From NCBI RefSeq assembly GCF_900170035.1, contig NZ_LT828540.1:384960-448959 (forward strand): 64,000 nucleotides of DNA. The letters run 5' to 3'. A program made the position numbers and the translations under genes. Below are positions 1 through 64,000 of this stretch, piece by piece. The notes beneath the pieces are model-generated. The model searched no databases. It saw only the letters and a program-made list of their open reading frames with translations, and was not told the DNA's origin. Each line of letters starts with the position of its first letter. The stretch's first letter is position 1. This stretch comes from Desulfamplus magnetovallimortis (GTDB lineage: Bacteria; Desulfobacterota; Desulfobacteria; Desulfobacterales; Desulfobacteraceae).

Positions 1-102
1 CCGGGGGAAAGAATAGTTGGCTTTCTTGGAAGCCAACATTTTTGCAATGAACTATCGAATTTCTGTTTGACAAAACCAACTCATAGAAGTACAATTGTAC
101 TC

Positions 103-501
103 ATGAATATAATAGCTGATACAAATATATTTTTGGCAGTTGCTCTCTATGAAGCTGAAAGAGAGCAAATCATCAAGCTTACAATAGGCCATGAGTTGAT
201 TGCCCCTGAGATATTGCCATTTGAAATTGGTAATGCCTTGTCAGCCATGCTGAAAAAACATCGGATAACTCCGGATGAATTAATCGATACGTGGGATGCC
301 ACCCAGAAAATACCAGTTGACTTGCGAAGTGTTGATATTCGGGAAGCACTTGCAATAGCATCTAAATTTAACATTTATGCTTATGATGCCTACTTCTTGA
401 CGTGTGCTATTTCCTTGCGTAGTCCACTGATGACTCTTGATCGTCGAATGAATGAAGTGGGCAAACTTTTAGGTGTCCATATCATGGAGGTTCATAAATG
501 A
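103..501 (+). CDS. PIN-domain toxin, VapC type
   Basis: Probable ribonuclease toxin of a type II toxin-antitoxin pair. The protein (132 residues from this start) opens with the PIN signature Met-x-x-x-Ala-Asp-Thr-Asn and carries further conserved acidic residues, including Tyr-Asp-Ala-Tyr near residue 90 and Leu-Asp-Arg-Arg near the end, as in VapC nucleases. I chose ATG at 103 because the PIN motif starts right there; an upstream TTG at 67 would add 12 unlike residues. The stop overlaps the start of the next gene by four bases (ATGA). The toxin lies upstream of its antitoxin, the reverse of the usual order. It sits at the island edge and has no evident magnetosome role. Confidence 0.8.
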   Translation: MNIIADTNIFLAVALYEAEREQIIKLTIGHELIAPEILPFEIGNALSAMLKKHRITPDELIDTWDATQKIPVDLRSVDIREALAIASKFNIYAYDAYFLTCAISLRSPLMTLDRRMNEVGKLLGVHIMEVHK

Positions 502-728
502 AAGTTTTTACATACTCAGAAGCTCGGCAAAAGCTTTCCACCGTTTTGGATTTAGCACGATCTGAAGAAGTAATTATCAAACGCCGGGGTGGAGAAGTTT
601 TCAAGGTGATGTTTAAAAAGGCTACCCCGTCCTCCCCATTTGATGTTCCGGGAGTAAAAACAAATGCCACAACAAAGGATATTCTTGATGCAGTCCATGA
701 CTCACGTGCAAGGAAGCTGGGCATTTGA
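498..728 (+). CDS. Phd/YefM-like antitoxin
   Basis: Short protein (76 residues) with the Phd/YefM N-terminal pattern: Thr-Tyr-Ser-Glu-Ala-Arg, then a Leu-rich helix, then a basic strand with Arg-Arg-Gly-Gly-Glu, as in the DNA-binding half of these antitoxins. The C-terminal part is variable and would wrap the toxin. It overlaps the upstream PIN gene by four bases, so the two are probably translationally coupled and autoregulated. Assignment rests on motif pattern and on the pairing. Confidence 0.7.
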   Translation: MKVFTYSEARQKLSTVLDLARSEEVIIKRRGGEVFKVMFKKATPSSPFDVPGVKTNATTKDILDAVHDSRARKLGI

Positions 729-1008
729 GTGTAATCTCTATCAGAGGGTGGGACTTACCTCACCCCCTAACCCCCTCTCACAGACTTGCGAGGGAGAACT
801 TGGGTAGATAATCCGATTGAATTGTAATCACATTTTCTTCCGGGAAAGTTGATCAATTTAGCTGCGGCACTTTCTTCCACTATGATTCTGTCAACTCCTA
901 TAACTCCGATTTAATGAAGGCGGCTTACAGCTTTGACGTTGCCTTGGCACAATTGCTTGAAAACCCAAAACTCTCTTTCTGAACAGCATTCTTTCAGCAA
1001 TAAAGAGC
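729..1008. other. Intergenic, no gene seen
   Basis: No convincing ORF on either strand. It contains a C-rich/G-rich imperfect dyad near 757-800 (CTCACCCCCTAACCCC facing GAGGGAGAAC), which could act as a terminator for the toxin-antitoxin pair. Confidence 0.4.
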
Positions 1009-1389
1009 ATTGTTCCAAAAAGAATCTTTCTGACCTCTCTTTTTCTGATAATATCAGGCACAGCATTCAGCAATGACTGTTACACAATTAATGGTGAGAG
1101 TCTGGAGGATAATACAAATACACGTCCATTTGTCTGCTTTCCCCATGATGAACACAATGAAAATGCAGCGCTTGACGATAACTGCGCAAGGTGTCATCAT
1201 GTCTATACAGACGGCCAGCTTATGCCCGATGAATCTTCCGAAGATTCATCCTGCTCGGAATGTCATATGAGCCAGGAAAAACCAAATGATCTTGATTTGA
1301 TTATCAGATATCATAAACTCTGCAGAAGCTGCCATCTTCAAGAGAAAAAAGGCCCCATCACATGTGGAGAGTGTCATAAAAAACCGTAA
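1009..1389 (+). CDS. Periplasmic tetraheme cytochrome c3
   Basis: Secreted tetraheme c-type cytochrome of the cytochrome c3 family, the periplasmic electron carrier typical of sulfate reducers. The 126-residue product has a hydrophobic signal segment (about residues 5-21), then Phe-Pro-His-Asp-Glu-His, which supplies axial histidines, then four heme sites in order: CARCHH, CSECH, CRSCH, CGECH. The double His after the first heme site is typical of the family. No ATG gives a signal peptide, so I use TTG at 1009, just after an in-frame TAA at 1000. The only in-frame ATG (1222) would remove half the hemes. It may be an ordinary respiratory gene at the island border rather than a magnetosome protein. 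Confidence 0.75.
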   Translation: MVPKRIFLTSLFLIISGTAFSNDCYTINGESLEDNTNTRPFVCFPHDEHNENAALDDNCARCHHVYTDGQLMPDESSEDSSCSECHMSQEKPNDLDLIIRYHKLCRSCHLQEKKGPITCGECHKKP

Positions 1390-2023
1390 AAAAGTGATCA
1401 TGGCCGGTTTTCAACTACAACAAAAATGAAAATCATGAAGCCGGCCTGAGAATGATCGGCCTTCCAACAGTCAGGAAAGCTCATGCCAAAATGATCCATA
1501 AATTTCCCCCTCAATATATCCTGCAGAGGGGGAAATATCCTCAACAGAAAATCAGAAACAACATTCAAGGTCGCAAATAAATTCAGTTACTTGAAGCATT
1601 TTTTTCTTTTTTATGCCTCTCCTTATTCCGCCTAAGCTTTATCATGAATATAGGCATTCAATTATCGACAAACTCTCTCCGGAATCTATTGTTGTCTTGC
1701 CAAACGTTCAAGCGTTTTTTCAAGCATGGGCAGGCAACGAAATGCTGATGCACTTCTTTTTTTAGATGCAGCATCAGAAATTGACTGGTACATTCAAAGA
1801 AAAAGGGGACAGGTACATAATACACTAAAAGAGCCGCACCCAAATGATGGATGGCAAAATCAGATACTAAATCCATTTTTTTTAAATCTTGACGAAGCAC
1901 TTTCTTTTTAGATTCATAAATAAATAATTGTTATAAAATACTCCTCACAGACAGACTCCTCTTTAATAAATCAATAGATAATTTTTTTACATAATCCCCC
2001 ATTAAAAAAACCATAATAAGTTA

Positions 2024-2052
2024 TTGACAATCTCACAGAACTAAATTAGAAA
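2024..2052 (+). promoter_or_regulatory. Possible sigma-70 promoter for mamI-mamA
   Basis: A perfect TTGACA at 2024-2029 is followed after 17 bases by TAGAAA (2047-2052), a weak -10. It lies about 320 bases upstream of mamI, which would give a long leader. Alternative -10 sequences are available nearby because the region is AT-rich. Confidence 0.3.
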
Positions 2053-2239
2053 TAATACCATACGAATATAGTAGGAATATATCCCTCTTTAAAGGTAGGG
2101 TATATAAAGTCATTAACCATCGGGCATATTTACAGAAAAATACAGATTTGATCTTAAAGTCGTGGGTGGTTTGGGTAGATGAAGATTCAGAGAAACAATC
2201 TTCAGTCAACTACGGAAACAGTTAAAATTATCAGACTCA

Positions 2240-2338
2240 GTGTTCTTTCAAGGTTTGATTGTCGGTTAGAAAATGCCTTGAACCTTTGAAAAGCCTTAAA
2301 ACTCACCCGACAATTTAAACTTGAAGAAGCACTCAGCA
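2240..2338 (+). promoter_or_regulatory. Leader element shared with mamE and feoB regions
   Basis: The segment ends with CCGACAATTTAAACTTGAAG followed by a GCACT motif. A very similar block precedes the MamE-TauE gene (about 11270-11367), and its last ~35 bases also precede the FeoB gene (about 43335-43370). In the first two copies the similarity extends upstream through a TGTTCTT...GGTTTG...AGGTAGAAAA-type stretch. Function unknown; a shared operator or RNA leader is possible. Confidence 0.4.
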
Positions 2339-2373
2339 AACTGTTTATTTTTGTCAATATCAGGGGAAAGATC

Positions 2374-2565
2374 ATGCTGCATATCATTGTTGGTTTATTT
2401 TTTATTGCTTCAGGCATCTGGGGAATCTATGACGAATATTACTATGTCGCAGATCTCGTAAAGGGAGGACTTCCCATTTTGCTTATGTTAGCTGGACTTG
2501 TGGCAACACTGGCTGGATTCATTCCACCCAAAAAAAATGAGGAATTTGAAAATGGTCAGGGATGA
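2374..2565 (+). CDS. mamI: MamI-like membrane protein, set 1
   Basis: Small two-helix membrane protein (63 residues) of the MamI type. MamI is needed for invagination of the magnetosome membrane in Magnetospirillum. Two hydrophobic helices (about residues 2-20 and 30-50) flank a short turn with Gly-Ile-Tyr-Asp-Glu-Tyr-Tyr, and the tail is charged. Length and the repeated Gly-x-x-x-x-Gly-type helix pattern match MamI. ATG at 2374 follows GGGGAAAG at good spacing. Its 3' end overlaps the mamA start, so it heads the set-1 operon. The Asp-Glu-Tyr-Tyr turn is also found in the doubled protein at 4430. Confidence 0.75.
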   Translation: MLHIIVGLFFIASGIWGIYDEYYYVADLVKGGLPILLMLAGLVATLAGFIPPKKNEEFENGQG

Positions 2566-3328
2566 GAAAAAAGAATTAAAAATCGAAGAAAAAGGATCAG
2601 AGAAAATGGAAAGTCCAAATGCAACCATTCGGAATGAATCACAGGGAAAAAAGATGCCGGATATGGATCATGAGATATCCTCATCGATTTTTTACTGGCA
2701 TTCTTTTCTGCTGTTTTGTGGTCGAATTCTGCACAGCGTTCTCAACTTCTATAATCAGTTGTTTGACCTGGGGCAAAAAGACAGGGCAAAAATCTACAGC
2801 AACATAAGCAGGCATTACAGCAACAAGGGCCTGCATGACAAGGCTCTGGATTATCTAAAAAAATGGACAAGGGTTGATCCGTCAAATGTTGAGGCCCACT
2901 ATCGCCTGGCCATTGCCCTTGCTGCATCTGGAAACAAAAAAAGCGCATTGAGAGTTTTTTCCCGGGTGTTGACCATTGATCCTGAACATATGGGAGCCCT
3001 CCACCGCAAAAGTTCAATACTTCTGAGGATCAAGGATTATCAAAGTGCTTCTGAAGATCTTGAAAAAGCCCTTGAAATCAAAAAAGAGAACCCTGATCTC
3101 TTTTACCTCTACTCCATAGCACTTGAGGGTCTTGGCCAGACCGAAAAAGCCATTGAAAACATGGAGAAGGCCATTGCACTTGATCCTGACGAGATCAAAT
3201 ACCATCAACGCCTTGGATTCCTCAATGTCAGCCGTGATGATCACCAGACAGCAGCACGTTCATTCACAAGGGTTATGGAGCTTGAACGGGAACTGGATGA
3301 AGACGAAGATATGTATGCTGCCTATTAA
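2552..3328 (+). CDS. mamA: MamA TPR scaffold protein, set 1
   Basis: Tetratricopeptide-repeat protein (about 258 residues) of the MamA family, a soluble scaffold that coats magnetosome vesicles and recruits partners. After a charged N-terminal region of about 85 residues come about five TPR units with the usual Ala/Tyr/Pro positions (for example Asp-Pro-Ser-Asn-Val-Glu-Ala-His-Tyr). The tail is acidic. I prefer ATG at 2552, which overlaps the mamI stop and has GAGG upstream; ATG at 2606 after AAGGATC is an alternative, and 2498 lies too deep inside mamI. A second copy is at 34883. Placement between mamI and mamQ matches mam clusters of other magnetotactic bacteria. Confidence 0.8.
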   Translation: MVRDEKKELKIEEKGSEKMESPNATIRNESQGKKMPDMDHEISSSIFYWHSFLLFCGRILHSVLNFYNQLFDLGQKDRAKIYSNISRHYSNKGLHDKALDYLKKWTRVDPSNVEAHYRLAIALAASGNKKSALRVFSRVLTIDPEHMGALHRKSSILLRIKDYQSASEDLEKALEIKKENPDLFYLYSIALEGLGQTEKAIENMEKAIALDPDEIKYHQRLGFLNVSRDDHQTAARSFTRVMELERELDEDEDMYAAY

Positions 3329-3332
3329 TAAA

Positions 3333-4082
3333 ATGGCATTGAAAAGAATAAAAAAAGCTGCATTCAAAGTGGCTGTTATCCTTATATTATCAGGGCTGCT
3401 TTCTTTAATTGATCTGCCTTTGATAACAAAAAAGAGACCCGGATTGGCCAGAACTGCCGGCAGGGCTGTTTACTATGACCCGACAATAAAGGATATCATA
3501 ACCAACGACTGTGGCCGATGCCACTCCGGTCCAAGCCGAAACCTCATGGATTACGATAATCTCAAGGCATACGCAGAAAGCGGTATGCTTGCTGCCATGG
3601 TACAGGGTTCCATGAGCCGATTTGCAGGAGGCGATCAGGGAACCATACTGGAGTGGATAAATGCCGGAACACCTGAAAAACCAGCGGCAAACCAGGGAAA
3701 CGTGCAGAACAACGGCAACACTAACAATAACACCAGTAAAAATGGTGTGAATACTGCCATAAACGCCAATTTTTTTAACGGGCTTCATCATTTAGGCGGA
3801 GGAAAAGGAGGTGGCGGAGGCGCCACTCAGCCATATGTGCCTGATGTTCCGGTTAACGGAATCACCTATGAAAATACCATTCAATATGTGTTGGCCAAGG
3901 ATTGCTTGAGATGCCACTCAGGACACTTCAGAAACCTGACAACATATGACAATGTTTCTATTTATGTAAAAAACGGATTACTTAAAACCCTTGTCCAGCG
4001 TGGGGGAGCAATGCATCGTTTTGCCCTAAGAGACAGCAGATGGATAGTTGCATGGATAGAAAATGGTGCTCCCAGAAAATAG
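3333..4082 (+). CDS. Membrane-anchored diheme cytochrome c
   Basis: Protein of about 249 residues with an N-terminal membrane anchor (residues 8-26) and two copies of a ~65-residue heme domain, each with CxxCHSG (CGRCH and CLRCH), an Asn-Leu-x-x-Tyr-Asp-Asn stretch, a Met-x-Arg-Phe-Ala segment (candidate axial Met) and a closing Ile-x-x-Gly-x-Pro. A Gly/Asn-rich linker joins them. This resembles planctomycete-type cytochrome c domains rather than magnetochrome. ATG at 3333 starts just before the anchor; ATG at 3315 overlapping mamA is possible. Its place between mamA and mamQ suggests a redox role at the magnetosome membrane, perhaps setting the Fe(II)/Fe(III) balance. It may correspond to a mad-type cytochrome gene (mad1), which I cannot verify. 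Confidence 0.7.
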   Translation: MALKRIKKAAFKVAVILILSGLLSLIDLPLITKKRPGLARTAGRAVYYDPTIKDIITNDCGRCHSGPSRNLMDYDNLKAYAESGMLAAMVQGSMSRFAGGDQGTILEWINAGTPEKPAANQGNVQNNGNTNNNTSKNGVNTAINANFFNGLHHLGGGKGGGGGATQPYVPDVPVNGITYENTIQYVLAKDCLRCHSGHFRNLTTYDNVSIYVKNGLLKTLVQRGGAMHRFALRDSRWIVAWIENGAPRK

Positions 4083-4170
4083 AGTATATCTGCTGCAATA
4101 AATAGAGCGTACTCTTTTTACAATATTCTCCCCTTCTCAAGTCTATGAGATGGAGCCGAGGAGTGATGTT

Positions 4171-4255
4171 TTTATATGAAAGTCTCTGTAACAGGCTGTT
4201 TTAAAACGACTTTCATATCTTCGATTGTGGCGGTCATCAGCCATGTACGTTATAG
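4171..4255 (-). repeat. Palindromic repeat R1, single copy
   Basis: Reverse-oriented copy of an ~80-base repeat whose ends are GACTTTCAT and ATGAAAGTC and whose core is GGCGG...CCGCCACAATCGAAG. Other copies: 14796-15048 (three in tandem), 24721-24802, 27991-28074, 29947-30040, and degenerate ones at 6352-6476 and 48799-48835. Confidence 0.7.
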
Positions 4256-4259
4256 CAAC

Positions 4260-4361
4260 TATACTGTTCCAGATAATTAAATTGGCAAGCACTTTAGGGG
4301 CAATCTCTTGTGGTTGCCCTTCAGAATTGAGAATGCCAAAATATTTTTCTGGAAGTCTATA
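4260..4361 (+). repeat. MITE-like repeat R2
   Basis: About 102 bases with imperfect terminal inverted repeats (TATACTGTTCCAGATAA at the left; the complement of TTTCTGGAAGTCTATA at the right). Nearly identical to 55500-55601; diverged copies at 50122-50214 and 59723-59826; a truncated copy at 14739-14788. No coding capacity, so a non-autonomous element. Confidence 0.75.
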
Positions 4362-4429
4362 TTTACGTCGGATATTCAAAATAAGATACACTCAAATAAA
4401 TAGGTATAAGCTCAAGGAGTTACATAAAG

Positions 4430-4777
4430 ATGAAAATAAGAAAAGCGCATGTCATTGGAGGGGTTGTTGTTTTTTCAACTGGCTTGTTCCTTGCCTATCT
4501 TAACAGTGCCATGGTTGTTGAGTTTATCAAGGGAATAATCCAGCCCATAACTATTTTGCTGGGACTTACAGCCTTAATGAGCGCCCTGCTTGGCAAAAAG
4601 AAATACAGAACCATAAACTCCATAGTGGCAGGTCTGCTGCTCGTTATTGGAGCCTATGGTATTTATGATGAATATTATGCTGTACTTGACTTTTTTTATG
4701 GTTTTCTTCCATTGTTCCTTGTCTCTTCCGGAGTAATATCTGTCACCTATGGGATTACACGCTTAAAAGAAAGGTAA
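4430..4777 (+). CDS. Tandemly doubled MamI-like membrane protein
   Basis: Predicted four-helix membrane protein (115 residues). Residues 5-55 and 62-113 each look like one MamI unit: hydrophobic helix, short acidic turn, second helix ending in a charged stretch. The second half carries Gly-Ala-Tyr-Gly-Ile-Tyr-Asp-Glu-Tyr-Tyr, almost the turn of the MamI at 2374, so the gene probably arose by fusion of two mamI copies. AAGGAG precedes ATG 4430 by nine bases. It ends nine bases before mamQ, so the two are likely co-transcribed. A membrane-shaping role like MamI is inferred. Confidence 0.6.
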   Translation: MKIRKAHVIGGVVVFSTGLFLAYLNSAMVVEFIKGIIQPITILLGLTALMSALLGKKKYRTINSIVAGLLLVIGAYGIYDEYYAVLDFFYGFLPLFLVSSGVISVTYGITRLKER

Positions 4778-4786
4778 AAACAGAAG

Positions 4787-5665
4787 ATGTCACCGGATCC
4801 TGTTACACGAATCATAAGAGATGCCTATGGCAAAAAATATAAACTGGATTCCCATGCCCTGGCACCCAGAGCCATATATTTTCCCTCTGTCAGGGAGTAT
4901 CTCTCCCTTCTAACACCTGTGGCAGATTTTTTCAGAAGCCGCAGTATCTACATTGCTGCATTGCTTCTATCCATCATTACTGCTGTCATGACCATCTATT
5001 ACTACAACATACTTGTTGAGTCGGAGCAGATGGTTCTTACGGCACAGGGAAAAGTCTCTGTGCTTATGCAGAGGAGAAACGACATTTCAATCAACCTGTC
5101 AAAGGCGGTTCTGGACTACTCCACACATGAGAGGGAAGTATTGACTGCAATTGTTGCCCTCAGAACAATGCTCTCTGGTGAAAAAAATGAAGGAAATTTT
5201 TTCCAGAAAGAGGATGGTTCTGCAAAACTTTTGCCAAAAAGCCCTGTAACAAAATCATTACCCGGCAAAGCAGCAACGGAAAAATTGCCACTTTTTTCCA
5301 ATCCACAGCAAGTTCCAGGAAGCTTACCGGAATTGGGCTTACCTGCCGCCTTCACCCAGGGCAAAGCTATGGCGGCACTTGCACCGGACACCATGGAATC
5401 ACTTGGAAGGCTGCTTCTTGCTGTTGCGGAACAATATCCTGATCTTAAACTTTCAGCCAATTTCAGCAGCCTTATGGCAGCCCTTGTTGAAGTTGAAAAA
5501 GATCTGGCAACTGAGAGACTTAAATTTAATGATGCTGTAAATGCATACACAACCAACATAGCAAAGTTTCCGAGCAACCTGTATGCAGCCATGTTTAACT
5601 TTCCGCCCCAGTCGTACTTTGAGCCAACAAATGATGCAAAACAGCTTGTGCCGATTTCATACTGA
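4787..5665 (+). CDS. mamQ: MamQ, LemA-family membrane protein, set 1
   Basis: LemA-type protein (292 residues) matching MamQ, which is required for magnetosome membrane formation in Magnetospirillum. It has one N-terminal transmembrane helix (about residues 52-72) and then a mostly helical soluble domain. The C-terminus bears the LemA signature: Ala-Val-Asn-Ala-Tyr-Thr-Thr-Asn-Ile, Phe-Pro-Ser-Asn and Phe-Asn-Phe-Pro. A low-complexity insert rich in Lys, Pro and Leu (about residues 130-185) is absent from the shorter MamQ at 35621. The last bases of the gene are duplicated downstream (5641-5800). Confidence 0.8.
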   Translation: MSPDPVTRIIRDAYGKKYKLDSHALAPRAIYFPSVREYLSLLTPVADFFRSRSIYIAALLLSIITAVMTIYYYNILVESEQMVLTAQGKVSVLMQRRNDISINLSKAVLDYSTHEREVLTAIVALRTMLSGEKNEGNFFQKEDGSAKLLPKSPVTKSLPGKAATEKLPLFSNPQQVPGSLPELGLPAAFTQGKAMAALAPDTMESLGRLLLAVAEQYPDLKLSANFSSLMAALVEVEKDLATERLKFNDAVNAYTTNIAKFPSNLYAAMFNFPPQSYFEPTNDAKQLVPISY

Positions 5666-5800
5666 AACGTTTAGGATATTGCTATTTATCCCAATGATAT
5701 GAATCCTCTAATAAATACACGTTACAGCTTGCGCCGATTTCATACTGGAACGTTAAGGATATTGCTATTTATCCCAATGATATGAATCCTCTAATAAATA
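5641..5800 (+). repeat. Tandem duplication of the mamQ 3' end
   Basis: A unit of about 77 bases starting at ACAGCTTGTGCCG (5641, inside mamQ) is repeated with an 83-base period at 5724, with few differences. The second copy lies wholly downstream of the mamQ stop, so it looks like a recent local duplication. Confidence 0.8.
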
Positions 5801-5846
5801 TAAATACCTGTTGCTTTGTCAACAGCATCAACCGGAGCAACTATTT

Positions 5847-6347
5847 TTGAGCCATATTAAAAAAACATATGATATTGCACTGTTTGGCAGAGGCTCGTTG
5901 AAACACAGAGTGTTTTTTGTGGGGATTCTTGTCATCATAGGGGCCATATATGCAGGAAAATCAGATTATAATCTTGCAACAGGTTCAGGCAACCTCTGCA
6001 TGGTGTTGTTTCTTGCTGCAAACGTCTATTTTCCGGCAAAATATATACGACTCAAGTATGCCATAAAAGATGTTCAGCTTCAGTTCAACCGCCTTCTGGT
6101 GTGGCACATCTGGCTCAACACATCCTCTTTTCTGGTTGCGTGTATTCACTGTTATGTATCCCTTTGGTCAAACAGATGGCTCATGGCTGCCCTTTTCATG
6201 ATGGGCTGGCTAACATTTGGAGGATTTCTAATGTTTCTGAAATTTCAGCCCGGAAAGGTCAAAAAGGGAATTTATCTTCTGCATACTCAGCAGGTTGTTT
6301 TCTTCTTGATGATCTTTGCAATGCTGAAAGGCCACTATGTGATCTGA
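5847..6347 (+). CDS. Ferric-reductase-like b-heme membrane protein
   Basis: Integral membrane protein (about 166 residues) with four to five hydrophobic helices. Two helices carry histidine pairs spaced for b-type heme: Trp-His then Ile-His-Cys 14 residues on, and Leu-Leu-His then Gly-His-Tyr 17 residues on. This resembles the transmembrane part of ferric reductases and of YedZ-like cytochromes. I use TTG at 5847, seven bases after GGAG; TTG 5811 has no good site. Set between mamQ and mamB, it could pass electrons across the magnetosome membrane to iron; that is inference. It may be one of the mad genes (mad2 is possible, not verified). Confidence 0.55.
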   Translation: MSHIKKTYDIALFGRGSLKHRVFFVGILVIIGAIYAGKSDYNLATGSGNLCMVLFLAANVYFPAKYIRLKYAIKDVQLQFNRLLVWHIWLNTSSFLVACIHCYVSLWSNRWLMAALFMMGWLTFGGFLMFLKFQPGKVKKGIYLLHTQQVVFFLMIFAMLKGHYVI

Positions 6348-6351
6348 GAGA

Positions 6352-6476
6352 GTTTCATGCTTTGTTGTGGCAGATGGGGCTGCTATGGCAGTTTTATAAG
6401 AAAGTCCCCGTATTTCAAGGTTTTTTTCAGGGCTTTCATGCTTCGTTGTGGCAAGATGGGTTTGCCATGGCCGTTA
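6352..6476 (+). repeat. Degenerate R1 repeats
   Basis: Two imperfect copies of a TTTCATGCTT(T/C)GTTGTGGCA motif followed by GCTATGGCAG or GCCATGGCCG, resembling worn-down R1 units. No gene seen in 6348-6511. Confidence 0.4.
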
Positions 6477-6511
6477 TTTAAAACCGATTCCTAAACAATG
6501 GAATGCTCACT

Positions 6512-6658
6512 ATGTTTATTTTAAGGATTATTGGGTTAATTCTGATTGTCACCATAATTATTTTTGCTTTTTTTCTTGTAAAAGGGGCAACAGAAATTGA
6601 AATGGAAATAATGGAAGAAGAGATCATGAAAGATCATGAGAAAGCAGGTGAAAATTGA
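6512..6658 (+). CDS. Small single-helix membrane protein
   Basis: Predicted 48-residue protein: one hydrophobic N-terminal helix (about residues 4-23), then a strongly charged, Glu-rich amphipathic tail. Its stop overlaps the TTG start of mamB (TTGA), a sign of translational coupling. I do not recognise the family. The tight coupling to mamB and the simple membrane-anchor-plus-acidic-tail build support a real gene. A similar build is seen at 14578 and 42694. Confidence 0.5.
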   Translation: MFILRIIGLILIVTIIIFAFFLVKGATEIEMEIMEEEIMKDHEKAGEN

Positions 6659-7536
6659 AACACGAAGCCTGCAGAAGATGTGCCCAAAATGTCGGCAAGG
6701 TCAATATCATCGGCAATATTCTCATGGTCTGCATTAAGGGATATATGGGGGTTGCAGGAAGAAGCAAAGGGCTGATTGCCGATGCCATCCACTCCAGTGC
6801 TGATCTTCTGGCCACCATTGTAATGATCATAGGGCTTAAAATTTCTGACAAAAAAAGTGATCAGAAACACCCCTACGGATATGGCAAAGCCGAATACATT
6901 GTATCCACAATTATTTATATATTTCTGTTCTGTATCGGCATCTACATTATATACAACGGTATTATGACCATTGTCGAAAACCGGGTTGTCAACCCATGCC
7001 TGTCAGCAGCATGGGGGGCTATATTTTCCATTGCAATAAACGAACTTATGTTCCGGCACACAATATGTGCAGGCACCCAGATCAACAGCCCTTCCATGCA
7101 GGCAAAGGCGTGGGAATCACGTTCTGATGTTTACTCATCCCTTGCTGTTCTCATTGGAATTCTTGGTGCAAAGATGGGTTTTCATTTCATGGATCCACTG
7201 GCTGCTATTATTGTGGGTGTCATTATTATAAAAATATGCATTGAAATGCTCAAAGATGCCATTCTGAATCTCATGGATAAATCCTTTGACGAAGACTACA
7301 TTGAGGCAATTGCAAATGTACTTGAAAAGACCCCTTCCATTTCAGATGTCAAAGATATTATTGCAAGGGAGTTGGGACAGGTGCTTGAATTTGAGATTGA
7401 TCTTTACGTCCCTCCGGATATTACTGTTACAACCGGTGAACGAATAAAAAAAGAGGTTAACCAGATTATAAAAGAGATTGTGGATCGGAAATCTACTGTA
7501 AAGGTCAGATTATTTGCAGCACAGGAAGAGTTATGA
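6655..7536 (+). CDS. mamB: MamB cation-diffusion facilitator, set 1
   Basis: CDF transporter (293 residues) of the MamB type, expected to move iron into the magnetosome and to help start membrane invagination. Visible features: the N-terminal CRRC pair, Asp-Ala-Ile-His-Ser-Ser-Ala-Asp in helix 2, the loop His-Pro-Tyr-Gly-Tyr-Gly-Lys-Ala-Glu, Trp-Glu-Ser-Arg-Ser-Asp in helix 5, and a C-terminal ferredoxin-like domain. The metal-site residues of helices 2 and 5 are intact. The start is TTG, overlapping the small ORF upstream; the stop overlaps the next gene (ATGATGA). The second MamB is at 36500. Confidence 0.85.
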   Translation: MKHEACRRCAQNVGKVNIIGNILMVCIKGYMGVAGRSKGLIADAIHSSADLLATIVMIIGLKISDKKSDQKHPYGYGKAEYIVSTIIYIFLFCIGIYIIYNGIMTIVENRVVNPCLSAAWGAIFSIAINELMFRHTICAGTQINSPSMQAKAWESRSDVYSSLAVLIGILGAKMGFHFMDPLAAIIVGVIIIKICIEMLKDAILNLMDKSFDEDYIEAIANVLEKTPSISDVKDIIARELGQVLEFEIDLYVPPDITVTTGERIKKEVNQIIKEIVDRKSTVKVRLFAAQEEL

Positions 7537-9140
7537 TGAAAAAACAAAATGAATATCAATTCTGCATGGCGCAGTTCAAACCGGCCATCGTGGGCCTTGC
7601 AGTGCTTTTGGTGCTTGTCCTTGCCTGGACAGGATACCACTGTACACGGCATCCCCACATGAGTGATCTGACAATGGCAGCGGCTGTCACTCCATCAGGT
7701 CCACCCATTGGCGTAAAGGACAAGATGCTTCACCCCTACTGGGGAAACTGCAACAAATGCCATATAACCACAGATGCCGGACAACCGGTTTCCCAGGTAA
7801 TGGCAGGGTCTCCCATTTCCATAAAGGACAAAATGCTCCACGACTACTGGGGAAACTGCCTTCTATGCCACAAGGTAACCGATGGTTTTCAGCCAAAGGG
7901 TAAAAATGCCGGAAAGCCAAAAACAGCAGTTGCTGCTGCATTCACGCCATTCACTCCAGAAAGACTTGGACTTAAACTCCAGCAGGTGACTGGTGCATTA
8001 ATGACGCAGCTTGGCCTTGCCAATGAAGACGGACTTCTGGTGCTTGATGTCACTCCGGGATCAATGGCAGATGCAGCAGGGCTTAAAAAAGGTGACGAGC
8101 TTATACGGGCAGGCAAGGTTCGCCTGGAGTCACTCAACGGTTTTACCAGGGCATTCAGCAATGCAAAGCCCGGTAGCACAGTCAAGATCAATATTTTCAG
8201 GGGGAAAAAACAGCGTAACATATTTCTGAAACTAAAGGATCCTGTCGTAAATTCCAACAGTTCGGTAATACAAAGGCAACAGATGCAGCCACAGGCAGGG
8301 ATGCAACCTGCAGGAACTATTGTAGCAGCTCCGGCAGCTTCAATGACACAAAACCAGATCGAGACCCTTGCTGAACAGCTTGGTGTTCCAAAAACAGCAG
8401 AGGCGGTTAACAATGCTCTGGCAAAACAGAGAGCGCAGCAACAGCAGCAATCCCTGCAAAATGGCAGGATTGTGGCAGCAAACACAGCTCCAATGACCCA
8501 GAACCAGATTGAGACCCTTGCCGAACAACTTGGTGTCCCCAAAACAGCACAGGCGGTTAACAATGCTCTGGCAAGACAGCGGGCACATCAGCAGGGACAA
8601 AATGGAGCTTTGCAGGGTGTTGCTGGTCTGAATTTCGGAAAAGTTGCCATTGCCTCCACAGGTCAGGATATAACAAGCCCTGTTGCTTCAGTTTTTGGTT
8701 CAAGCCCCGGCTTCATTGTATTTGAGCCTCAACAAAGAAGTTACAATGTGGTGACAAACCCCAATGTAAATGACCAGTTCGGGCAAGGAATCCAGACCGG
8801 ACAGTACATGGTGGATATCGGTGTCAGCAATGTAATTGCCGGCAGCTTCACCCCTGAAGCACTTTCAACACTTCATGGATTACGGATCAATGTGTTCCAG
8901 GGAGTCACAGGAAGTGTCCAGGATGTTCTTGCTGCCTACCTTGCAGGAAACCTGATGCCGACCAACAGCGCACAGGCAGAATCTTATCCATATGGTCAAG
9001 GTGCAATTGCACCCTATGCTCAAGGCACAATGATGCCCTATACTCAGGGAGCTATGATTCCCTATGCCCAGGGTTCAATGCAACCCAATGCAACTGGAGC
9101 AGGTGTCAATGGTTATGGAAATTTACGAACAATATACTGA
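7533..9140 (+). CDS. MamP-like magnetochrome-PDZ protein with NifX-type domain
   Basis: Membrane-anchored periplasmic protein (535 residues). In order: anchor helix (about 12-33); two magnetochrome motifs, CNKCH at 73 and CLLCH at 109, each in a Gly-Asn-Cys context after His-x-Tyr-Trp; a PDZ domain (about 140-230); two copies of a ~45-residue helical repeat; a domain of the NifX/NafY iron-molybdenum cofactor superfamily (about 369-473); and Pro-Tyr-Ala-Gln-Gly repeats. PDZ plus two magnetochromes is the MamP theme, and MamP oxidises iron in known systems, but here the hemes precede the PDZ. The NifX-type domain, which binds Fe-S cofactor precursors in nitrogenase assembly, is not part of classical MamP. 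Start overlaps mamB. Confidence 0.75.
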   Translation: MMKKQNEYQFCMAQFKPAIVGLAVLLVLVLAWTGYHCTRHPHMSDLTMAAAVTPSGPPIGVKDKMLHPYWGNCNKCHITTDAGQPVSQVMAGSPISIKDKMLHDYWGNCLLCHKVTDGFQPKGKNAGKPKTAVAAAFTPFTPERLGLKLQQVTGALMTQLGLANEDGLLVLDVTPGSMADAAGLKKGDELIRAGKVRLESLNGFTRAFSNAKPGSTVKINIFRGKKQRNIFLKLKDPVVNSNSSVIQRQQMQPQAGMQPAGTIVAAPAASMTQNQIETLAEQLGVPKTAEAVNNALAKQRAQQQQQSLQNGRIVAANTAPMTQNQIETLAEQLGVPKTAQAVNNALARQRAHQQGQNGALQGVAGLNFGKVAIASTGQDITSPVASVFGSSPGFIVFEPQQRSYNVVTNPNVNDQFGQGIQTGQYMVDIGVSNVIAGSFTPEALSTLHGLRINVFQGVTGSVQDVLAAYLAGNLMPTNSAQAESYPYGQGAIAPYAQGTMMPYTQGAMIPYAQGSMQPNATGAGVNGYGNLRTIY

Positions 9141-9142
9141 AT

Positions 9143-9346
9143 TCTGAACTTTCCAGAAAAATTTTATCTCTGAACTTTTCAGACATACTTTATTTCCTGG
9201 CTTTTCCAGAAAATTTTATTTCTGAACTTTCCTGGAAAATTTAATTTCTGAGCTTTCCTGGAAAATTCAATTTCTATGCTTTCCTGGAAAAAATGTTTCC
9301 ATATTTTCTCGGGAAACTAAATTTTTGAGCTTTTCCCGGAACAATA
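9143..9346 (+). repeat. Tandem array of dyad sequences upstream of PDZ-NifX gene
   Basis: About eight imperfect units of 24-34 bases, each with (G/A)CTTTCC(T/A)GGAAAA, a near-perfect dyad TTTCC/GGAAA, separated by AT-rich spacers. It fills the whole gap before the gene at 9367. It could be a binding-site array or only a degenerating tandem repeat. Confidence 0.6.
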
Positions 9347-9366
9347 TTTTTCAAGGGTATCTATTC

Positions 9367-11235
9367 ATGAATAAAACACTGCTCATTATTCTGTCACCGA
9401 TAACAGTTATACTGTTTGTGGTCATTCTTGCCGTTATGTATGGATGGGTTGGTGTAATTGACAACGGAGGACTTAACGAACCTGCCGAAGTTCCGGAAGC
9501 AACCCCAGCCGCGTATTTAACCCCGCCATCAGGTAGTGGCAGCGGACAGATACAGGTGATCAATAATCCTGCTTTTTCCGCCGGAATTGGCAACGGACAG
9601 ATTCAACTCATCAATAAACCTGCCTTTTCCGCCGGAATTGGCAACGGACAGATTCAACTCATCAATAAACCTGCCTTTTCCGCCGGAATTGGCAACGGGC
9701 AGATTCAGCTCATAAACAAACCCGCAATTCCTGCCGGAATCGGTAACGGACAGATCCAGCTCATAAACCAGATTACTGCACCATCCTATCTGGGGATTGA
9801 ACCTGGTGAAGTTCCTGCAACTGTTGCTCGGGAGCTGAACCTTGAACCAGGAATAGGTGTTTATGTCAACAGGGTTATGGATGCTTCCCCTGCTGACAGG
9901 GCAGGGATAAAAGCCGGAGACATCCTCTTAAAATGCGACCACAAGAGAATAGTTACCCATGAACAGGTCGGCCAGATTATCGGCAGTAAAAAACCCGGAG
10001 ATGTAATAAAAGTTGTAGTGAACAGAAACGGCAGAAAAAAGTCATTTCACGTTAAACTTGCGAAGTCGCCGCAGGGTATTGTTCAGGTTGCCGCCCTTCA
10101 GGGCAATACCATCTGGATGGGTGCCGAGGTTCAGGATGTGGATGCAGTCATGAAACTTCAGTTTTCACTTCCTGACAGACGTGGGGTAATTGTAAGCCAT
10201 GTAACTGCCAACTCTCCGGCTGCCGCATCAGGTCTTGCAACTGGTGACGTGATAAGACGCCTTGACAACACAAGAATCAGAGATGTCAAGCAATTTCAGT
10301 CACTTATTCTCAAAAGCCAGCCCGGAAAAGAGATAACGCTGACTCTTCTTAAAAACGGAGTACCAAAAAGCCTGACCATTATCCCTGAACAAAAGCCTCT
10401 GACACCTCCAAAACCTGTTTTTCTTGACCAGGCAGATGTAGCAATTGAAGGAAGCTGGATTGGCATGGATGTTGGAGAACTTTCAGCCGGTGGCGCTTCA
10501 TCCCTTGGCCTTCCTGCCGGCACAAGGGGGATCAGGGTAACCGATGTTGAAGGCCCGCCTGCAACAATGCTGGGATTCATGGCCGGGGATATAATAACTG
10601 CCATTAACGGAGAACCAACCCAGTCAATGAAACAATTCCAGGCTGCCACCCAGAAACAGACAAGCGCTGTTGTTGATGTTATACGGGGCAACAGCCATCT
10701 TTTCATAAGTGTGCCCCCCCCAGGATTTACACAACAGGGTACAAAGCTTTCACAGCCAATGGACAACCATCTTCGGCAGGTTGCAGCAGCACAGGCAACT
10801 CCCCTGCCCTTTCAAAATACAGTTAATTTGCCAAATACCAGACAAATGAATGGAATGATGCCGCAAAACAACATTCCCTCAACGGGCGCACCTTCTTCGG
10901 CAGCCGGAAGTGCATCCAGAATAGCCATATTGTCATCAGGGCCAGACATCAACGGAGCAGTAACAGGAAATATTACACATGCCCCCTCTCTTGTAATGGT
11001 TGATCTTGATCGTAAATCATATGCTGTCATTCCACCTGAAGGTGTTGGAAATATTGCTGACACCTTAATCCGAAATGAGATTTCAGCTCTGATCTGCAAC
11101 AGAATTTCTCAACAGACAGGTGCTGATCTTTCCAGCAGCAATATAACCATCTATGCAGGGGTTGTCGGAAATACATCCACAGCATTGAATCTATATGCTT
11201 CCGGGTGTCTTGCCCCTTCAACAAACAATTTTTAA
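9367..11235 (+). CDS. Triple-PDZ protein with C-terminal NifX-type domain
   Basis: Membrane-anchored protein (622 residues). Layout: anchor helix (about 5-30); five near-identical 17-residue repeats built on Asn-Gly-Gln-Ile-Gln-Leu-Ile-Asn (about 57-135); three PDZ domains (about 140-235, 250-345, 364-455); a linker; and a NifX/NafY-like domain (about 516-610). No heme motif and no protease domain. PDZ domains in MamE and MamP bind protein tails and localise partners, so this may be a periplasmic scaffold that presents a metal- or Fe-S-binding module. I start at ATG 9367 after AAGGG; TTG 9325 lacks an anchor context. The NifX-type assignment rests on the alternating strand/helix pattern and the Gly-rich loop, weaker than in the gene at 7533. 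Confidence 0.65.
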   Translation: MNKTLLIILSPITVILFVVILAVMYGWVGVIDNGGLNEPAEVPEATPAAYLTPPSGSGSGQIQVINNPAFSAGIGNGQIQLINKPAFSAGIGNGQIQLINKPAFSAGIGNGQIQLINKPAIPAGIGNGQIQLINQITAPSYLGIEPGEVPATVARELNLEPGIGVYVNRVMDASPADRAGIKAGDILLKCDHKRIVTHEQVGQIIGSKKPGDVIKVVVNRNGRKKSFHVKLAKSPQGIVQVAALQGNTIWMGAEVQDVDAVMKLQFSLPDRRGVIVSHVTANSPAAASGLATGDVIRRLDNTRIRDVKQFQSLILKSQPGKEITLTLLKNGVPKSLTIIPEQKPLTPPKPVFLDQADVAIEGSWIGMDVGELSAGGASSLGLPAGTRGIRVTDVEGPPATMLGFMAGDIITAINGEPTQSMKQFQAATQKQTSAVVDVIRGNSHLFISVPPPGFTQQGTKLSQPMDNHLRQVAAAQATPLPFQNTVNLPNTRQMNGMMPQNNIPSTGAPSSAAGSASRIAILSSGPDINGAVTGNITHAPSLVMVDLDRKSYAVIPPEGVGNIADTLIRNEISALICNRISQQTGADLSSSNITIYAGVVGNTSTALNLYASGCLAPSTNNF

Positions 11236-11269
11236 TTCAGGGATTTTTCCAACCAAATGTTTAAAGAAG

Positions 11270-11367
11270 AGTCGCTTACTGTTCTTTTGCGGTTTGCTTA
11301 TCAGGTAGAAAAACCCTTTGAATTGTCAGAAAAATAACCCGACAGTTTAAATTGAAGAATCACTTAC
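11270..11367 (+). promoter_or_regulatory. Leader element, second copy
   Basis: Matches the block before mamI (2240-2338): TGTTCTTTTGCGGTTTG, then GGTAGAAAA, then CCGACAGTTTAAATTGAAGA and a TCACT end. It ends about 20 bases before the MamE-TauE start. Its recurrence before major genes suggests a shared control signal. Confidence 0.4.
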
Positions 11368-11386
11368 AAGGATCCCTTATTTTACA

Positions 11387-13591
11387 ATGAAAAGAAACCT
11401 GCTCATATTCACAGCACTTATTCTCATCTCTGTGACATCCCAGGCCATGGGTGCTGTGGGAAATACCCTGCTTCTTGATCTTCAGGAGACATTGAGCCAG
11501 GCTGTGGCTGAAATTCGCCCTTCTGTTGTCAGTATCAGGGCAAAAAAAATGGAACAGCTCCCAGGCGGCGGTGCTGAAAATGCCCTTTGGTATGAAAGCA
11601 TTGGATCAGGTTTTATTGTGGATACACGGGGATATGTACTCACCAACCTCCATGTGGTTGAGGGAGCACAAACCGTTGAAATAAAGCTCTGGCGCTCACT
11701 GAACAACCTTTTTACAGCAGATGTGGTGGACAGGAACACCTCACTTGATCTTGCTCTTCTACGTATAAACGCCAATGAATTCTTTCCTGCTGCCCAGCTT
11801 GGAAACTCCGAAACACTGAAGACAGGAGACTATGTTATCTGTATTGGAAGCCCGTTTGGCTTCAACCATACTGTAACCCTTGGAATTATAAGTGATCTTC
11901 ACAGAGAGATGTCCATAAACGGCATTCCATACAAGGATATGATACAAACAGATGCCGTAATTAATGAAGGTAACAGCGGCGGTCCCATGATTGACATCCA
12001 CGGCAGGGTGGTTGGTGTTGGTACAGCCATTTATGCGCCGGACGGAACATACAGAGGAATAGGGTTTGCCATTCCCGTAAACCGGACACGTCACTTCTTT
12101 TCCAGGGTCACAGGAGCTGTCATTAAAGCTGGTTCAACTACACCTATGATGACAGCAACCGGAACAGTGCCCATGATTACAGCGGCCGCACCCATAATTT
12201 CCACGGCTGCAACAGCACCTGCTGCCAAAGAGCCTGTGAATCTCACAAAAAAAATGCCCAATGACAGAACACACAGGGAATTTTCTGACTGTACAAAATG
12301 CCATACAATAACTCAAAAAAGTATAATAACAATGAAAGCCCAAATGCCCCATCCGCCTGTGGGGGCATGTGACATCTGCCATATTATCACAAATGATCCT
12401 GTTACCATGGGGCCTGTTCCTGTTGCTGCAGTAAACCCTCTGACTGGATTACATAATAATACCACTGTACCATACGGGCAATTCATGGCTGCACAGGGAC
12501 AAATCCCGACTGCACAGGGACAATTCATGACTGCACAGGGACAATTCATGGCTGCACAAGGACAATTCCCGAATGCACAGGGGCAGTTCCCGAATGCACA
12601 GGGGCAATTCCCGAATGCTTTAGGACAATTTCCAAATGTGCAGACGCAAGTTCCAAATACACAGGGACAATACCCAAATTTGCAGGCTCAACTTCCTGGA
12701 ACAGAGGCACCATTACCTAGCATTCAGGGTCAATTTGCAGCTCCGCAAACTGAATTTTCAACAACCACAGAATCCTATTCGGTTCTCTTCTCGACAATCT
12801 GCCTTAAGGTTGGTTTTTTTACCTTTCTATCCTCCATTATCTTTTCCATGCTCGGACTTGGCGGCGGATTTGTCTATGTTCCCTTGCTTCTGTCATGCGG
12901 GATTGATTTTTATACGGCTGCCACAACAAGTCTTGTGATGCTTACCCTTTCACAGATTTCAGCACTGTTCAACTTTTCAAGATCCGGCCTTCTGGATATC
13001 AGGCTTGCCGCTGTCCTTGAATTTCCCACAATGATTGGAGCTTTTTTAGGAGGAATGCTTGCTCACCATTTCAATGTCAATGCCCTCTCAATCATGTTTT
13101 CCTGCGTACTCTTCCTTGCAAGCTATTTCATGATGCAGGAGAGAATGGAAGGGGCTGTTTCTGGAAAAAGAAGCCCCATCTCTTTAAGTCCATTTGTTTG
13201 GCGTCACAGGTTTAACGGAAATCCGGTTCGCATTGACCTTGCAGTTGCCGCACCCCTGACATTTGTGGTTGGATATTTTGGTGGAATGCTCGGGCTTGCA
13301 GCAGGATGGCTGAAAATTCCAATTATGGTAATCCTGTTCAATATACCCATAAAAATTGCAATTGCCACCTCATCTCTTATGGTTCCGATAACAGGACTTG
13401 CAGGATTTCTGGGGCACAGCATTGCCGGCCATTTTGATGCAAGACTTGCCCTGACCCTCTCTGCCATAACAATTGTAGGCGCGCAAATAGGCTCAAGGAT
13501 ATCAATAGGCACTCCAAGCCGCCTGCTCAGATTCATTTTTGCATTTGTTCTAAGCCTGGTAGGAGTATGGATGATCCTGCGAGTTTTTTAA
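11387..13591 (+). CDS. mamE: MamE-like HtrA protease with magnetochromes fused to TauE permease
   Basis: Large protein (734 residues). Signal or anchor segment (1-22); HtrA/trypsin-type domain with an apparently intact triad, His89, Asp121 and Ser197 (in Gly-Asn-Ser-Gly-Gly-Pro); two magnetochrome motifs, CTKCH at 302 and CDICH at 328; about a dozen Gln-Gly-Gln-Phe-type repeats (about 365-445); then a TauE/SafE-type permease of several helices (about 462-734). Protease plus two magnetochromes defines MamE, which cleaves itself and other Mam proteins and controls crystal growth. In Magnetospirillum, TauE is the C-terminal half of MamO instead, and MamE ends in PDZ domains, which are absent here. 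So the domains have been exchanged. Confidence 0.8.
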   Translation: MKRNLLIFTALILISVTSQAMGAVGNTLLLDLQETLSQAVAEIRPSVVSIRAKKMEQLPGGGAENALWYESIGSGFIVDTRGYVLTNLHVVEGAQTVEIKLWRSLNNLFTADVVDRNTSLDLALLRINANEFFPAAQLGNSETLKTGDYVICIGSPFGFNHTVTLGIISDLHREMSINGIPYKDMIQTDAVINEGNSGGPMIDIHGRVVGVGTAIYAPDGTYRGIGFAIPVNRTRHFFSRVTGAVIKAGSTTPMMTATGTVPMITAAAPIISTAATAPAAKEPVNLTKKMPNDRTHREFSDCTKCHTITQKSIITMKAQMPHPPVGACDICHIITNDPVTMGPVPVAAVNPLTGLHNNTTVPYGQFMAAQGQIPTAQGQFMTAQGQFMAAQGQFPNAQGQFPNAQGQFPNALGQFPNVQTQVPNTQGQYPNLQAQLPGTEAPLPSIQGQFAAPQTEFSTTTESYSVLFSTICLKVGFFTFLSSIIFSMLGLGGGFVYVPLLLSCGIDFYTAATTSLVMLTLSQISALFNFSRSGLLDIRLAAVLEFPTMIGAFLGGMLAHHFNVNALSIMFSCVLFLASYFMMQERMEGAVSGKRSPISLSPFVWRHRFNGNPVRIDLAVAAPLTFVVGYFGGMLGLAAGWLKIPIMVILFNIPIKIAIATSSLMVPITGLAGFLGHSIAGHFDARLALTLSAITIVGAQIGSRISIGTPSRLLRFIFAFVLSLVGVWMILRVF

Positions 13592-13625
13592 AATTACCCG
13601 TTTTTAATGGCAAAGATAATACAAT

Positions 13626-14552
13626 ATGAAAAGAAACAGACAATTTAAAATCAAACGACTTATTTGGCCAACAACAATCCTTGGAATTTTCATTGCTGGA
13701 GCCATCTTTGTCAATTTTCGTTTCATGACAGATGATCCAGGGGAGAGTACAAACCACCCTGAAGCAGCAGGAACATTTATCCCTGGAAATGCAGCCACGC
13801 AAATGCCTGTGCAGACACCATACACAGGCATGCCTCAGATTCAGGGAAATGGAGGGTATCCGGGAGCTTCTCCGACAACTGCTCTTATGATACAGGAAAG
13901 TATAAGCCATGTGGTCTCACTTATAAGGCCTTCTGTGGTGGCTGTTTCAAGGAAAAACCGTACAAAGGTTCCACCTGAACCCCAGGGAGGGCTTTCCTAT
14001 CTCAACCCTTTTTCTGCAAACTTCATGTCAGAGGGTTCAGGGGTGATCATTAATCCAGAAGGGTATGTTCTGACAACCTTTCAGACAGTGGGAACAGATT
14101 CCACAGTGGATATTAAAATCTTTTCCGGAACAGATAGAACCTGCCAGGCAGATGTCATTGCAGTTGACAGCCAGACTGATCTTGCAGTGCTTAAAATTCG
14201 TGATCACGGCTCATATCCGGCAGTTGTTCTCGGTAATTCGGATCTTCTTGAAGTTGGGGATATTGTCTTTGCCATTGGCAGCCCCTTCGGCTTTTCTCAG
14301 ACCGTAACCATGGGGATTGTCAGCAGCCATAACCGTAATCTAAATATCAACGGCATCCGTTATCCAGACATGATCCAGACCGACGCTGCCATAAACCAGG
14401 GCAACGACGGTGGCCCCCTTGTCAATGTAAAAGGAGAGGTTGTAGGAATCAACATGGCCACATTCATGCCGGGCAATCAATATGCGGGAATAGGCTTTGC
14501 CATCCCCATAAATGATATACTTGCCTTTGTTAACAGCAATCTGCCAAGGTAA
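13626..14552 (+). CDS. mamO: MamO-like degenerate protease
   Basis: Membrane-anchored HtrA/trypsin-fold protein (308 residues) with an N-terminal helix (about 10-30), a Pro/Gly-rich linker and one protease domain. The catalytic His is replaced by Gln153 (Thr-Phe-Gln-Thr-Val), Asp185 remains, and the nucleophile Ser is replaced by Asp261 (Gly-Asn-Asp-Gly-Gly-Pro), so it should not cut peptides. MamO of Magnetospirillum is likewise a protease-fold protein without a working triad that binds metal and activates MamE. The TauE half usual in MamO is missing and sits on the gene just upstream. Gap to the upstream gene is 34 bases, so one operon is likely. Confidence 0.75.
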   Translation: MKRNRQFKIKRLIWPTTILGIFIAGAIFVNFRFMTDDPGESTNHPEAAGTFIPGNAATQMPVQTPYTGMPQIQGNGGYPGASPTTALMIQESISHVVSLIRPSVVAVSRKNRTKVPPEPQGGLSYLNPFSANFMSEGSGVIINPEGYVLTTFQTVGTDSTVDIKIFSGTDRTCQADVIAVDSQTDLAVLKIRDHGSYPAVVLGNSDLLEVGDIVFAIGSPFGFSQTVTMGIVSSHNRNLNINGIRYPDMIQTDAAINQGNDGGPLVNVKGEVVGINMATFMPGNQYAGIGFAIPINDILAFVNSNLPR

Positions 14553-14577
14553 CAATGACTATGGAGACAACTTATCA

Positions 14578-14706
14578 ATGGAAACAATAGAAACAATGGA
14601 AATAACAATAAAAATTATCCTTGTTGCACTCTTTTTTTCCCTGCTGCTTTTTGGAGTTGCAACTGGTGATTTTTTTGAAACATGGAAAAATGGGGCCACC
14701 CTGTGA
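14578..14706 (+). CDS. Small single-helix membrane protein
   Basis: A 42-residue product with an acidic N-terminus (Met-Glu-Thr-Ile-Glu), one hydrophobic helix (about 10-28) and a tail with Phe-Glu-Thr-Trp-Lys-Asn. The tail motif recurs as Phe-Asp-Thr-Trp-Lys-Asn just after the helix in the gene at 15087, so the two are probably related. GGAG lies about 12 bases before ATG 14578. It follows mamO by 25 bases. Family unknown. Confidence 0.5.
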   Translation: METIETMEITIKIILVALFFSLLLFGVATGDFFETWKNGATL

Positions 14707-14738
14707 ACATCCTGCATCGGGTTAGGATAACCCTTTTA

Positions 14739-14788
14739 TATACTGTTCCAGATAATTAAATTGTCAAGCAATAGGGGCAATCCCTTGT
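14739..14788 (+). repeat. Truncated MITE R2
   Basis: Left half of R2 (TATACTGTTCCAGATAA through GGGGCAATCCCTTGTG), cut off where the R1 array begins. Confidence 0.7.
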
Positions 14789-14795
14789 GTTTATT

Positions 14796-15048
14796 GAGAC
14801 TTTCATATAACCAACATGGCGGTTCACCGCCACAATCGAAGAGTTGAAAGTCTTTATAAAAACAGCCATTTGCGGGGACTTTCATATAAACGGCCATGGC
14901 GGATTCACGCCACAATCGAAAAGATGAAAGTCGTTTTAAAAACAGCTACTTACTGAGACTTTCATATAAACGGCCATGGCAGACACACCTGCCACAACGA
15001 AGCATGAAAGTCCTTAGAACCTTAAAAGACGGGGACTTTCTTATAAAA
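14796..15048 (+). repeat. Three tandem R1 palindromic repeats
   Basis: Three ~80-base units, each GACTTTCATATAA, a CATGGC...GCCACAA hairpin core, and ATGAAAGTC at the far end, joined by a TTTTAAAAACAGC-type linker. Cores differ (GGTTCACC, GGATTCACG, AGACACACCT) while arms are kept, so the secondary structure seems conserved. It could form an RNA with three hairpins ahead of the gene at 15087. Confidence 0.65.
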
Positions 15049-15086
15049 AATATCTCCAAAAATATTTTCTGAAGGAGAACTATCAA

Positions 15087-15701
15087 ATGATTGAGGACTA
15101 TTTTAATATCAACATAAAAAGACTGCTCTATTTTGCAGGTGCCATTATAATGGCAGCTTCTGTAACAACACTTCTCTACTGGTTTCTCTATGGGTTTGAT
15201 ACCTGGAAAAACAGCATGAATACGGCATCTGATCTCATGCTGGCAGCCGCCCCAGGCGGTTGAGTCCCTCCAGGTGCCCAGACAGTTGGTCAGGGAGGAA
15301 ATCAGGGAATGGGAATGATGATGCAGGCCGCAGCAACAGCACCGGCTTTTCAGCCCGCGTATCAGGGCAATATCAACAACACCACACCTGCAGGTCAATT
15401 TGTATGCCCTGTACATGGTGCAGCCGGAATGCCGCATTTTGATTCAGCTGGTAACCCGATCTGTCCGTTTGGTGACCAGATAATGCAGTTCCACAGTATT
15501 GGAGGCAACATCATGGGAAGCCCATACAATGGCAATACCGGTAATGCTGCCAGAGGTATCCAAAGTCTGCCCGGCACTTACGGTACGGCAGTTCCATATG
15601 GGAGTGGAGTCTCACCAAACAGATACACCCTTGCGGCCGGCGGTTGAGCGGTACCAGGAAGCATGGCCGGCGGCCCTGCTGGAACAATGAACCCTTTTTG
15701 A
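15087..15701 (+). CDS. Membrane-anchored Gly/Pro-rich protein with two in-frame TGA codons
   Basis: Read through two TGA codons (15261-15263 and 15645-15647), this frame gives one protein of 204 codons. Parts: anchor helix (about 15-35) followed by Phe-Asp-Thr-Trp-Lys-Asn; Ala-Ala-Ala-Pro-Gly-Gly, first TGA, then Val-Pro-Pro-Gly and a Gly/Met/Ala-rich stretch; a small Cys/His module (Cys-Pro-Val-His-Gly, Met-Pro-His, Cys-Pro-Phe-Gly); Ala-Ala-Gly-Gly, second TGA, Ala-Val-Pro-Gly and a C-terminal Asn-Pro-Phe. AAGGAG before ATG 15087 fits. Read normally it would be a 58-residue anchor plus a separate 112-residue ORF from ATG 15309 with no clear ribosome site. GC-rich hairpins follow each TGA. 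Selenocysteine insertion or another recoding is the likely reading; two separate or broken genes remain possible. Confidence 0.5.
15264..15297 (+). promoter_or_regulatory. SECIS-like hairpin after in-frame TGA
   Basis: One base after TGA 15261-15263 a stem can form: TCCCT (15265-15269) with AGGGA (15292-15296) and CCAG (15270-15273) with TTGG (15286-15289), with a two-base bulge and a 12-base loop starting GTG. Position fits a bacterial selenocysteine insertion element, but no consensus sequence can be proven by eye. Confidence 0.35.
15654..15682 (+). promoter_or_regulatory. SECIS-like hairpin after second TGA
   Basis: Downstream of TGA 15645-15647: CCA/TGG, GCA/TGC and GGCC/GGCC pairs (15654-15682) with apical loop GGC and an unpaired T opposite C. 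The apical loop lies about 22 bases after TGA, close to its place in Escherichia coli fdhF. Confidence 0.35.
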
Positions 15702-15774
15702 GAATCTCAATAATGATGAACCTTTAAAAAGTAAACCATTTAAAAACCGATTTCTCAAATCATGAGATGATAAT

Positions 15775-16653
15775 ATGGAACTGACCAGAATCAGACAACT
15801 AATGCAACTTGCAGGGACAGTGCTCTCTAACAGTTATATCGGCACAATTTTTACAAAAAATATCAGCACAGGACCTCTAAAGGGGGTTTGTGTTCCTTTT
15901 TTGAACTGTTATGCCTGCCCTTCGGCTGTTTTTTCATGCCCCATAGGTACTTTGCAGCATTTTGCAGCAATCCGCGCCATTCCATACTATCTGATTGGTT
16001 TCATAGCTGTGGTGGGGCTTACGGTGGGCAGAATGGCATGCGGATGGCTCTGTCCATTTGGGTTTCTCCAGGATATGATGCACAAGATTCCATCTCCCAA
16101 AATGGAGATCCCCGGCACCCTTAGATATGTAAAATACCTTGTACTGTTACTTCTGGTAATAGTTTTACCCTATCTCACAGCCGAGATGACATTTTCCATA
16201 CTCTGCCCTGCTGGCACCCTTACAGCAGGCCTTCCCTGGGCAATATGGAATCCTGTCAATCCACAGACAGGCCTTCCCTTTTTTCCTGATGGACAGGGAG
16301 CCATTTTCTTTATATCCCTTTTTATACTGATAGTTTTTCTTGTATTTTTTATCCTGACAAAAAGACCGTTCTGCAGGATTGCATGCCCAATGGGGGCATT
16401 ACTGGCATTCTTCAATAAGTACAGTATGGTTCAACTGAAAGTGAGCAGCAAATGTGACGGCTGCAATATTTGCAGGGATCTCTGTCCCGTGGATATTAAT
16501 ATTTCCATGGAAGAGGACTCCGGAGAGTGCATTCGCTGCCTTGAATGCACAAGATGTGCACATGTTAAACTCTCTACCCCGTTTTCATCTGATATAAAAG
16601 CCCAAAAACTTTTCAGAAAGGCAAAACTTAAGGGTCAGAGAGTGAAAGGATAA
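15775..16653 (+). CDS. NapH-like membrane polyferredoxin
   Basis: Integral membrane iron-sulfur protein (292 residues) of the NapH/MauM type. Several helices are interleaved with the family's cytoplasmic Cys motifs: CGWLCPFG near 89 and CRIACPMG near 200. Two C-terminal 4Fe-4S sites follow: CDGCNICRDLCP near 227 and CIRCLECTRCAH near 252. An extra Cys cluster near residue 37-55 (Cys-Tyr-Ala-Cys-Pro, Ser-Cys-Pro-Ile-Gly) is also typical. Such proteins pass electrons between quinol and periplasmic cytochromes. Deltaproteobacterial magnetosome clusters carry a ferredoxin of this kind (mad6, as I recall), so it likely feeds or drains the magnetochromes. The start has only a weak ribosome site. 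Confidence 0.75.
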   Translation: MELTRIRQLMQLAGTVLSNSYIGTIFTKNISTGPLKGVCVPFLNCYACPSAVFSCPIGTLQHFAAIRAIPYYLIGFIAVVGLTVGRMACGWLCPFGFLQDMMHKIPSPKMEIPGTLRYVKYLVLLLLVIVLPYLTAEMTFSILCPAGTLTAGLPWAIWNPVNPQTGLPFFPDGQGAIFFISLFILIVFLVFFILTKRPFCRIACPMGALLAFFNKYSMVQLKVSSKCDGCNICRDLCPVDINISMEEDSGECIRCLECTRCAHVKLSTPFSSDIKAQKLFRKAKLKGQRVKG

Positions 16654-16664
16654 TTAGCCCCAAT

Positions 16665-17171
16665 ATGGATAATTCCCGAAAAAACGGCACAGATACTTTT
16701 CTTGAAGAAGATGTAGATTCCTCCATGAATCAGGATGATTATGCCTCCTTTAAGAAAATGGAGAATGATTTGTCTGAAAACAGGGATGATGATTTTCGGA
16801 AAAACAGTTATGAGGATCATTCCTGCAGGTCAAGTTATGACGATCATTCCCAAATGAACGATCGAACAATATGGTTCATCATTGGAATCGTATTTTTGTG
16901 CCTGAGCATTGTTCTTGCTGTTGTATATAACCGTGACAAGGCAAAACCCGACAGCCCCCATGCAATGGTTGCCGCAGGTTTGACACGCATATTCCAGATA
17001 CAGGAATGGAAACCCGGCATGGGAAAACAGCCCCTTGTCTATCACCCTGCGGCAGCCACAACTCCGGTATGGCGTCCCCTGCCCTCGTCTCTCTTTACTG
17101 CGGCAGGTGGTTGAGTCCCTCCGACCGGATCGGCAGGTGGCCGAACAGGAAACAGCGGAATCTTTTTTTGA
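16665..17171 (+). CDS. Acidic membrane-anchored protein with in-frame TGA near C-terminus
   Basis: Reading through TGA at 17112-17114 gives 168 codons; stopping there gives 149 residues. The N-terminal ~65 residues are hydrophilic, rich in Asp, Ser and Asn (repeated Tyr-Asp/Glu-Asp-His-Ser). One helix follows (about 68-87), then a Lys/Pro-rich outer part ending Thr-Ala-Ala-Gly-Gly, TGA, Val-Pro-Pro-Thr-Gly, a Gly-rich tail and Phe-Phe. The Ala-Ala-Gly-Gly-TGA-Val-Pro-Pro context is the same as at 15261 and close to that at 15645. It follows the polyferredoxin by 11 bases. Family not recognised; an acidic tail could bind iron. Confidence 0.5.
17115..17137 (+). promoter_or_regulatory. SECIS-like hairpin after TGA 17112
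   Basis: CCT (17118-17120) and CCGA (17121-17124) pair with TCGG (17130-17133) and AGG (17135-17137), one bulged C, loop CCGGA. The 14-base string GGTTGAGTCCCTCC across this TGA is identical to that at 15261. Confidence 0.35.
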
Positions 17172-17195
17172 GATGATTATACCCGATAATCAAAC

Positions 17196-17310
17196 CTTGG
17201 GTAGTGTCATAAAAGTGTTGATATCTTTTTGTGAAAGCCCTGCTGAATCAAGGTTTGTGAAGAGCTCATCAACATATTTGGGACATCACCCAAACCTTGA
17301 AAGAACAATA
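17196..17310. repeat. Imperfect palindrome, MITE-like
   Basis: A segment starting AACCTTGGGTAGTGTCATAA is imperfectly inverted at its right end (GGACATCACCCAAACCTTG), forming a long hairpin over about 115 bases. No coding capacity. It occupies the gap before the LapA/MamL-like gene. Confidence 0.5.
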
Positions 17311-17357
17311 GTTATCTATAGTAAACTTGACGAACCAATAAAGAGTGATGGAATCTC

Positions 17358-18579
<1,222 letters not shown>

Positions 18580-18590
18580 ATTCAGATAAT

Positions 18591-18697
18591 GGCATCTTTC
18601 ATTTCCCGCTTTACACTTTCCTGAGAGAAAACTCTGAGTGGCGGGAATCTCTCACAAAAAAGTGTAAAGTACTTTTGGGGTCATATGAAGAATGCCC
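18591..18697 (+). repeat. Short MITE of the R4 family
   Basis: Starts GGCATCTTTCATTTCCCG and ends TCATATGAAGAATGCC, with inner TTTACACTTT / AAAGTGTAAAG arms. Same ends as the longer R4 copies at 21692-21944, 51930-52140 and 58007-58349; an inverted short copy is at 25636-25740. Confidence 0.7.
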
Positions 18698-18731
18698 AGA
18701 TAATTGATTAATATCACAGAGAGAAAAGAAA

Positions 18732-20618
18732 ATGATCGGCTTTATAACAGAGCGACGTATGCATGCGGGAACAAAAAAAACAACAGTGGATAACACTCCT
18801 CTGCCTGTTGTTCTGTTTGTGATGCTGATACTGTTTCTGATTGTCTGGTCATTTCAGGGTAAAAAGATTGAAAATGCCGTTTACGGTACTCCTATATACC
18901 AGGGAAAAGCAGGAGCCGAAATCCTGTTAACCCACTCAAATGCCGGAGAATCGCGACTCGTTGTCGGGGATGTCATTCCCGGCTCTCCGGCCCAAACAGC
19001 AGGAATTGAAACAGGTGATATCATTCTGGGGATTGATAACCGGATAATATCCACGCCTGACATGGCATTTCATATCCTGAGCCAGAAAAAAGCAGGGGAC
19101 ATTGTAACTTTCACTCTTCTGAGGGCAGAACAGACCCAAACAATCCACATTCATATTCCCGGGGAAATACAGCGTGACAAGGCTTCCGGAAGTAAAAGCA
19201 TGTCAACCGGTGGCCATATCATTGCCATGGCCTTTTTACTGAAACTTACGATTGTAATGTTTCTGTTTATCCATAAAAACATGGAGCTGAGGATGCAGAC
19301 AGTTCTGCTGTTTGCAGCGATTGTGGTGGCAGCAGGATCATTTTTCGGGATATACAATCCAGTGGATGCCTTTTTTGCTATCAGGTTCAACACAATATCC
19401 CTTCTTGTGGGCATGTACATTATTTCAACCATACTTGATTATGCAGGTTTTTTTGACAGCGTTGCTCATCGGCTATACCTGTTTGCCGGAACAGACCGCA
19501 CAAGAATCATGATCCTCTTTTGCATACTTACCTATATATTTTCCCTTTTTGTCAACAACCTGACAACAATACTGGTCATGATTCCCATGACCCTGAAACT
19601 TGCTGCACGAACAGGCTTTGACCCCCGGCCCATAGTTATTGGGGAAGTCATTGCCTCAAATATTGGCGGCGCATCCACAATGCTTGGGGACTTTCCCAAC
19701 ATGCTCATATCCTCCGAGGCAAACATTGGATTCAATGAGTTCATCATTTTCATGATGCCCATTGGAATGGTTCTCTTTGCAACTCTTCTTGTCTATTTAT
19801 GGCGTAAGCTTGACCTTTATGAAAATCTAACATCAACGGATAAAGAGAAAAATAAGGAAAACGAAAGCGAGAATTGTGAAAACACGCTTGAAAAAAGCAA
19901 GCTCAAATCATCGACTCATGCTCGACATACCAGTATCAGACAACTTGAAAGAACACCTGTATTAACCCTTGAGAACCGGAAAACCATCAGGCGGGCACTT
20001 TTTATCCTGTTTCATATGATTTTGCTGTTTATTCTATCCCAGCGACTTTCCCTTAATACCTCCGCCATTGCCCTGACAGGTGGGCTCTCTCTTTTTCTGT
20101 TTTCAGGCATCAACAAAAATGAGATTATCCGTAAAATGAGTTTCAGGGATGCGCTTTTTTTTACAGGTCTTTTTATTGTTGTCGGGGGGCTTGAAGCATC
20201 AGGCCTTCTTCAGTATGTTACACGCTTCATTACCGCTCTTTCCCTTGGAAAACCCTGGCTTTGCTGCCTTCTTCTCATGTGGAGCGCTGCATTTATAACA
20301 GCTTTTTTAAGTGCAGGCCCTGCAACTGCACTTTTTTTCCCTGTGGTTGCAGGCATGGTAAATGCTCCTCCCGGGCACATTATATGGTGGTCTCTCTCCC
20401 TTGGAGTACTTGCAGGCTCCAGCGCAACGGTCATGGGTGCCACAGCAGGGCCTGTGGCAGCTACCCTTGTTGAAGAGTTTGCCTCACGCTATGCTCTTCA
20501 GCTTAAAGGAGGCAACACCCTTAAATCCGGACTTTTCTCAAAAACAGGCATTCCTGTGGCAATTATCATGCTTTCAATTTCAACGATCTATATTTTAATG
20601 CTGAATGCTAAATTATGA
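18732..20618 (+). CDS. PDZ domain fused to MamN-like ion permease
   Basis: Membrane protein (628 residues): N-terminal helix (about 18-36), a PDZ domain (about 55-140), then a permease of the ArsB/NhaD/CitMHS ion-transporter superfamily (about 155-628). The permease carries Asn-Asn-Leu-Thr-Thr-Ile-Leu-Val and Glu-Val-Ile-Ala-Ser-Asn-Ile-Gly-Gly-Ala with Gly-Asp-Phe-Pro-Asn, signatures of this superfamily. A charged central loop near 365-410 divides the two halves. MamN of Magnetospirillum belongs to this superfamily and follows mamM, as here; it is thought to export protons released by magnetite formation. The fused PDZ is unusual. Orthology to mamN is inferred. Confidence 0.65.
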   Translation: MIGFITERRMHAGTKKTTVDNTPLPVVLFVMLILFLIVWSFQGKKIENAVYGTPIYQGKAGAEILLTHSNAGESRLVVGDVIPGSPAQTAGIETGDIILGIDNRIISTPDMAFHILSQKKAGDIVTFTLLRAEQTQTIHIHIPGEIQRDKASGSKSMSTGGHIIAMAFLLKLTIVMFLFIHKNMELRMQTVLLFAAIVVAAGSFFGIYNPVDAFFAIRFNTISLLVGMYIISTILDYAGFFDSVAHRLYLFAGTDRTRIMILFCILTYIFSLFVNNLTTILVMIPMTLKLAARTGFDPRPIVIGEVIASNIGGASTMLGDFPNMLISSEANIGFNEFIIFMMPIGMVLFATLLVYLWRKLDLYENLTSTDKEKNKENESENCENTLEKSKLKSSTHARHTSIRQLERTPVLTLENRKTIRRALFILFHMILLFILSQRLSLNTSAIALTGGLSLFLFSGINKNEIIRKMSFRDALFFTGLFIVVGGLEASGLLQYVTRFITALSLGKPWLCCLLLMWSAAFITAFLSAGPATALFFPVVAGMVNAPPGHIIWWSLSLGVLAGSSATVMGATAGPVAATLVEEFASRYALQLKGGNTLKSGLFSKTGIPVAIIMLSISTIYILMLNAKL

Positions 20619-20699
20619 ATTCTAAATTATGAATTCTGATTTATGAATTCTTATGTATTTGAAAAAAAAATGTGCAACATCTAACAAAAGACAAATATT

Positions 20700-20786
20700 A
20701 ATATGCAGAAAAATCTCCTTCACAGGTGATTGTTTGAAGAATATATGCAGAAAAATCTCCTTCACAGGTGACTGTTTGAAGAATAT
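20700..20786 (+). repeat. Two-copy tandem duplication
   Basis: ATATGCAGAAAAATCTCCTT plus CACAGGTGA(T/C)TGTTTGAAGA occurs twice in a row (about 43-base unit, one base different). Just before it, 20614-20650 holds three copies of a TTATGAATTCT motif. Both lie in the gap before the gene at 20814. Confidence 0.75.
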
Positions 20787-20813
20787 GCAACTTATCAAAA
20801 ACAAGGTTAAATC

Positions 20814-21227
20814 ATGGATATAAAATCAAAATGTGCATCATGCGAGATTCAGGGGTACTGTCCGGAACTGTGCAAGGCTCACATTAGGAAACTTGCAACC
20901 GGAAAGCAGGATAAATCTGAATGCACCCGTTACTCCCCTTCCCTGATGAAATACGGTAAGACAGCCGCAGTTGGTGCAGGTGTCGGACTTGCTGTTGCAA
21001 CAGGAAGCATGGCAGCCATTCCATCTGTCACACTAAAAACACTTTTTGCTCATGTGACAGCACACGTTGCTGCAGTAAAGGCAGGAGCCGGTGCCGGAGG
21101 GGGTATTACAGGTGCCGGAATTAATATCTTCAGACAAAAGAGACGTGAACAGCCAAAACCTGCAAAAAAAAGGCGGCACTTATATTACCCTTTGGTTTTA
21201 AATGGAGGAACGGCAAATGACAAATAG
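20814..21227 (+). CDS. Cys-rich small protein with Gly/Ala-rich hydrophobic core
   Basis: Unrecognised 137-residue protein. The N-terminus has CASCEIQGYCPELC and a following His and Cys, a possible zinc or Fe-S knuckle. The middle (about 45-105) is hydrophobic and rich in Gly and Ala, like the core of MamC/MamD-type magnetosome membrane proteins. The tail is strongly basic (Arg-Arg, Lys-Lys-Arg-Arg). Its stop overlaps the next gene. Position between the permease gene and mamK supports a magnetosome-membrane role, not proven. Confidence 0.5.
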   Translation: MDIKSKCASCEIQGYCPELCKAHIRKLATGKQDKSECTRYSPSLMKYGKTAAVGAGVGLAVATGSMAAIPSVTLKTLFAHVTAHVAAVKAGAGAGGGITGAGINIFRQKRREQPKPAKKRRHLYYPLVLNGGTANDK

Positions 21228-21600
21228 AGAGATAAGAGATGATAACCTGAAAACTGAGAGCCAGGCCAGGCCGGATGACTGGAAAACAGAACCGGAATAT
21301 GACCCGTATGATGATTATGAAGATCATGATCACAGAACAGCACAAAATTCACATGTTAAATATGATGATGTGGATTCCATCGATAACGATTTCGGATTTT
21401 CAGATCTGATGCAGGTTGGAAGCAAGGTGCTAATAGGAGGGGGTATAGGGCTTCTTGGAGGAATTGCCACCATAGCTGTTGCAGCAAGTGCTGCTGAGGT
21501 TGTGATAACCGGAGTTGTTACAAAAATTGCAGGCGTTGTGGGAGGAGCCGCGGGTTTGAGTATGGGCATATCGTCCTACAAAAAACGGAAATATCACTAA
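21217..21600 (+). CDS. Acidic membrane protein with Gly-rich core
   Basis: Unrecognised 127-residue protein. The first ~65 residues are hydrophilic and acidic (Tyr-Asp-Pro-Tyr-Asp-Asp-Tyr-Glu-Asp), then a hydrophobic Gly/Ala/Val-rich segment (about 70-115), then a short basic end. ATG 21217 lies eight bases after GGAGG and overlaps the upstream stop. Acidic patches in magnetosome membrane proteins such as Mms6 and MamC bind iron or crystal faces; this build allows the same role, but that is only inference. Confidence 0.5.
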   Translation: MTNREIRDDNLKTESQARPDDWKTEPEYDPYDDYEDHDHRTAQNSHVKYDDVDSIDNDFGFSDLMQVGSKVLIGGGIGLLGGIATIAVAASAAEVVITGVVTKIAGVVGGAAGLSMGISSYKKRKYH

Positions 21601-21619
21601 ATAGTTAAGACAACACTTG

Positions 21620-21995
21620 TAAGCTGTTGAGTTTTGTTAATCCTGTCTGAGTAAGGATGTCAAAGATTAACAGGATAAGGTAGGAATATCTGGTATCTTT
21701 CATTTGTCGGTTTACACTTTTTTTGAACCATGATTTTCATGATTAAGGGATTTATCCTGATTTTTATCATGTTAATCATTAAATCCTTTAATCATGGTTC
21801 AAAATTTTCCAAAAAGTGTAAACTACTTTTGAACTGATATGAAGTATGCCGATTTTTAATCGTTTTAATCCTTAAACCCTTTAATCATGGTTCAGAATTT
21901 TTCGAAAAGTGTCAACTAATTTTGAGTTGATATGAAGGATGTCGAATATCTATCCTGAACATCTTTTTTATACTGGTTATCCTTGTTCAGACAAA
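21620..21995. repeat. R3 repeat interrupted by an R4 MITE
   Basis: Halves of an R3-like repeat (left part ends AGGATAAGGTAGGAATATCT at 21691; right part starts AATATCTATCCTGAACATC at 21945) flank an R4 element at 21692-21944. AATATCT is present on both sides as a 7-base target-site duplication. The R4 copy itself has a partly duplicated right half. Confidence 0.75.
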
Positions 21996-22403
21996 TTTTT
22001 CAAGACTTACCGCACCGGTAATACAATATTCAGTACAAGTACCACAGCCAACGCACAATGAGGAGTCAACCTGACAGAATGAGCCGGTAAAAAGTCCCTT
22101 TTTGATTATAGATATTGCTTCCTGGGGACAGTTCATAAAACAAATTTTACATCCCGCACATATTTCACTGTCAATGACAGCTTTTGTATTTTCCTGTTTT
22201 CTGTTTCTGACTGCTGATCTGTCTCCAAAAGGATCCTCAATTGCTCCCCGTTTACAGGTATCAAAACAGTTACCACAATCCATGCATACAAATGGATCAA
22301 TTTCAAATCCGACTTTGACTTTACCAAAAATGGCATTTTCAGGGCATTTTTTGGCACAGGCCCCACAGGCAATACACGCATCCGTTACTATGGTATAGGA
22401 CAT
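21987..22403 (-). CDS. Polyferredoxin with four 4Fe-4S motifs
   Basis: Soluble ferredoxin-like protein (138 residues) on the minus strand. Four sites: CIACGACAKKCP, CMDCGNCFDTCK, CAGCKICFMNCP and CVGCGTCTEYC, so two bacterial-type 2[4Fe-4S] units in a row. No anchor or signal peptide, so cytoplasmic. It is divergent from all its neighbours and its 3' end abuts the right half of the interrupted R3 repeat, so it may be an insertion into the island or a separately controlled electron carrier. Confidence 0.8.
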   Translation of the reverse strand: MSYTIVTDACIACGACAKKCPENAIFGKVKVGFEIDPFVCMDCGNCFDTCKRGAIEDPFGDRSAVRNRKQENTKAVIDSEICAGCKICFMNCPQEAISIIKKGLFTGSFCQVDSSLCVGCGTCTEYCITGAVSLEKFV

Positions 22404-22647
22404 TTCTCCATTTCCCTAACCTGGCAAAGCCAGAACCCCAAAATTTAATAATTTGGAAAAAATGCTGAACTTCGGATTATTTACATGGCCAACATGGCCA
22501 TAAGCACCATATGACAATTATATTTTTACATGCAATGAGAGTCAAGAAAGGAGTTGAAAATCACTGGCGTAAACTCATTGAGTCAGGCCATTGAATCAAC
22601 TTCCTCTCTTTAATTTTCAGAGCAATACCATCAAAAAGGAGGATATC
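22404..22647. other. Divergent intergenic region
   Basis: Gap between the minus-strand ferredoxin and the plus-strand gene at 22648. It must hold promoters for both. No clear -35/-10 pair stands out. Confidence 0.35.
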
Positions 22648-22989
22648 ATGGGCAGAGGAATTAGATACACAATGTATAATCTTGGTGATATTTTTGTTGA
22701 CAAACTGGAAAGTATGTGGAACAGCACAAAGATATCCACAAAAGGAATAAGACTAACTCACAACATCCGTAAGCTGAGAAGTATTAAGGAAGAACAGGAG
22801 AGAAAACTTTCCGGAAGAGTTCTTGAGTTAAGAGAATCCTACCCGGAGCTTGAGATTTTTAAGGATGACGAGCTGTCAAAGCTCTTCTCTGAAATAGATG
22901 CAATAAACAGGGAGCTTGATTCATATATAGAAGAAAGAGACGAAATTCTCTATCCCACCGGAAGATCTGTATGCAGTCAATGTGCTTGA
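22648..22989 (+). CDS. Small coiled-coil protein A, set 1
   Basis: Protein of 113 residues, basic N-terminus (Tyr-Asn-Leu-Gly-Asp-Ile-Phe-Val-Asp-Lys), then a long helix rich in Lys/Glu, and Glu-Arg-Asp-Glu-Ile-Leu-Tyr-Pro near the end. A paralog with the same start pattern, Gly-Ile-Arg/Ser-Leu-Thr motif and Leu-Tyr-Pro end is at 46124. A strong AAGGAGGATATC precedes ATG 22648. It is followed by protein B (23022) and mamK, so it probably belongs with chain assembly. Family not known to me; likely one of the mad coiled-coil genes. Confidence 0.6.
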   Translation: MGRGIRYTMYNLGDIFVDKLESMWNSTKISTKGIRLTHNIRKLRSIKEEQERKLSGRVLELRESYPELEIFKDDELSKLFSEIDAINRELDSYIEERDEILYPTGRSVCSQCA

Positions 22990-23021
22990 ACCATAAGTGA
23001 GCTTTAACTGGAGATTAACCG

Positions 23022-23483
23022 ATGGATGATAACCATAGAGGCAAATTTTACAGCCGGATGACATATTCAATATCGGCAGTGGAGTATTTAGGGCTTGTTT
23101 CTAAAAGCTTGATGGTCAAGGGGAACCGTTCACTGAAGAAATTCGGATGGGCAGCTATTGATGGGGTTACGGCCCCATTTGCCAGGATAAAAAAACGCTC
23201 GGTTTCCAATAAAAAACTTTACAGCACCCCCTATGACATTTTACACTTGGATCACCCTGCATTGAGAAACGGAAACAAGCTTTCAGATCTTGAGGCATCA
23301 ATATCAAGGCTGGAAGAGAGGCTCGCCCAGCTTGAAAAACGGGGTATTGCCATTTCGGGCAACCATCAGAAACAGCCGGAAACAGCGGAAAAAGAAAAAA
23401 AGGAAATAAATGAGGAAAAGAGGGCTATCCTGCGGATGCTTGTAAACGAAAATAAACAGTTAAGAAAAATGGCCGAAAATTGA
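23022..23483 (+). CDS. Small coiled-coil protein B, set 1
   Basis: Protein of 153 residues. N-terminal part has Tyr-Leu-Gly-Leu-Val-Ser and a basic middle; the last ~75 residues form a coiled coil (Leu-Glu-Ala-Ser-Ile-x-Arg-Leu-Glu) ending in Lys-Arg-Ala-x-Leu-Arg-Met-Leu-Val. The gene at 45460 is a clear paralog with the same two motifs. GGAG precedes ATG 23022. Placed directly before mamK; a linker between filament and vesicle is a reasonable guess, without direct evidence. Confidence 0.6.
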   Translation: MDDNHRGKFYSRMTYSISAVEYLGLVSKSLMVKGNRSLKKFGWAAIDGVTAPFARIKKRSVSNKKLYSTPYDILHLDHPALRNGNKLSDLEASISRLEERLAQLEKRGIAISGNHQKQPETAEKEKKEINEEKRAILRMLVNENKQLRKMAEN

Positions 23484-23622
23484 ACTACTGCTTCGTCAAG
23501 ACCAGGATTCAGGGTGTGGTATATTAATGAAACCAACCCTAAAATTATGCTTTGACAAAGCACTACTCACATTTTAATCAAATTACATTTTAAGACATAA
23601 GTGTAATTTTAACAGGAATACT

Positions 23623-24684
23623 ATGGGAACCACAAAAGCAATCAACGTCGGAATAGATCTTGGAACTTCAAGAACAGTTATCGCCTGTGATAACGGGATC
23701 AGAACCTTTGTGCCGAGTTTTGTCGGGTATGCAAAGGATGCTGTCACGGAAAAAATGCTGGGGAAAAAAATTGTCTTTGGTAATGAAGCACTAAAATACA
23801 AAATGGGACTTGAACTCTACAAACCCATTGAAAACGGCGTTATCAGATATTCTGATGAATCAGATGAAGAAACAGATGGGTATAAAAAATCCCTTGAGGT
23901 CTCCCGCGAACTTCTGAAGCATGTTGTTGAACTTGCGGTTAAGGATGAAAAAGCAGACAACCTTATCATTCGAGGAGTTGTGGGAGCACCGGCACTTGCA
24001 ACACTTAACAACAAAAAAGCCATACTCAATATTACAAAAGGCATTTTAAATGATGTCATGGTGGTATCAGAACCTTTTACTGTGGCCTATCACTTAGGGT
24101 GTCTTTACAACTATCTTATTATTGACATAGGGGCCGGAACCGTTGATCTATGCAGAATGCACGGAACCATCCCATCTCCCGAGGATCAGATTACATCCAC
24201 CCTTGCAGGTGATCATATTGACAGAACATTTTTAAAGCTTGTCCATGAAAAATATGAAGAGGCCAACCTCACTGTCAATATGATAAAGCGTTTTAAAGAG
24301 GAAAACGCATTTGTATCAACCCAGGGAGAAAGAGTTACCATAGATATTCCAGTTCACGGAAAGCCCAGAACATATGATGTCACAGACGAGCTGAGGCAGG
24401 CCTGTAAGGAGATTGTTCCTGATATTGTTGAGGGAATTAGAAAACTTGTTGCCACCTTTGATCCTGAATATCAAAACGAACTGAAAGGCAACATAATACT
24501 TGCCGGAGGCGGCAGTCAGATTGTCGGCCTTAAAAAAGAGATTGAAACATATATGCTTGAAACCCTGGGATATGGACGCGTTACAAAGATAGAAGAACCC
24601 CTATTTGCAGGTGCAAATGGCGCCCTTATGCTGGCACGGGATATGCCGGAGGAGTACTGGGACGAAATTGCCGACCCCGAATAA
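23623..24684 (+). CDS. mamK: MamK actin-like filament protein
   Basis: Bacterial actin homolog (353 residues) that forms the filament along which magnetosomes are arranged. Actin-fold signatures: phosphate-1 Gly-Ile-Asp-Leu-Gly-Thr-Ser-Arg at the N-terminus, phosphate-2 Ile-Asp-Ile-Gly-Ala-Gly-Thr-Val-Asp near residue 167, adenosine motif Leu-Ala-Gly-Gly-Gly-Ser-Gln near 293. Length and the lack of an N-terminal extension match MamK, in contrast to the second actin at 58474. AGGA precedes ATG 23623. It ends set 1 and is preceded by the two small coiled-coil genes. Confidence 0.9.
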   Translation: MGTTKAINVGIDLGTSRTVIACDNGIRTFVPSFVGYAKDAVTEKMLGKKIVFGNEALKYKMGLELYKPIENGVIRYSDESDEETDGYKKSLEVSRELLKHVVELAVKDEKADNLIIRGVVGAPALATLNNKKAILNITKGILNDVMVVSEPFTVAYHLGCLYNYLIIDIGAGTVDLCRMHGTIPSPEDQITSTLAGDHIDRTFLKLVHEKYEEANLTVNMIKRFKEENAFVSTQGERVTIDIPVHGKPRTYDVTDELRQACKEIVPDIVEGIRKLVATFDPEYQNELKGNIILAGGGSQIVGLKKEIETYMLETLGYGRVTKIEEPLFAGANGALMLARDMPEEYWDEIADPE

Positions 24685-24720
24685 AAATAGCAGATCTTAG
24701 TTGTGCCCGAAGGACATGGC

Positions 24721-24802
24721 TGTTTATTGGAAAGTCTCCATAACATACTAATATATAAAGACTTTCATTCTTAATTGTGTCCGTAAGGCATGGCCGTTAC
24801 AG
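24721..24802 (+). repeat. R1 palindromic repeat
   Basis: Diverged R1 copy: GAAAGTCTCCATAAC, then AAAGACTTTCATTC and AAGGCATGGCCGTTA. Lies between mamK and the toxin module. Confidence 0.5.
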
Positions 24803-24813
24803 GAGTCATGTAA

Positions 24814-25053
24814 ATGCATGTGGATACATTCAAAATAACACGAGAACAGGTTATATCACTCGCAAAAACAATGCCTGTTGAAAAGTTGACGAGCTGGTAT
24901 GAATACGGTTTGTTTCTTCAATTTCGTAATATTTCTTTAGACAGAGGTGATGAGAATAATAAAGATTCTCTGGTTAAAGAGTTGAGTGAATGGGAAGCTG
25001 CAACCGATGATGATTTTTTAAAATTTGAACATATGCTTAAGGATTCTTTCTAA
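24814..25053 (+). CDS. Putative antitoxin of PemK-type module
   Basis: Protein of 79 residues, acidic, with a helical pattern and repeated Trp/Glu-rich stretch (Leu-Ser-Glu-Trp-Glu-Ala-Ala-Thr-Asp-Asp-Asp). No DNA-binding motif is obvious. AGGAG precedes ATG 24814, and its TAA overlaps the ATG of the PemK-like gene (TAATG), the usual antitoxin-toxin arrangement. The call rests on position and size. Confidence 0.6.
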   Translation: MHVDTFKITREQVISLAKTMPVEKLTSWYEYGLFLQFRNISLDRGDENNKDSLVKELSEWEAATDDDFLKFEHMLKDSF

Positions 25054-25391
25054 TGGCAAGAGGGGATGTTCTACTTATAAAACTCCCTGTAACTGACGGT
25101 AAAGAACAAAGTGGACGGAGACCAGCGGTAGCTGTTCAGGCTGATATGAACGGTGAACCAATGTTAATGGTGGTACCTGTTACATCAAATTTATATGCTT
25201 TGAGATTTGCTTTTAGTGTTCGTATAGAGCCTTCGGCTGAGAATGGACTTACTATGCCGTCAGTAGTAATGGTTTTTCAGATGCGTGCAATAGACAAAGA
25301 ACGTATAATAAAAAAAATTGGGGCAATATCCAAATCAGATATGATACTAATTGACAAGGAAATTTGGAACATGCTGAAAACAGATTCTTAA
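25053..25391 (+). CDS. PemK/MazF-family mRNA interferase toxin
   Basis: Protein of 112 residues with the MazF/PemK start: Gly-Asp-Val-Leu-Leu-Ile then Gly-Arg-Arg-Pro-Ala-Val-Ala-Val, followed by Met-Val-Val-Pro-Val-Thr-Ser and a C-terminal Arg-Ala-Ile-Asp-Lys-Glu-Arg. These are the strands and Arg/Thr residues that form the RNA-cleaving site. Coupled to the small gene upstream. It lies between the two mam sets and may help keep the island. Confidence 0.8.
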   Translation: MARGDVLLIKLPVTDGKEQSGRRPAVAVQADMNGEPMLMVVPVTSNLYALRFAFSVRIEPSAENGLTMPSVVMVFQMRAIDKERIIKKIGAISKSDMILIDKEIWNMLKTDS

Positions 25392-25760
25392 CAACGAAGT
25401 TCACTGCTACAAGACTGCCTAATCCTACCAACGGTAGGATTTCCAGGCAATCCGCAATAAATGCCAGCTTTACTGTGCAAAATTACATATCATTGTAATG
25501 ATCAAAGTAACAAAAGTCCTGCCATGAAGTCTTAGTTCAATCCATTCTCATTCCAGAGTACCTACATACCATAATAACTTTTTGCGTGCATTTTAATTGA
25601 GTTCATGCTAATTTCACACATTTTTAATAAAAAAAGGGCATCGTTCATATGAACCAAAAAGTACTTTACACTTTTTTGTGAGAAATTCTTGTCACTCAGA
25701 GTATTCTCTCCGGAAAGTGTAAACTGGGAAATGAACATGCCAAAAAAGACAAGGATACGC
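25392..25760. other. Intergenic, with inverted R4-type MITE
   Basis: No gene seen. 25405-25460 has a hairpin (AATCCTACCAACGGTAGGATT) that may end the toxin transcript. 25636-25740 is an inverted short R4-family MITE ending in AAATGAACATGCC just before the start of the next gene. Confidence 0.5.
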
Positions 25761-27194
25761 ATGAAAGGCACCAGGCATTTTTTCCGGCTCCTCTTACTTA
25801 TAATAGCTCTTCTCACCTTTTTTCAACCAACTGCCGAAAGCGCAGCAAGACAGGTGAACACAAAGGATCTTGAGTATGTATTACCGGCAGCTTCGGATTT
25901 TGTTAAAAAAATAGATCCATTTCCCTATTATGAGGGCTATGATTTTCCCAACGGCTCCCTTGTTGGCGTTGCCTTTCTATCCATAGAAGTGGTACCCGAA
26001 GAGAGCTGGGGATACAGCTCCCTTATAGAGATACTGACAGGTGTTGATCTGAAGGGGAGAATCACCGGTGTAACCGTTCTTGCCGAATTGGAAAGCCCAA
26101 GATACACAAAGGGTCTTCTGCGGGACGGAAGCTGGTTTCTGACCCAGTTTGAAAACATGACTTCTGAAGATCTTTTTGTACTCCAGTATGATGTTGATGC
26201 AATATCAGGAGCAACAATCACCTCAAGTGCTGTTACCCGGTCAATCAAGACAGGACTTGAACGCATAACTTTTGAGGTTCTTTACAGGGAGCTTCCCCCC
26301 GAAGTCAGACAATACTCATTCTGGTACTATCTTATGTGGCAGATTGATATTCTTCTGCTTTTTTGTATTACTGCTCTTGCATTTCATGCATTTTTTAAAC
26401 GGGAAGAATGGCTGCGTTATACAACTCTTGGAATGGTCTTTGCTTATATCGGAATTCTCAAGGGAGGAGGACTATCCCTGATTGATGTTTTAAGACTCTT
26501 CTCTTTCCGGATGCCCCTTTTCCTGAATAATCTCTACTGGTACTCTCTTGTTTTTATAGCAATAGGTGTCACTCTCTTTGCAGGTAGATTTTACTGCGGA
26601 TGGCTCTGTCCCTTTGGCGCCTTCACCGAATTTCTGTATCGACTGGTTCCCTTGAAATGGCGCCCTCCGGAAACACTGGATCGTTGCCTTAAACTTGTCA
26701 AATTCATCAACCTGATTATCCTGCTGATACTTGGACTGATACTTTCAAATACAGTCACTGCAATTTATATCACAGGCATTGTTGAACCATTTGCCACATT
26801 TTTCCATCTTGATGGTGATCTTCCTGCCTGGATCTGGTTGATTCTCATGCTCCTGCTTTCATCAGTTGTATCACGTTTTTTTTGTCGGTATTTCTGCCCT
26901 TTGGGGGCATTTTTTGCCGTATTGTCAGCCATTGCAGGATTTTTGAAACTAAAAAGCCTTCATGTCACCCTTTCAGGAAAACATTCACCTGAAAACTGCA
27001 AGGGATGTCGAATGGCTGAAAAACAGTGCCAGATGGGTGCAATACATTATGATGATGATCTAAATCAACCGGAAATTGACGAAAATGAGTGCTTTATGTG
27101 CAATGCATGTACAGCAGTATGCCCTGCAAAATCTTCAGGTTCAACCATTCAGGATTCAGCTTCAACCATTCAAAAAAAGGATATTTTCCAATGA
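25761..27194 (+). CDS. NosR-like flavo-polyferredoxin
   Basis: Membrane protein (about 477 residues) of the NosR/RnfG plus NapH type. A signal/anchor segment (5-25) is followed by a periplasmic FMN-binding domain with the covalent flavin motif Ser-Gly-Ala-Thr-Ile-Thr (about 148-155). Several helices then carry CGWLCPFG (about 278) and CRYFCPLG (about 375), and two ferredoxin sites follow, CKGCRMAEKQC (about 413) and CFMCNACTAVCP (about 444). Such proteins carry electrons from quinol or ferredoxin to periplasmic acceptors. ATG 25761 has AAGGA six bases upstream; ATGs at 25731 and 25737 lie inside a MITE. The stop overlaps the next start (ATGA). It may reduce or oxidise magnetosome cytochromes. 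Confidence 0.75.
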   Translation: MKGTRHFFRLLLLIIALLTFFQPTAESAARQVNTKDLEYVLPAASDFVKKIDPFPYYEGYDFPNGSLVGVAFLSIEVVPEESWGYSSLIEILTGVDLKGRITGVTVLAELESPRYTKGLLRDGSWFLTQFENMTSEDLFVLQYDVDAISGATITSSAVTRSIKTGLERITFEVLYRELPPEVRQYSFWYYLMWQIDILLLFCITALAFHAFFKREEWLRYTTLGMVFAYIGILKGGGLSLIDVLRLFSFRMPLFLNNLYWYSLVFIAIGVTLFAGRFYCGWLCPFGAFTEFLYRLVPLKWRPPETLDRCLKLVKFINLIILLILGLILSNTVTAIYITGIVEPFATFFHLDGDLPAWIWLILMLLLSSVVSRFFCRYFCPLGAFFAVLSAIAGFLKLKSLHVTLSGKHSPENCKGCRMAEKQCQMGAIHYDDDLNQPEIDENECFMCNACTAVCPAKSSGSTIQDSASTIQKKDIFQ

Positions 27195-27994
27195 TGAGTG
27201 ACAATATAAAAAAATACGGTTTGCCAGCGCTTTTGATTATCTCTCTTTTTTTCAACGCATTTGCTGCTCTGATGCTACTGCAAAACTCAACTTCCACTGC
27301 ATCAGCCCTCCAGGGTGATGAAGCTGAAAAGATTCCGCTTGACTACGAAAACTTCAAGGCCGGGTGGGGAAATGCATGGATAGGAGCCAGCATAAGTGAT
27401 GTAACGCCTGCCCAGGCGGCCAAAGCTCTTCTTGACAGACCTGAAGGGGCTTATGTAAACAGTGTGACCAATAACTCACCGGCACAAAAGGCCGATATCA
27501 GGCCAGGAAACATTCTTCTTTCTTTTAACGGTAGAAAAATAAGAAATGCCTTGCAGTTCCAGAACGATCTTGCAGGAAGCGAGATAGGTGTTGAAATATA
27601 TCTGTGCGTATCAAAAGATGATTACAGGGAAACTGTCTATATTCTTCCCGAAAAACGCCCACTCTCCCTGCCCCCAGTCATGAAATCCTATCCATACCTT
27701 GGAGTGACAGTAGATGATGTTTCCGAAGGATCAAATGAAGAAGAGCATCTTGAAGATGCTGAAAAAGAGGGAGGCGTTCTTGTGGAGTATGTCATACCAG
27801 GATCTCCGGCAGAACAGGCAGGGCTTTTGCAGGGAGATATCATAATGTCATTCAACTCCAGAAAGACAAGAACCCTTCGGGAATTTCTCTCCGATCTTGC
27901 AGGATGTGAACCAGGTCAAACTGTCCGCATGTGCATCATAAGAGAGGAGATCCGGAAGACTCTATTTGTCACCCTCACACGAAGCGTTATATAA
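27191..27994 (+). CDS. Membrane-anchored double-PDZ protein
   Basis: Protein of 267 residues: anchor helix (about 8-30), PDZ 1 (about 60-155) and PDZ 2 (about 165-265), each with the Gly-Leu/Asp-Ile-x-Pro/Gly-Gly-Asp/Asn-Ile carboxylate-loop region (Ala-Asp-Ile-Arg-Pro-Gly-Asn-Ile and Gly-Leu-Leu-Gln-Gly-Asp-Ile). No protease or heme domain. It resembles the PDZ half of MamE standing alone, like the gene at 30574. Coupled to the NosR-like gene by a four-base overlap, so the two products probably work together. Confidence 0.7.
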   Translation: MMSDNIKKYGLPALLIISLFFNAFAALMLLQNSTSTASALQGDEAEKIPLDYENFKAGWGNAWIGASISDVTPAQAAKALLDRPEGAYVNSVTNNSPAQKADIRPGNILLSFNGRKIRNALQFQNDLAGSEIGVEIYLCVSKDDYRETVYILPEKRPLSLPPVMKSYPYLGVTVDDVSEGSNEEEHLEDAEKEGGVLVEYVIPGSPAEQAGLLQGDIIMSFNSRKTRTLREFLSDLAGCEPGQTVRMCIIREEIRKTLFVTLTRSVI

Positions 27995-28211
27995 CGTACA
28001 TGGCGGATAGCCGCCACAATCGAAGAGATGAAAGTCGTTTTAAAAACAGCTATTTATTGAGACTTTCATATAAAACACTGTCTGAATCAAGATGTCCAAG
28101 ATTAACAGGATAAGTCAGGATTATCTATCCTGAACATCTTTTTTATCCTGGTTATCTTGATTCAGACAAATTCAGTAACTGGAAAAAAGCAATAAGATGT
28201 CGACTTTAAGT
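27991..28211 (+). repeat. R1 repeat followed by truncated R3
   Basis: 27991-28074 is an R1 copy nearly identical to 29947-30040 (GTACATGGCGGATAGCCGCC). 28078-28211 is an R3 copy lacking its left end, ending in AATAAGATGTCGACTTTAAG. Confidence 0.7.
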
Positions 28212-28291
28212 AACCATTGTCTAATCAAATCTTCATGCCCGACCCAGGCCACCCCCGACTATGAAAACCAAATGCGCTTTCACGGTAAATG

Positions 28292-29173
28292 TTATATTTC
28301 ACATTCGCACTCATCTTTTTCCGGAGAATATTCCCCTGATGCCTCAGATTCAAGGCGCCTTTTCCGTTCAATGAAATGCTTTCTGTAAATCATGAATGCC
28401 GCCTCATTGGAACTTTGCATCATCTCATAATTGGAGTGGGCACTTACCACAACGGAGAGAACAGGGATTGCCCTGGAAAACAGCTTGAGAAAGAGAGCAA
28501 CCCCAAGCCTTTTAACAGTTCTCTCCATGGCTTTTTTAGTGACAAGATCAGTATAGTGACCAACATGCTGTTCCTGCTCTATTTTTCTCAGATAACATAT
28601 CTCTTTGAGCACCTCTCTTTTAACATCAATCCCACCAAGAGCAACAATGATGATCCTCAGCATTATCTCTTTTTCAAGGGGTTCATCAGGATCAAAACCA
28701 TAACAAAATGCAATATTTTGTATCATGTTGAACATTCTCACAAGCATAGCCGAAAGATCCACAGGAGCTGCAAACTCACCTGTCATACCGGCAATTCCCC
28801 CCTGAATTGCAGCACTTGCGCCATGGATCTTCTGATATCTGTAATTACATTCATCAAGGGGCTTAAGGCAGCAGCTCTGCAACTCTGAGAGATCATCAAG
28901 AATAATACCGCATTTTTCAAGACGTTTTATAAAGCGACTTCTGGACAGAGTTATTTCAGAAACGCGATAGAGTGATTCAACCACACCTGCAACAGCTTTT
29001 TCCAGCCTTTCAAACTTTTTTTTCCCTATTTTTTTTACAAGATAACGTGCAGGGGCTGTAATATTATCACCCACCTTTGTAAAATAATCAGCTCTTTTAC
29101 GCTCCCAGGCTACTATCTCTTTGTACGCCAGAATCTCATATTTTTTGCACTCATAAATCTCGAAATCATCCAT
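28292..29173 (-). CDS. EcsC-family protein
   Basis: Protein of 293 residues on the minus strand resembling EcsC: N-terminal Trp-Glu-Arg-Lys-Arg region, a central stretch Gly-Gly-Ile-Ala-Gly-Met-Thr-Gly-Glu-Phe-Ala with Pro-Val-Asp-Leu, then a predicted amphipathic/hydrophobic part near 225-255. EcsC is a peripheral membrane protein whose role is poorly known. I start at the ATG whose A is at 29173, after GGGAGAGGG; a Met ten codons upstream is possible. It opposes the mam genes and may be unrelated to magnetosomes. Confidence 0.65.
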   Translation of the reverse strand: MDDFEIYECKKYEILAYKEIVAWERKRADYFTKVGDNITAPARYLVKKIGKKKFERLEKAVAGVVESLYRVSEITLSRSRFIKRLEKCGIILDDLSELQSCCLKPLDECNYRYQKIHGASAAIQGGIAGMTGEFAAPVDLSAMLVRMFNMIQNIAFCYGFDPDEPLEKEIMLRIIIVALGGIDVKREVLKEICYLRKIEQEQHVGHYTDLVTKKAMERTVKRLGVALFLKLFSRAIPVLSVVVSAHSNYEMMQSSNEAAFMIYRKHFIERKRRLESEASGEYSPEKDECECEI

Positions 29174-29758
29174 GCGCCCTCTCCCTTTCATCTGATGTGT
29201 CATACCACATTGTACTACAATATACTACAATGTATCTCAATACCACATTGTACCATTTATATATTTTAGAAGCTGATATATGGTACGACTGAAATAAAAA
29301 TTGTTCAACAAATTTAACACTTAGAGTATCAATAAAAGCTAAAGGATATAGAATAAAATTTAATATAAGGCTGACAATGATATAAATAATAATTATCGCA
29401 ATGGCGGCACAGTTTTTACAATTAACTAAAATACTAAATAAATTCAAACCTTTATATCTTACAAAAACTGCTGACATGAATATGAATAAAGCAAATACCC
29501 ATTTTTTTGAGTTGACAACAATAACAGTAACAGATAAGTTGTTTTAAAGTCTGCTTAAGTTTTAGGAAAATAGTTCTCTTTTCAAAAAAGCAGACACTCT
29601 AAACAGGAACATAAGGTCAAAACCAGACCAACTTAAAATTCCAAAAATACATACAAATGTACACATAAAAAACAGCAACAATTTAAAATTGATTATGATT
29701 TGTAAATTTTATTTTGTAGCTATATTTAGCTCACTTTTTAAATTGGGAAATATGGCAG
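29174..29758. other. Intergenic, AT-rich
   Basis: No supported gene. The minus-strand ORF at 29166-29477 has hydrophobic runs but no family and overlaps the EcsC start, so I leave it out. 29205-29260 holds short repeats of CACATTGTACTACAA type. Confidence 0.35.
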
Positions 29759-29959
29759 ATGTTGACATTTTTATTATTACTGATACTTGCAGTTTTTATC
29801 TACTTTATAGTTCGTCAGCTTACCCGTCAGCGGCTCATTATTCAGGAACTGCGAAAAGAACTTGCAAAATGCAATGCTGAAAACCCCAAGCGAACTATTG
29901 TATAAAATATATGTATATGGCGGCTCTATGTCACTACGAAGGTTTTAAAGTCTTTATAA
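29759..29959 (+). CDS. Small membrane protein with basic helix
   Basis: Possible 66-residue protein: hydrophobic helix (about 3-18, Leu/Ile/Phe-rich) then a charged helix with Gln-Leu-Thr-Arg-Gln-Arg and Glu-Leu-Arg-Lys-Glu-Leu. Its last codons run into the R1 repeat at 29947, suggesting the original end was replaced by the repeat. No good ribosome site. Build is like the small protein at 42694. Confidence 0.35.
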
Positions 29960-30040
29960 CGTACATGGCGGATAGCCGCCACAATCGAAGAGATGAAAGT
30001 CGTTTTAAAAACAGCCACTTACTGAGACTTTCATATAAAA
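29947..30040 (+). repeat. R1 palindromic repeat
   Basis: Near-identical to 27991-28074: AAGTCTTTATAACGTACATG, a GGCGGATAGCCGCC hairpin core, ATGAAAGTCG, then GAGACTTTCATATAAAA. Confidence 0.75.
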
Positions 30041-30573
30041 CTCAGTTCATTATTGATACTTTTATAAAAATTTCTTGGCGGACAGCGCCACAAAGGATTT
30101 GATCTGAATGGCTGTTTTTTGTATTAACCAGCATAATATTTCACTTAAAAACAAAATCACATCCTCCTTGAATTATCCCACCACATTATGCCACAAAGTG
30201 TCTATTATGATGCTTCTCTGCCACATTGCAATGAGCAGATTGCGTTTCACCCCCCCAACTTTTCGCAAAAACTGTATTATAAGCCTCAACGCCTTTAACG
30301 CCTTTAACGCCTTTCTGTTAAAAATAATTATAGGCAATCTACCTTCAATATTTCCTGAACCTCCTAAAATAGCAGAAGAGTCCCAGGATTATTGCAGCCA
30401 CGAACAAACAGCGCTGATATCTACACAGAAACGATTCGTCCCCTTCCACACATATACACATATTGAAATTAACGGGAATGAGAAAGAGGACGAAGCCCGC
30501 CACATACATACATACATACATACATACATACATACACAATATAAGTTTACAAAAATAATAAAGGAAAGAAATT
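30041..30573. other. Intergenic with tetranucleotide microsatellite
   Basis: No credible gene. 30300-30320 has three CGCCTTTAA units. 30503-30535 is an uninterrupted CATA repeat of about eight units, about 40 bases before the next start. A long ORF across it (30108-30584) has no family and repeats only because of the microsatellite. Confidence 0.5.
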
Positions 30574-31638
30574 ATGAAGGGTGAAGTCAAACTATGCCCA
30601 AAAAATTTTCAGGTTTGGGTAGCTTTTTTGATGGGAATGGTCGTTATTGTTATTGCCATTGTCGTTTTTGACAAGGCATCCAACGGCAGGCTGGGACTGG
30701 ATAACCGCCTTTTGAGTGAGGAGGTTGTGGATCAAAGGATCGGGGGACTTCCCCAGGATACAGACACATTACTCACAAGCGGAGGAGATGATGCCTCAGC
30801 ATGGCTTGGTGTTGAAGTTACCAATATCAATGACAAAATGGCCCAGCAACTTGGCCTGGATATTTCTGAGGGTGTTATTGTCAACCGCATCATTCCAGGT
30901 TCTCCGGCAGAAAAAGCAGGTCTGCTGCCAGGTGATATTATATATGAATTTGACCGAAGGGATGTTGAAGATGTTGAAGATTTGGTGAAACTGCTTGACA
31001 GATCTGAGCCTGATGAGAGGGTTCGCTTGGTGCTCATAAGGGATACTGAGAGAATTGTAATATATGTAGAACTTGAAGAGGCAGTTGCGGTGCAGAGCCA
31101 AAGCGCTGACAAAATCATCGGAAATACCATGTCAGTTTCAGGTACAGTACTCCCTGATGATCAGGAGTGGGGTGTTGTGCTATCTGAAGTTACAGACCCC
31201 TTGAGAAAACAGTTTGATATCCCTGAAGATATGAACGGCGTCCTTGTCATGATGGTACTCCAGGGAAGTGCGGCTGCAAGAGCTGGCGTTCTCAAAGGAG
31301 ATCTTATCCGTCAAGTGAACCAGACCCCAGTTAACAGCCTGACTGATTTCTTTCAATCCATGCAAAATACGGGCAGCACAGTAATTTTATACATATACCG
31401 TGATGATTCCGCTCTGCTGCTCCAGATGACAGCACAGATCTCTGATTCATATCAGATGCAGCCATACATCAGTGTGGCTCAGGAAGGCATAGGCATGAAC
31501 CGTCCGCTCTATGTCCCGGGATATGACCAGACACAGAGCGGAGATCCGGATGATAAAACAAGCTCATTAACTGACACCTCACCACTTTCCAATACAACAC
31601 AGACCCAGAAAACCGTCACCAACAGCTCTTTTTTATGA
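30574..31638 (+). CDS. Membrane-anchored double-PDZ protein, set 2
   Basis: Protein of 354 residues: anchor helix (about 10-32), PDZ 1 (about 70-165) and PDZ 2 (about 190-285), then a Ser/Thr/Pro-rich tail. Both PDZ domains have the Gly-x-x-Pro/Lys-Gly-Asp-Ile/Leu-Ile loop (Gly-Leu-Leu-Pro-Gly-Asp-Ile and Val-Leu-Lys-Gly-Asp-Leu-Ile). Of MamE/MamP parts it has only the PDZ domains. AAGGA precedes ATG 30574. It is 67 bases upstream of the protease-like gene at 31706, so protease and PDZ, usually one chain in MamE, are split into neighbours here. Confidence 0.7.
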   Translation: MKGEVKLCPKNFQVWVAFLMGMVVIVIAIVVFDKASNGRLGLDNRLLSEEVVDQRIGGLPQDTDTLLTSGGDDASAWLGVEVTNINDKMAQQLGLDISEGVIVNRIIPGSPAEKAGLLPGDIIYEFDRRDVEDVEDLVKLLDRSEPDERVRLVLIRDTERIVIYVELEEAVAVQSQSADKIIGNTMSVSGTVLPDDQEWGVVLSEVTDPLRKQFDIPEDMNGVLVMMVLQGSAAARAGVLKGDLIRQVNQTPVNSLTDFFQSMQNTGSTVILYIYRDDSALLLQMTAQISDSYQMQPYISVAQEGIGMNRPLYVPGYDQTQSGDPDDKTSSLTDTSPLSNTTQTQKTVTNSSFL

Positions 31639-31705
31639 GTTGCCTGATTCAGGCATTTAGTTTAATGCCCTGATTAAAGGGAACATTGAACCTCAGGAGG
31701 AAAAA

Positions 31706-32635
31706 GTGTATCGCTTTAAAGAATTCATAACCAATTACCTGACCGGGCTGCTGTCGGTTCTGCTGGTACTAAATCTTGTTATCATCATTTTCAGTTCCAT
31801 GGGCCTTGGACTGGATCAACTCCGTCAGATTCAGACCTATTTTGTGACAATTCTCAACGATCCTGCACATTACCTTTCCCGTGATGGTGATATAGGACAG
31901 ATCACAAGAAGAACAACAAGCAGCACAACCAAAGTAGCAGGTCTGATAGCAAGCCCCAACATTGAACTTGTATCCAGCAGCGAAACCTTTGCTTCAGCCG
32001 TGGCAAGGGCAAGAACATCTGTTGTCAATATTTCGTGTGAACGCATAACTGAAACCACTGACAGCTCAACCTTGAAATTTGATGACCCAGCCCAGGATCT
32101 TGTCAATTTCGGAGGTATTGGATCTGGTATCATAATCAGCCCCAAAGGGTATATTCTAACCTGTTATCATATTATTGCCCAGGCATCCAACATAGTTGTG
32201 ACCCCATTTGGAAGTGTAATAAAGCGCTATCCAGCCCAGGTGGTTGCCGTTGATCAGGGCCTTAATCTTGCTATTCTGAAAATATATCCTGCTGCTCCCT
32301 TGATAGCGGCAACCCTTGGAGATTCAGGCTCAATGGAGGTTGCAGACTCTGTTCTTGCAATCGGAAACCCGTTCGGCCTTGAGCAGAGTGTCACACACGG
32401 CATAATAAGTGATACAAAGCGAGATCTGATGATACAGGGGAACATCATAAAGAACATGATACAGACAGATGTCCCCATCAACAGAGGTTCAAGCGGAGGC
32501 CCGCTTATCAATACCAATGGTGAGGTGATCGGAATCAATATGGCCATTTACTCCCCCACAGGTGTTTATATTGGTGTCAGCTTTGCACTGCCGCTCAACC
32601 AGGCAAAACTACTGCTGGCAAGAAATATTCAGTAA
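31706..32635 (+). CDS. MamO-like partly degenerate HtrA protease, set 2
   Basis: Membrane-anchored trypsin/HtrA-fold protein (309 residues): helix at about 10-32 and one protease domain. His155 (Tyr-His-Ile-Ile) and Ser263 (Gly-Ser-Ser-Gly-Gly-Pro) are present but the triad Asp is Asn187 (Leu-Asn-Leu-Ala-Ile-Leu), so activity should be low or absent. Start is GTG at 31706, six bases after AGGAGG. It precedes the LapA/CDF pair. With the intact protease at 41410, set 2 has the same active/inactive pairing as set 1, and I take this one as the MamO counterpart. Confidence 0.65.
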   Translation: MYRFKEFITNYLTGLLSVLLVLNLVIIIFSSMGLGLDQLRQIQTYFVTILNDPAHYLSRDGDIGQITRRTTSSTTKVAGLIASPNIELVSSSETFASAVARARTSVVNISCERITETTDSSTLKFDDPAQDLVNFGGIGSGIIISPKGYILTCYHIIAQASNIVVTPFGSVIKRYPAQVVAVDQGLNLAILKIYPAAPLIAATLGDSGSMEVADSVLAIGNPFGLEQSVTHGIISDTKRDLMIQGNIIKNMIQTDVPINRGSSGGPLINTNGEVIGINMAIYSPTGVYIGVSFALPLNQAKLLLARNIQ

Positions 32636-32650
32636 ACGGGCATGATTGTA

Positions 32651-32939
32651 TTCTCAAAGTCGATACATATGATCTTGTAAGCCTTGTCAACACTGTCTGA
32701 ATAAGATTACCAAAATTAACAAGATAAGGCAGGATTATCTATCCTGAGCATCCTATCCATCCTGGTTATCCTGGTTCAGACAACTGCAATAACTTATGAA
32801 AAAGCAATAAAATGTCGATTTTGAGTGTATATCAATCAGCCCTAAATATGAAAATGGCAATTATTTTCACGGTAAACGATCATGGCTGGAACTCAGCCAC
32901 CCCCGAATATGGAAATTTGTATCTATTTCCATGGTAAAA
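32651..32939 (+). repeat. R3 element followed by R5 repeat
   Basis: 32651-32826 is a near-full R3 (TTCTCAAAGTCGAT... to ...AATGTCGATTTTGAGTG). 32829-32939 matches R5 (TATCAATCA..CCC..AATATGAAAATG, TTTTCACGGTAAAC, ATATGGAAATTTGTATCTA), also found at 34429-34556 and in part at 28232-28305 and 57925-57990. Confidence 0.7.
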
Positions 32940-32959
32940 TACAACTTGTGGAATATTAT

Positions 32960-33220
32960 ATGAAAATTACATTAAAGATACTTGGCGTAATAACTGGCTT
33001 AATACTGATAGGTTCGCTGATGGTCATGAATGCACAGCCCGTAAAGGTGGATCTTGTTTTTGTGGATGGAGAGGTTGCATGCTTCCTGATTATAATTGCG
33101 TCATTCCTTACAGGATACTTAAGCTGCCTTGTCTATCTATGGCTCAAGAGAAGCCTTATGACAGACAGAAAAAAAACACACTCCATTTCAAGACATGATG
33201 ACATTTTCGGCGACATTTAA
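32960..33220 (+). CDS. LapA-domain protein, MamL-like, set 2
   Basis: Protein of about 86 residues with two helices (about 5-22 and 38-62) and a basic tail (Leu-Lys-Arg-Ser...Arg-Lys-Lys), the LapA/MamL pattern. As in set 1 (17358) it immediately precedes a CDF gene. ATG 32960 starts just before helix 1; the upstream in-frame ATG (32882) would translate an R5 repeat. Expected role: membrane deformation during vesicle formation, by analogy with MamL. Confidence 0.5.
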   Translation: MKITLKILGVITGLILIGSLMVMNAQPVKVDLVFVDGEVACFLIIIASFLTGYLSCLVYLWLKRSLMTDRKKTHSISRHDDIFGDI

Positions 33221-33240
33221 ACAGGAGAATTTTTTCAACT

Positions 33241-34188
33241 ATGGAACCTGACCCCATAACAGACCCCTGGATTGACGAATCACCTGAAAATGGTCTGCAA
33301 GGAAACCATAAGTCCATACGTCCTGTTAAAAAGAACATCCAGCAGATTTACTGGACAGCATTCTGGGCAAACCTGGGACTTGCATGTTTCAAGATCACTA
33401 TCGGAATGCTTGGCTACAGCAGGCTTTTGATTATAGATGGCCTGAACTCAGCGGCAAACGCCATTGTAATAACCCTAATACTTTTCGGAATTCACATGAG
33501 TCAGCCCCACTCCGTATCGGAAAAATATCCCAACGGCATGGGCAAGGCACAGTATATATTTACACTGGTGATAGGTTTTCTAATTGCAGCGGGTGCGGCA
33601 GGCATTCTTGAGATCGCCATACGTTCATTTTTTTCTCCAATCAGTATGGAACCTGTCGATGTCGGCATTGCTGTTGCCCTGATTTCAATTATCGGCAACA
33701 TACTTATTCGTCACCATCTGAAAGCTTCAGGCTCATTCTATGAAAAAAACGAGCTTCACACAATTGCAAGGCTCCAGTCACTGAATATTGCTTCTTCACT
33801 TGTAGTTGGAAATGCACTGCTTATATCCGGTCTAACCGGATGGTATGTTGCGGAACATCTCGGCAGTATCAGTATTTCCCTGATTGTGCTGTGGCTCAGT
33901 ATCCGAATCATCAAGCAATCACTTGATGGGGTAATGGACAGAAGCTGCGGAGGAGAGATTGAATCACGGCTAACTGAAATTGCAGCATCTGTTGAGGAAG
34001 TTATGGAGGTAAAATACCTCAGAACCCGCAGAGCAGGCCAGGTGATGATGGTGGATCTTCAACTATGTCTCAATGGAGATATTTCCGTAAGGCAGGCAGA
34101 CGCCATAGTGTTCCAGGTAGAAGGCAAACTATCAAAAGAGCTGATGGATTTATCCCACGTTATTACAATTGACCGAAGGCCGGTTTAA
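33241..34188 (+). CDS. Degenerate MamM-like CDF protein, set 2
   Basis: CDF-fold protein (315 residues) with the usual six helices and cytoplasmic domain. An N-terminal extension of about 35 residues has no Cys pair. Metal-site residues are altered: helix 2 reads Asp-Gly-Leu-Asn-Ser-Ala-Ala-Asn instead of Asp-x-x-His-Ser-x-x-Asp, and helix 5 has Leu-Gln-Ser-Leu-Asn in place of Asn-Arg-Ala-Asp. It probably cannot transport metal as MamB does and may be a structural partner, as MamM is for MamB stability. Cytoplasmic part has Arg-Thr-Arg-Arg-Ala-Gly-Gln like MamM. Placed after the MamL-like gene, as mamM is. Confidence 0.65.
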   Translation: MEPDPITDPWIDESPENGLQGNHKSIRPVKKNIQQIYWTAFWANLGLACFKITIGMLGYSRLLIIDGLNSAANAIVITLILFGIHMSQPHSVSEKYPNGMGKAQYIFTLVIGFLIAAGAAGILEIAIRSFFSPISMEPVDVGIAVALISIIGNILIRHHLKASGSFYEKNELHTIARLQSLNIASSLVVGNALLISGLTGWYVAEHLGSISISLIVLWLSIRIIKQSLDGVMDRSCGGEIESRLTEIAASVEEVMEVKYLRTRRAGQVMMVDLQLCLNGDISVRQADAIVFQVEGKLSKELMDLSHVITIDRRPV

Positions 34189-34221
34189 ACCATATTGGCG
34201 TATAGACAAGGCATGCCTTAT

Positions 34222-34556
34222 CTATCTCAAAGTTGACACCTATGATCTTGTAAGCCGTGTCAACACTGTCTGAATCAGGATTCCCAAGATTAACAAGATA
34301 AGGCTGGATGATCTATCCTGAGCATCTTATCCATCCTGGTTATCCCGGTTCAAACAACCGCAATAACTTCTGAAAAAGCAATAAGATGTTGATTTTTACT
34401 ATCTATACTGTGCCACACCAGCTATTAAACGGGCATGATTGCGTATCAATCACCCCCAAATATAAAAATGATAGTCATTTTCATGGTAAACGGTCATGGC
34501 TGCCATCCAGCCTCCCTCGAATATGGAAATTTGTATCTATTTCCACGGTAAAAGAA
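34222..34556 (+). repeat. R3 and R5 repeats
   Basis: 34222-34401 is R3 (TATCTCAAAGTTGACACC to AAGATGTTGATTTTTACT). 34429-34556 is R5 (GGCATGATTGCGTATCAATC to TCTATTTCCACGGTAAAA). The gap 34189-34662 holds nothing else. Confidence 0.7.
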
Positions 34557-34662
34557 TGGAACATAAAACCTATTGAGTTGCCCCTGTTATGAAAAAGATG
34601 ATCCATAAAATATAGAACAAATAAAGCAGATGTTTAATTTTTAATTTTTCAAGGAGAGTATT

Positions 34663-34890
34663 ATGAAACACATCATCGTTGGTCTTGTCGCTATCACGCT
34701 TGGAATATGGGGAATTGTACTGAACTGGTATCAGTTTCTTGATCTTCTCTGGGTACTTGTGCCCATGGCAGCCGTTATATGCGGTGTAATTGCCCTGCTG
34801 GCAGGGATAAGCAACTTTTCAAAATCCTCAGACACCGATGCGGGAAGATCAGTGGAGGAACGTCTGGCAGAGGAGAGTTTTAATGAGTAG
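34663..34890 (+). CDS. mamI: MamI-like membrane protein, set 2
   Basis: Protein of 75 residues with two helices (about 3-20 and 30-50), a turn containing Asn-Trp-Tyr-Gln-Phe, and an acidic, Ser-rich tail. Matches MamI by length and helix pattern (Gly-Ile-Trp-Gly-Ile; Val-Ile-Cys-Gly-Val). CAAGGAGAG precedes ATG 34663. Its last eight bases overlap the mamA start. Same mamI-mamA-mamQ order as set 1. Confidence 0.75.
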   Translation: MKHIIVGLVAITLGIWGIVLNWYQFLDLLWVLVPMAAVICGVIALLAGISNFSKSSDTDAGRSVEERLAEESFNE

Positions 34891-35587
34891 TCCCTATGTT
34901 GATCCCTTTGACGGAGTTGAATCCTCTGAACCTGCTGCAAAGAGTAAGAGGCCTTCAAAGGAGACAATCCCCCTTTCGTTTCATATTCAGTGGCCATTGA
35001 TGCAGATTGGAAACGCCCTGTCAGGTATGGTCAACGGATATAAACGCCTGTTTAAAATGTCAGACAGTGATCTGAAGGCCATGTATCTGAAACAGGCAAA
35101 AAGCATGAACCAGAAGGGAGATACAAAAAAATGCGTTGAGTTTCTGGAAAATGTGGTGAGAATTGACAACCGTGACGCAGACATAATCTACCGTCTCGGG
35201 GTGGCATATGAAAAAAACGGACAGCCAGATTCTGCCATAAAAGCCTATAAAAAGGTTATTTCTCTTGCACCTGACAACGCAAAGGCCCACTACCGCAAAG
35301 CGGTACTTCTTATCAAAAAACAGGATTATGAGAATGCCCTGACTGATCTTGAAGAAGCAATTCAGGAGAAACCTGATTCAGCAGAACTCAATTTCAGGCT
35401 TGGTCAGGTAAACGACAGGTTAAAGAATTATGACAAGGCAATTGAGTATTTCACCAGGGCTGTGGAGCTTAACCCGCAGTTTCTTGCCGCCTTCAAGAAT
35501 ATGGCTTTAACCTATGACAGCCTTAATGACCACGAAGGTTCGTTGAAATGTCTGAAGCGTGCCCTTGAAATTGAAGAACGAAACTAA
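34883..35587 (+). CDS. mamA: MamA TPR scaffold protein, set 2
   Basis: TPR protein (234 residues). A 70-residue N-terminal region with Pro/Ser/Lys is followed by about five TPR units (for example Asp-Asn-Ala-Lys-Ala-His-Tyr-Arg-Lys-Ala and Asn-Pro-Gln-Phe-Leu-Ala-Ala-Phe). It parallels the set-1 MamA in layout, including an N-terminal Phe-x-x-Gln/Trp-x-Ser segment before the repeats. ATG 34883 follows GAGGAG and overlaps the mamI stop. Scaffold role as in known MamA. Confidence 0.8.
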   Translation: MSSPYVDPFDGVESSEPAAKSKRPSKETIPLSFHIQWPLMQIGNALSGMVNGYKRLFKMSDSDLKAMYLKQAKSMNQKGDTKKCVEFLENVVRIDNRDADIIYRLGVAYEKNGQPDSAIKAYKKVISLAPDNAKAHYRKAVLLIKKQDYENALTDLEEAIQEKPDSAELNFRLGQVNDRLKNYDKAIEYFTRAVELNPQFLAAFKNMALTYDSLNDHEGSLKCLKRALEIEERN

Positions 35588-35620
35588 TGAAATGGCATGG
35601 CCAATGAGTGAGAAGGGACG

Positions 35621-36427
35621 ATGGCAAATTTAGATGGATTAACTGCTGCGGAACTGCGAGCCTATCTTTCCGGGCAGACCAAAAAACTAAAACTTCTGAA
35701 AACAGTCCTGATAGTTGCAATTGTAGTTGTTGTGGTCTCTGTAATTGCCCACATCATCTACTACTTCAACTATTTGACCAATCTTAATTTTGACGTACTC
35801 ACGGCAAAATCAAAGGTTGAAAGCGCCATGCAGTACAGGGCAAACCTTATTCCACTGCTGATTGAGAGCGTTGTCAGTTTTGTTGAACATGAGGACAATG
35901 TCTTTAACTCTGTGGTGGATGGTCGTGAGCGCTCCCTGCAAGCAACCCGAAAGCCGGATCTGGAACAACTTAAAAAATCCGTTAAAGATTTAAGTGTATC
36001 CAACGGCTTCAAAGGCATGGACACACTCATGGATAAAATAATTGCCTTTGCAGAACAGTATCCTGATCTTAAAACAGCAGAGCCGTTTCAACTTCTCATG
36101 GCCAAGGCAAGCGATACAGAGGCGGAAATTTATGCAAAGCGCATTGAGATGACAGATGCTGTAAATCTTTATACAACCAGCATCACCATGTTTCCGGGAA
36201 ATTTTTACGCAAACGTGATGTTCAATTTTCCTGACTATGAATATTTCAAGGGCGAACTCTATTCAGAATGGCCCCATTTCAGGGGAAAAAGCCATTCCGG
36301 ATGGCCAAAGGTTTCCATTCAGCAGGATTCCATGCACTCATCGGAAGCAGAAGGCAATGCTGTAGGACAGGGTGTCAGGTCATCAGATACAGGGATAACA
36401 GATTCAAAAGAAAAGAATAACCCATAA
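35621..36427 (+). CDS. mamQ: MamQ, LemA-family membrane protein, set 2
   Basis: LemA-type protein (268 residues): one helix (about 26-48), helical soluble domain, and the LemA signature Ala-Val-Asn-Leu-Tyr-Thr-Thr-Ser-Ile, Phe-Pro-Gly-Asn, Phe-Asn-Phe-Pro. It lacks the Lys/Pro-rich insert of the set-1 copy and adds a polar tail of about 50 residues with Pro/Ser/His. AAGGG precedes ATG 35621, 33 bases after mamA. Confidence 0.8.
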   Translation: MANLDGLTAAELRAYLSGQTKKLKLLKTVLIVAIVVVVVSVIAHIIYYFNYLTNLNFDVLTAKSKVESAMQYRANLIPLLIESVVSFVEHEDNVFNSVVDGRERSLQATRKPDLEQLKKSVKDLSVSNGFKGMDTLMDKIIAFAEQYPDLKTAEPFQLLMAKASDTEAEIYAKRIEMTDAVNLYTTSITMFPGNFYANVMFNFPDYEYFKGELYSEWPHFRGKSHSGWPKVSIQQDSMHSSEAEGNAVGQGVRSSDTGITDSKEKNNP

Positions 36428-36499
36428 CAGATAATACAGGGTCATATAAATGGTAAAGAGCAGACAACAAATCCTGACGTATGGAGAGGTCACATAAAC

Positions 36500-37408
36500 A
36501 TGAGAACCAGCAACAACAATAACAACGAGAAATATCCAGAATGTTACTGGTGCGCTGAAAATGTCGGGAAAATTGCGTTTTGGGGAAATGTGGGGCTGTT
36601 TGTTCTGAAGATTATCTGCGGCCTTGAGGGAAACTCCAAGGCTCTTCTTGCAGATGCAGTACATTCCGGAGTTGATGTCGTCACTGCAACAGTTGTACTG
36701 GTATGTCTTCATGTCAGCAACTCTCCTGCAGATGACGAACACCCCTACGGCCACGGAAATACCGAATATATTGCATCCCTTTTTATCGGGATATCCCTTA
36801 TGGGAGTTGTTGCCCTTATTCTGTATGAATCAATAACTGATATCATGCAGGGAGTCACCCATCAGCCAACCCTTATAGCCCTTCTGGGGCTTATGATATC
36901 CATTGTCGGAAACGAGCTGATGTTCAGACAGTCCCTGTGCTGTGGTGAAAGATTCAAATCCCCCGCAATGATAGCCAATGCATGGGAAAACCGCGCAGAT
37001 GTACTCTCATCCATTGCTGCTCTACTGGGCGTTATTTTTGCTATGATGGGATTTTTGTTCATGGACTCGGTGGGTGCTATTCTTGTGGCATTTTTAATTG
37101 GAAAAAGTGCCTTTGAAATGTTGCAGGATGCATGGGACGGCATACTTGATCACTCCGAAGAGTCAGTTGAAGAGACAGTCCGCCATGAGGTGGAAAAACA
37201 TGCTGATGTTCTAAGTGTTGCATCTTTACAGACAAGAAAAATAGGACCAAATGTGGCGATCGACCTGAAACTTGCTGTTTCACCGGATCTGACATTGCAG
37301 AAGGGTCATGAAATCTCGGTTCGGGTGAAAAGGGCCTTGTTGACTGTGATTGATGACAGAGTGGGTATAATAAACGTGTACCCGACAGGATTTTATGAAA
37401 AAGGGTAA
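36500..37408 (+). CDS. mamB: MamB cation-diffusion facilitator, set 2
   Basis: CDF transporter (302 residues) of the MamB type: N-terminal CYWC pair, Asp-Ala-Val-His-Ser-Gly-Val-Asp in helix 2, His-Pro-Tyr-Gly-His-Gly-Asn-Thr-Glu loop, Trp-Glu-Asn-Arg-Ala-Asp in helix 5. All site residues are present. Tail has Ile-Gly-Pro-Asn-Val-Ala-Ile-Asp, aligning with known MamB. Expected to import iron and to seed vesicle formation. It is followed after six bases by the giant PDZ/NifX gene. Confidence 0.85.
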   Translation: MRTSNNNNNEKYPECYWCAENVGKIAFWGNVGLFVLKIICGLEGNSKALLADAVHSGVDVVTATVVLVCLHVSNSPADDEHPYGHGNTEYIASLFIGISLMGVVALILYESITDIMQGVTHQPTLIALLGLMISIVGNELMFRQSLCCGERFKSPAMIANAWENRADVLSSIAALLGVIFAMMGFLFMDSVGAILVAFLIGKSAFEMLQDAWDGILDHSEESVEETVRHEVEKHADVLSVASLQTRKIGPNVAIDLKLAVSPDLTLQKGHEISVRVKRALLTVIDDRVGIINVYPTGFYEKG

Positions 37409-37414
37409 TAAATT

Positions 37415-40400
37415 ATGGAAAATGATCTGAATAGCAATATAGAAAGGGTATCGGCAGAGGAGAAACGTATTCTTTCAATGAAAAGAAAAATGAAATGGTG
37501 GACAGCAGGCCTTATCATGCTGGCCCTTGTGGCTTTGGGACTTTTCAGCATGGTTTATTTCCCTGGAGCAGTCCAGAAACTGACAACTATCCGGATTTCC
37601 TTTGGAGATAGTTCAGCAACCCGTTCAGACGGACCCGCATATCTTGGAATTGAAATACGGGATCTGCCTAAATCCTCAAGTTTCTTCAGCTCTGGAGGCA
37701 TACTTGTATCCAGGGTTGCACCGGCATCACCTGCCGATGAAAGCGGTTTAAAGGCAGGAGATATAATTCTTCGTTACAACAGAATACGGATAACCGACAC
37801 TCTTCAGTTTCAAGCCATCGTGGCTGAAGCCTCCCCTGGGGACAGGGTTAAACTTACAGTTGAGAGAGATGAAAAAACCCGATATTTTTACTTAGTTCTT
37901 TCAGCGCGCCCCACAAGCCTTGTTCAACTGACAGCAGGCCCTCCATTTTCCCAGGATGATAATGCTGTTGAGCAGTGGGGATGCACCCTTTCACCACTTA
38001 CAGCCTCTTTGAGACAGACCCTTGCCATACCATTGGAAATCAATGGAATTGTTGTGGTTTCAGTCTCTTCCAGCGGCCTTGCAAAAGCATCGGGACTCAT
38101 GCCTGGAGATATAATAACAGGAGTTAATCAACGAGTTACAGCTACAATGGCCGATTTTTACAGTGCCATTGAGGATGAGGAGGAGATAACCCTTAAAGTT
38201 TACAGAAGCGGCAGTATGCTAATTCTGACTGTGGAACAAAAATCCGCACTTCCGCCTCTTGTGACAATTGCAGGGGCTGTGCCGGATGCATCATCCACTG
38301 CCGGAATGCCGGAAACAATACCACCTCCGGGGATGGGACAGGCCACGGCAGGTATGCCAACTGCCGGAACTGCAACAGATGGATTTTTTGGTTCATCAAT
38401 GCCAAGAACTGTAGCAATAGCATCCCAGGGAAGCACCCTTAATGCACCCATGGCACTGCGGTTTGGTACAGCACCATACTTTATCATTGTGGACACAGGA
38501 AGCGGTCAGTACTCGGCAATACAGAACACGGCTCTTGCAGATTCAAGGGGTTACGGAATAATTGCGGCACAGCTTGTTGCCTCAAAAAACGTTGGAGCAA
38601 CCATAGCAGGTTCCTATGGCCTTCAGGCATACACAGGTCTTGTTGCACTCAATATAACCCCGTATGTGGCAAATCCAGGAAGCGTAATTGATGTATTAAA
38701 CCAGTACAGAGAGGCATCCCTTTCCCAGGTTGATCCTGATGATTCACTTTCAGGCTTTGGATATGCCCGCAACATCATTCCAACAGGCGGTGCTCCCTTT
38801 GCAACCGATGACGAAGATGATGAAGAAGAGGAACAAAGTGGCTATAAAGGTATGCCATATAACATTCCTGCACAGGGCAAATATGATCCTGCACTTGATC
38901 CTGCCAATGCATCCACTTCTGATTCTGTTACTTCGGTTCAGGCAACAGCAGGAGTTCTTCCTTCTGCCACTACAGATACATACCTTAATCTGAACCAGCA
39001 GTCAGTGACCTGCATATGCCCTCTGTGCGGCAAAACCTATGACCATCCTGCAGGTGTGCCCTGCTCTTCCTTGGTCTGTCCTGCGGACGGTTCAAGGCTT
39101 ATCAGCCTTAACTCAGGCTCCAGCATCACCTCACCCTCACAGGGTTCAACAGTATCCGAGAGTGTACTTCCTCAGCGTGTGGCTGTTGCAGCAGACGGAG
39201 ATGATCTCAATTCTCCCTTAGCTTTAAGATTCGGCATTGCAAAGTTCTATATTATATATGACATTAAAACCAACCAGTATGCCGCAATTCCCAATACAGC
39301 ACTAAACACTACAGGCGGCTATGGAGTTACAGCAGCCCAGCTTGTGGCTTCAAGGGATGTGGGGGCAACTGTGGCTGTGGCGTATGGACTGCCATCATAT
39401 TATGCATTAAAAACACTTGGTATCAATGTTTATACGGCAGCCCCGGGAAGTGTTGCAACTGTACTCAGTCAATACCGTGCAGCTTCATTATCCCAGATGA
39501 GTGTCACCACTCTTCCCTATGCCCAGTACTTTATTCCAACCGGCGGCGCTCCATTTGCAACTGATGACGAGGATGATGAAGAAGAGGAACAAAGTGGCTA
39601 TAAGGGTATGCCATATAACATTCCTGCACAGGGCAAATATGACCCGGCACTGGATCCGGCCAATGCCTCAACAGAATCAACTTCGATTTTGCCAACGGCC
39701 GGTACCACCCAGAGAGCGGAATACTGCCTTTGTCCCATCTGCCAGATACTTGTGCCACATGCACCTGGAATTTCATGCTCGGACATGGCATGTCCCCAGT
39801 GCGGAAACCGCCTCATGAATGCTGATCCCGGCCAGAGTACAGATACTTTGCCGGAACAGGGAAACACAACCGGCCAACTGCCTTTGCCATCTTCCACCCA
39901 GACACGCAGCTCCACCACTTACACTCTGCCTTACAGTAGCAGTACCTTACCTTACAACAGCAATGATCTGACAGCAACCCAGAATCAGACACAACTGAGA
40001 ACAAATACATCCTTGTTTGTTGCAGGTATGCCAACTGCGGGTATGCCAACGGCAGGTATGCCCACAGCAGGTATGCCTGAAACTATCCCACCAACTGACA
40101 TGGGACAGGGAACAGCCGGAACACCCATTGCAGGAATGCCTACCGCCGGAAGCTCAACACTCTCCACAGGAGTACTCCAGGGTACCATTGACGGAAGCTG
40201 CATATGTCCTGCATGTGGAACAACAGTGCCCCATGTAAGGGGTACAGCTTGTTCTACCCTTTCCTGCCCACGTTGCGGAACTTCCATGATTGGTGAGAGT
40301 ACATCTTTACAGGTTACAGCGGGTATGCCCACGGCAGGGATGCCTACAGCAGGAATGCCCACAGCAGGGATGCCTACAGCGGGGATGCCTACAGCGGGTA

Positions 40401-41392
40401 TGCCAACTGCGGGTATGCCTACGGCAGGAATGCCCGAAACTATTCCACCACCAGGAATGGGACAGAGCACGGCAGGTATGCCTACCGCAGGAATGCCGGA
40501 AACCCTTCCTCCAACAGGACTTGGAGAGACAACAGCAGGACTTACTGTGGCAGGAATTCCGGATATCTCACAGACAGTGGCTGGTGTCACTGTAGCTGGT
40601 ATGCCAACTGCGGGTATGCCTACCGCAGGAATGCCTACCGCAGGAATGCCTACCGCAGGAATGCCGGAAACCCTTCCTCCAACAGGACTTGGAGAGACAA
40701 CAGCAGGACTTGCTGTTGCAGGAATTCCCAATATCTCACAGAGCGTGGCTGGTGTCACTGTAGCTGGTATGCCTACAGCAGGAATGCCAACCGCGGGTAT
40801 GCCTACAGCAGGAATGCCAACTGCGGGTATGCCCGAAACTATTCCACCCCCTGGGATGGGGATAGCAGGTGTAACTGTGGCTGGAATGCCTGAAACCATT
40901 CCTCCGGCAGACATGGGGCCATCTGCAACATCAGTTGCAGGAAGCGGAACAGGAAAGATATGTGTAGCTTCAACCGGAACATCCATCAACTCCAAAATTG
41001 CTGATCTTTTTGAAAAAGCACCCTATTTTCTTATTATTGGCTTTGGAAGCATGGAGGTAGTCAGCAATCCGAATTTAACGGACAAAACAGGTTCAGGTAT
41101 CCAATCTGCCCAGCTTGTTGTAAGTGAAGGCGCAGATGTGGTTATCACAAATGATATAGGTATCAGAGCCATTGAAGAGCTTAACAGACTTCAGGTAAAG
41201 GTCTATACCGGTGTCACAGGAACTGTCAGGGATGCCCTGGACTGGTATCAAAATAACCGTCTGGTTCCCACAAAACTGAACTCTTCACAAGATACATCAG
41301 TAACTGATGAAGATGAAGAGCAACATGGCCCTCCCAGTGCCAGCAAGTCAAAATCAAAAGGTGATACCAAGGGAGACTCTGCCACCCTCTAA
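37415..41392 (+). CDS. Giant PDZ/NifX repeat protein (1325 residues)
   Basis: Membrane-anchored modular protein in the position after mamB that the MamP-like gene occupies in set 1. Order: anchor (about 30-52); PDZ 1 (75-165); PDZ 2 (188-275); Thr-Ala-Gly-Met-Pro repeats; NifX-type domain 1 (331-435); acidic linker Asp-Asp-Glu-Asp-Asp-Glu-Glu-Glu-Glu; Cys knuckle 1 (533-560); NifX-type domain 2 (587-690); the same acidic linker again, almost identical; knuckle 2 (771-798); Thr-Ala-Gly-Met-Pro repeats; knuckle 3 (929-955); a long run of those repeats; NifX-type domain 3 (1181-1285); acidic/basic tail. Knuckles read CxCPxC...(P/D)Hxx(G)...C...CPxxG, a zinc-ribbon or rubredoxin-like pattern. No CxxCH. 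A periplasmic iron or Fe-S handling scaffold is inferred. Confidence 0.7.
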   Translation: MENDLNSNIERVSAEEKRILSMKRKMKWWTAGLIMLALVALGLFSMVYFPGAVQKLTTIRISFGDSSATRSDGPAYLGIEIRDLPKSSSFFSSGGILVSRVAPASPADESGLKAGDIILRYNRIRITDTLQFQAIVAEASPGDRVKLTVERDEKTRYFYLVLSARPTSLVQLTAGPPFSQDDNAVEQWGCTLSPLTASLRQTLAIPLEINGIVVVSVSSSGLAKASGLMPGDIITGVNQRVTATMADFYSAIEDEEEITLKVYRSGSMLILTVEQKSALPPLVTIAGAVPDASSTAGMPETIPPPGMGQATAGMPTAGTATDGFFGSSMPRTVAIASQGSTLNAPMALRFGTAPYFIIVDTGSGQYSAIQNTALADSRGYGIIAAQLVASKNVGATIAGSYGLQAYTGLVALNITPYVANPGSVIDVLNQYREASLSQVDPDDSLSGFGYARNIIPTGGAPFATDDEDDEEEEQSGYKGMPYNIPAQGKYDPALDPANASTSDSVTSVQATAGVLPSATTDTYLNLNQQSVTCICPLCGKTYDHPAGVPCSSLVCPADGSRLISLNSGSSITSPSQGSTVSESVLPQRVAVAADGDDLNSPLALRFGIAKFYIIYDIKTNQYAAIPNTALNTTGGYGVTAAQLVASRDVGATVAVAYGLPSYYALKTLGINVYTAAPGSVATVLSQYRAASLSQMSVTTLPYAQYFIPTGGAPFATDDEDDEEEEQSGYKGMPYNIPAQGKYDPALDPANASTESTSILPTAGTTQRAEYCLCPICQILVPHAPGISCSDMACPQCGNRLMNADPGQSTDTLPEQGNTTGQLPLPSSTQTRSSTTYTLPYSSSTLPYNSNDLTATQNQTQLRTNTSLFVAGMPTAGMPTAGMPTAGMPETIPPTDMGQGTAGTPIAGMPTAGSSTLSTGVLQGTIDGSCICPACGTTVPHVRGTACSTLSCPRCGTSMIGESTSLQVTAGMPTAGMPTAGMPTAGMPTAGMPTAGMPTAGMPTAGMPETIPPPGMGQSTAGMPTAGMPETLPPTGLGETTAGLTVAGIPDISQTVAGVTVAGMPTAGMPTAGMPTAGMPTAGMPETLPPTGLGETTAGLAVAGIPNISQSVAGVTVAGMPTAGMPTAGMPTAGMPTAGMPETIPPPGMGIAGVTVAGMPETIPPADMGPSATSVAGSGTGKICVASTGTSINSKIADLFEKAPYFLIIGFGSMEVVSNPNLTDKTGSGIQSAQLVVSEGADVVITNDIGIRAIEELNRLQVKVYTGVTGTVRDALDWYQNNRLVPTKLNSSQDTSVTDEDEEQHGPPSASKSKSKGDTKGDSATL
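40309..40920 (+). repeat. Minisatellite coding for Thr-Ala-Gly-Met-Pro repeats
   Basis: Fifteen-base units of the form ATGCC(C/T)AC(A/C/G)GC(A/G/T)GG(A/G/T) repeat many times, with longer ~170-base higher-order units (for example 40470-40615 and 40655-40770). Copy number may vary between strains or be misassembled. A long minus-strand ORF here is only a shadow of the repeat. Confidence 0.85.
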
Positions 41393-41409
41393 AATGACAG
41401 GAATAATTA

Positions 41410-42252
41410 ATGGTCAAACAGATATCAAAATTTGTACTGCTTGTATTTCTTCTGCTGCTGGCTATATTCCAGGTCGGCTATATTGCAGTACACTATCTTT
41501 TTAAAACCGACAATACCGAACTTGCTTCAAGCACGCCCATCAAGGATTCCAATATTGTGCTGACAAGCGCTGCCAGTGGAAACCTCAGCCAGGCTGTAAA
41601 AAATGTCAGGGCTTCGGTGGTATATATTACAGGCAGGAAAATAACAACTGTACTGCCTTCCCAGCCCAATGTACTGATATCATTTGCAGAGCCTGTATCC
41701 CTTCCGGGGGATAAAATGGGCTCAGGCATAATCATAGACTCCAGGGGCTATATCCTCACAAATTACCATGTTGTATCCCAGATTACCGATATCCAGGCCA
41801 CACTTTTTGGAATTGAGGGTCAGACATTTCCATGTACAGTGGTCTCGATACACCCGGAGGTTGATCTTGCTGTAATAAAAATAACGACAAATTTTCTGCT
41901 TCCCACAGCAACCCTGGGCAATTCAGATATGGTTGAAGTGACAGATGAAGTAATGGCTGTGGGATGTCCATTCAGCCTTGAACAATCCGTCACACATGGA
42001 ATTATAAGTGATACAAGCCGAACCGTTGATATTGACGGCAGAAGATACGAGGATCTTCTTCAGACAGATGCTGTTATCAACTCCGGAAACAGCGGTGGTG
42101 CCCTGATCAACATGAGGGGAGAAGTTATAGGTATTAATGTTGCCATCTATGCCCCTTCAAGGGTCTATTGCGGTGTGGGCTTTGCCATACCCATAAACAG
42201 AGCAAAACTTATATTAATGAAAGTTCAATATTTACAGGGAGAGGGCGTATGA
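41410..42252 (+). CDS. MamE-like HtrA protease with intact triad, set 2
   Basis: Membrane-anchored HtrA/trypsin-type protease (280 residues): helix about 8-28, protease domain about 55-270. His120 (Tyr-His-Val-Val), Asp152 (Val-Asp-Leu-Ala-Val) and Ser228 (Gly-Asn-Ser-Gly-Gly-Ala) are all present. No PDZ and no magnetochrome, so it is the protease part of MamE alone; PDZ domains are on neighbours (30574, 37415). AGGA precedes ATG 41410, 17 bases after the giant gene. Its stop overlaps the MamI-like gene (ATGA). Probably the active protease of set 2. Confidence 0.75.
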   Translation: MVKQISKFVLLVFLLLLAIFQVGYIAVHYLFKTDNTELASSTPIKDSNIVLTSAASGNLSQAVKNVRASVVYITGRKITTVLPSQPNVLISFAEPVSLPGDKMGSGIIIDSRGYILTNYHVVSQITDIQATLFGIEGQTFPCTVVSIHPEVDLAVIKITTNFLLPTATLGNSDMVEVTDEVMAVGCPFSLEQSVTHGIISDTSRTVDIDGRRYEDLLQTDAVINSGNSGGALINMRGEVIGINVAIYAPSRVYCGVGFAIPINRAKLILMKVQYLQGEGV

Positions 42253-42434
42253 CCACCATCTTTCAAATTATGATCGGCATTATCCTGCTTGCCCTGGGTG
42301 TGTATGGCATTCTGGTTCACTGGTGGGCACTTGTAGATCTGGCAAGCGTTGTAATTCCGGTCTGTCTTGTTTTTTTTGGAGTACTTTCGGTGTTAACTGG
42401 CATCAGTACCATCAGGGAAAATCGACAGGAGTAG
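42249..42434 (+). CDS. Second MamI-like protein of set 2
   Basis: Protein of 61 residues with two helices and a turn with His-Trp-Trp-Ala-Leu-Val-Asp-Leu, close to the Trp-Trp turn of Magnetospirillum MamI. GGGAGAGGG precedes ATG 42249, which overlaps the protease stop. Set 2 thus has two single MamI genes, set 1 one single and one doubled. Confidence 0.7.
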   Translation: MTTIFQIMIGIILLALGVYGILVHWWALVDLASVVIPVCLVFFGVLSVLTGISTIRENRQE

Positions 42435-42525
42435 GCATGGAATGCTTTTCCCATGTATATATCCTGTCCATATTTGATTTTGGATCAGAATCTTTTCTGA
42501 ACGAAAAGGTGTGAATCACGACAAG

Positions 42526-42609
42526 TGGAATGTCTCAGATGGAATGTCTCAGATGGAATGTCTCAGATGGAATGTGTCACATGGAGTGTCTCACATGGAG
42601 TGTCTCACA
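42526..42609 (+). repeat. Six tandem 14-base repeats
   Basis: Units TGGAATGTCTCAGA (three) drift to TGGAATGTGTCACA and TGGAGTGTCTCACA (two). Not a multiple of three, so not coding. They lie between the MamI-like gene and the small ORF at 42694. Confidence 0.85.
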
Positions 42610-42693
42610 AAAACAATTTCGTCAGTTGAGTGAATTATCTGAATCCAGATTTACAGGAAGTTAACTTTTAATCATAAAAAGGAGGTGATCTTA

Positions 42694-42819
42694 ATGTCAA
42701 TAAGCTTTGGAGGTATTGTTTTAACAGCTCTTGTTGTTGCCGTCATTGTCATTGGAATGAAAGTAAAAAGCAACAGCGAAAAGCTTCAGGAACTCGATGA
42801 ACTTGCAAACAATGAATAG
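42694..42819 (+). CDS. Small single-helix membrane protein
   Basis: A 41-residue product with one helix (about 7-23, Gly/Val/Ile-rich) and a charged amphipathic tail (Lys-Ser-Asn-Ser-Glu-Lys-Leu-Gln-Glu-Leu). A near-perfect AAGGAGGTGATC precedes ATG 42694, which strongly suggests efficient translation. Family unknown. Confidence 0.65.
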   Translation: MSISFGGIVLTALVVAVIVIGMKVKSNSEKLQELDELANNE

Positions 42820-42867
42820 CTGAAGTTCCTTTTTTTATTAAATTTATAAAAAACTCGCAGGTCATAA

Positions 42868-42912
42868 GTTCTTAAATATTAATTATCACATTGTGATGAT
42901 ATATTAAAGAAC
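42868..42912. promoter_or_regulatory. Long hairpin upstream of 42943
   Basis: GTTCTT...AAGAAC outer arms, AATAT...ATATT, and an ATCACA/TGTGAT centre form an almost continuous stem about 30 bases upstream of the next start. It may be an operator (the centre resembles CRP/FNR-type dyads), an mRNA stabiliser or a processing site. Confidence 0.5.
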
Positions 42913-42942
42913 CTGTAACTTACGGGAAAAGGAGGACAAGTT

Positions 42943-43239
42943 ATGAGTGCGTCAACTACTGCTGCTCAGACTTCACTGGGTACCACTGCCATCCTGCCGG
43001 CTTCTTCCGGCACGCTGGGTACATGTGCCTCTACCGCAGGAACATCTTCACAACTTGGGCTTTGCCTTGCAAGTCCGACAACCAGTTATTCAAGTTATTC
43101 AACCTACTCTGCAATGACTTATGGTACGGGCTTCAAAGCCGCAGCACTTGCTGCGGCACCGGTACTTTTTGCCGGAGCAGCTCTTGCGGGAGTTGCACTG
43201 TTGAGCTACGCTGTGACAAAAGCAGCTCTTGAGCCGTGA
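42943..43239 (+). CDS. Ser/Thr-rich small membrane protein
   Basis: Protein of 98 residues: the first ~60 residues are rich in Ser, Thr, Ala and Tyr with two Cys, then an Ala-rich hydrophobic helix (about 66-92) with Ala-Gly-Ala-Ala-Leu-Ala-Gly-Val-Ala-Leu. AAAAGGAGGACAAG precedes ATG 42943, one of the strongest ribosome sites here, so an abundant protein is likely. The Gly/Ala helix recalls Mms6/MamD-type crystal-shaping proteins, but no acidic patch follows. Family unknown. Confidence 0.6.
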   Translation: MSASTTAAQTSLGTTAILPASSGTLGTCASTAGTSSQLGLCLASPTTSYSSYSTYSAMTYGTGFKAAALAAAPVLFAGAALAGVALLSYAVTKAALEP

Positions 43240-43251
43240 TACACAAAATTT

Positions 43252-43321
43252 CCAGAATTGCTGCTGATTTTTATAGTTTTTTTATCCTTTTTTTTGAGGA
43301 TAGCGTCATCGGCAATTCTGG
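43252..43321. terminator. Inverted repeat after 42943 gene
   Basis: CCAGAATTGC (43252) and GCAATTCTGG (ends about 43321) are perfect 10-base arms around a T-rich loop with an inner ATCC/GGAT pair. It lies just after the stop and could end or stabilise the transcript. Confidence 0.5.
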
Positions 43322-43334
43322 AAAACATTTGAAA

Positions 43335-43370
43335 AATAATCCGACAGTTTATACTTGAAGAGGCACTATG
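43335..43370 (+). promoter_or_regulatory. Leader element, third (short) copy
   Basis: AAAATAATCCGACAGTTTAT then ACTTGAAGAGGCACT matches the right end of the leaders before mamI (2240-2338) and mamE (11270-11367). It is about 120 bases before the FeoB start. Confidence 0.4.
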
Positions 43371-43378
43371 AACTTAGC

Positions 43379-43400
43379 GCCCTGCGGTCGGGCTTTTTTG
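43379..43400 (+). terminator. Possible rho-independent terminator
   Basis: GCCC-TGCGGTC-GGGC followed by TTTTTTG. Short GC stem and T-run; would separate set 2 from the feoB operon. Confidence 0.5.
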
Positions 43401-43491
43401 TTCCCCAAAATGGAAATTCCTATACTATCAAGTTATGGGGTAAGATCATCTTCGAAAACTACCCAGACGATATGAGGTCAATTTTTAAGCT

Positions 43492-45444
43492 ATGAGAGAT
43501 ACAATAGACGCAAAAGAGAGGATAAAAAAAGCGATTCTGGTGGGACTGCCCAACACAGGCAAGACTGTTGTTTTCAACAACCTCACCGGAGAGTACAATC
43601 TTGTTGCAAACTGCCCTTTCACAACCATAGAGCCTAAAAGGAGCATATGCAGGATTGGCAACGAAACCTGTGAACTGACAGACACACCGGGTATTTTCAA
43701 GATACATACTTATTCTAGATCGGAAATGGTGACACGGGATATTCTTTTTTCCGAAAAGCCCGATGTGATAATTCAGTGCATTGATGCAGGACAGTTGAAA
43801 CAGTCTTTAACTCTCACAGCAGATCTTCTTGAAATGGATATCCCCCTTGTTATCTGCCTGAATGCCATAGATGAAACCTCCAAAAAAGGCATCATGATAG
43901 ACTCTTCAGAGCTTTCCAGGCTTTTATCAGTTGAGGTTGTTGAATCCATAGCTACCAGAAAACAGGGACTTGACACCCTTAAAGATGCCATTGTCAATGC
44001 AATAAACCGACCGGCAAAACCCCATAAAAAACTGACATACAGTGACTCCTTTGAAGAGAAGATATCTTCCATTAAATCCCTGCTGCCTGAAGAGGCTGAC
44101 CATAAAAGGCTAAAATCACAGTTAATACTTACATCTGATCCATTTGTAATGGCCGCTCTGGAAAAAGAGTATGACAGTAACCTGACTGAAGTCATTGCCG
44201 ACACAGCAGATAAAATAAAGAAGGATTTTAAAGGAAACTTTAACCTTGAAATCAACAGAACGAGAAACCAGTGGATTGACAATATCACTGATAAAACCGT
44301 ACACAGACAGAAAATTGCCCTTAAGGACTTTAAACAGGGAGTGGCAAGTGCCTGCCGTCACCCTGTTTTTGGTGTGCCTATTCTCTTTTTCATCATCTAT
44401 ATAATGTTCATGCTTGTTGTACATGTTGCAAACACCCTGGCAGGATGGATGGAGGAACTTTTGTGGGTACCTGTTGAAAATCTGGTCACAGGGCTTCTTC
44501 CTTCAGGATTCTGGCACGATTTTCTTATAGGAGACTATGGAATTCTCTCACTTGGTGTTGCCAACGCACTTATTACTGTGCTGCCTATCCTGTCGGTTTT
44601 CTTCATAATGTTCAACACACTTGAAGATATGGGATATATACCGAATCTCACTGTTCTTACAAGGCGTATTTTCAGTAAACTTGGATTGAGCGGAGCATCT
44701 GTAATGCCACTTGTGCTTGGTTTTGGATGTAAAACCATGGCTACCATGACCACAAAGTCTCTCCAGTCCAGGCGGGAGAAATATATCTCCATATATCTCA
44801 TTGCTTTTGCAATTCCATGCGCTGCCCAGATGGGTCTTAACATGAGCATCCTTGGCAGAATGGGAACCTCTGCCTTTTTAATTGTATTTTCAGTTCTTTT
44901 TGTTGTCGAAATTACGGCAGGTGTACTTCTCAATCTCTTTTTAAAAAAGGAGACACGTTCCTGCTTTATACAGGAACTTCCACCAATCCGCATGCCGGAA
45001 CCCAAAGCGGTTCTTATTAAAACATATTACAAGTTATACTGGTTTCTCAAAGAGTCACTGCCTGTTTTTATCTATGCTGCACTTGCACTTTTTGCCCTTG
45101 ACAAATCAGGCATTCTGATGGCTACCAAGACTTTTTTAAGCCCGGTAATAAAGGGATTTCTGGGGCTTCCCCTTGAAATGGTGGATGCGCTTATCCTCTG
45201 CATGGCACGCCATGAGGCTGCTGCAGGCCTTATCATGAACCTCATTGATGCCGGAAAACTCAATTATGTGCAGTGCATAGTTGCCGTTACCATTACCACA
45301 ATGTTTGTGCCCTGCTTTGCCAATATAATGGCCATGATACATGAATTGAAAATGAAAAATGCACTGAGCATGACAGTGGCAATAAATTTCAGCTCATTTA
45401 TTATTGCAGGTGTATTGAACTGGGCACTGTTAAGAATTTATTGA
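43492..45444 (+). CDS. feoB: FeoB-like ferrous iron transporter
   Basis: Membrane GTPase (650 residues) that imports Fe(II). G-domain motifs: Gly-Leu-Pro-Asn-Thr-Gly-Lys-Thr (G1, about 18), Asp-Thr-Pro-Gly (G3), Asn-Ala-Ile-Asp (G4). Then a helical spacer and a permease part with two Gate-type halves including Gly-Phe-Gly-Cys-Lys-Thr and Cys-Ala-Ala-Gln-Met-Gly-Leu. It is a little shorter than typical FeoB (about 700-770). A feoB gene (mad17) is part of deltaproteobacterial magnetosome islands. No feoA is next to it. The gene is followed after 15 bases by the small coiled-coil gene 45460, so it starts the filament-organisation operon. Confidence 0.85.
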   Translation: MRDTIDAKERIKKAILVGLPNTGKTVVFNNLTGEYNLVANCPFTTIEPKRSICRIGNETCELTDTPGIFKIHTYSRSEMVTRDILFSEKPDVIIQCIDAGQLKQSLTLTADLLEMDIPLVICLNAIDETSKKGIMIDSSELSRLLSVEVVESIATRKQGLDTLKDAIVNAINRPAKPHKKLTYSDSFEEKISSIKSLLPEEADHKRLKSQLILTSDPFVMAALEKEYDSNLTEVIADTADKIKKDFKGNFNLEINRTRNQWIDNITDKTVHRQKIALKDFKQGVASACRHPVFGVPILFFIIYIMFMLVVHVANTLAGWMEELLWVPVENLVTGLLPSGFWHDFLIGDYGILSLGVANALITVLPILSVFFIMFNTLEDMGYIPNLTVLTRRIFSKLGLSGASVMPLVLGFGCKTMATMTTKSLQSRREKYISIYLIAFAIPCAAQMGLNMSILGRMGTSAFLIVFSVLFVVEITAGVLLNLFLKKETRSCFIQELPPIRMPEPKAVLIKTYYKLYWFLKESLPVFIYAALALFALDKSGILMATKTFLSPVIKGFLGLPLEMVDALILCMARHEAAAGLIMNLIDAGKLNYVQCIVAVTITTMFVPCFANIMAMIHELKMKNALSMTVAINFSSFIIAGVLNWALLRIY

Positions 45445-45459
45445 TCTGGAGATGGGCTT

Positions 45460-45981
45460 ATGGGTGAAAAAACAAAAAATTTTGAAAAAGGGATAAACTA
45501 TTCCCGCTCTGTCATTGATTATCTCGGCCTTGTCTCATGGAGTATCATTCGCAGATGCTCCAATGCTGTACAGTCAACCGGTCAATCCATGATGAAAAAT
45601 GCAGCAGCCCCCTTTTCATCAACAAAAAAAAAGGTGAAAAAGAGAAAAAAAATCACCTCTTCACGAACCGGCTCATCAGGTAAGACCCTGCCTGAAAAGA
45701 GAACTTCCGGCCGAAAAATATCATCCGCAGATAGTTCTCCCCATAAGCCTTTTATCAGGGAAGAGACAATTACAAAACTGGAAGCATCAATAGCAAGACT
45801 TGAAAGCAGACTTGCAACTCTTGAAAAACAACGTGCCAAAATATCCGATGATACCGCAAAACAGAATAAACCGGAAGCTGCGGAAGTAAAAAAAGAGATT
45901 AACCAGGAGAAAAGAGCTGTACTCAGGATGCTTGTGGAAGAGAACAAACTGTTAAAAGAGTTAACCACTCAGAAGAAGTGA
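45460..45981 (+). CDS. Small coiled-coil protein B, set 2
   Basis: Protein of 173 residues, paralog of the protein at 23022: shared Tyr-Leu-Gly-Leu-Val-Ser near the start, very basic middle (Lys-Lys-Lys-Val-Lys-Lys-Arg), then coiled coil with Leu-Glu-Ala-Ser-Ile-Ala-Arg-Leu-Glu and Lys-Arg-Ala-Val-Leu-Arg-Met-Leu-Val. In this half of the island gene B comes before gene A; before mamK the order is A then B. GGAG precedes ATG 45460. Confidence 0.6.
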   Translation: MGEKTKNFEKGINYSRSVIDYLGLVSWSIIRRCSNAVQSTGQSMMKNAAAPFSSTKKKVKKRKKITSSRTGSSGKTLPEKRTSGRKISSADSSPHKPFIREETITKLEASIARLESRLATLEKQRAKISDDTAKQNKPEAAEVKKEINQEKRAVLRMLVEENKLLKELTTQKK

Positions 45982-45992
45982 GTTTAGCATTA

Positions 45993-46058
45993 CGTTCTCA
46001 AAATCGACATCTTATTGCTTTTTCAGAAGTTATTGCATTTGTCTGAATTGGCTAAATA
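45993..46058 (+). repeat. Truncated R3 repeat
   Basis: TTCTCAAAATCGACATCTTA then GCTTTTTCAGAAGTTATTGC and TTGTCTGAAT: one end of R3. A similar fragment is at 46477-46535. Confidence 0.6.
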
Positions 46059-46123
46059 TGGAAGATGCCACGTTATAAAACAAATTCGTTTCAACATTGA
46101 TAAAACACAAGGAGAAAAAATTA

Positions 46124-46465
46124 ATGGCAGAAGATCTGAGATATAATTTGCAACACCTCGGAGATGTTATCTTCGATAAAGTGGCCTGTGCATCTGAAAA
46201 AGTAAAAGGCTCGACACGGGGCATTTCGCTGACCTATAAAATAGGTGAGCTACAAAAAGAGAAGGAGAAACTGATTAAATGGATTGGCAGACGGGTTGTG
46301 GTTATAAGAAATGCCGGGAAACCGGAAACTGAATTTTCCACTGACAAAAAACTTACAGCTTTTTTCAATCGACTGGATGAGATTCAGAAACAGATTGACG
46401 ATAGTCTGAAAGAGAGAAAAGGGAGACTATATCCCGATCAGGAAAAGAAAAGTTCAAAAAAATAG
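46124..46465 (+). CDS. Small coiled-coil protein A, set 2
   Basis: Protein of 113 residues, paralog of 22648 and of the same length: Tyr-Asn-Leu-Gln-His-Leu-Gly-Asp-Val-Ile-Phe-Asp-Lys, Thr-Arg-Gly-Ile-Ser-Leu-Thr, charged helix, Gly-Arg-Leu-Tyr-Pro end. CAAGGAG precedes ATG 46124. The conserved A/B pair near mamK and near feoB suggests a heteromeric function. Confidence 0.6.
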   Translation: MAEDLRYNLQHLGDVIFDKVACASEKVKGSTRGISLTYKIGELQKEKEKLIKWIGRRVVVIRNAGKPETEFSTDKKLTAFFNRLDEIQKQIDDSLKERKGRLYPDQEKKSSKK

Positions 46466-46894
46466 ACCTTTCTAATCAAAATCGACATTTAGTTTGCTTT
46501 TTCGGGATATATTGAATTTGTCTGCATCAGGCTGCCTGGAAAATCAGAGATAAAAATCAAAATAACCTCCACAACGACTTGTGCCGTGAAAAAGAATAAA
46601 AGTTAAAATAAAACACCATATATTAACAAAAATTTAGATTTTTTTTTTCACGGCTCTTCTCCACCTATGACATCAGATTCTGCTTGACTCTTTATTTTTC
46701 CGTTGCTAATAACACAATGTAGCCATCCCAAATAAAATGAGTGTACTCTTTTTTGAATATTCGGCGTAAATTGTTGCAATGAAATCTCACCCCAGCCCCC
46801 TCTAACAGAATTATAAAAAATGTACCCAAGGTCGCATATTTTTTTAAAAATACGGTTTCTTATATGAGCCTTTTACCCCACAAAGAGGTCTTTT
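46466..46894. other. Intergenic with R3 fragment
   Basis: 46477-46535 is an R3 end fragment (AATCAAAATCGACATTTAG). The rest is AT-rich with no gene. 46785-46812 has a CTCACCCCAGCCCCCTCTAA stretch like that at 757. Confidence 0.4.
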
Positions 46895-47758
46895 ATGTCT
46901 GATCAAAATAAAAAGATACTTTTACTGAATCATAAACCTGAGGTAACTGAACAGGCAAAACAGTTATTCAGGCAATTCCAGATCATAACCGCAGATACCC
47001 TCACGGATATTGCTGAAAAAGGAAAAGATGATTTTGACCTCGTGATAACCGGTTATGCAGTTCCTTCTATTACAGGTGATTCTTCATTTGCATACCTTGA
47101 TGAGATCAAGGCTGCAATATCAAACATTGAAACAAATCTGAAACAGGATAAAACAGCAGAACTCATTGAAGCAGAATCCCTTGAACAACATGAGAAGATA
47201 CTTGAATTGCTCAATAATGAGATAAGGGCGCATAGCAAAGAAAAAGCTGATAATGAAGCAAAACTTGAAGCCATGCAGGAAGAGGTGAATGCAGCACTTC
47301 TCATTGAGCAGAAAGCTGAGAAAAGCATAAAGGACGCCCAGGAGCATATTGAAATCGCAGACAGGGCAAGAAAGGCTGCTGAACTGAGGGCTGAAGAGGC
47401 TGAAAAATCAGCAGAAGAGGCATATCAGAAGCAGCAGGAGGCTGAACAAGCTGCAAATGAAGCCATTGAACTGAAACTACAGGCTGAAGATACCGCTCAA
47501 GAAGCCTTAAAAGAAAAAGAAGCCGCAGAAAAGACAGCAGAAGCAGCCTTGCTGGAAAAAGCCCAGGCAGATGATAAAATTGCAAAGGCAGTTGCTGAAA
47601 AAACAGCCATAATTGAAAAGCTTCAAAACCAGATTGATACATTGGAGGGAAAGATATCAGCAACAGAGGAAAAGCTTGAGTTAACTGAAATTGAAAAAGG
47701 AAAAATCCAGGAAAAACTGGAAAAACTTCAGGAAGCGTGGGAAAATTATGTGGCATAG
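46895..47758 (+). CDS. Pseudo-receiver plus coiled-coil protein
   Basis: Protein of 287 residues. Residues 1-75 look like a response-regulator receiver domain (Lys-Ile-Leu-Leu-Leu-Asn-His at the first strand, Asp-Leu-Val-Ile-Thr-Gly-Tyr-Ala-Val-Pro at the third) but the acidic pair is Asn-His and the phospho-Asp is Gly, so it cannot be phosphorylated in the usual way. Residues 80-285 are a long Ala/Glu/Lys-rich coiled coil with heptads such as Ala-Glu-Lys-Thr-Ala-Glu-Ala. It starts a run of coiled-coil genes of the kind called mad20-mad26, which act in magnetosome chain organisation. Confidence 0.65.
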   Translation: MSDQNKKILLLNHKPEVTEQAKQLFRQFQIITADTLTDIAEKGKDDFDLVITGYAVPSITGDSSFAYLDEIKAAISNIETNLKQDKTAELIEAESLEQHEKILELLNNEIRAHSKEKADNEAKLEAMQEEVNAALLIEQKAEKSIKDAQEHIEIADRARKAAELRAEEAEKSAEEAYQKQQEAEQAANEAIELKLQAEDTAQEALKEKEAAEKTAEAALLEKAQADDKIAKAVAEKTAIIEKLQNQIDTLEGKISATEEKLELTEIEKGKIQEKLEKLQEAWENYVA

Positions 47759-47792
47759 AAGAGTGACGTTTTAATTAGCGAGAGGATAGATC

Positions 47793-48800
47793 ATGCTGCA
47801 GAAAAATTTCAGTGAAGTAAAAGAGGACATTGCTCGGTTAGAAAAACAGTATCATTTTTCAAATACTGAAATTCAGCGTCTGACAGATCTGCTGGTTGAC
47901 AAGATGGGTGCCTTTAAAACCCAGAGTGAAAAATTGCGTTCTTTTGAAAAAGAACTTGTGATCACTGAAAAAAAATATGAGTCTGCAAAAAACAAAATTG
48001 CATTTCTTCAAAAAAAGATTCCCATGATGGGTGAAGAGCTCAACCACATTGATCATGAATTGCAGAACTCCGAAGCTGAAATAGCAGAACTTGAGAACCG
48101 ACGGAAGGAACTTGCAAACCAGTTTGAAGCAATAGAAAAGAGACGGCACCAGCTTTCAGTTGTGCTTTCCGAAAAAGAATCGGAAAACAGGCGTATTTTA
48201 TCTGATATTGAAAAAGCAGAATCTGAAAAAAAGAAAATTCTCAATGACATATCGGATCTTCTCTCAAAAGTTTCCAGCGAAAAACAGAAAAGCGAAAAAG
48301 AACTTGACGAATTTTCAATGGATTTTGCAAGACTTGCCGGTGAACGTGAACTGCTCAGAATGGAGTTAAAAGAGAGAGAAGAAAATAATGACAACCTCAA
48401 GAGGACATTTCTCACTCTTGAAAATACCCATTCAAACCTTACAGACATCCTGAAACTTGAGTCAGAACTTGAAACTGTGCAGACAGAAGTTGAAAACCTT
48501 CAAAAAGAGCTAAGCAAGGAGTCCGCTGAACTTTCCGCGATGGAAAATCAGCGATCTGAAAAGCGTAAACAACTTGACACGCTACTTGCCGGAAACCGTG
48601 AAAACAAACAAAACCTATCAATACTTGAACATGATGTAAAGCCTTATGATGAACTTGCTGCAAAACTTGATGCCTGTGAACAAAAACTTAAAGGGTCAAA
48701 TGACTCCATTGAAAAGGCCATCACGGAACTTAAGTCACTGTTCAGTGATAACCTGGAAATCCGGAAGAAGTATTATCAACCATTCAGTAAGGGTGTCTAA
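47793..48800 (+). CDS. Long coiled-coil protein (335 residues)
   Basis: Almost entirely predicted coiled coil: Leu heptads with Glu/Lys flanks from about residue 5 to 300, no membrane segment, few Pro. SMC-like in look but with no ATPase motifs. AGAGGATAG precedes ATG 47793. Neighbours on both sides are also coiled coils. A cytoplasmic linker or filament protein for chain assembly is inferred from family (mad coiled-coil proteins). Confidence 0.65.
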   Translation: MLQKNFSEVKEDIARLEKQYHFSNTEIQRLTDLLVDKMGAFKTQSEKLRSFEKELVITEKKYESAKNKIAFLQKKIPMMGEELNHIDHELQNSEAEIAELENRRKELANQFEAIEKRRHQLSVVLSEKESENRRILSDIEKAESEKKKILNDISDLLSKVSSEKQKSEKELDEFSMDFARLAGERELLRMELKEREENNDNLKRTFLTLENTHSNLTDILKLESELETVQTEVENLQKELSKESAELSAMENQRSEKRKQLDTLLAGNRENKQNLSILEHDVKPYDELAAKLDACEQKLKGSNDSIEKAITELKSLFSDNLEIRKKYYQPFSKGV

Positions 48801-48835
48801 ATAACGGCCATGGCGGGTCTCAGACACAATCTAAG
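48799..48835 (+). repeat. Partial R1 repeat
   Basis: AAATAACGGCCATGGCGGGT with CAGACACAATCTAAGAGATC; core of an R1 unit overlapping the stop of the upstream gene. Confidence 0.4.
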
Positions 48836-48889
48836 AGATCTACTCCGAAAGACCATTTATGCAATATTTCAGAATCACAGGGAGGAGGA

Positions 48890-50086
48890 ATGACACTCAC
48901 AAAAATGAGCCAGAAGGAAAAAAAGAGACAGGAGGTGCTTGGGTATGCAAACCGTCTGAGTGCCCTGCTGTCTGCCAAAAAAAGACTGTCAATCCTTGAA
49001 GCAGATATCTGGAAAAACTTTAAAGAACTTGAATACATCCAGCATAAAATAGATCAGAAATCCAAAAAGCTTGAAGAAACCATTTCGGCCATAAAAACAA
49101 TTGAACCAAAACTTTCTGAAGCAAAAAAAAGGCTTAACTCAGTTGAACCAGAAAAGGAGGCACTTGAGAACGAGTATCTCCGGCTTCAAGATATACAGAA
49201 AAACCTTGATAAAAAGAAGCTTGATCTTGAGGAAAACAGAGATCATATTGCACTGCTGCTTGACGATATTTCCAAAGCAGGGGAAAATATCAGGCTTCTT
49301 GAAAATACAAATCAATCCATCATTGCAAACAGTGCAGAAGCTGACAATCTTGTTAACTCCAACCGTGCGAAGTTAATCCACCTTCAGGATGAAATTGAAG
49401 TAAATATCAATACACGCAAGTTGATGGAGGGGATAAAACCCGACTCCATCGGCAATGAGGAGTTCAGGGCACTCCAGATAAATGATGAAAATGTGGAGGC
49501 CTACCAGGCTGAAGCAACAGACATCATTAACAGAATGAAAGACGAGATGGCAGCAATGACATCCCGGATATCGGAAATTTCATCCCTTGAAGCAGGAGTG
49601 ATCGGTAAGATTAAATCCCTTGAAAGCAAAATTGAAGCACTTAAAAAAGATATATCAACTGCAAAAGGAAAAGAAGAGCTGCTTTCGGAAATTGAGGCTC
49701 TTGTGAAAAATCGTAAAGATCTGACCTTGAAACTTGAAACATGCAGAAAAAAGAAATCACTTCTTACATCTGAAATTACTGAAATTAAAGGCGAACTTAC
49801 AAAAGAGACAGAATTTAAACAAACCTGCCTTAAAAACATTGACCGTCTCACCATGAGAAAAAAAGAGATGGAGAATATTGAAAATATTGATCAGGAGATG
49901 GAGAGAATCAAACAACGCATTGAAGATATGAATATGGAAACTACAGGAAACCATTCATTTCTGCAAATTCTCAACAGGATATGCCAAGAGACCAAAACCC
50001 ATAATAACTCTTTAAAAACCAGGGTTGATACTTATCTTGCAGCCATGGATCAATACTTTTCACTTTTATTATTGAGCAACCCTTAA
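48890..50086 (+). CDS. Long coiled-coil protein (398 residues)
   Basis: Coiled coil over most of its length with short breaks (near residue 175-200, Ile-Lys-Pro-Asp-Ser-Ile-Gly-Asn). Basic start, no anchor. GGGAGGAGGA directly precedes ATG 48890. Probably forms elongated structures together with the products at 47793 and 46895. No ATPase or DNA-binding motif. Confidence 0.65.
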   Translation: MTLTKMSQKEKKRQEVLGYANRLSALLSAKKRLSILEADIWKNFKELEYIQHKIDQKSKKLEETISAIKTIEPKLSEAKKRLNSVEPEKEALENEYLRLQDIQKNLDKKKLDLEENRDHIALLLDDISKAGENIRLLENTNQSIIANSAEADNLVNSNRAKLIHLQDEIEVNINTRKLMEGIKPDSIGNEEFRALQINDENVEAYQAEATDIINRMKDEMAAMTSRISEISSLEAGVIGKIKSLESKIEALKKDISTAKGKEELLSEIEALVKNRKDLTLKLETCRKKKSLLTSEITEIKGELTKETEFKQTCLKNIDRLTMRKKEMENIENIDQEMERIKQRIEDMNMETTGNHSFLQILNRICQETKTHNNSLKTRVDTYLAAMDQYFSLLLLSNP

Positions 50087-50121
50087 CAAAACGCATCCTG
50101 GCGTGCTGTCTGTCAATGTAC

Positions 50122-50214
50122 TATAGATTTCCAGATAAAAATCTTGCATGTAAGAACACCAAGCGCCACGCCCCTACATGCACATCGGGAAATTTAATTA
50201 TCTGGAATCCTATA
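50122..50214 (-). repeat. MITE R2, diverged copy
   Basis: Starts TATAGATTTCCAGATAA and ends TTAATTATCTGGAATCCTAT; same inverted ends as R2, opposite orientation to 4260-4361, with different interior. Confidence 0.6.
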
Positions 50215-50340
50215 TAATAAAAATTTTTGGAAATCAAAAACTATACACTTACGGCAAATGAGTGTATTAATGAATGAGCAGCTTGTAAAAAATATAATTC
50301 CAGCATTCTTGAAACCATTTTTGTATAGATAGGGGGAAAA

Positions 50341-51849
50341 ATGACAGAAGAAGTAAAAAAGAGAAAAGGAGTTGCAGGATTTACTGCCAAAGTACTTAAT
50401 GAAGCAGGAACCGCTGTTGTAGATGTGTATGATTTCGGTGCCGATCTTGTTAGCGGATTATTCAATTTCTCCAAAAAGACAACTTCAAAAATACCTAAAA
50501 AAACAAAAAGTTTTGTTAAAAAAAGTGTAGATTATATCTATCCTGATAAAAGCAAGACCATTAAAGACAGAATAAAGATCAAGGAGGAAAAACTCAAGGA
50601 GATCTATCTTGAGATTGGAAAAGAGCAGGTAAAAAAACAGCAGTCAACTGATGGAACAACAGATCCTGAAGTTTCAGACAACATAAAAAAACTGCTTTCG
50701 GATGTTAATGAGTTCGAAAACCAGATCAAGACACTGGAGCAGAAAGCAGCAGAACTTGAAAAGGAAAAGATAGAAGCAAAAGAGAAAAAAATTCAGGAAA
50801 AAGAAAAAAAGATCCAGGAAAGACAGAAAAAGAAAGAGAGTAGAAAATCTGTAACAGAGCGAGAAGTAAAAGCAGAGAAAACAAAAAAGATGCCGGCAGA
50901 GGAGGCTGTCAAGGCTGCCATTGCATATGCTTTGACTTCTGGTAAATTTACAACAGCTTCTGACAAATCCAAATTTGAAAAAGTAGCCAATGACCTTCTC
51001 TCCGAAGAGAATGAAGTGAGAATACTTGCTGCCAATGAACTTGCCAAAATGAAAAATGAAGCAGCAGTGCCGGTGCTTAAAGAGTCTGTAAAAATTGAAG
51101 ATCCCAACCTGACATCTGAAGTTATTAATGCCTTGATAAGCATTGGCAGTGTATCTGCTGTTCCACTTTTCAAGGAGATGCTCTCCAGTGAGAACCACAG
51201 AATCAGGGTAGCTTGCCTGCGTGGTATCTATAAACTTGGAGAGGATGATGAAGAGTCGCTTCAGCTTCTCATGAAATCTGTCAAGGATGAACATCCGGAT
51301 GTCAGAAAATCTGCCATCACTTTCATAGGGTGGAAGGATAATGCAGAGTCAGTACCTGCCCTTGTTCAGTCCCTGAGAGACGATCACAATGAGGTGAAAA
51401 AAGCTGCTCTGTCTGCACTTGCAACCATACGTGATAAGGCAACTGTGCTGCCGGTGATCAGGGTGCTTGGAGACAGGGATTCCGACATTCGCCAAAAGGC
51501 CCTTGATGCTGTCAAGATGATCAGCGGGGAGCAAATTTCATTTGATGTTCAGGCATCTGAAGATGACATTGCCGAAAGCGTTGAAAACCTCATAGATTGG
51601 TGGCAGAAGAAAAGAGCCGGAGAAGCGGCAACTTTTTCAGAGGAAGCTGATGAATCTTCTACAGAAGCAGCTTTTTCAGAGGAAGATAATGAATCTTCAA
51701 CAGAGGCAACTTCTTCAAAGGAAGCTGATGACAATTCAACATCATCAACTGATGATGAAGATAGCAGTGACTCAGATGATTCTGCTCCGGAATCAGATGA
51801 AGCGACAAAAACAGAAACCGATTCTGAGGAGAACAGTGATTCAAGATAA
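50341..51849 (+). CDS. HEAT-repeat protein with basic/coiled N-terminus and acidic tail
   Basis: Protein of 502 residues. N-terminal ~65 residues: hydrophobic-basic (Lys-Lys-Thr-Thr-Ser-Lys-Ile-Pro-Lys-Lys). Residues 75-180: Lys/Glu coiled coil with Glu-Lys-Lys-Ile-Gln-Glu repeats. Residues 185-420: about seven HEAT/PBS-lyase-like helical repeats (Val-Pro-Ala-Leu-Val-Gln-Ser-Leu-x-Asp-Asp-His, Asp-x-Asp-Ser-Asp-Ile-Arg-Gln-Lys-Ala). Residues 430-502: Ser/Glu/Asp-rich repeats (Ser-Glu-Glu-Ala-Asp-Glu-Ser-Ser-Thr-Glu-Ala). HEAT arrays bind proteins, so this may be a hub among the coiled-coil set. GGGGGAAAA precedes ATG 50341. Confidence 0.7.
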   Translation: MTEEVKKRKGVAGFTAKVLNEAGTAVVDVYDFGADLVSGLFNFSKKTTSKIPKKTKSFVKKSVDYIYPDKSKTIKDRIKIKEEKLKEIYLEIGKEQVKKQQSTDGTTDPEVSDNIKKLLSDVNEFENQIKTLEQKAAELEKEKIEAKEKKIQEKEKKIQERQKKKESRKSVTEREVKAEKTKKMPAEEAVKAAIAYALTSGKFTTASDKSKFEKVANDLLSEENEVRILAANELAKMKNEAAVPVLKESVKIEDPNLTSEVINALISIGSVSAVPLFKEMLSSENHRIRVACLRGIYKLGEDDEESLQLLMKSVKDEHPDVRKSAITFIGWKDNAESVPALVQSLRDDHNEVKKAALSALATIRDKATVLPVIRVLGDRDSDIRQKALDAVKMISGEQISFDVQASEDDIAESVENLIDWWQKKRAGEAATFSEEADESSTEAAFSEEDNESSTEATSSKEADDNSTSSTDDEDSSDSDDSAPESDEATKTETDSEENSDSR

Positions 51850-51929
51850 TTAAATTGACAATGGAGAAGTATTATTATCTGTTATCTGGAATAGTTTTTG
51901 GTTAAAAAGTAAAATATTCCACTAATAAT

Positions 51930-52140
51930 CGACATCCTTCATATCAACTCAAAATTAGTTTACACTTTTCCAAAAATTCTGGGCATCCTTCATATCAGCT
52001 CAAAAGTAGTTTCCAATTTTCGGAAAATTTTGAACCATGATTAAAGGATTTAAGGATAACATGATGAAAATCAGGATAAATCCCTTAATCATGAAAATCA
52101 TGGTTCAAAAAAAGTGTAAACCGACAAATGAAAGATGCCT
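51930..52140 (-). repeat. MITE R4, full copy
   Basis: CGACATCCTTCATATCAACT at the left and ACAAATGAAAGATGCC at the right, with inner TTTACACTTTT / AAAAGTGTAAA and TTGAACCATGATT / AATCATGGTTCAA arms. Left end is partly duplicated, as in 21692-21944. Confidence 0.75.
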
Positions 52141-52240
52141 AATAATCTATAGTTTCTGAAAATTTAGATAATGAACCGCAGTTGGCGGTTACCGGTATTC
52201 ATTTTTTATGTTTTACGGTAACCGCTTCCGGGAGATGCCA

Positions 52241-52768
52241 ATGGATGAATCTGGATTAAGTCCGGAGACCCAGTTGCTTATTTCTGAAATAAAACGCCTT
52301 GAGCAAGAAGACAGAGAGCTGACAGGTCAGATGGACACTATTCAAAAAGAGCTGGATCTTCACAAAAAAAGCACTGCCCTGCTCCATATAAAACTGAACG
52401 AACTCAAGGAGACACTTTCAGGTTTTATATCTGAAGAAGATAATTTGCTGCACCATAAAAAATTTCTGGAGTCGGAAAGGGAACAGCTTGAGACAACCCT
52501 TAATAAAGTCTCTGACAAATATGATGAGAACATGGCTATTCTTGAAGATCTGATGACAGATGTCGAGTTCATGAAAGGTGAGATCGAGACCCTTCAATCA
52601 AAGACCCAGATACTTGAAACAGAGATTCCGTACAAATTCAAGGATTCGGAAAATCTTGATAAAAGGGTAAAGGTAACATTTTTCAGAGCGCTGGAGAATC
52701 TTGAAAAGCGGATCAACGATGTTCAAAAAAGAGCCGAGGTCATCTATTACAAAAAAGGAGAAATATGA
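52241..52768 (+). CDS. Coiled-coil protein
   Basis: Protein of about 175 residues, coiled coil throughout (Leu-Glu-Gln-Glu-Asp-Arg-Glu-Leu; Glu-Thr-Leu-Gln-Ser-Lys). ATG 52241 lies seven bases after GGGAG; ATGs at 52208 and 52235 are alternatives. Stop overlaps the next start (ATGATG), beginning a tightly coupled group that runs to the AAA ATPase at 54239. Confidence 0.6.
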   Translation: MDESGLSPETQLLISEIKRLEQEDRELTGQMDTIQKELDLHKKSTALLHIKLNELKETLSGFISEEDNLLHHKKFLESEREQLETTLNKVSDKYDENMAILEDLMTDVEFMKGEIETLQSKTQILETEIPYKFKDSENLDKRVKVTFFRALENLEKRINDVQKRAEVIYYKKGEI

Positions 52769-53565
52769 TGACACATCCTGTTTCTGAAAATAACAGCGTT
52801 CAAACACGGGGGCCTGAAGCTGAGGCTGATATAAAAACAGAAACCGAATTTTTACAAAACGAGCTTGATAACCTTACAAAAGGACTAAGGGAACAGGGAA
52901 AACAAAGAGAGGATAAAGGGGCTTCTGCCGGAGACTCTGCTGCCAAAGTCAATGAAACCATTGATGAAATATTGCTGCCGGAACTTCAGGGTCTTGAAAT
53001 CCTGAAAGAAGGCACATATGTCATAGACCCTGAAAAAACCATCTCCAACATGGTTACTGTGGTCAAAAAAATGGAATCCCAGCTTCAAAGCGCACTGCTA
53101 CTTAACTCAGATCTTGAAAAGGATCTGGATGACTCAAAGGTCATGATCATTGATCTTCGGGCAGAGAAAAGCGAGCTTGAAGCAATAATCAAACGCATGG
53201 GAGACGAGATCCCCTCAAAAAGGGAACTTCAGATGGAGATAGAATATCTTACAGATGAAAGAAACTCCGCCCAGATTAAGATAAGGGATCTTAAACAGAC
53301 CATTGAAAAGATGAAACAGCAGCTTGCCAGTTACAAGGAGAAGATAACCGACCTTGAGGAGGACAAAAAAGATTACAGGGTGGAAGCTGACTATCTTGTT
53401 ACCAAACTTAATGCCGCTCTTGACAAGAACAAACTTCATATGGACGAAATAAAAGAGCTTTCCCAGGAGAAGCGGGCCGCAGTTGAAAAGATCAGAATGC
53501 TTGAACAGGAGCTAAGAAAGGCAGATGAAGAGCGCTACAGAATCTACAAGGAGCGTGCAAAATGA
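52765..53565 (+). CDS. Coiled-coil protein (266 residues)
   Basis: N-terminal ~75 residues polar, then a short ordered stretch (Ile-Asp-Glu-Ile-Leu-Leu-Pro-Glu-Leu), then continuous coiled coil from about 95 to 260. Overlaps both neighbours by four bases. Belongs to the coupled group 52241-55486. No motif for enzymatic activity. Confidence 0.65.
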   Translation: MMTHPVSENNSVQTRGPEAEADIKTETEFLQNELDNLTKGLREQGKQREDKGASAGDSAAKVNETIDEILLPELQGLEILKEGTYVIDPEKTISNMVTVVKKMESQLQSALLLNSDLEKDLDDSKVMIIDLRAEKSELEAIIKRMGDEIPSKRELQMEIEYLTDERNSAQIKIRDLKQTIEKMKQQLASYKEKITDLEEDKKDYRVEADYLVTKLNAALDKNKLHMDEIKELSQEKRAAVEKIRMLEQELRKADEERYRIYKERAK

Positions 53566-54226
53566 CCGGAAAATCTCTCCAGGCAGATGGCACACTGAAA
53601 CAGAGTAAAAGCAGCCTTAAACAAAATAAAAATTTCTCGGGTCAAGATAATTATAATCCAAAGGATAAATTACAGACACGGGATTACAAGGATCTTAAAA
53701 AAATAAGAACCCGCCTTAAGATCCAGAACGAATTTAACAAAAAAAAATTGAAGAGCTTTCCGAAGAGCTAAAATTTATTAAGGATAATGATTCTGTTGCA
53801 AAACTCAACAAAAATATTGAGTGGTACCAGGAAAGAATTGATGCATTTCCAGATAGAATCAAAAAACTTTCCCTTGAAAACGATGCAATGACAGCAGAGC
53901 TAAACTCGATGCGTCATAAAATAAAAAGTATCCATTCAGATGAACAGAGCACCATGCTATTGATTGAAACTCTTATGGATGAATATGAATCCCTGAGAAA
54001 TGATAAAACCGAGCTTGTTAAACGAATAAAGACACTGCATGACGTTATTGAGGAGCTGAACAGGGAGAAAGAGGAAAAACTTCCCAAACTCAAAGAGTAC
54101 AATAACATGCTCAAAAATGCATGGTATGACATGCAGGAGACAGAAAACAGCATGGAGATATCGTTAAAGCTGTGGCAGAGAAGATCATCCTACAAATCAC
54201 TAACCAGAGATACAGATAAAAATTAG
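53562..54226 (+). CDS. Coiled-coil protein interrupted by a frameshift at a nine-A run
   Basis: The reading frame from ATG 53562 ends at a TAA at 53769-53771, but the coiled coil continues without a break in the -1 frame from a run of nine A (53738-53747) to 54226 (Glu-Glu-Leu-Ser-Glu-Glu-Leu-Lys onward). One more A would join both parts into about 222 residues. The second part has no ribosome site of its own. Causes: sequencing undercall, real mutation, or slippage on the A-run during transcription or translation. The 4-base overlap upstream and 12-base gap downstream show the gene belongs in the coupled group. Confidence 0.6.
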
Positions 54227-54238
54227 CAGAGAAACGGA

Positions 54239-55486
54239 ATGCAGACATCCCCTCTATTTCTTGTTCGATATGAAGATCATTCCAGAGAGCTGAATCGAAT
54301 CATCCAGGCTGAACAACATCAGGGCAGAGCAACAATGGTATGGAACCAGGTGCAGGGTTTCACCCTTTACCATGATTCCAAGATCTATCCCCTGTCTGAA
54401 AAAAATGACTCGGTCTTTAAAAACCCGAAGGATGCAGTCAGATTCATAATCAACAGGGTTCAGACAAAGGTTGTATATATACTTGAAGATTTCCACCACT
54501 TCCTTGGTGACAAAAATGCTGTTCATGCAGATGTAGGTGAAATTCGAGCCCTGATCAAGGAGATTGCCCGCAGTTTTTATGAAAGGGAAGAAAAGGTTTA
54601 CCTGTTTGTCCCTCCATCCTATGAACTCCCTGATGAACTTGTATCCTTTTTTGACCTGACATATGCAGCAGAAAAAAATAAAACCGAATTTCTCCAGAAA
54701 TATGGGACTCTTCTGACTGAAAAAAAGTATCTGGAAAAGTCAAAACCTGTAATCGGAGCAGAAAACCAAATAGAACGCGTAGTGCAGATTCTTTCCCAGA
54801 TGGAGACAAACAACCCGCTTCTTGTGGGTAATCCGGGAGTAGGCAAAACTGCAATTGTGGAAGGATTTGCAAGGGCACTCCATACAGGCGATGTTCCTTT
54901 GGGGCTTCATGGAAAACTTCTCTATCTTGTCTCCCTTAACACCCTTGTTGCCGGCACAAAATACAGGGGTGACTTTGAACAGCGACTTGAAGGGCTGATA
55001 AAGGAGGTTCAGGAGAACAAGAATCGAATAATTGTCTTTATTGATGAAATCCACACACTTCTTGGTGTTGGCGCTGCCGAAGGAGCAATCGGGGCTGTTG
55101 ATTCACTTAAACCTGTTCTTGCGCGGGGAGAGTTTCCATGTATTGGAGCAACCACATTTGACGGTGCCAAACTCATGTTAAAAGATCCGGCACTCTCCAG
55201 ACGGTTCAAAAAAATCCAGATTAAGGAGGCAACGCCTGAAGAGACCTTTATCATCCTGAAAGGAATCTCAAAATCCCTTGAGACCCACCATAAACTGACC
55301 ATTGAGGATCGTGCCCTGATGGCAGCAGTATATTTAAGCGAAGATCACATTCCGGACGAATATTTTCCAGGCAAGGCGATTGCCCTTGTAGATGCAGCAG
55401 CCGCATATTGCAGCATGAAAAAAATTGATACTGTACGTGAGTCAGATATTGCTATGGAAGTTGAGAGAATGGGTGTAATGTCCTAA
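54239..55486 (+). CDS. ClpA/ClpB-like single AAA+ ATPase
   Basis: Protein of 415 residues. Residues 1-155: domain without clear family (predicted alpha/beta, Leu-Phe-Leu-Val-Arg-Tyr start). Residues 165-415: the first AAA+ module of ClpA/ClpB, with Gly-Val-Gly-Lys-Thr (Walker A, about 200), Lys-Tyr-Arg-Gly-Asp-Phe-Glu (pore region), Val-Phe-Ile-Asp-Glu-Ile-His (Walker B), Gly-Ala-Thr-Thr (sensor 1) and Ser-Arg-Arg-Phe (Arg finger). The second AAA module and the Clp N-domain are missing. In this context it may remodel the coiled-coil or actin filaments rather than feed a protease. Confidence 0.75.
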   Translation: MQTSPLFLVRYEDHSRELNRIIQAEQHQGRATMVWNQVQGFTLYHDSKIYPLSEKNDSVFKNPKDAVRFIINRVQTKVVYILEDFHHFLGDKNAVHADVGEIRALIKEIARSFYEREEKVYLFVPPSYELPDELVSFFDLTYAAEKNKTEFLQKYGTLLTEKKYLEKSKPVIGAENQIERVVQILSQMETNNPLLVGNPGVGKTAIVEGFARALHTGDVPLGLHGKLLYLVSLNTLVAGTKYRGDFEQRLEGLIKEVQENKNRIIVFIDEIHTLLGVGAAEGAIGAVDSLKPVLARGEFPCIGATTFDGAKLMLKDPALSRRFKKIQIKEATPEETFIILKGISKSLETHHKLTIEDRALMAAVYLSEDHIPDEYFPGKAIALVDAAAAYCSMKKIDTVRESDIAMEVERMGVMS

Positions 55487-55499
55487 AATTCATGTTTGG

Positions 55500-55601
55500 T
55501 ATACTGTCCCAGATAATAAAATTGGCAGGCAGTGTAGGGGCAATCCCTTGTGGTTGCCCTTCAGAATTGAGAATGCCAAAATATTTTTCTGGAAATCTAT
55601 A
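55500..55601 (+). repeat. MITE R2
   Basis: Close to identical with 4260-4361, same orientation; only scattered differences (for example GGCAGGCAGTGTAGG for GGCAAGCACTTTAGG). It ends 20 bases before the antitoxin start. Confidence 0.8.
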
Positions 55602-55622
55602 GTTTTCCAAAAGGAGTACAAA

Positions 55623-55862
55623 ATGCAAGCCAGCACAAAAGACCTTAGGTTTCATACTAAAGAGATTCTGGACGCTGCCATGAGAGGGGAAGAGGTAATT
55701 ATTACATTTCACGGTAAACCTTACGCTAAAATCGTTCCTTTTGACAATTCTCGTAAGGCAGACAACAAACAAAATGACTTCTGTGGTATGTGGAAAGACA
55801 GAACAGATATGGATGATGTAAATAGCTACATCAGTAAGCTTCGAAAAAGGAGATCATTTTGA
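55623..55862 (+). CDS. Phd-family antitoxin
   Basis: Protein of 79 residues: Thr-Lys-Asp-Leu-Arg-Phe-His-Thr-Lys-Glu-Ile-Leu, then Gly-Glu-Glu-Val-Ile-Ile-Thr-Phe-His-Gly-Lys-Pro, the Phd DNA-binding pattern. AAAAGGAG precedes ATG 55623. Overlaps the PIN toxin (TTGA). Usual antitoxin-toxin order. Confidence 0.8.
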   Translation: MQASTKDLRFHTKEILDAAMRGEEVIITFHGKPYAKIVPFDNSRKADNKQNDFCGMWKDRTDMDDVNSYISKLRKRRSF

Positions 55863-56242
55863 TTGTTGATACTGACGTGCTGATCTGGTACTCAAAAGGT
55901 TCTAAGAATGCAATTGATTTTCTTCACGGTTTAGAAAGATTCAGTATCTCCGTAGTAACTTATATCGAGATAGTTCAGGGGGCAAGAAATAAAAAAGAAC
56001 TAAATGCATTTAAAAAAGCATTGGGAGTTTTAAATGTTAAGGTAATTCAGATTGACGAGTTCATTTCAACAAAAGCCATGTTTTACATTGAACAATACTC
56101 ATTAAGTCACTCAATGGAACTGGCAGATGCTTTAATTGGCGCAACAGCAATTACAAGAAAAATACCTTTGGCTACCGGAAATGAAAAACACTACAGACAT
56201 CTACCGGAAATTAGTCTCAAAAAATTTAACGTCCATGCCTGA
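55859..56242 (+). CDS. PIN-domain toxin, VapC type
   Basis: Protein of 127 residues: Ile-Val-Asp-Thr-Asp-Val-Leu-Ile-Trp at the start, Ser-Val-Val-Thr-Tyr-Ile-Glu-Ile near 38, Glu-Leu-Ala-Asp-Ala-Leu-Ile-Gly-Ala near 88, Leu-Ala-Thr-Gly-Asn. Acidic residues of the PIN site are complete. TTG start, coupled to the Phd gene. Unlike the pair at 103-728, the order is standard. Confidence 0.8.
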   Translation: MIVDTDVLIWYSKGSKNAIDFLHGLERFSISVVTYIEIVQGARNKKELNAFKKALGVLNVKVIQIDEFISTKAMFYIEQYSLSHSMELADALIGATAITRKIPLATGNEKHYRHLPEISLKKFNVHA

Positions 56243-56358
56243 GCTTATACCCATCATTATTTTAATAATCGGGGGCTGGCGAAGTAGAGACAAGGCATGC
56301 CTTGTCTCTACTGCCATGATGGTTTAATCATAAAACAAAATTCTTTTCTGGAAAGCAT

Positions 56359-57924
56359 ATGACTGAAAGAAAAAAATTTTCCACTGGTCAGGATTTTGAG
56401 GAGCTTAAAAAAAGAGGAGAATTTTATCTGGATAAGACCCCTCAAATCCATAATTTTCTTGAGCAATGTGGTAAACACAATTTCATCTCCCGTCCACGTC
56501 GTTTTGGCAAAAGCCTTATGTTATCCGTCCTGAAAAATATCTTCTTAGGCAGAAAAGAGCTGTTTGAAGGACTTTATATACATGATAAGCTTAAATTTAA
56601 AAAATTTCCGGTACTGCATCTCAGTTTTGCCGGTTTTTCAGCGGAAAATGATCTCCAAGAATATATCAGGAACAAAGGCAGAATTTTTATTGATGATGAG
56701 ATCGTAAAACTTAGAGAGTTTGATTATTTTGATATTGGTGAGGTGCTGGAAGAAACCAGCCAAAGAGCAGGACAGCCGGTGGTTGTGCTGGTGGATGAAT
56801 ATGACAAACCTATCCTGGCTCACTTGAAAAACACCCAAAAAGCAGAAGAGATCAGAAAATATTTCCAGGCCTTTTATGCTCCAATTAAAGATAGTGATCC
56901 ATATATCCAGTTTTTCATGCTAACAGGCCTGACCAAGCTCATGAAAATGAGTATTTTTTCAGAGCTTAATAATCTTGACGATCTTAGTTTTGCAGGCAGA
57001 CATACCGATTTGATTGGATACACACAAAAAGAGGTGGAAAATAATTTTAGTAAAGAGATCACTGCCATTGCCAGGAAGCAAAATAAGGAAAACTGGCAAA
57101 TTATGCAACATATGAAGGAAGAGTATAATGGTTTTAATTTCGGTGGTGAAAAACTTTACAACCCCTGGGATATTAATAATTTTATTAAAAATGAAGAGTT
57201 CGGCAATTACTGGTCAGATACAGTTATTCCAAGTGCAATAAGCAATTATGTCAAGAGCAATGCAATTGATGTACAAACAATTATCGACAGGGAAAGAACT
57301 AACAGCCTTGTTGTAAGTGAAATGACTTTACGTGTACATAATCTGGAACAACTGCGCCCGGAAGTTTTGTTTTTCAATGCCGGTTATTTTACAATCCGGA
57401 ATAAAGATGAAAAAAATCACTATTTTTTGAAATTCCCCAACAATGAAACCGAACAGGTCATGCTGGAATATTTTTTAAGTCTAAGTTCCGAAGGGCAATA
57501 TGATCTTGATGCCTGGAAACAAGTGTCTCAAAAGATAGTATCCGGTATTTTTGATCAAGATAGAGACTTGATTCAGCAAGGTATAAAAGAGTTAATTTAC
57601 AATAACTGCGCTGATATTCCCTATGATTGGCACAGTAAAAATCCTGAAGGCTGGCTTAAATCAATGGTTGGGGTCGCTATCCGTATGAACAGCATCTATT
57701 ACATTGGTGAGAACCAGAATATTATAGGTAGAACCGATTTGCACATTCCCAAAGACGATACTGTCTATATCCTGGAATTGAAAGTAGATGATAAAGCAAT
57801 AAATGCCATTACCCAAATCGAAGAAAAATATGAAGCAAGTTATCAAAAAAGTTTTGCAAGGATTGTCAAGATCGGGATAAATTGGGAGAAAACCGTTAAA
57901 AATGTTGATGTGGTTATAAAATAA
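56359..57924 (+). CDS. AAA-ATPase-like / PD-(D/E)XK family protein
   Basis: Protein of 521 residues of the widespread family with an N-terminal AAA-like domain and a C-terminal PD-(D/E)XK nuclease-like domain. Seen: Phe-Tyr-Leu-Asp-Lys-Thr, then Arg-Pro-Arg-Arg-Phe-Gly-Lys-Ser (P-loop-like, about 45-52), Val-Asp-Glu-Tyr-Asp-Lys-Pro (Walker B), and near the end Gly-Arg-Thr-Asp-Leu...Tyr-Ile-Leu-Glu-Leu-Lys (nuclease core). These genes are often in many copies and spread like selfish elements; the biological role is unknown. It splits the magnetosome organisation genes and is flanked by repeats, so probably an insertion. Confidence 0.75.
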   Translation: MTERKKFSTGQDFEELKKRGEFYLDKTPQIHNFLEQCGKHNFISRPRRFGKSLMLSVLKNIFLGRKELFEGLYIHDKLKFKKFPVLHLSFAGFSAENDLQEYIRNKGRIFIDDEIVKLREFDYFDIGEVLEETSQRAGQPVVVLVDEYDKPILAHLKNTQKAEEIRKYFQAFYAPIKDSDPYIQFFMLTGLTKLMKMSIFSELNNLDDLSFAGRHTDLIGYTQKEVENNFSKEITAIARKQNKENWQIMQHMKEEYNGFNFGGEKLYNPWDINNFIKNEEFGNYWSDTVIPSAISNYVKSNAIDVQTIIDRERTNSLVVSEMTLRVHNLEQLRPEVLFFNAGYFTIRNKDEKNHYFLKFPNNETEQVMLEYFLSLSSEGQYDLDAWKQVSQKIVSGIFDQDRDLIQQGIKELIYNNCADIPYDWHSKNPEGWLKSMVGVAIRMNSIYYIGENQNIIGRTDLHIPKDDTVYILELKVDDKAINAITQIEEKYEASYQKSFARIVKIGINWEKTVKNVDVVIK

Positions 57925-58473
57925 ACGGGCATGATTGATTACGTATCAATCACCCCCAAATATAAAAATGATAGTCATTTTCACGGTAAAAAAACCGCAA
58001 ATATTTGGCATCTTTCATTTGTCGGTTTACACTTTTTTTGAACCATTATTTTCATGATTAAGGGATTACCTTGATTTTTAATCGTGTTAATCCTTACTCA
58101 AAATCGACACCTATGATCTTGTAAGCCTTGTCAACATTGTCTGAGTCAGGATTCCCAAGATTAACAAAGATAAGGCAGGATTATCTATCCTGAGCATCCT
58201 ATCCATCCTGGTTATCCTGGTTCAGACAACTGCAATAACTTATGAAAAAGCAATAAGATGTGGATTTTGAGTAATCTTTAAATCCTTTAATCATGGTTCA
58301 GAATTTTTCGAAAAGTGTAAACTAATTTTGAGTTGATATGAAGGATCTCAAACATTTATCAAATTTATTATTGAGAAATTACAACTATTCATGTAATTTG
58401 CATAAAAAAATAGAAAACCAGTTTCGGATATTGAGACTATGTCCGTCATATATGAATTTGCGAAGGGGGAAAA
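57925..58473. repeat. R5 fragment and R4 element carrying a nested R3
   Basis: 57925-57990 is part of R5. 58007-58349 is an R4 element (GGCATCTTTCATTTGTCGG to GATATGAAGGATCTC) split by a complete R3 at 58094-58274. The rest has no gene up to the Mad28 start. Confidence 0.75.
58094..58274 (+). repeat. Complete R3 MITE nested in R4
   Basis: 181 bases bounded by TTACTCAAAATCGACA and its inverted match TGTGGATTTTGAGTAA. Other copies: 32651-32826, 34222-34401, 62460-62624 (inverted), fragments elsewhere. Flanks rejoin to the normal R4 sequence, proving transposition-like insertion. Confidence 0.8.
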
Positions 58474-59685
58474 ATGGCTGATGAGAAAGAGCTGAAAGAC
58501 TTTCAGAACCGCGTGGAGGAACTGAAACAGAAAGAAGGAGAGATCAAACCTGCTCCAAATAATGAAAAAAAGGCAGAAAACGGAAATTCCGGCGAAAAGA
58601 CGGAATTAAAGTTCATGAATGCCGCAGAACAGGTATCGGAAAAACCTCTGAAATCCAAAGAGAGAGATGCTTCTGACAGGGCAGAGTCCCCTGAAGGGCC
58701 TGTGGGACTTGACATCGGTACCACAAACATTGTTGTTTCACAGAACAGGCGTAATTTCATTGAGTCCAAAAAAGAGCTCAATGCATTCTTCACCATCCCG
58801 AAATCAAAGTTTGCAAAAAGCATTCTTAAAAAGAATGATGTCCTCTATTATGAGCAGGATGATTTTTTTTACATATTCGGCTATTCAGCAGAACATTTTG
58901 CCAACATGTTCAACACCAATACCCGCAGAACCATCAAAAAAGGAATTTTGAGTGCTGATGAAAAAGATGGCCTTCCTGTTATCCAGGCCATTATTTTATC
59001 TCTTCTCAAAAAACCGAAAAATTTTGGTGAAATTCTATGCTTTGCAGTGCCCGGAGAACCACTTGACTCACCATTTGCAGGCTCGGTTGTCTATCATGAG
59101 CAGTCCTTCAAGCGTTCCATCACACATATGGGATACACCCCCATATCCATAAACGAAGGCATGGCAGTTGTTCTTTCCGAACTTGGAGATAACGACTATA
59201 CAGGAATCGGAATAAGCATGGGTGGCGGAATGTGCAATATTTGCCTATCATATCTCTCATTTCCTGTTATTACCTATAGTATCCAGATGGCGGGTGACTA
59301 TATTGATGCAATGGTTGGAATGTCCGTGGGAGAACCTGCAACCAAAATTAAATCCATCAAGGAGTCCGAATTCAAGCTCTCCACGCAGCCCAGGGGAAGA
59401 ATTGACACTGCCCTTAATATCTTCTATGATGACCTTATTACAAAACTCATTACAAGCCTTGAACGGGTTCTCTCATCATCTGATCAGATGCCCACGATAG
59501 CAAGTTCCGTTCCAATTGTGCTAAGCGGTGGCACAGCCATGCCCGAAGGGTGCACGGACAAGTTTGAAAAGATATTGTCAAAATATCATTTGCCAATTAA
59601 AATATCGGAAGTACGCCTTGCAGCAGATCCTCTGAACTCAACTTCACGGGGAACGCTGATGATGGCAATGACAGAAGCGGAATAA
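58474..59685 (+). CDS. mad28: Mad28, second actin-like protein
   Basis: Actin-fold protein (403 residues) distinct from MamK. A charged N-terminal extension of about 75 residues (Lys/Glu/Asn-rich) precedes the fold. Motifs: Gly-Leu-Asp-Ile-Gly-Thr-Thr-Asn (phosphate 1, about 78), Ile-Gly-Ile-Ser-Met-Gly-Gly-Gly (phosphate 2, about 247), Val-Leu-Ser-Gly-Gly-Thr-Ala (adenosine, about 348). Deltaproteobacterial magnetotactic bacteria carry such a second actin, Mad28, besides MamK, and it is thought to help chain alignment. A strong GAAGGGGG site precedes ATG 58474. Confidence 0.8.
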   Translation: MADEKELKDFQNRVEELKQKEGEIKPAPNNEKKAENGNSGEKTELKFMNAAEQVSEKPLKSKERDASDRAESPEGPVGLDIGTTNIVVSQNRRNFIESKKELNAFFTIPKSKFAKSILKKNDVLYYEQDDFFYIFGYSAEHFANMFNTNTRRTIKKGILSADEKDGLPVIQAIILSLLKKPKNFGEILCFAVPGEPLDSPFAGSVVYHEQSFKRSITHMGYTPISINEGMAVVLSELGDNDYTGIGISMGGGMCNICLSYLSFPVITYSIQMAGDYIDAMVGMSVGEPATKIKSIKESEFKLSTQPRGRIDTALNIFYDDLITKLITSLERVLSSSDQMPTIASSVPIVLSGGTAMPEGCTDKFEKILSKYHLPIKISEVRLAADPLNSTSRGTLMMAMTEAE

Positions 59686-59722
59686 CAGCTCTAAAATATA
59701 TTGTGACTGAAAACCGTCTTAT

Positions 59723-59826
59723 ATATAGAGATTTCCAGACAAAATTTTAGCATCTCAATTTTGAAGGGCTACCACAAAGGGGCGCCCTAAAATATTTTTG
59801 CCAATTTAATTATCTGGAATACTATA
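59723..59826 (-). repeat. MITE R2, diverged inverted copy
   Basis: TATAGAGATTTCCAGACAAA at the left and TTAATTATCTGGAATACTAT at the right; interior keeps GGGGCGCCC-type remnant of the GGGGCAATCCC segment. Confidence 0.65.
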
Positions 59827-59860
59827 TTATGAAACTTCCGGATAATAAACAGGAGTTCCA

Positions 59861-60169
59861 ATGCCAATAAAATCTACCATTTCAGAGGATAACAAAACAC
59901 TAACCATTGCAATTGAGGGCAGGCTGGATGTAAGCAGACACAAAGCCTTTGGTGATGCCTATGCAGGGAAAGTGGAAAACGTTGACAAGGTGATTCTGGA
60001 TCTTGTTGATCTTGAGTATATCGACAGTTCAGGTCTGGGAATGATGCTGATGTTGAGGGAAAAAGCCATTGCATCAAAGGCAGAGGTTGAAATTATCAAT
60101 ACAAGCCCCGGGGTTCTTAAGATTTTCAAAATGACAAACTACAACAAGCTGTTCAAAATTATTGAGTAA
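59861..60169 (+). CDS. STAS-domain protein (anti-sigma factor antagonist type)
   Basis: Protein of 102 residues that is a single STAS domain: Glu-Gly-Arg-Leu-Asp-Val near 18, Val-Ile-Leu-Asp-Leu, then Tyr-Ile-Asp-Ser-Ser-Gly-Leu-Gly with the Ser that anti-sigma kinases phosphorylate. AGGAG precedes ATG 59861. It lies between Mad28 and the MinD-like gene, and an RsbU-like phosphatase gene begins at 62706, so a partner-switch controlling the island or its cytoskeleton is possible. I recall that mad30 encodes such a protein but cannot confirm. Confidence 0.75.
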   Translation: MPIKSTISEDNKTLTIAIEGRLDVSRHKAFGDAYAGKVENVDKVILDLVDLEYIDSSGLGMMLMLREKAIASKAEVEIINTSPGVLKIFKMTNYNKLFKIIE

Positions 60170-60261
60170 CAGCTTTGTATTGACCCTGCCCCTCACCTGC
60201 ATCAACCTGACGTATGCCAGGTGGGGGCTCTTCCCTGTTTTTCAATGTGGATGGAGAGGCT

Positions 60262-60876
60262 ATGCTTATGCATTCTCATCGTATCATTATCTATTCTGCA
60301 GACAGGGTCAGGGGAGGAATTCTGAAAAAAATATTGACCCTGCACAGCATCCAATCAACTCTCTGCCATAACGTCCTTGAAGTAAAAACAACCATTTCTG
60401 ATAACAAACCTGCGATCCTTATTCTTGATATTCATCGCTCCATTGAAAGTGAAATAATTTTTCTGGCGGATTTTACCAAAATTATTTTGAATAAAACCCC
60501 CTCTACCCATCCTTCTGAAATAGATACAGAAAAACAATTCCCTTCAACATATGTGTTACTTCTTGGAAAACCTTCGGACATTATTAGCTTTGACCTTCCT
60601 GCCCCTGATGATAACCTGAACCGCCCTGCCCTGCTGCATGGTAAAGTTCTGTTTATGCCTAACTTCGACCCTGAAAAGATCCTTGAAAAAACAAAAAAGA
60701 TCCTTGCAATCTCAAACAATTACAGCATAAAATACCCTGAAAATACCCCACAGGATAAAGATATCATTGAAGCTAATCCCAAATATATCACTGAAGATGA
60801 TCCCAAAGATATCATTGAAGATGATTCAGAAGATATTATTGAAGCTGATCTAAAGGAATTTCTAAAACTGGCATGA
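60262..60876 (+). CDS. Receiver-like protein with acidic repeat tail
   Basis: Protein of about 204 residues. The first ~150 look like a divergent response-regulator receiver: Ile-Ile-Ile-Tyr-Ser-Ala-Asp, then Ala-Ile-Leu-Ile-Leu-Asp-Ile-His (candidate phospho-Asp), then Val-Leu-Leu-Leu-Gly-Lys-Pro. The tail has four Asp-Ile-Ile-Glu-x-Asp/Asn-type repeats of about 10 residues. ATG 60262 follows GGAGAGG; ATG 60214 is possible. The stop overlaps the MinD-like start (ATGA), so the two are coupled, as pseudo-receivers and MinD/ParA proteins sometimes are in positioning systems. Confidence 0.55.
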   Translation: MLMHSHRIIIYSADRVRGGILKKILTLHSIQSTLCHNVLEVKTTISDNKPAILILDIHRSIESEIIFLADFTKIILNKTPSTHPSEIDTEKQFPSTYVLLLGKPSDIISFDLPAPDDNLNRPALLHGKVLFMPNFDPEKILEKTKKILAISNNYSIKYPENTPQDKDIIEANPKYITEDDPKDIIEDDSEDIIEADLKEFLKLA

Positions 60877-61787
60877 GCGAATTAAAGGCCAATATTATGG
60901 CAATGGTAGGGCCTAAGGGTGGCGTTGGAAAGACAACAATATCAGTCAATCTTGCCATTGCCCTCTCAAGGCTTGGAAAAAAGGTGACAGTGGTTGATCT
61001 GGATCTTGGTGCATCCAATCTTCACACTTACCTTGGGCTGAAGCAGTCAAGGGTCTCCCTCAATGACTTTGTGCTGAAAAAAGTGGATAATCTCTCTGAC
61101 ATCGTAATATCAACCGATATTGATGGAATGAGTGTAATCTGCGGCGGAGACATTCCAGGTATTGCCAATCTCCATTACCAGAAAAAGATGAAGCTTATTC
61201 GGCATCTTAAAAACCTTAAGGCAGATATTGTTCTGCTTGATCTTGGTGCTGGTGCGTCATTCAATGTTGTTGATTTTGTGATTTTTTCACAACAGGGACT
61301 TCTGGTTACAACACCGGAAATACCGTCTCTTTATAACCTGTACAGTTTTATAAAAACCTATCTTTTCCGACGTCTGATCTTTAAATTCAAAGGGTTAAAG
61401 AACAACGCAATATTGACTTTACTGGAAGATGCAAAGGATTTTGAAGCAAATCCCCATCTCAATACCATGAACGGTATTCTTACGGAAGCTGAAAAAATTG
61501 ATCCCGCATCAGTTGAACTGATCAACGGACTGCTTAATACCATAAAGCCTTTTGTAATTGTCAACAGGGCAAAATCCCAAAAGGATTCCAATACCGGCAA
61601 GGTGATCCAGAATCTCATGAACACATATCTCAACATTAACAGCAGTGTCCTGTTTTCCGTGCATGAAGACAACAGAGTAGGATATTCCCTTACCAAATCC
61701 CGCCCGGTAATGATAGAAGCACCGGATTCACTTTTTGCTTCCGATATTAACAGCATTGCTGCCATGTTGTGTCGGGATTACCTGTGA
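60873..61787 (+). CDS. mad29: MinD/ParA-family ATPase
   Basis: Deviant Walker-A ATPase (304 residues): Gly-Pro-Lys-Gly-Gly-Val-Gly-Lys-Thr at 14-22, Val-Asp-Leu-Asp-Leu-Gly-Ala-Ser-Asn (Walker A'), Ile-Val-Leu-Leu-Asp-Leu-Gly-Ala-Gly (Walker B). Similar to FlhG/MinD types that position cell structures; no clear C-terminal membrane-targeting helix. It closes the Mad28 operon. Deltaproteobacterial islands carry such an ATPase (mad29, as I recall). A role in placing or segregating the magnetosome chain is inferred, in line with ParA-like MamZ/McdA-type systems elsewhere. Confidence 0.7.
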   Translation: MSELKANIMAMVGPKGGVGKTTISVNLAIALSRLGKKVTVVDLDLGASNLHTYLGLKQSRVSLNDFVLKKVDNLSDIVISTDIDGMSVICGGDIPGIANLHYQKKMKLIRHLKNLKADIVLLDLGAGASFNVVDFVIFSQQGLLVTTPEIPSLYNLYSFIKTYLFRRLIFKFKGLKNNAILTLLEDAKDFEANPHLNTMNGILTEAEKIDPASVELINGLLNTIKPFVIVNRAKSQKDSNTGKVIQNLMNTYLNINSSVLFSVHEDNRVGYSLTKSRPVMIEAPDSLFASDINSIAAMLCRDYL

Positions 61788-61879
61788 GCATTAAGTTTTT
61801 TTATCTATAAAAGCATTTATTTAAGGGTTTAAAAATGGTGAAAAGCCCTCTAACTATTGGGGAACAGCGTTATGGTTTG

Positions 61880-62122
61880 TCAGTAACTATTTTTTCTGTG
61901 GAGAATACGGCCTATTTCTATAACGTCTCCATCCACATCAAACAATATGCGATAACAACCTGCACGTAATCTATAGGCAGGTTCAAAATTTGTCAATTTT
62001 TTAATATTTGAAGTATTTGGAAATTTTTTTAATAGAAGTATTTTTTGATGAATTTTCTCTCTATTGACTTTATCAATTCTCTTTAAGTCCTTAATTGCGC
62101 TGCTTCTAATGTTAATCTTCAT
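61880..62122 (-). CDS. RelE/ParE-family toxin
   Basis: Protein of 80 residues: basic start (Lys-Ile-Asn-Ile-Arg-Ser-Ser-Ala-Ile-Lys-Asp-Leu), Tyr-Arg-Leu-Arg-Ala-Gly-Cys-Tyr-Arg-Ile-Leu-Phe near 50, and Ile-Gly-Arg-Ile-Leu-His-Arg near the end, the RelE pattern of an mRNA-cleaving toxin. It overlaps the upstream antitoxin-like gene. Convergent to the MinD-like gene. Confidence 0.8.
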   Translation of the reverse strand: MKINIRSSAIKDLKRIDKVNREKIHQKILLLKKFPNTSNIKKLTNFEPAYRLRAGCYRILFDVDGDVIEIGRILHRKNSY

Positions 62123-62300
62123 TTTTAAGATACTCGTCAAAAGGGATGCTTTCATCGTCTCGTGTAGCCTTTAACAGCTCCAGATCTTTTGCCTCACTGC
62201 CTATGACAATTTCTACACCATCTTCTTTGATATGATTCAATAACCATAAAATTTTTTCAAAAACAGCATCATTGGTAATTTTAAGGGTGACCGTTTCCAT
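62112..62300 (-). CDS. RelB-like antitoxin
   Basis: Protein of about 62 residues, acidic, upstream of and overlapping the RelE-like gene on the minus strand. Predicted short strand-helix (Thr-Val-Thr-Leu-Lys-Ile-Thr), then an acidic tail (Asp-Asp-Glu-Ser-Ile-Pro-Phe-Asp-Glu-Tyr). Start taken at the internal Met (A at 62300). Assigned by pairing. Confidence 0.65.
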   Translation of the reverse strand: METVTLKITNDAVFEKILWLLNHIKEDGVEIVIGSEAKDLELLKATRDDESIPFDEYLKNED

Positions 62301-62459
62301 AATTTTAAACCTCAATCTATATAATTTAGCACCTTACATCTTGATTCTTGATTCTTGCTCAAAAAACAAGAATTTGATGAGAGGTGCATGGGTTATGGGT
62401 TTCCCGCGTTAGTAGTACAGCAATTTCCATTTTACCACATGTAAAAAAAGGTGATTATG

Positions 62460-62672
62460 TACTCAAAATTGACATTTTATTGCTTTTTTCCATTTATTGA
62501 ATTTGTCTGAACCAGGATAAAAAAGATATTCAAGATAGAAAATCTTGCTTTATCCTGTTAATCTTGGGAATCCTGATTCAGACAGTATTGACAAGGCTCA
62601 AGAGGTCATAGGCGTCGATTTTGATTATGTAATAACTGCTGAAAAAGCAATATGATAGCGATTTTGATAATA
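62460..62672 (-). repeat. R3 repeat, inverted, with extra end fragment
   Basis: 62460-62624 is an inverted R3 (TACTCAAAATTGACATTTTA to GGCGTCGATTTTGATTATG). A second R3 end (AACTGCTGAAAAAGCAATAT then GCGATTTTGATAA) follows to 62672. It is the promoter region of the regulator at 62706. Confidence 0.7.
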
Positions 62673-62705
62673 TAACATATTAATATTAAAAAGGATAATA
62701 AAACC

Positions 62706-64000
62706 ATGACCATTCACATTCTTGTAGTTGATGACGACAGGTTGACCCGTACGATTTTATCCTCATATTTTTCAAAACCCCAGTATCAAGTTGATCTTGC
62801 AGTTGACGGAAAAGATGCTTTGCAGAAAATAATTGATTCCAACAATACCACAGAACAGTACGATCTTGTAATTACAGACATTGAAATGCCGAACATGAAC
62901 GGCATTGAACTGATGAACGAAATGAACCGTATGGATCTGATGCTGCCTGTCATGGCCATTACAGCAGCCACAGATGATAAAAATATTATTATAAATCTTT
63001 TAAGGCAAGGATGCTCTGAATATGTTCCCAAACCCATCAAAAAAGAGGATCTGCTTCAGAGGACACAGAAGATATTGAGTCAGAAAGCCTTGAAATCCTC
63101 CAAGAAAGAACTTGAAATTCACAAGGAAATTGATCAGATATTTATTCAGCATCCAACGGAAAAAATTGACCTCCAGATTCAGCGATTTCTGACTGTTCTT
63201 TTAAGCTTCATGAAAAGCGATTTTGCTGCATACGGCTCAGTTGACAGCCAGAATCACAACATCTCCCTCCAGACCGCAAGTTCCAGTAACTTCTCAACAG
63301 CTCTCCACAAAACACTTGGCTCATATACTTTAAAAAAGCTGGGTAAAAAATGCTTAGAAACCAGTTCCATTTTGATCAACAACAATATCAAGTCACCTGC
63401 CGAAGCCTTTATGCACCCTGTTCGCTTTGCTGCTGTGCCCATGTACCTCCAGAGCTACAACGCTTTTTTTATTGTTGCCTCATCGCACCGCCATGCTGCC
63501 TACTCCCATGAGGACAGCATAATTCTGAAGAGCATTGCAAATCATATCGCTCCAATTCTTGAAATCAAGTCACAGATGGATGAATCTGAATCACAGCGCC
63601 GTATTGTACAGGATCATCTTGAATATTCAAACAAGGAGCTAATGAAACTCAATGAGGAGCTGCAACTTGGTCAGCAGCTTGCCGAAAGCATTTTCAGCAA
63701 CATACTTGCTGATATGCCGGCAGCTTCAAATAACATTGACCTTTATATGAAGCCCATGGAAAAAGTTGGTGGTGATATCTTTCTCTCCACACCAGTATTC
63801 CATAACAGGCAATACATGATTCTCGGGGATTTTACAGGCCATGGACTGGCTGCTGCCATAGGAGCAGTTCCTGTTTTGAACATCTTCAGCAAAATAAGGG
63901 ACAACTCCCACTCCATCAGCGACATTGCCCGAGAAATCAATAGAGAGTTGAAAAAACTTCTGCCTACCGGACTCTTTCTATGTGCAGGACTGCTGGAAAT
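62706..64000 (+). CDS. Response regulator with GAF and PP2C/SpoIIE phosphatase domains (partial)
   Basis: Runs off the window, 431 residues seen. Receiver domain (1-125) with Val-Asp-Asp-Asp acidic pocket, phospho-Asp in Ile-Thr-Asp-Ile-Glu-Met-Pro and Lys-Pro; a GAF-like middle (about 150-285); a coiled linker; then the start of a PP2C phosphatase of the RsbU/SpoIIE type (Gly-Gly-Asp-Ile near 360, Gly-Asp-Phe-Thr-Gly-His-Gly near 378). RsbU-type enzymes dephosphorylate STAS proteins, and one lies 2.8 kb upstream. The gene is preceded by a separate promoter region with an R3 repeat. It may regulate the island or be a neighbour. Confidence 0.8.
   Translation, partial: MTIHILVVDDDRLTRTILSSYFSKPQYQVDLAVDGKDALQKIIDSNNTTEQYDLVITDIEMPNMNGIELMNEMNRMDLMLPVMAITAATDDKNIIINLLRQGCSEYVPKPIKKEDLLQRTQKILSQKALKSSKKELEIHKEIDQIFIQHPTEKIDLQIQRFLTVLLSFMKSDFAAYGSVDSQNHNISLQTASSSNFSTALHKTLGSYTLKKLGKKCLETSSILINNNIKSPAEAFMHPVRFAAVPMYLQSYNAFFIVASSHRHAAYSHEDSIILKSIANHIAPILEIKSQMDESESQRRIVQDHLEYSNKELMKLNEELQLGQQLAESIFSNILADMPAASNNIDLYMKPMEKVGGDIFLSTPVFHNRQYMILGDFTGHGLAAAIGAVPVLNIFSKIRDNSHSISDIAREINRELKKLLPTGLFLCAGLLE

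Follow-up and report, generated by a model that had tools for sequence, protein, structure and literature searches.

In-frame UGA codons with SECIS-like hairpins in the magnetosome genes mad4 and mamI-3 of Desulfamplus magnetovallimortis: Mad4 as a very probable new selenoprotein family

Two genes in a magnetosome cluster of Desulfamplus magnetovallimortis are interrupted by in-frame TGA codons at positions 15261, 15645 and 17112 of the stretch analysed here (64,000 nucleotides of contig NZ_LT828540.1, the window), which raises the question of whether these codons end translation or are read through. An earlier note, made from the letters alone, had argued for readthrough with selenocysteine (Sec), and its description of the sites was accurate: all three codons lie in frame behind Ala-Ala-(Pro)-Gly-Gly, and each is followed by an open Gly/Pro-rich stretch ending in Asn-Pro-Phe or Ile-Phe-Phe. 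The 14-mer GGTTGAGTCCCTCC, reported as shared by two of the sites, occurs twice in the window (15258 and 17109, both on the + strand). The pattern GGNGGNTGANNNCCNCC has four further matches in the same genome besides the two here; one pair shares a stretch that is repeated, and the other pair falls in frames that are short and broken. With TGA translated as Sec, the first gene would encode an anchor, AAAPGG-U-VPP at Sec59, a CPVHG...CPFG domain, LAAGG-U-AVPG at Sec187 and an MNPF end, and the second TAAGG-U-VPP at Sec150 and a GIFF end.

The genes were named by their neighbourhood. In FSS-1, MamE-Cter, MamEO, MamE-Nter, Mad4, Mad6, MamI-3, MamL and MamM carry consecutive locus tags (PMC7951924, available portion), and the order MamE-Nter, Mad4, Mad6, MamI-3, MamL, MamM is met in the window. 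Therefore, we refer to the first gene, between MamE-Nter and Mad6, as Mad4, to the ferredoxin gene that separates the two UGA-containing genes as Mad6, to the second gene, between Mad6 and MamL, as MamI-3 and to the gene behind it as MamL (Table 1). The name Mad4 rests on synteny without comparison to an annotated Mad4 sequence, and MamI-3 on position only, not on similarity to MamI. The NapH/MauN family match of Mad6 in the profile scan was below the family cut-off, as was the LapA domain of MamL (25.0 bits, cut-off 28 bits). Clusters of this mam and mad gene content, that of Desulfamplus BW-1 among them, were assigned to magnetite (PMC9145555, in the part accessible), and by synteny the window genes belong to a magnetite-type magnetosome cluster.

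Table 1. Features of the mad4 to mamL region; positions are those of the window, and Sec residues are inferred.
Feature	Position	Strand	Description	Basis
Mad4 gene (predicted selenoprotein)	15087..15701	+	204 residues, Sec59 and Sec187; true stop TGA 15699-15701	Translation with TGA as U; 24 homologous copies; name via FSS-1 synteny (PMC7951924, available portion)
Mad4 membrane anchor helix (predicted)	15114..15248	+	Residues 10-54	AlphaFold2 model, pLDDT mostly >75
UGA, putative Sec59	15261..15263	+	In frame	UGA aligned in five Desulfamplus relatives; anchor and domain continuous in 18 other copies
SECIS-like hairpin, Sec59	15277..15295	+	-7.3 kcal/mol, weakest of the three; synonymous p 0.24	Folding
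Mad4 small domain, CP-x-HG...CP-x-G	15393..15497	+	Residues 103-137; possible metal knuckle	Conserved columns in Mad4 alignment A2; weak zinc-finger matches
UGA, putative Sec187	15645..15647	+		Tail UGA in 24 of 24 Mad4 copies
SECIS-like hairpin, Sec187	15660..15680	+	-11.6 kcal/mol, loop GGC	Folding
Mad6	15775..16653	+	NapH-like membrane ferredoxin	PF12801, E 5.9e-18; synteny
MamI-3 gene (predicted selenoprotein)	16665..17171	+	168 residues, Sec150; true stop TGA 17169-17171	Name via synteny
UGA, putative Sec150	17112..17114	+		Same-tail UGA in all six Desulfamplus MamI-3 genes seen
SECIS-like hairpin, Sec150	17125..17149	+	-9.9 kcal/mol, loop AGGUG	Folding
MamL (LapA-like)	17358..17687	+	Next gene in the conserved block	Synteny

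Homologues of Mad4 were sought in overlapping sets of 193, 395, 389, 297 and 389 genomes and in one contig scan; magnetotactic groups outside the Desulfobacterota were covered by one contig pattern scan only. A single Mad4 protein as query found no relatives, and a search with alignment A1 gave 14 loci. Two candidates (L013 and L014, E 0.006 and 0.008) were dropped as Mad4, lacking the domain and the tail, and the other frames printed by the homologue scan were unrelated and lay in GC-rich contigs. The yield was 24 Mad4 copies from 20 genomes, the one under study and 19 others, with Desulfovibrio magneticus RS-1 among them. Sixteen genomes have one copy (G000, G002, G003, G004, G006, G007, G009, G123, G145, G152, G169, G197, G593, G616, G651 and G777) and four have two (G268, G778, G853 and G921, the last being RS-1); G197 and G1022 (same Mad4 sequence), G593 and G779 (same tRNA place) and G268 and G780 (same Mad4 sequence) were each counted as one genome.

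Every one of the 24 copies keeps UGA in a tail of small residues and Gly-Sec, together with sequence behind it, and 42 such UGAs were counted. UGAs without a preceding Gly or Ala were left out, namely the true stops of both window genes and frames outside the gene, as were the UGAs behind the tails of G123 (LVQ) and G778 (TVR). The Mad4 of the RS-1 cluster reads AAFAGG-U-GGAPTGPVGQFAPR-stop. Three tandem units GGGU[VL]PPT.GPGG were seen in G152 and three UGAs in G145; in G651 three UGAs were counted, and a fourth, after GAAP, probably serves as the stop and is not in the count. The expectation that relatives might show Cys or another sense codon at the UGA was hardly borne out: neither Cys nor Trp was found there, no Cys occurs in any of the 24 tails, and no Cys-containing homologue turned up in any genome set searched. 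The one sense codon is a CGA (Arg) at the Sec place of one repeat unit in the second G268 copy, where the hairpin is intact, apparently a decayed Sec site.

A UGA between anchor and domain was observed in only six copies (the window, G003, G004, G006, G007 and G009). In the other 18, anchor and domain form one open frame without UGA, so that readthrough at 15261, proposed to join a membrane anchor to a 112-residue frame, would restore the usual Mad4 protein. Were the UGAs ordinary stops, the sequence behind them would be untranslated, or the 112-residue part would be a separate gene starting at ATG 15309. Such a start is not as unsupported as the earlier note had it, with GGAGG 10 nt upstream of this ATG, and TGA is an ordinary stop in the window, where it ends 16 of the 40 main ORFs checked. 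The UGA-free frame of the 18 copies speaks against both versions, and so does selection: dN/dS between the two UGAs, thus after the first, was 0.07-0.31 (8 pairs, both genes with both UGAs), and the sequence between the UGAs of Mad4 is under purifying selection. The synonymous bias that had been suggested as a check is therefore present there, but behind the last UGA, where only 14-18 codons remain, dN/dS ranged from 0 to 1.5 and gives no firm value.

We then scored the hairpin behind each UGA, requiring a loop of 3-5 nt that starts 15-23 nt after the UGA and has G in its first two positions. This rule follows bacterial SECIS models and was set only after the folds had been inspected. Hairpins had been placed behind the three window TGAs at 15265-15296, 15654-15682 and 17118-17137; folding supports one at each site, at the positions given in Table 1, with the third misplaced in that proposal. 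All 48 UGAs (42 in Mad4, 6 in MamI-3) scored, at -4.0 to -16.5 kcal/mol and with loops starting 16-23 nt downstream. Set against recodings that were synonymous and kept local codon usage, all 41 coding sites were below the control mean, yet single hairpins are modest (median p 0.086; 0.24 for the first site of the window). Dropping the loop rule weakened the test, with 28 of 31 coding sites falling below the mean. An earlier set comprised 31 coding sites grouped into 23 clusters and gave a combined P-value of 1.7e-10; this value assumes independent clusters, an assumption that related sites do not fully meet, and it depends on a rule adopted once the folds had been seen.

At seven sites (four in MamI-3, and one Mad4 site each in G145, G853 and G921) the real stop comes within 2-4 codons of the UGA, and the hairpin sits at this stop or beyond it, where protein constraint cannot account for it. 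All seven were below the mean of shuffled bases (p <0.001 to 0.049). Among the 16 ordinary UGA stops of the window, one reached -10.5 kcal/mol and two were weak (-1.9 and -1.6), and the true stops of the window Mad4 and MamI-3 scored 0. A comparison set of 128 ordinary TGA stops had a median of 0 and a 5% quantile of -8.8, confounded by base composition. Of TGA triplets on both strands, 56 of 2933 (1.9%) carry a SECIS-like hairpin that equals or exceeds in strength that of the weakest site; of TGAs in open frames 7 of 138 reach that strength, and on the + strand only the three sites do. The Rfam SECIS families gave no match up to E 10 between 14000 and 18500.

The machinery for Sec insertion was found where the earlier note had advised looking for it. 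The genome contains selA, a full-length selB, a tRNA-Sec (selC) with anticodon TCA and a selD that itself has an in-frame UGA. A hairpin of the same type follows the selD UGA in all nine genomes with a full selD (-6.4 to -14.8 kcal/mol). Among the 20 Mad4 genomes, 18 have a tRNA-Sec over the cut-off; none was found in the assemblies of G004 and G009 (89% and 85% complete), both of which have a full-length selB. Of the 20 genomes, 11 were searched for selB; ten had it over the cut-off, and in G002 it was split. In turn, selD was over the cut-off in 9 of 13 genomes searched, each time with one UGA, and was not found in the incomplete assembly of G004. The selenocysteine reading was to be given up if homologues all ended at the UGA, if the sequence behind it evolved neutrally or if the genome lacked all Sec genes; with the UGA kept, purifying selection downstream and the Sec genes present, none of this applies to the first UGA.

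We conclude that the three UGAs are almost certainly selenocysteine codons in Mad4 and MamI-3, with Sec incorporation itself inferred from computational evidence in the absence of protein or selenium data. The SelB/tRNA-Sec system would read all three, each directed by its hairpin about 20 nt downstream. That the residue would be Sec rests on the machinery, the hairpin and the parallel with selD; against it, the usual companion of a selenoprotein, a Cys homologue, was not found. The UGAs could instead be read as Trp, Cys or another residue by a near-cognate or suppressor tRNA without selenium, and we cannot point to a direct demonstration of Sec or to a Cys form showing that its chemistry is wanted. 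We nevertheless regard this as highly unlikely, given the presence of tRNA-Sec, SelB, SelA and SelD, hairpins that match those of selD and their absence behind 15 of the 16 ordinary UGA stops in the window. An ordinary stop, an internal start and a general code change are virtually untenable and were rejected because of the homologues, the selection and the selectivity of the hairpins, repeated UGA units and hairpins at 48 of 48 UGAs included. Taken together, the UGAs, hairpins, machinery and selection indicate that Mad4 very probably represents a new family of selenoproteins whose Sec tail is disordered and sometimes repeated, as judged without biochemical evidence.

The same kind of tail was seen on MamI-3. 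All six Desulfamplus MamI-3 genes seen have it, with one UGA each, and four of them end in Gly-Sec-Pro-Pro; the MamI-3 of G002 was left out since its contig ends before the gene. MamI-3 in nine other genomes has no Sec tail, and four of these genes end in TAA or TAG and five in UGA. Two of these ordinary UGA stops (G921 and G853) still score -7.5 and -8.7. The MamI-3 tail of G006, LAAGG-U-PPPVGQAGGMAGQRNLFF, is nearly the same as the Mad4 tail there, LAAGG-U-PPPGGQAGGMAGNNGTFF, and the MamI-3 of G145 has a CPTHG...CPIC domain resembling that of Mad4. With a nearly identical tail, codon and hairpin included, also on Desulfamplus MamI-3, the tail behaves as a module and seems to travel with its codon and hairpin from one gene to a neighbouring one.

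In RS-1, the mutation coordinates of mamL, mad6, mamB, mad2 and mad1, as far as given in the accessible text of PMC4287615, fall in the homologues we located (L133), which identifies G921 as RS-1 and extends to this strain the synteny behind the name Mad4. By inference, G853 resembles FSS-1. A second RS-1 copy of Mad4, with two UGAs, lies at about 4.661 Mb, within the island limits found in that text. The second copies of RS-1, G853 and G778 are near a Mad1-like cytochrome, and that of G778 also adjoins a Mad6 paralogue.

The AlphaFold2 model of Mad4 consists of an anchor helix, a small domain with pLDDT 76-87 and a tail modelled as disordered; pLDDT is <50 for residues 58-99 and 147-204 (mean 60.5, pTM 0.28). 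Family HVO_2523 matches 11 of the 16 members scanned (best E 7e-4, weak), and the TFIIE-alpha zinc finger is a weak fold match (Z 3.9); no other VIA match of the model exceeded Z 3.9, Foldseek matches were weak, and a PDB sequence search with Mad4 found nothing credible. The last Cys of the CP...CP domain is absent in some members. The predicted fold and the profile matches only hint at a zinc finger.

Mad4 would accordingly be fixed to the membrane by its anchor and would combine a small CP-x-HG / CP-x-(C or G) domain with a tail that is disordered, rich in Gly and Pro and made up of one to three Sec units. We tentatively propose, at less than even confidence and with nothing direct to support it, that the selenol tail, which is flexible, serves as a mobile redox arm and passes electrons between the ferredoxin Mad6, the multihaem Mad1 and the iron becoming magnetite. 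Not only this role but also the partners and the side of the membrane are inferred. We favour the redox arm because Mad4 is listed among the proteins enriched in early-stage RS-1 magnetosomes (PMC12748827, available excerpt) and because its second copies in RS-1, G853 and G778 lie near a Mad1-like cytochrome, that of G778 also beside a Mad6 paralogue; the position of Mad6 between the two genes is a further redox link. The mad6 and mad1 mutants of RS-1 had limited or no magnetic response (PMC4287615, accessible text). Metal binding is the main rival: the Sec tail and the CP-x-HG domain may bind a metal, be it iron, copper or zinc, and form an arm that handles iron or buffers metal with no electron turnover. 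Several Sec per tail and the likeness of the CP...CP domain to small zinc fingers would suit such an arm, but the domain matches are weak and the neighbours Mad6 and Mad1 are redox proteins, and we consider it possible, if doubtful. Selenium-dependent readthrough could also act as a switch, giving a short Mad4 without selenium and a tailed one with it, so that tail synthesis reports the redox or selenium state. While the modular tail, present in a second gene, and the intact anchor and domain left by a stop at the last UGA would agree with a switch, the first UGA precedes the domain in six Desulfamplus genes, where stopping would lose it, and there are no regulatory data; we hold a switch to be improbable.

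Extending the redox arm, magnetite formation in sulfate-reducing magnetotactic bacteria could depend on selenium through a poly-selenol arm of Mad4 and, in Desulfamplus, also of MamI-3, a speculation that we rate as rather unlikely as it stands. Such an arm, a tandemly repeatable and spreading module of Sec tail plus SECIS, would reduce or hand over iron at the growing crystal and would use selenocysteine outside any folded active site and without a cysteine counterpart. Reading UGA as Sec in Mad4 would link selenium to the making of magnetic crystals, and a gene caller that treats UGA as a stop truncates Mad4. Should Mad4 be a selenoprotein, the redox step of biomineralization could be approached directly through the supply of selenium, through selB mutants and through UGA-to-Cys alleles. 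The claim is open to testing, since RS-1 can be cultured. If true, there is a type of selenoprotein without Cys counterparts, with a disordered repeat Sec tail and with hairpins possibly past the stop codon.

We found no description of a magnetosome selenoprotein in the open-licence literature searched, and an earlier mention elsewhere is not excluded. Mad4 and MamI-3 of Desulfobacterota magnetosome clusters, which share the gene position, are described without selenocysteine in the portions of the sources at hand. The 119 prokaryotic selenoprotein families (the authors' figure) in Table 1 of PMC13188914 include no magnetosome protein. The decoding is ordinary; for this type of protein, its repeat tail, the missing Cys form and the setting in magnetosomes, that list has no counterpart. 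From the same source, UXX-star selenoprotein families and GxGU-type C-terminal selenoproteins share a Sec near the C-terminus with four Desulfamplus MamI-3. NCBIfam selenoprotein families gave no match for the 16 Mad4 sequences scanned or for the window MamI-3. The Trx7/PDZ (seleno)protein NF041199 matches PDZ parts of neighbouring magnetosome proteins, far under the cut-off, sharing only the PDZ domain with them, and is unrelated to Mad4. Selenoprotein P of animals has several Sec in its C-terminal region, as Mad4 would, but each Mad4 UGA has its own close downstream hairpin, and no homology is claimed. The nearest parallel in decoding is SelD of the same genomes, a SelB-dependent selenoprotein that likewise has an in-frame UGA, a hairpin whose G-containing loop lies 16-20 nt downstream, and tRNA-Sec and SelB in the genome. 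Mad4 differs from it in that no Cys counterpart was found and in the place of its putative Sec, which would stand, up to three times, in a disordered tail and not in a folded active site.

Second Mad4 copies lie outside the main block, and a Mad1-like cytochrome is encoded near those at three loci (L137, L134 and L136); in G778, a genome with two Mad4 copies, the second copy also adjoins a Mad6 paralogue. This arrangement suggests that Mad4, Mad6 and Mad1 form one unit. A Mad4-like domain (CPTHG...CPIC) is also present in MamI-3 of another genome, G145. The non-coding array 5' of Mad4 contains two direct repeats of 80 nt each (84% alike) and four copies of a 20-nt element, GACTTTCATATAA, spaced about 80 nt apart, as well as inverted pairs.

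One repeat unit in the second Mad4 copy of G268 carries CGA (Arg) at the Sec place, one transition away from TGA, and the hairpin is still present (-9.3 kcal/mol). Apparently, this unit is a decayed Sec site, or else reflects a sequencing error. Among 16 ordinary TGA stops, only the one at 60874 is accompanied by a strong SECIS-like hairpin (-10.5 kcal/mol). Since the next stop follows two codons further on and the following gene overlaps, this hairpin is probably due to chance.

A dispersed repeat that is not evidently a gene mimics the Gly-Gly-Sec pattern, reading IQISIFGGGU in one frame. A PDZ protein contains long repeats, AGMPTAGMPTAG / AGMPETIPPPGMGQ; judged by appearance only, they have a rhythm similar to that of AGGGUVPPTTGPGGQ, the Sec tail, and Met stands where the tail has Sec.

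Coordinates of the features (L, loci in genomes with Mad4; C, sequences of the D. magnetovallimortis genome)
Feature	Location	Detail
MamI-3 of G145	L030 10864-11190	CPTHG...CPIC domain
Second Mad4 copies	L137 8184-10025; L134 5939-7070; L136 9903-11257	outside main block
Arg repeat unit, second G268 Mad4 copy	L092, near 8190	
Non-coding repeat array	window 14786-15046	upstream of Mad4
ORF	window 60214-60876	TGA stop at 60874
Dispersed repeat	window near 32895, minus strand; C6:174544; C15:55591	
PDZ protein	window 37415-41392	1325 residues; three Nitro_FeMo-Co domains
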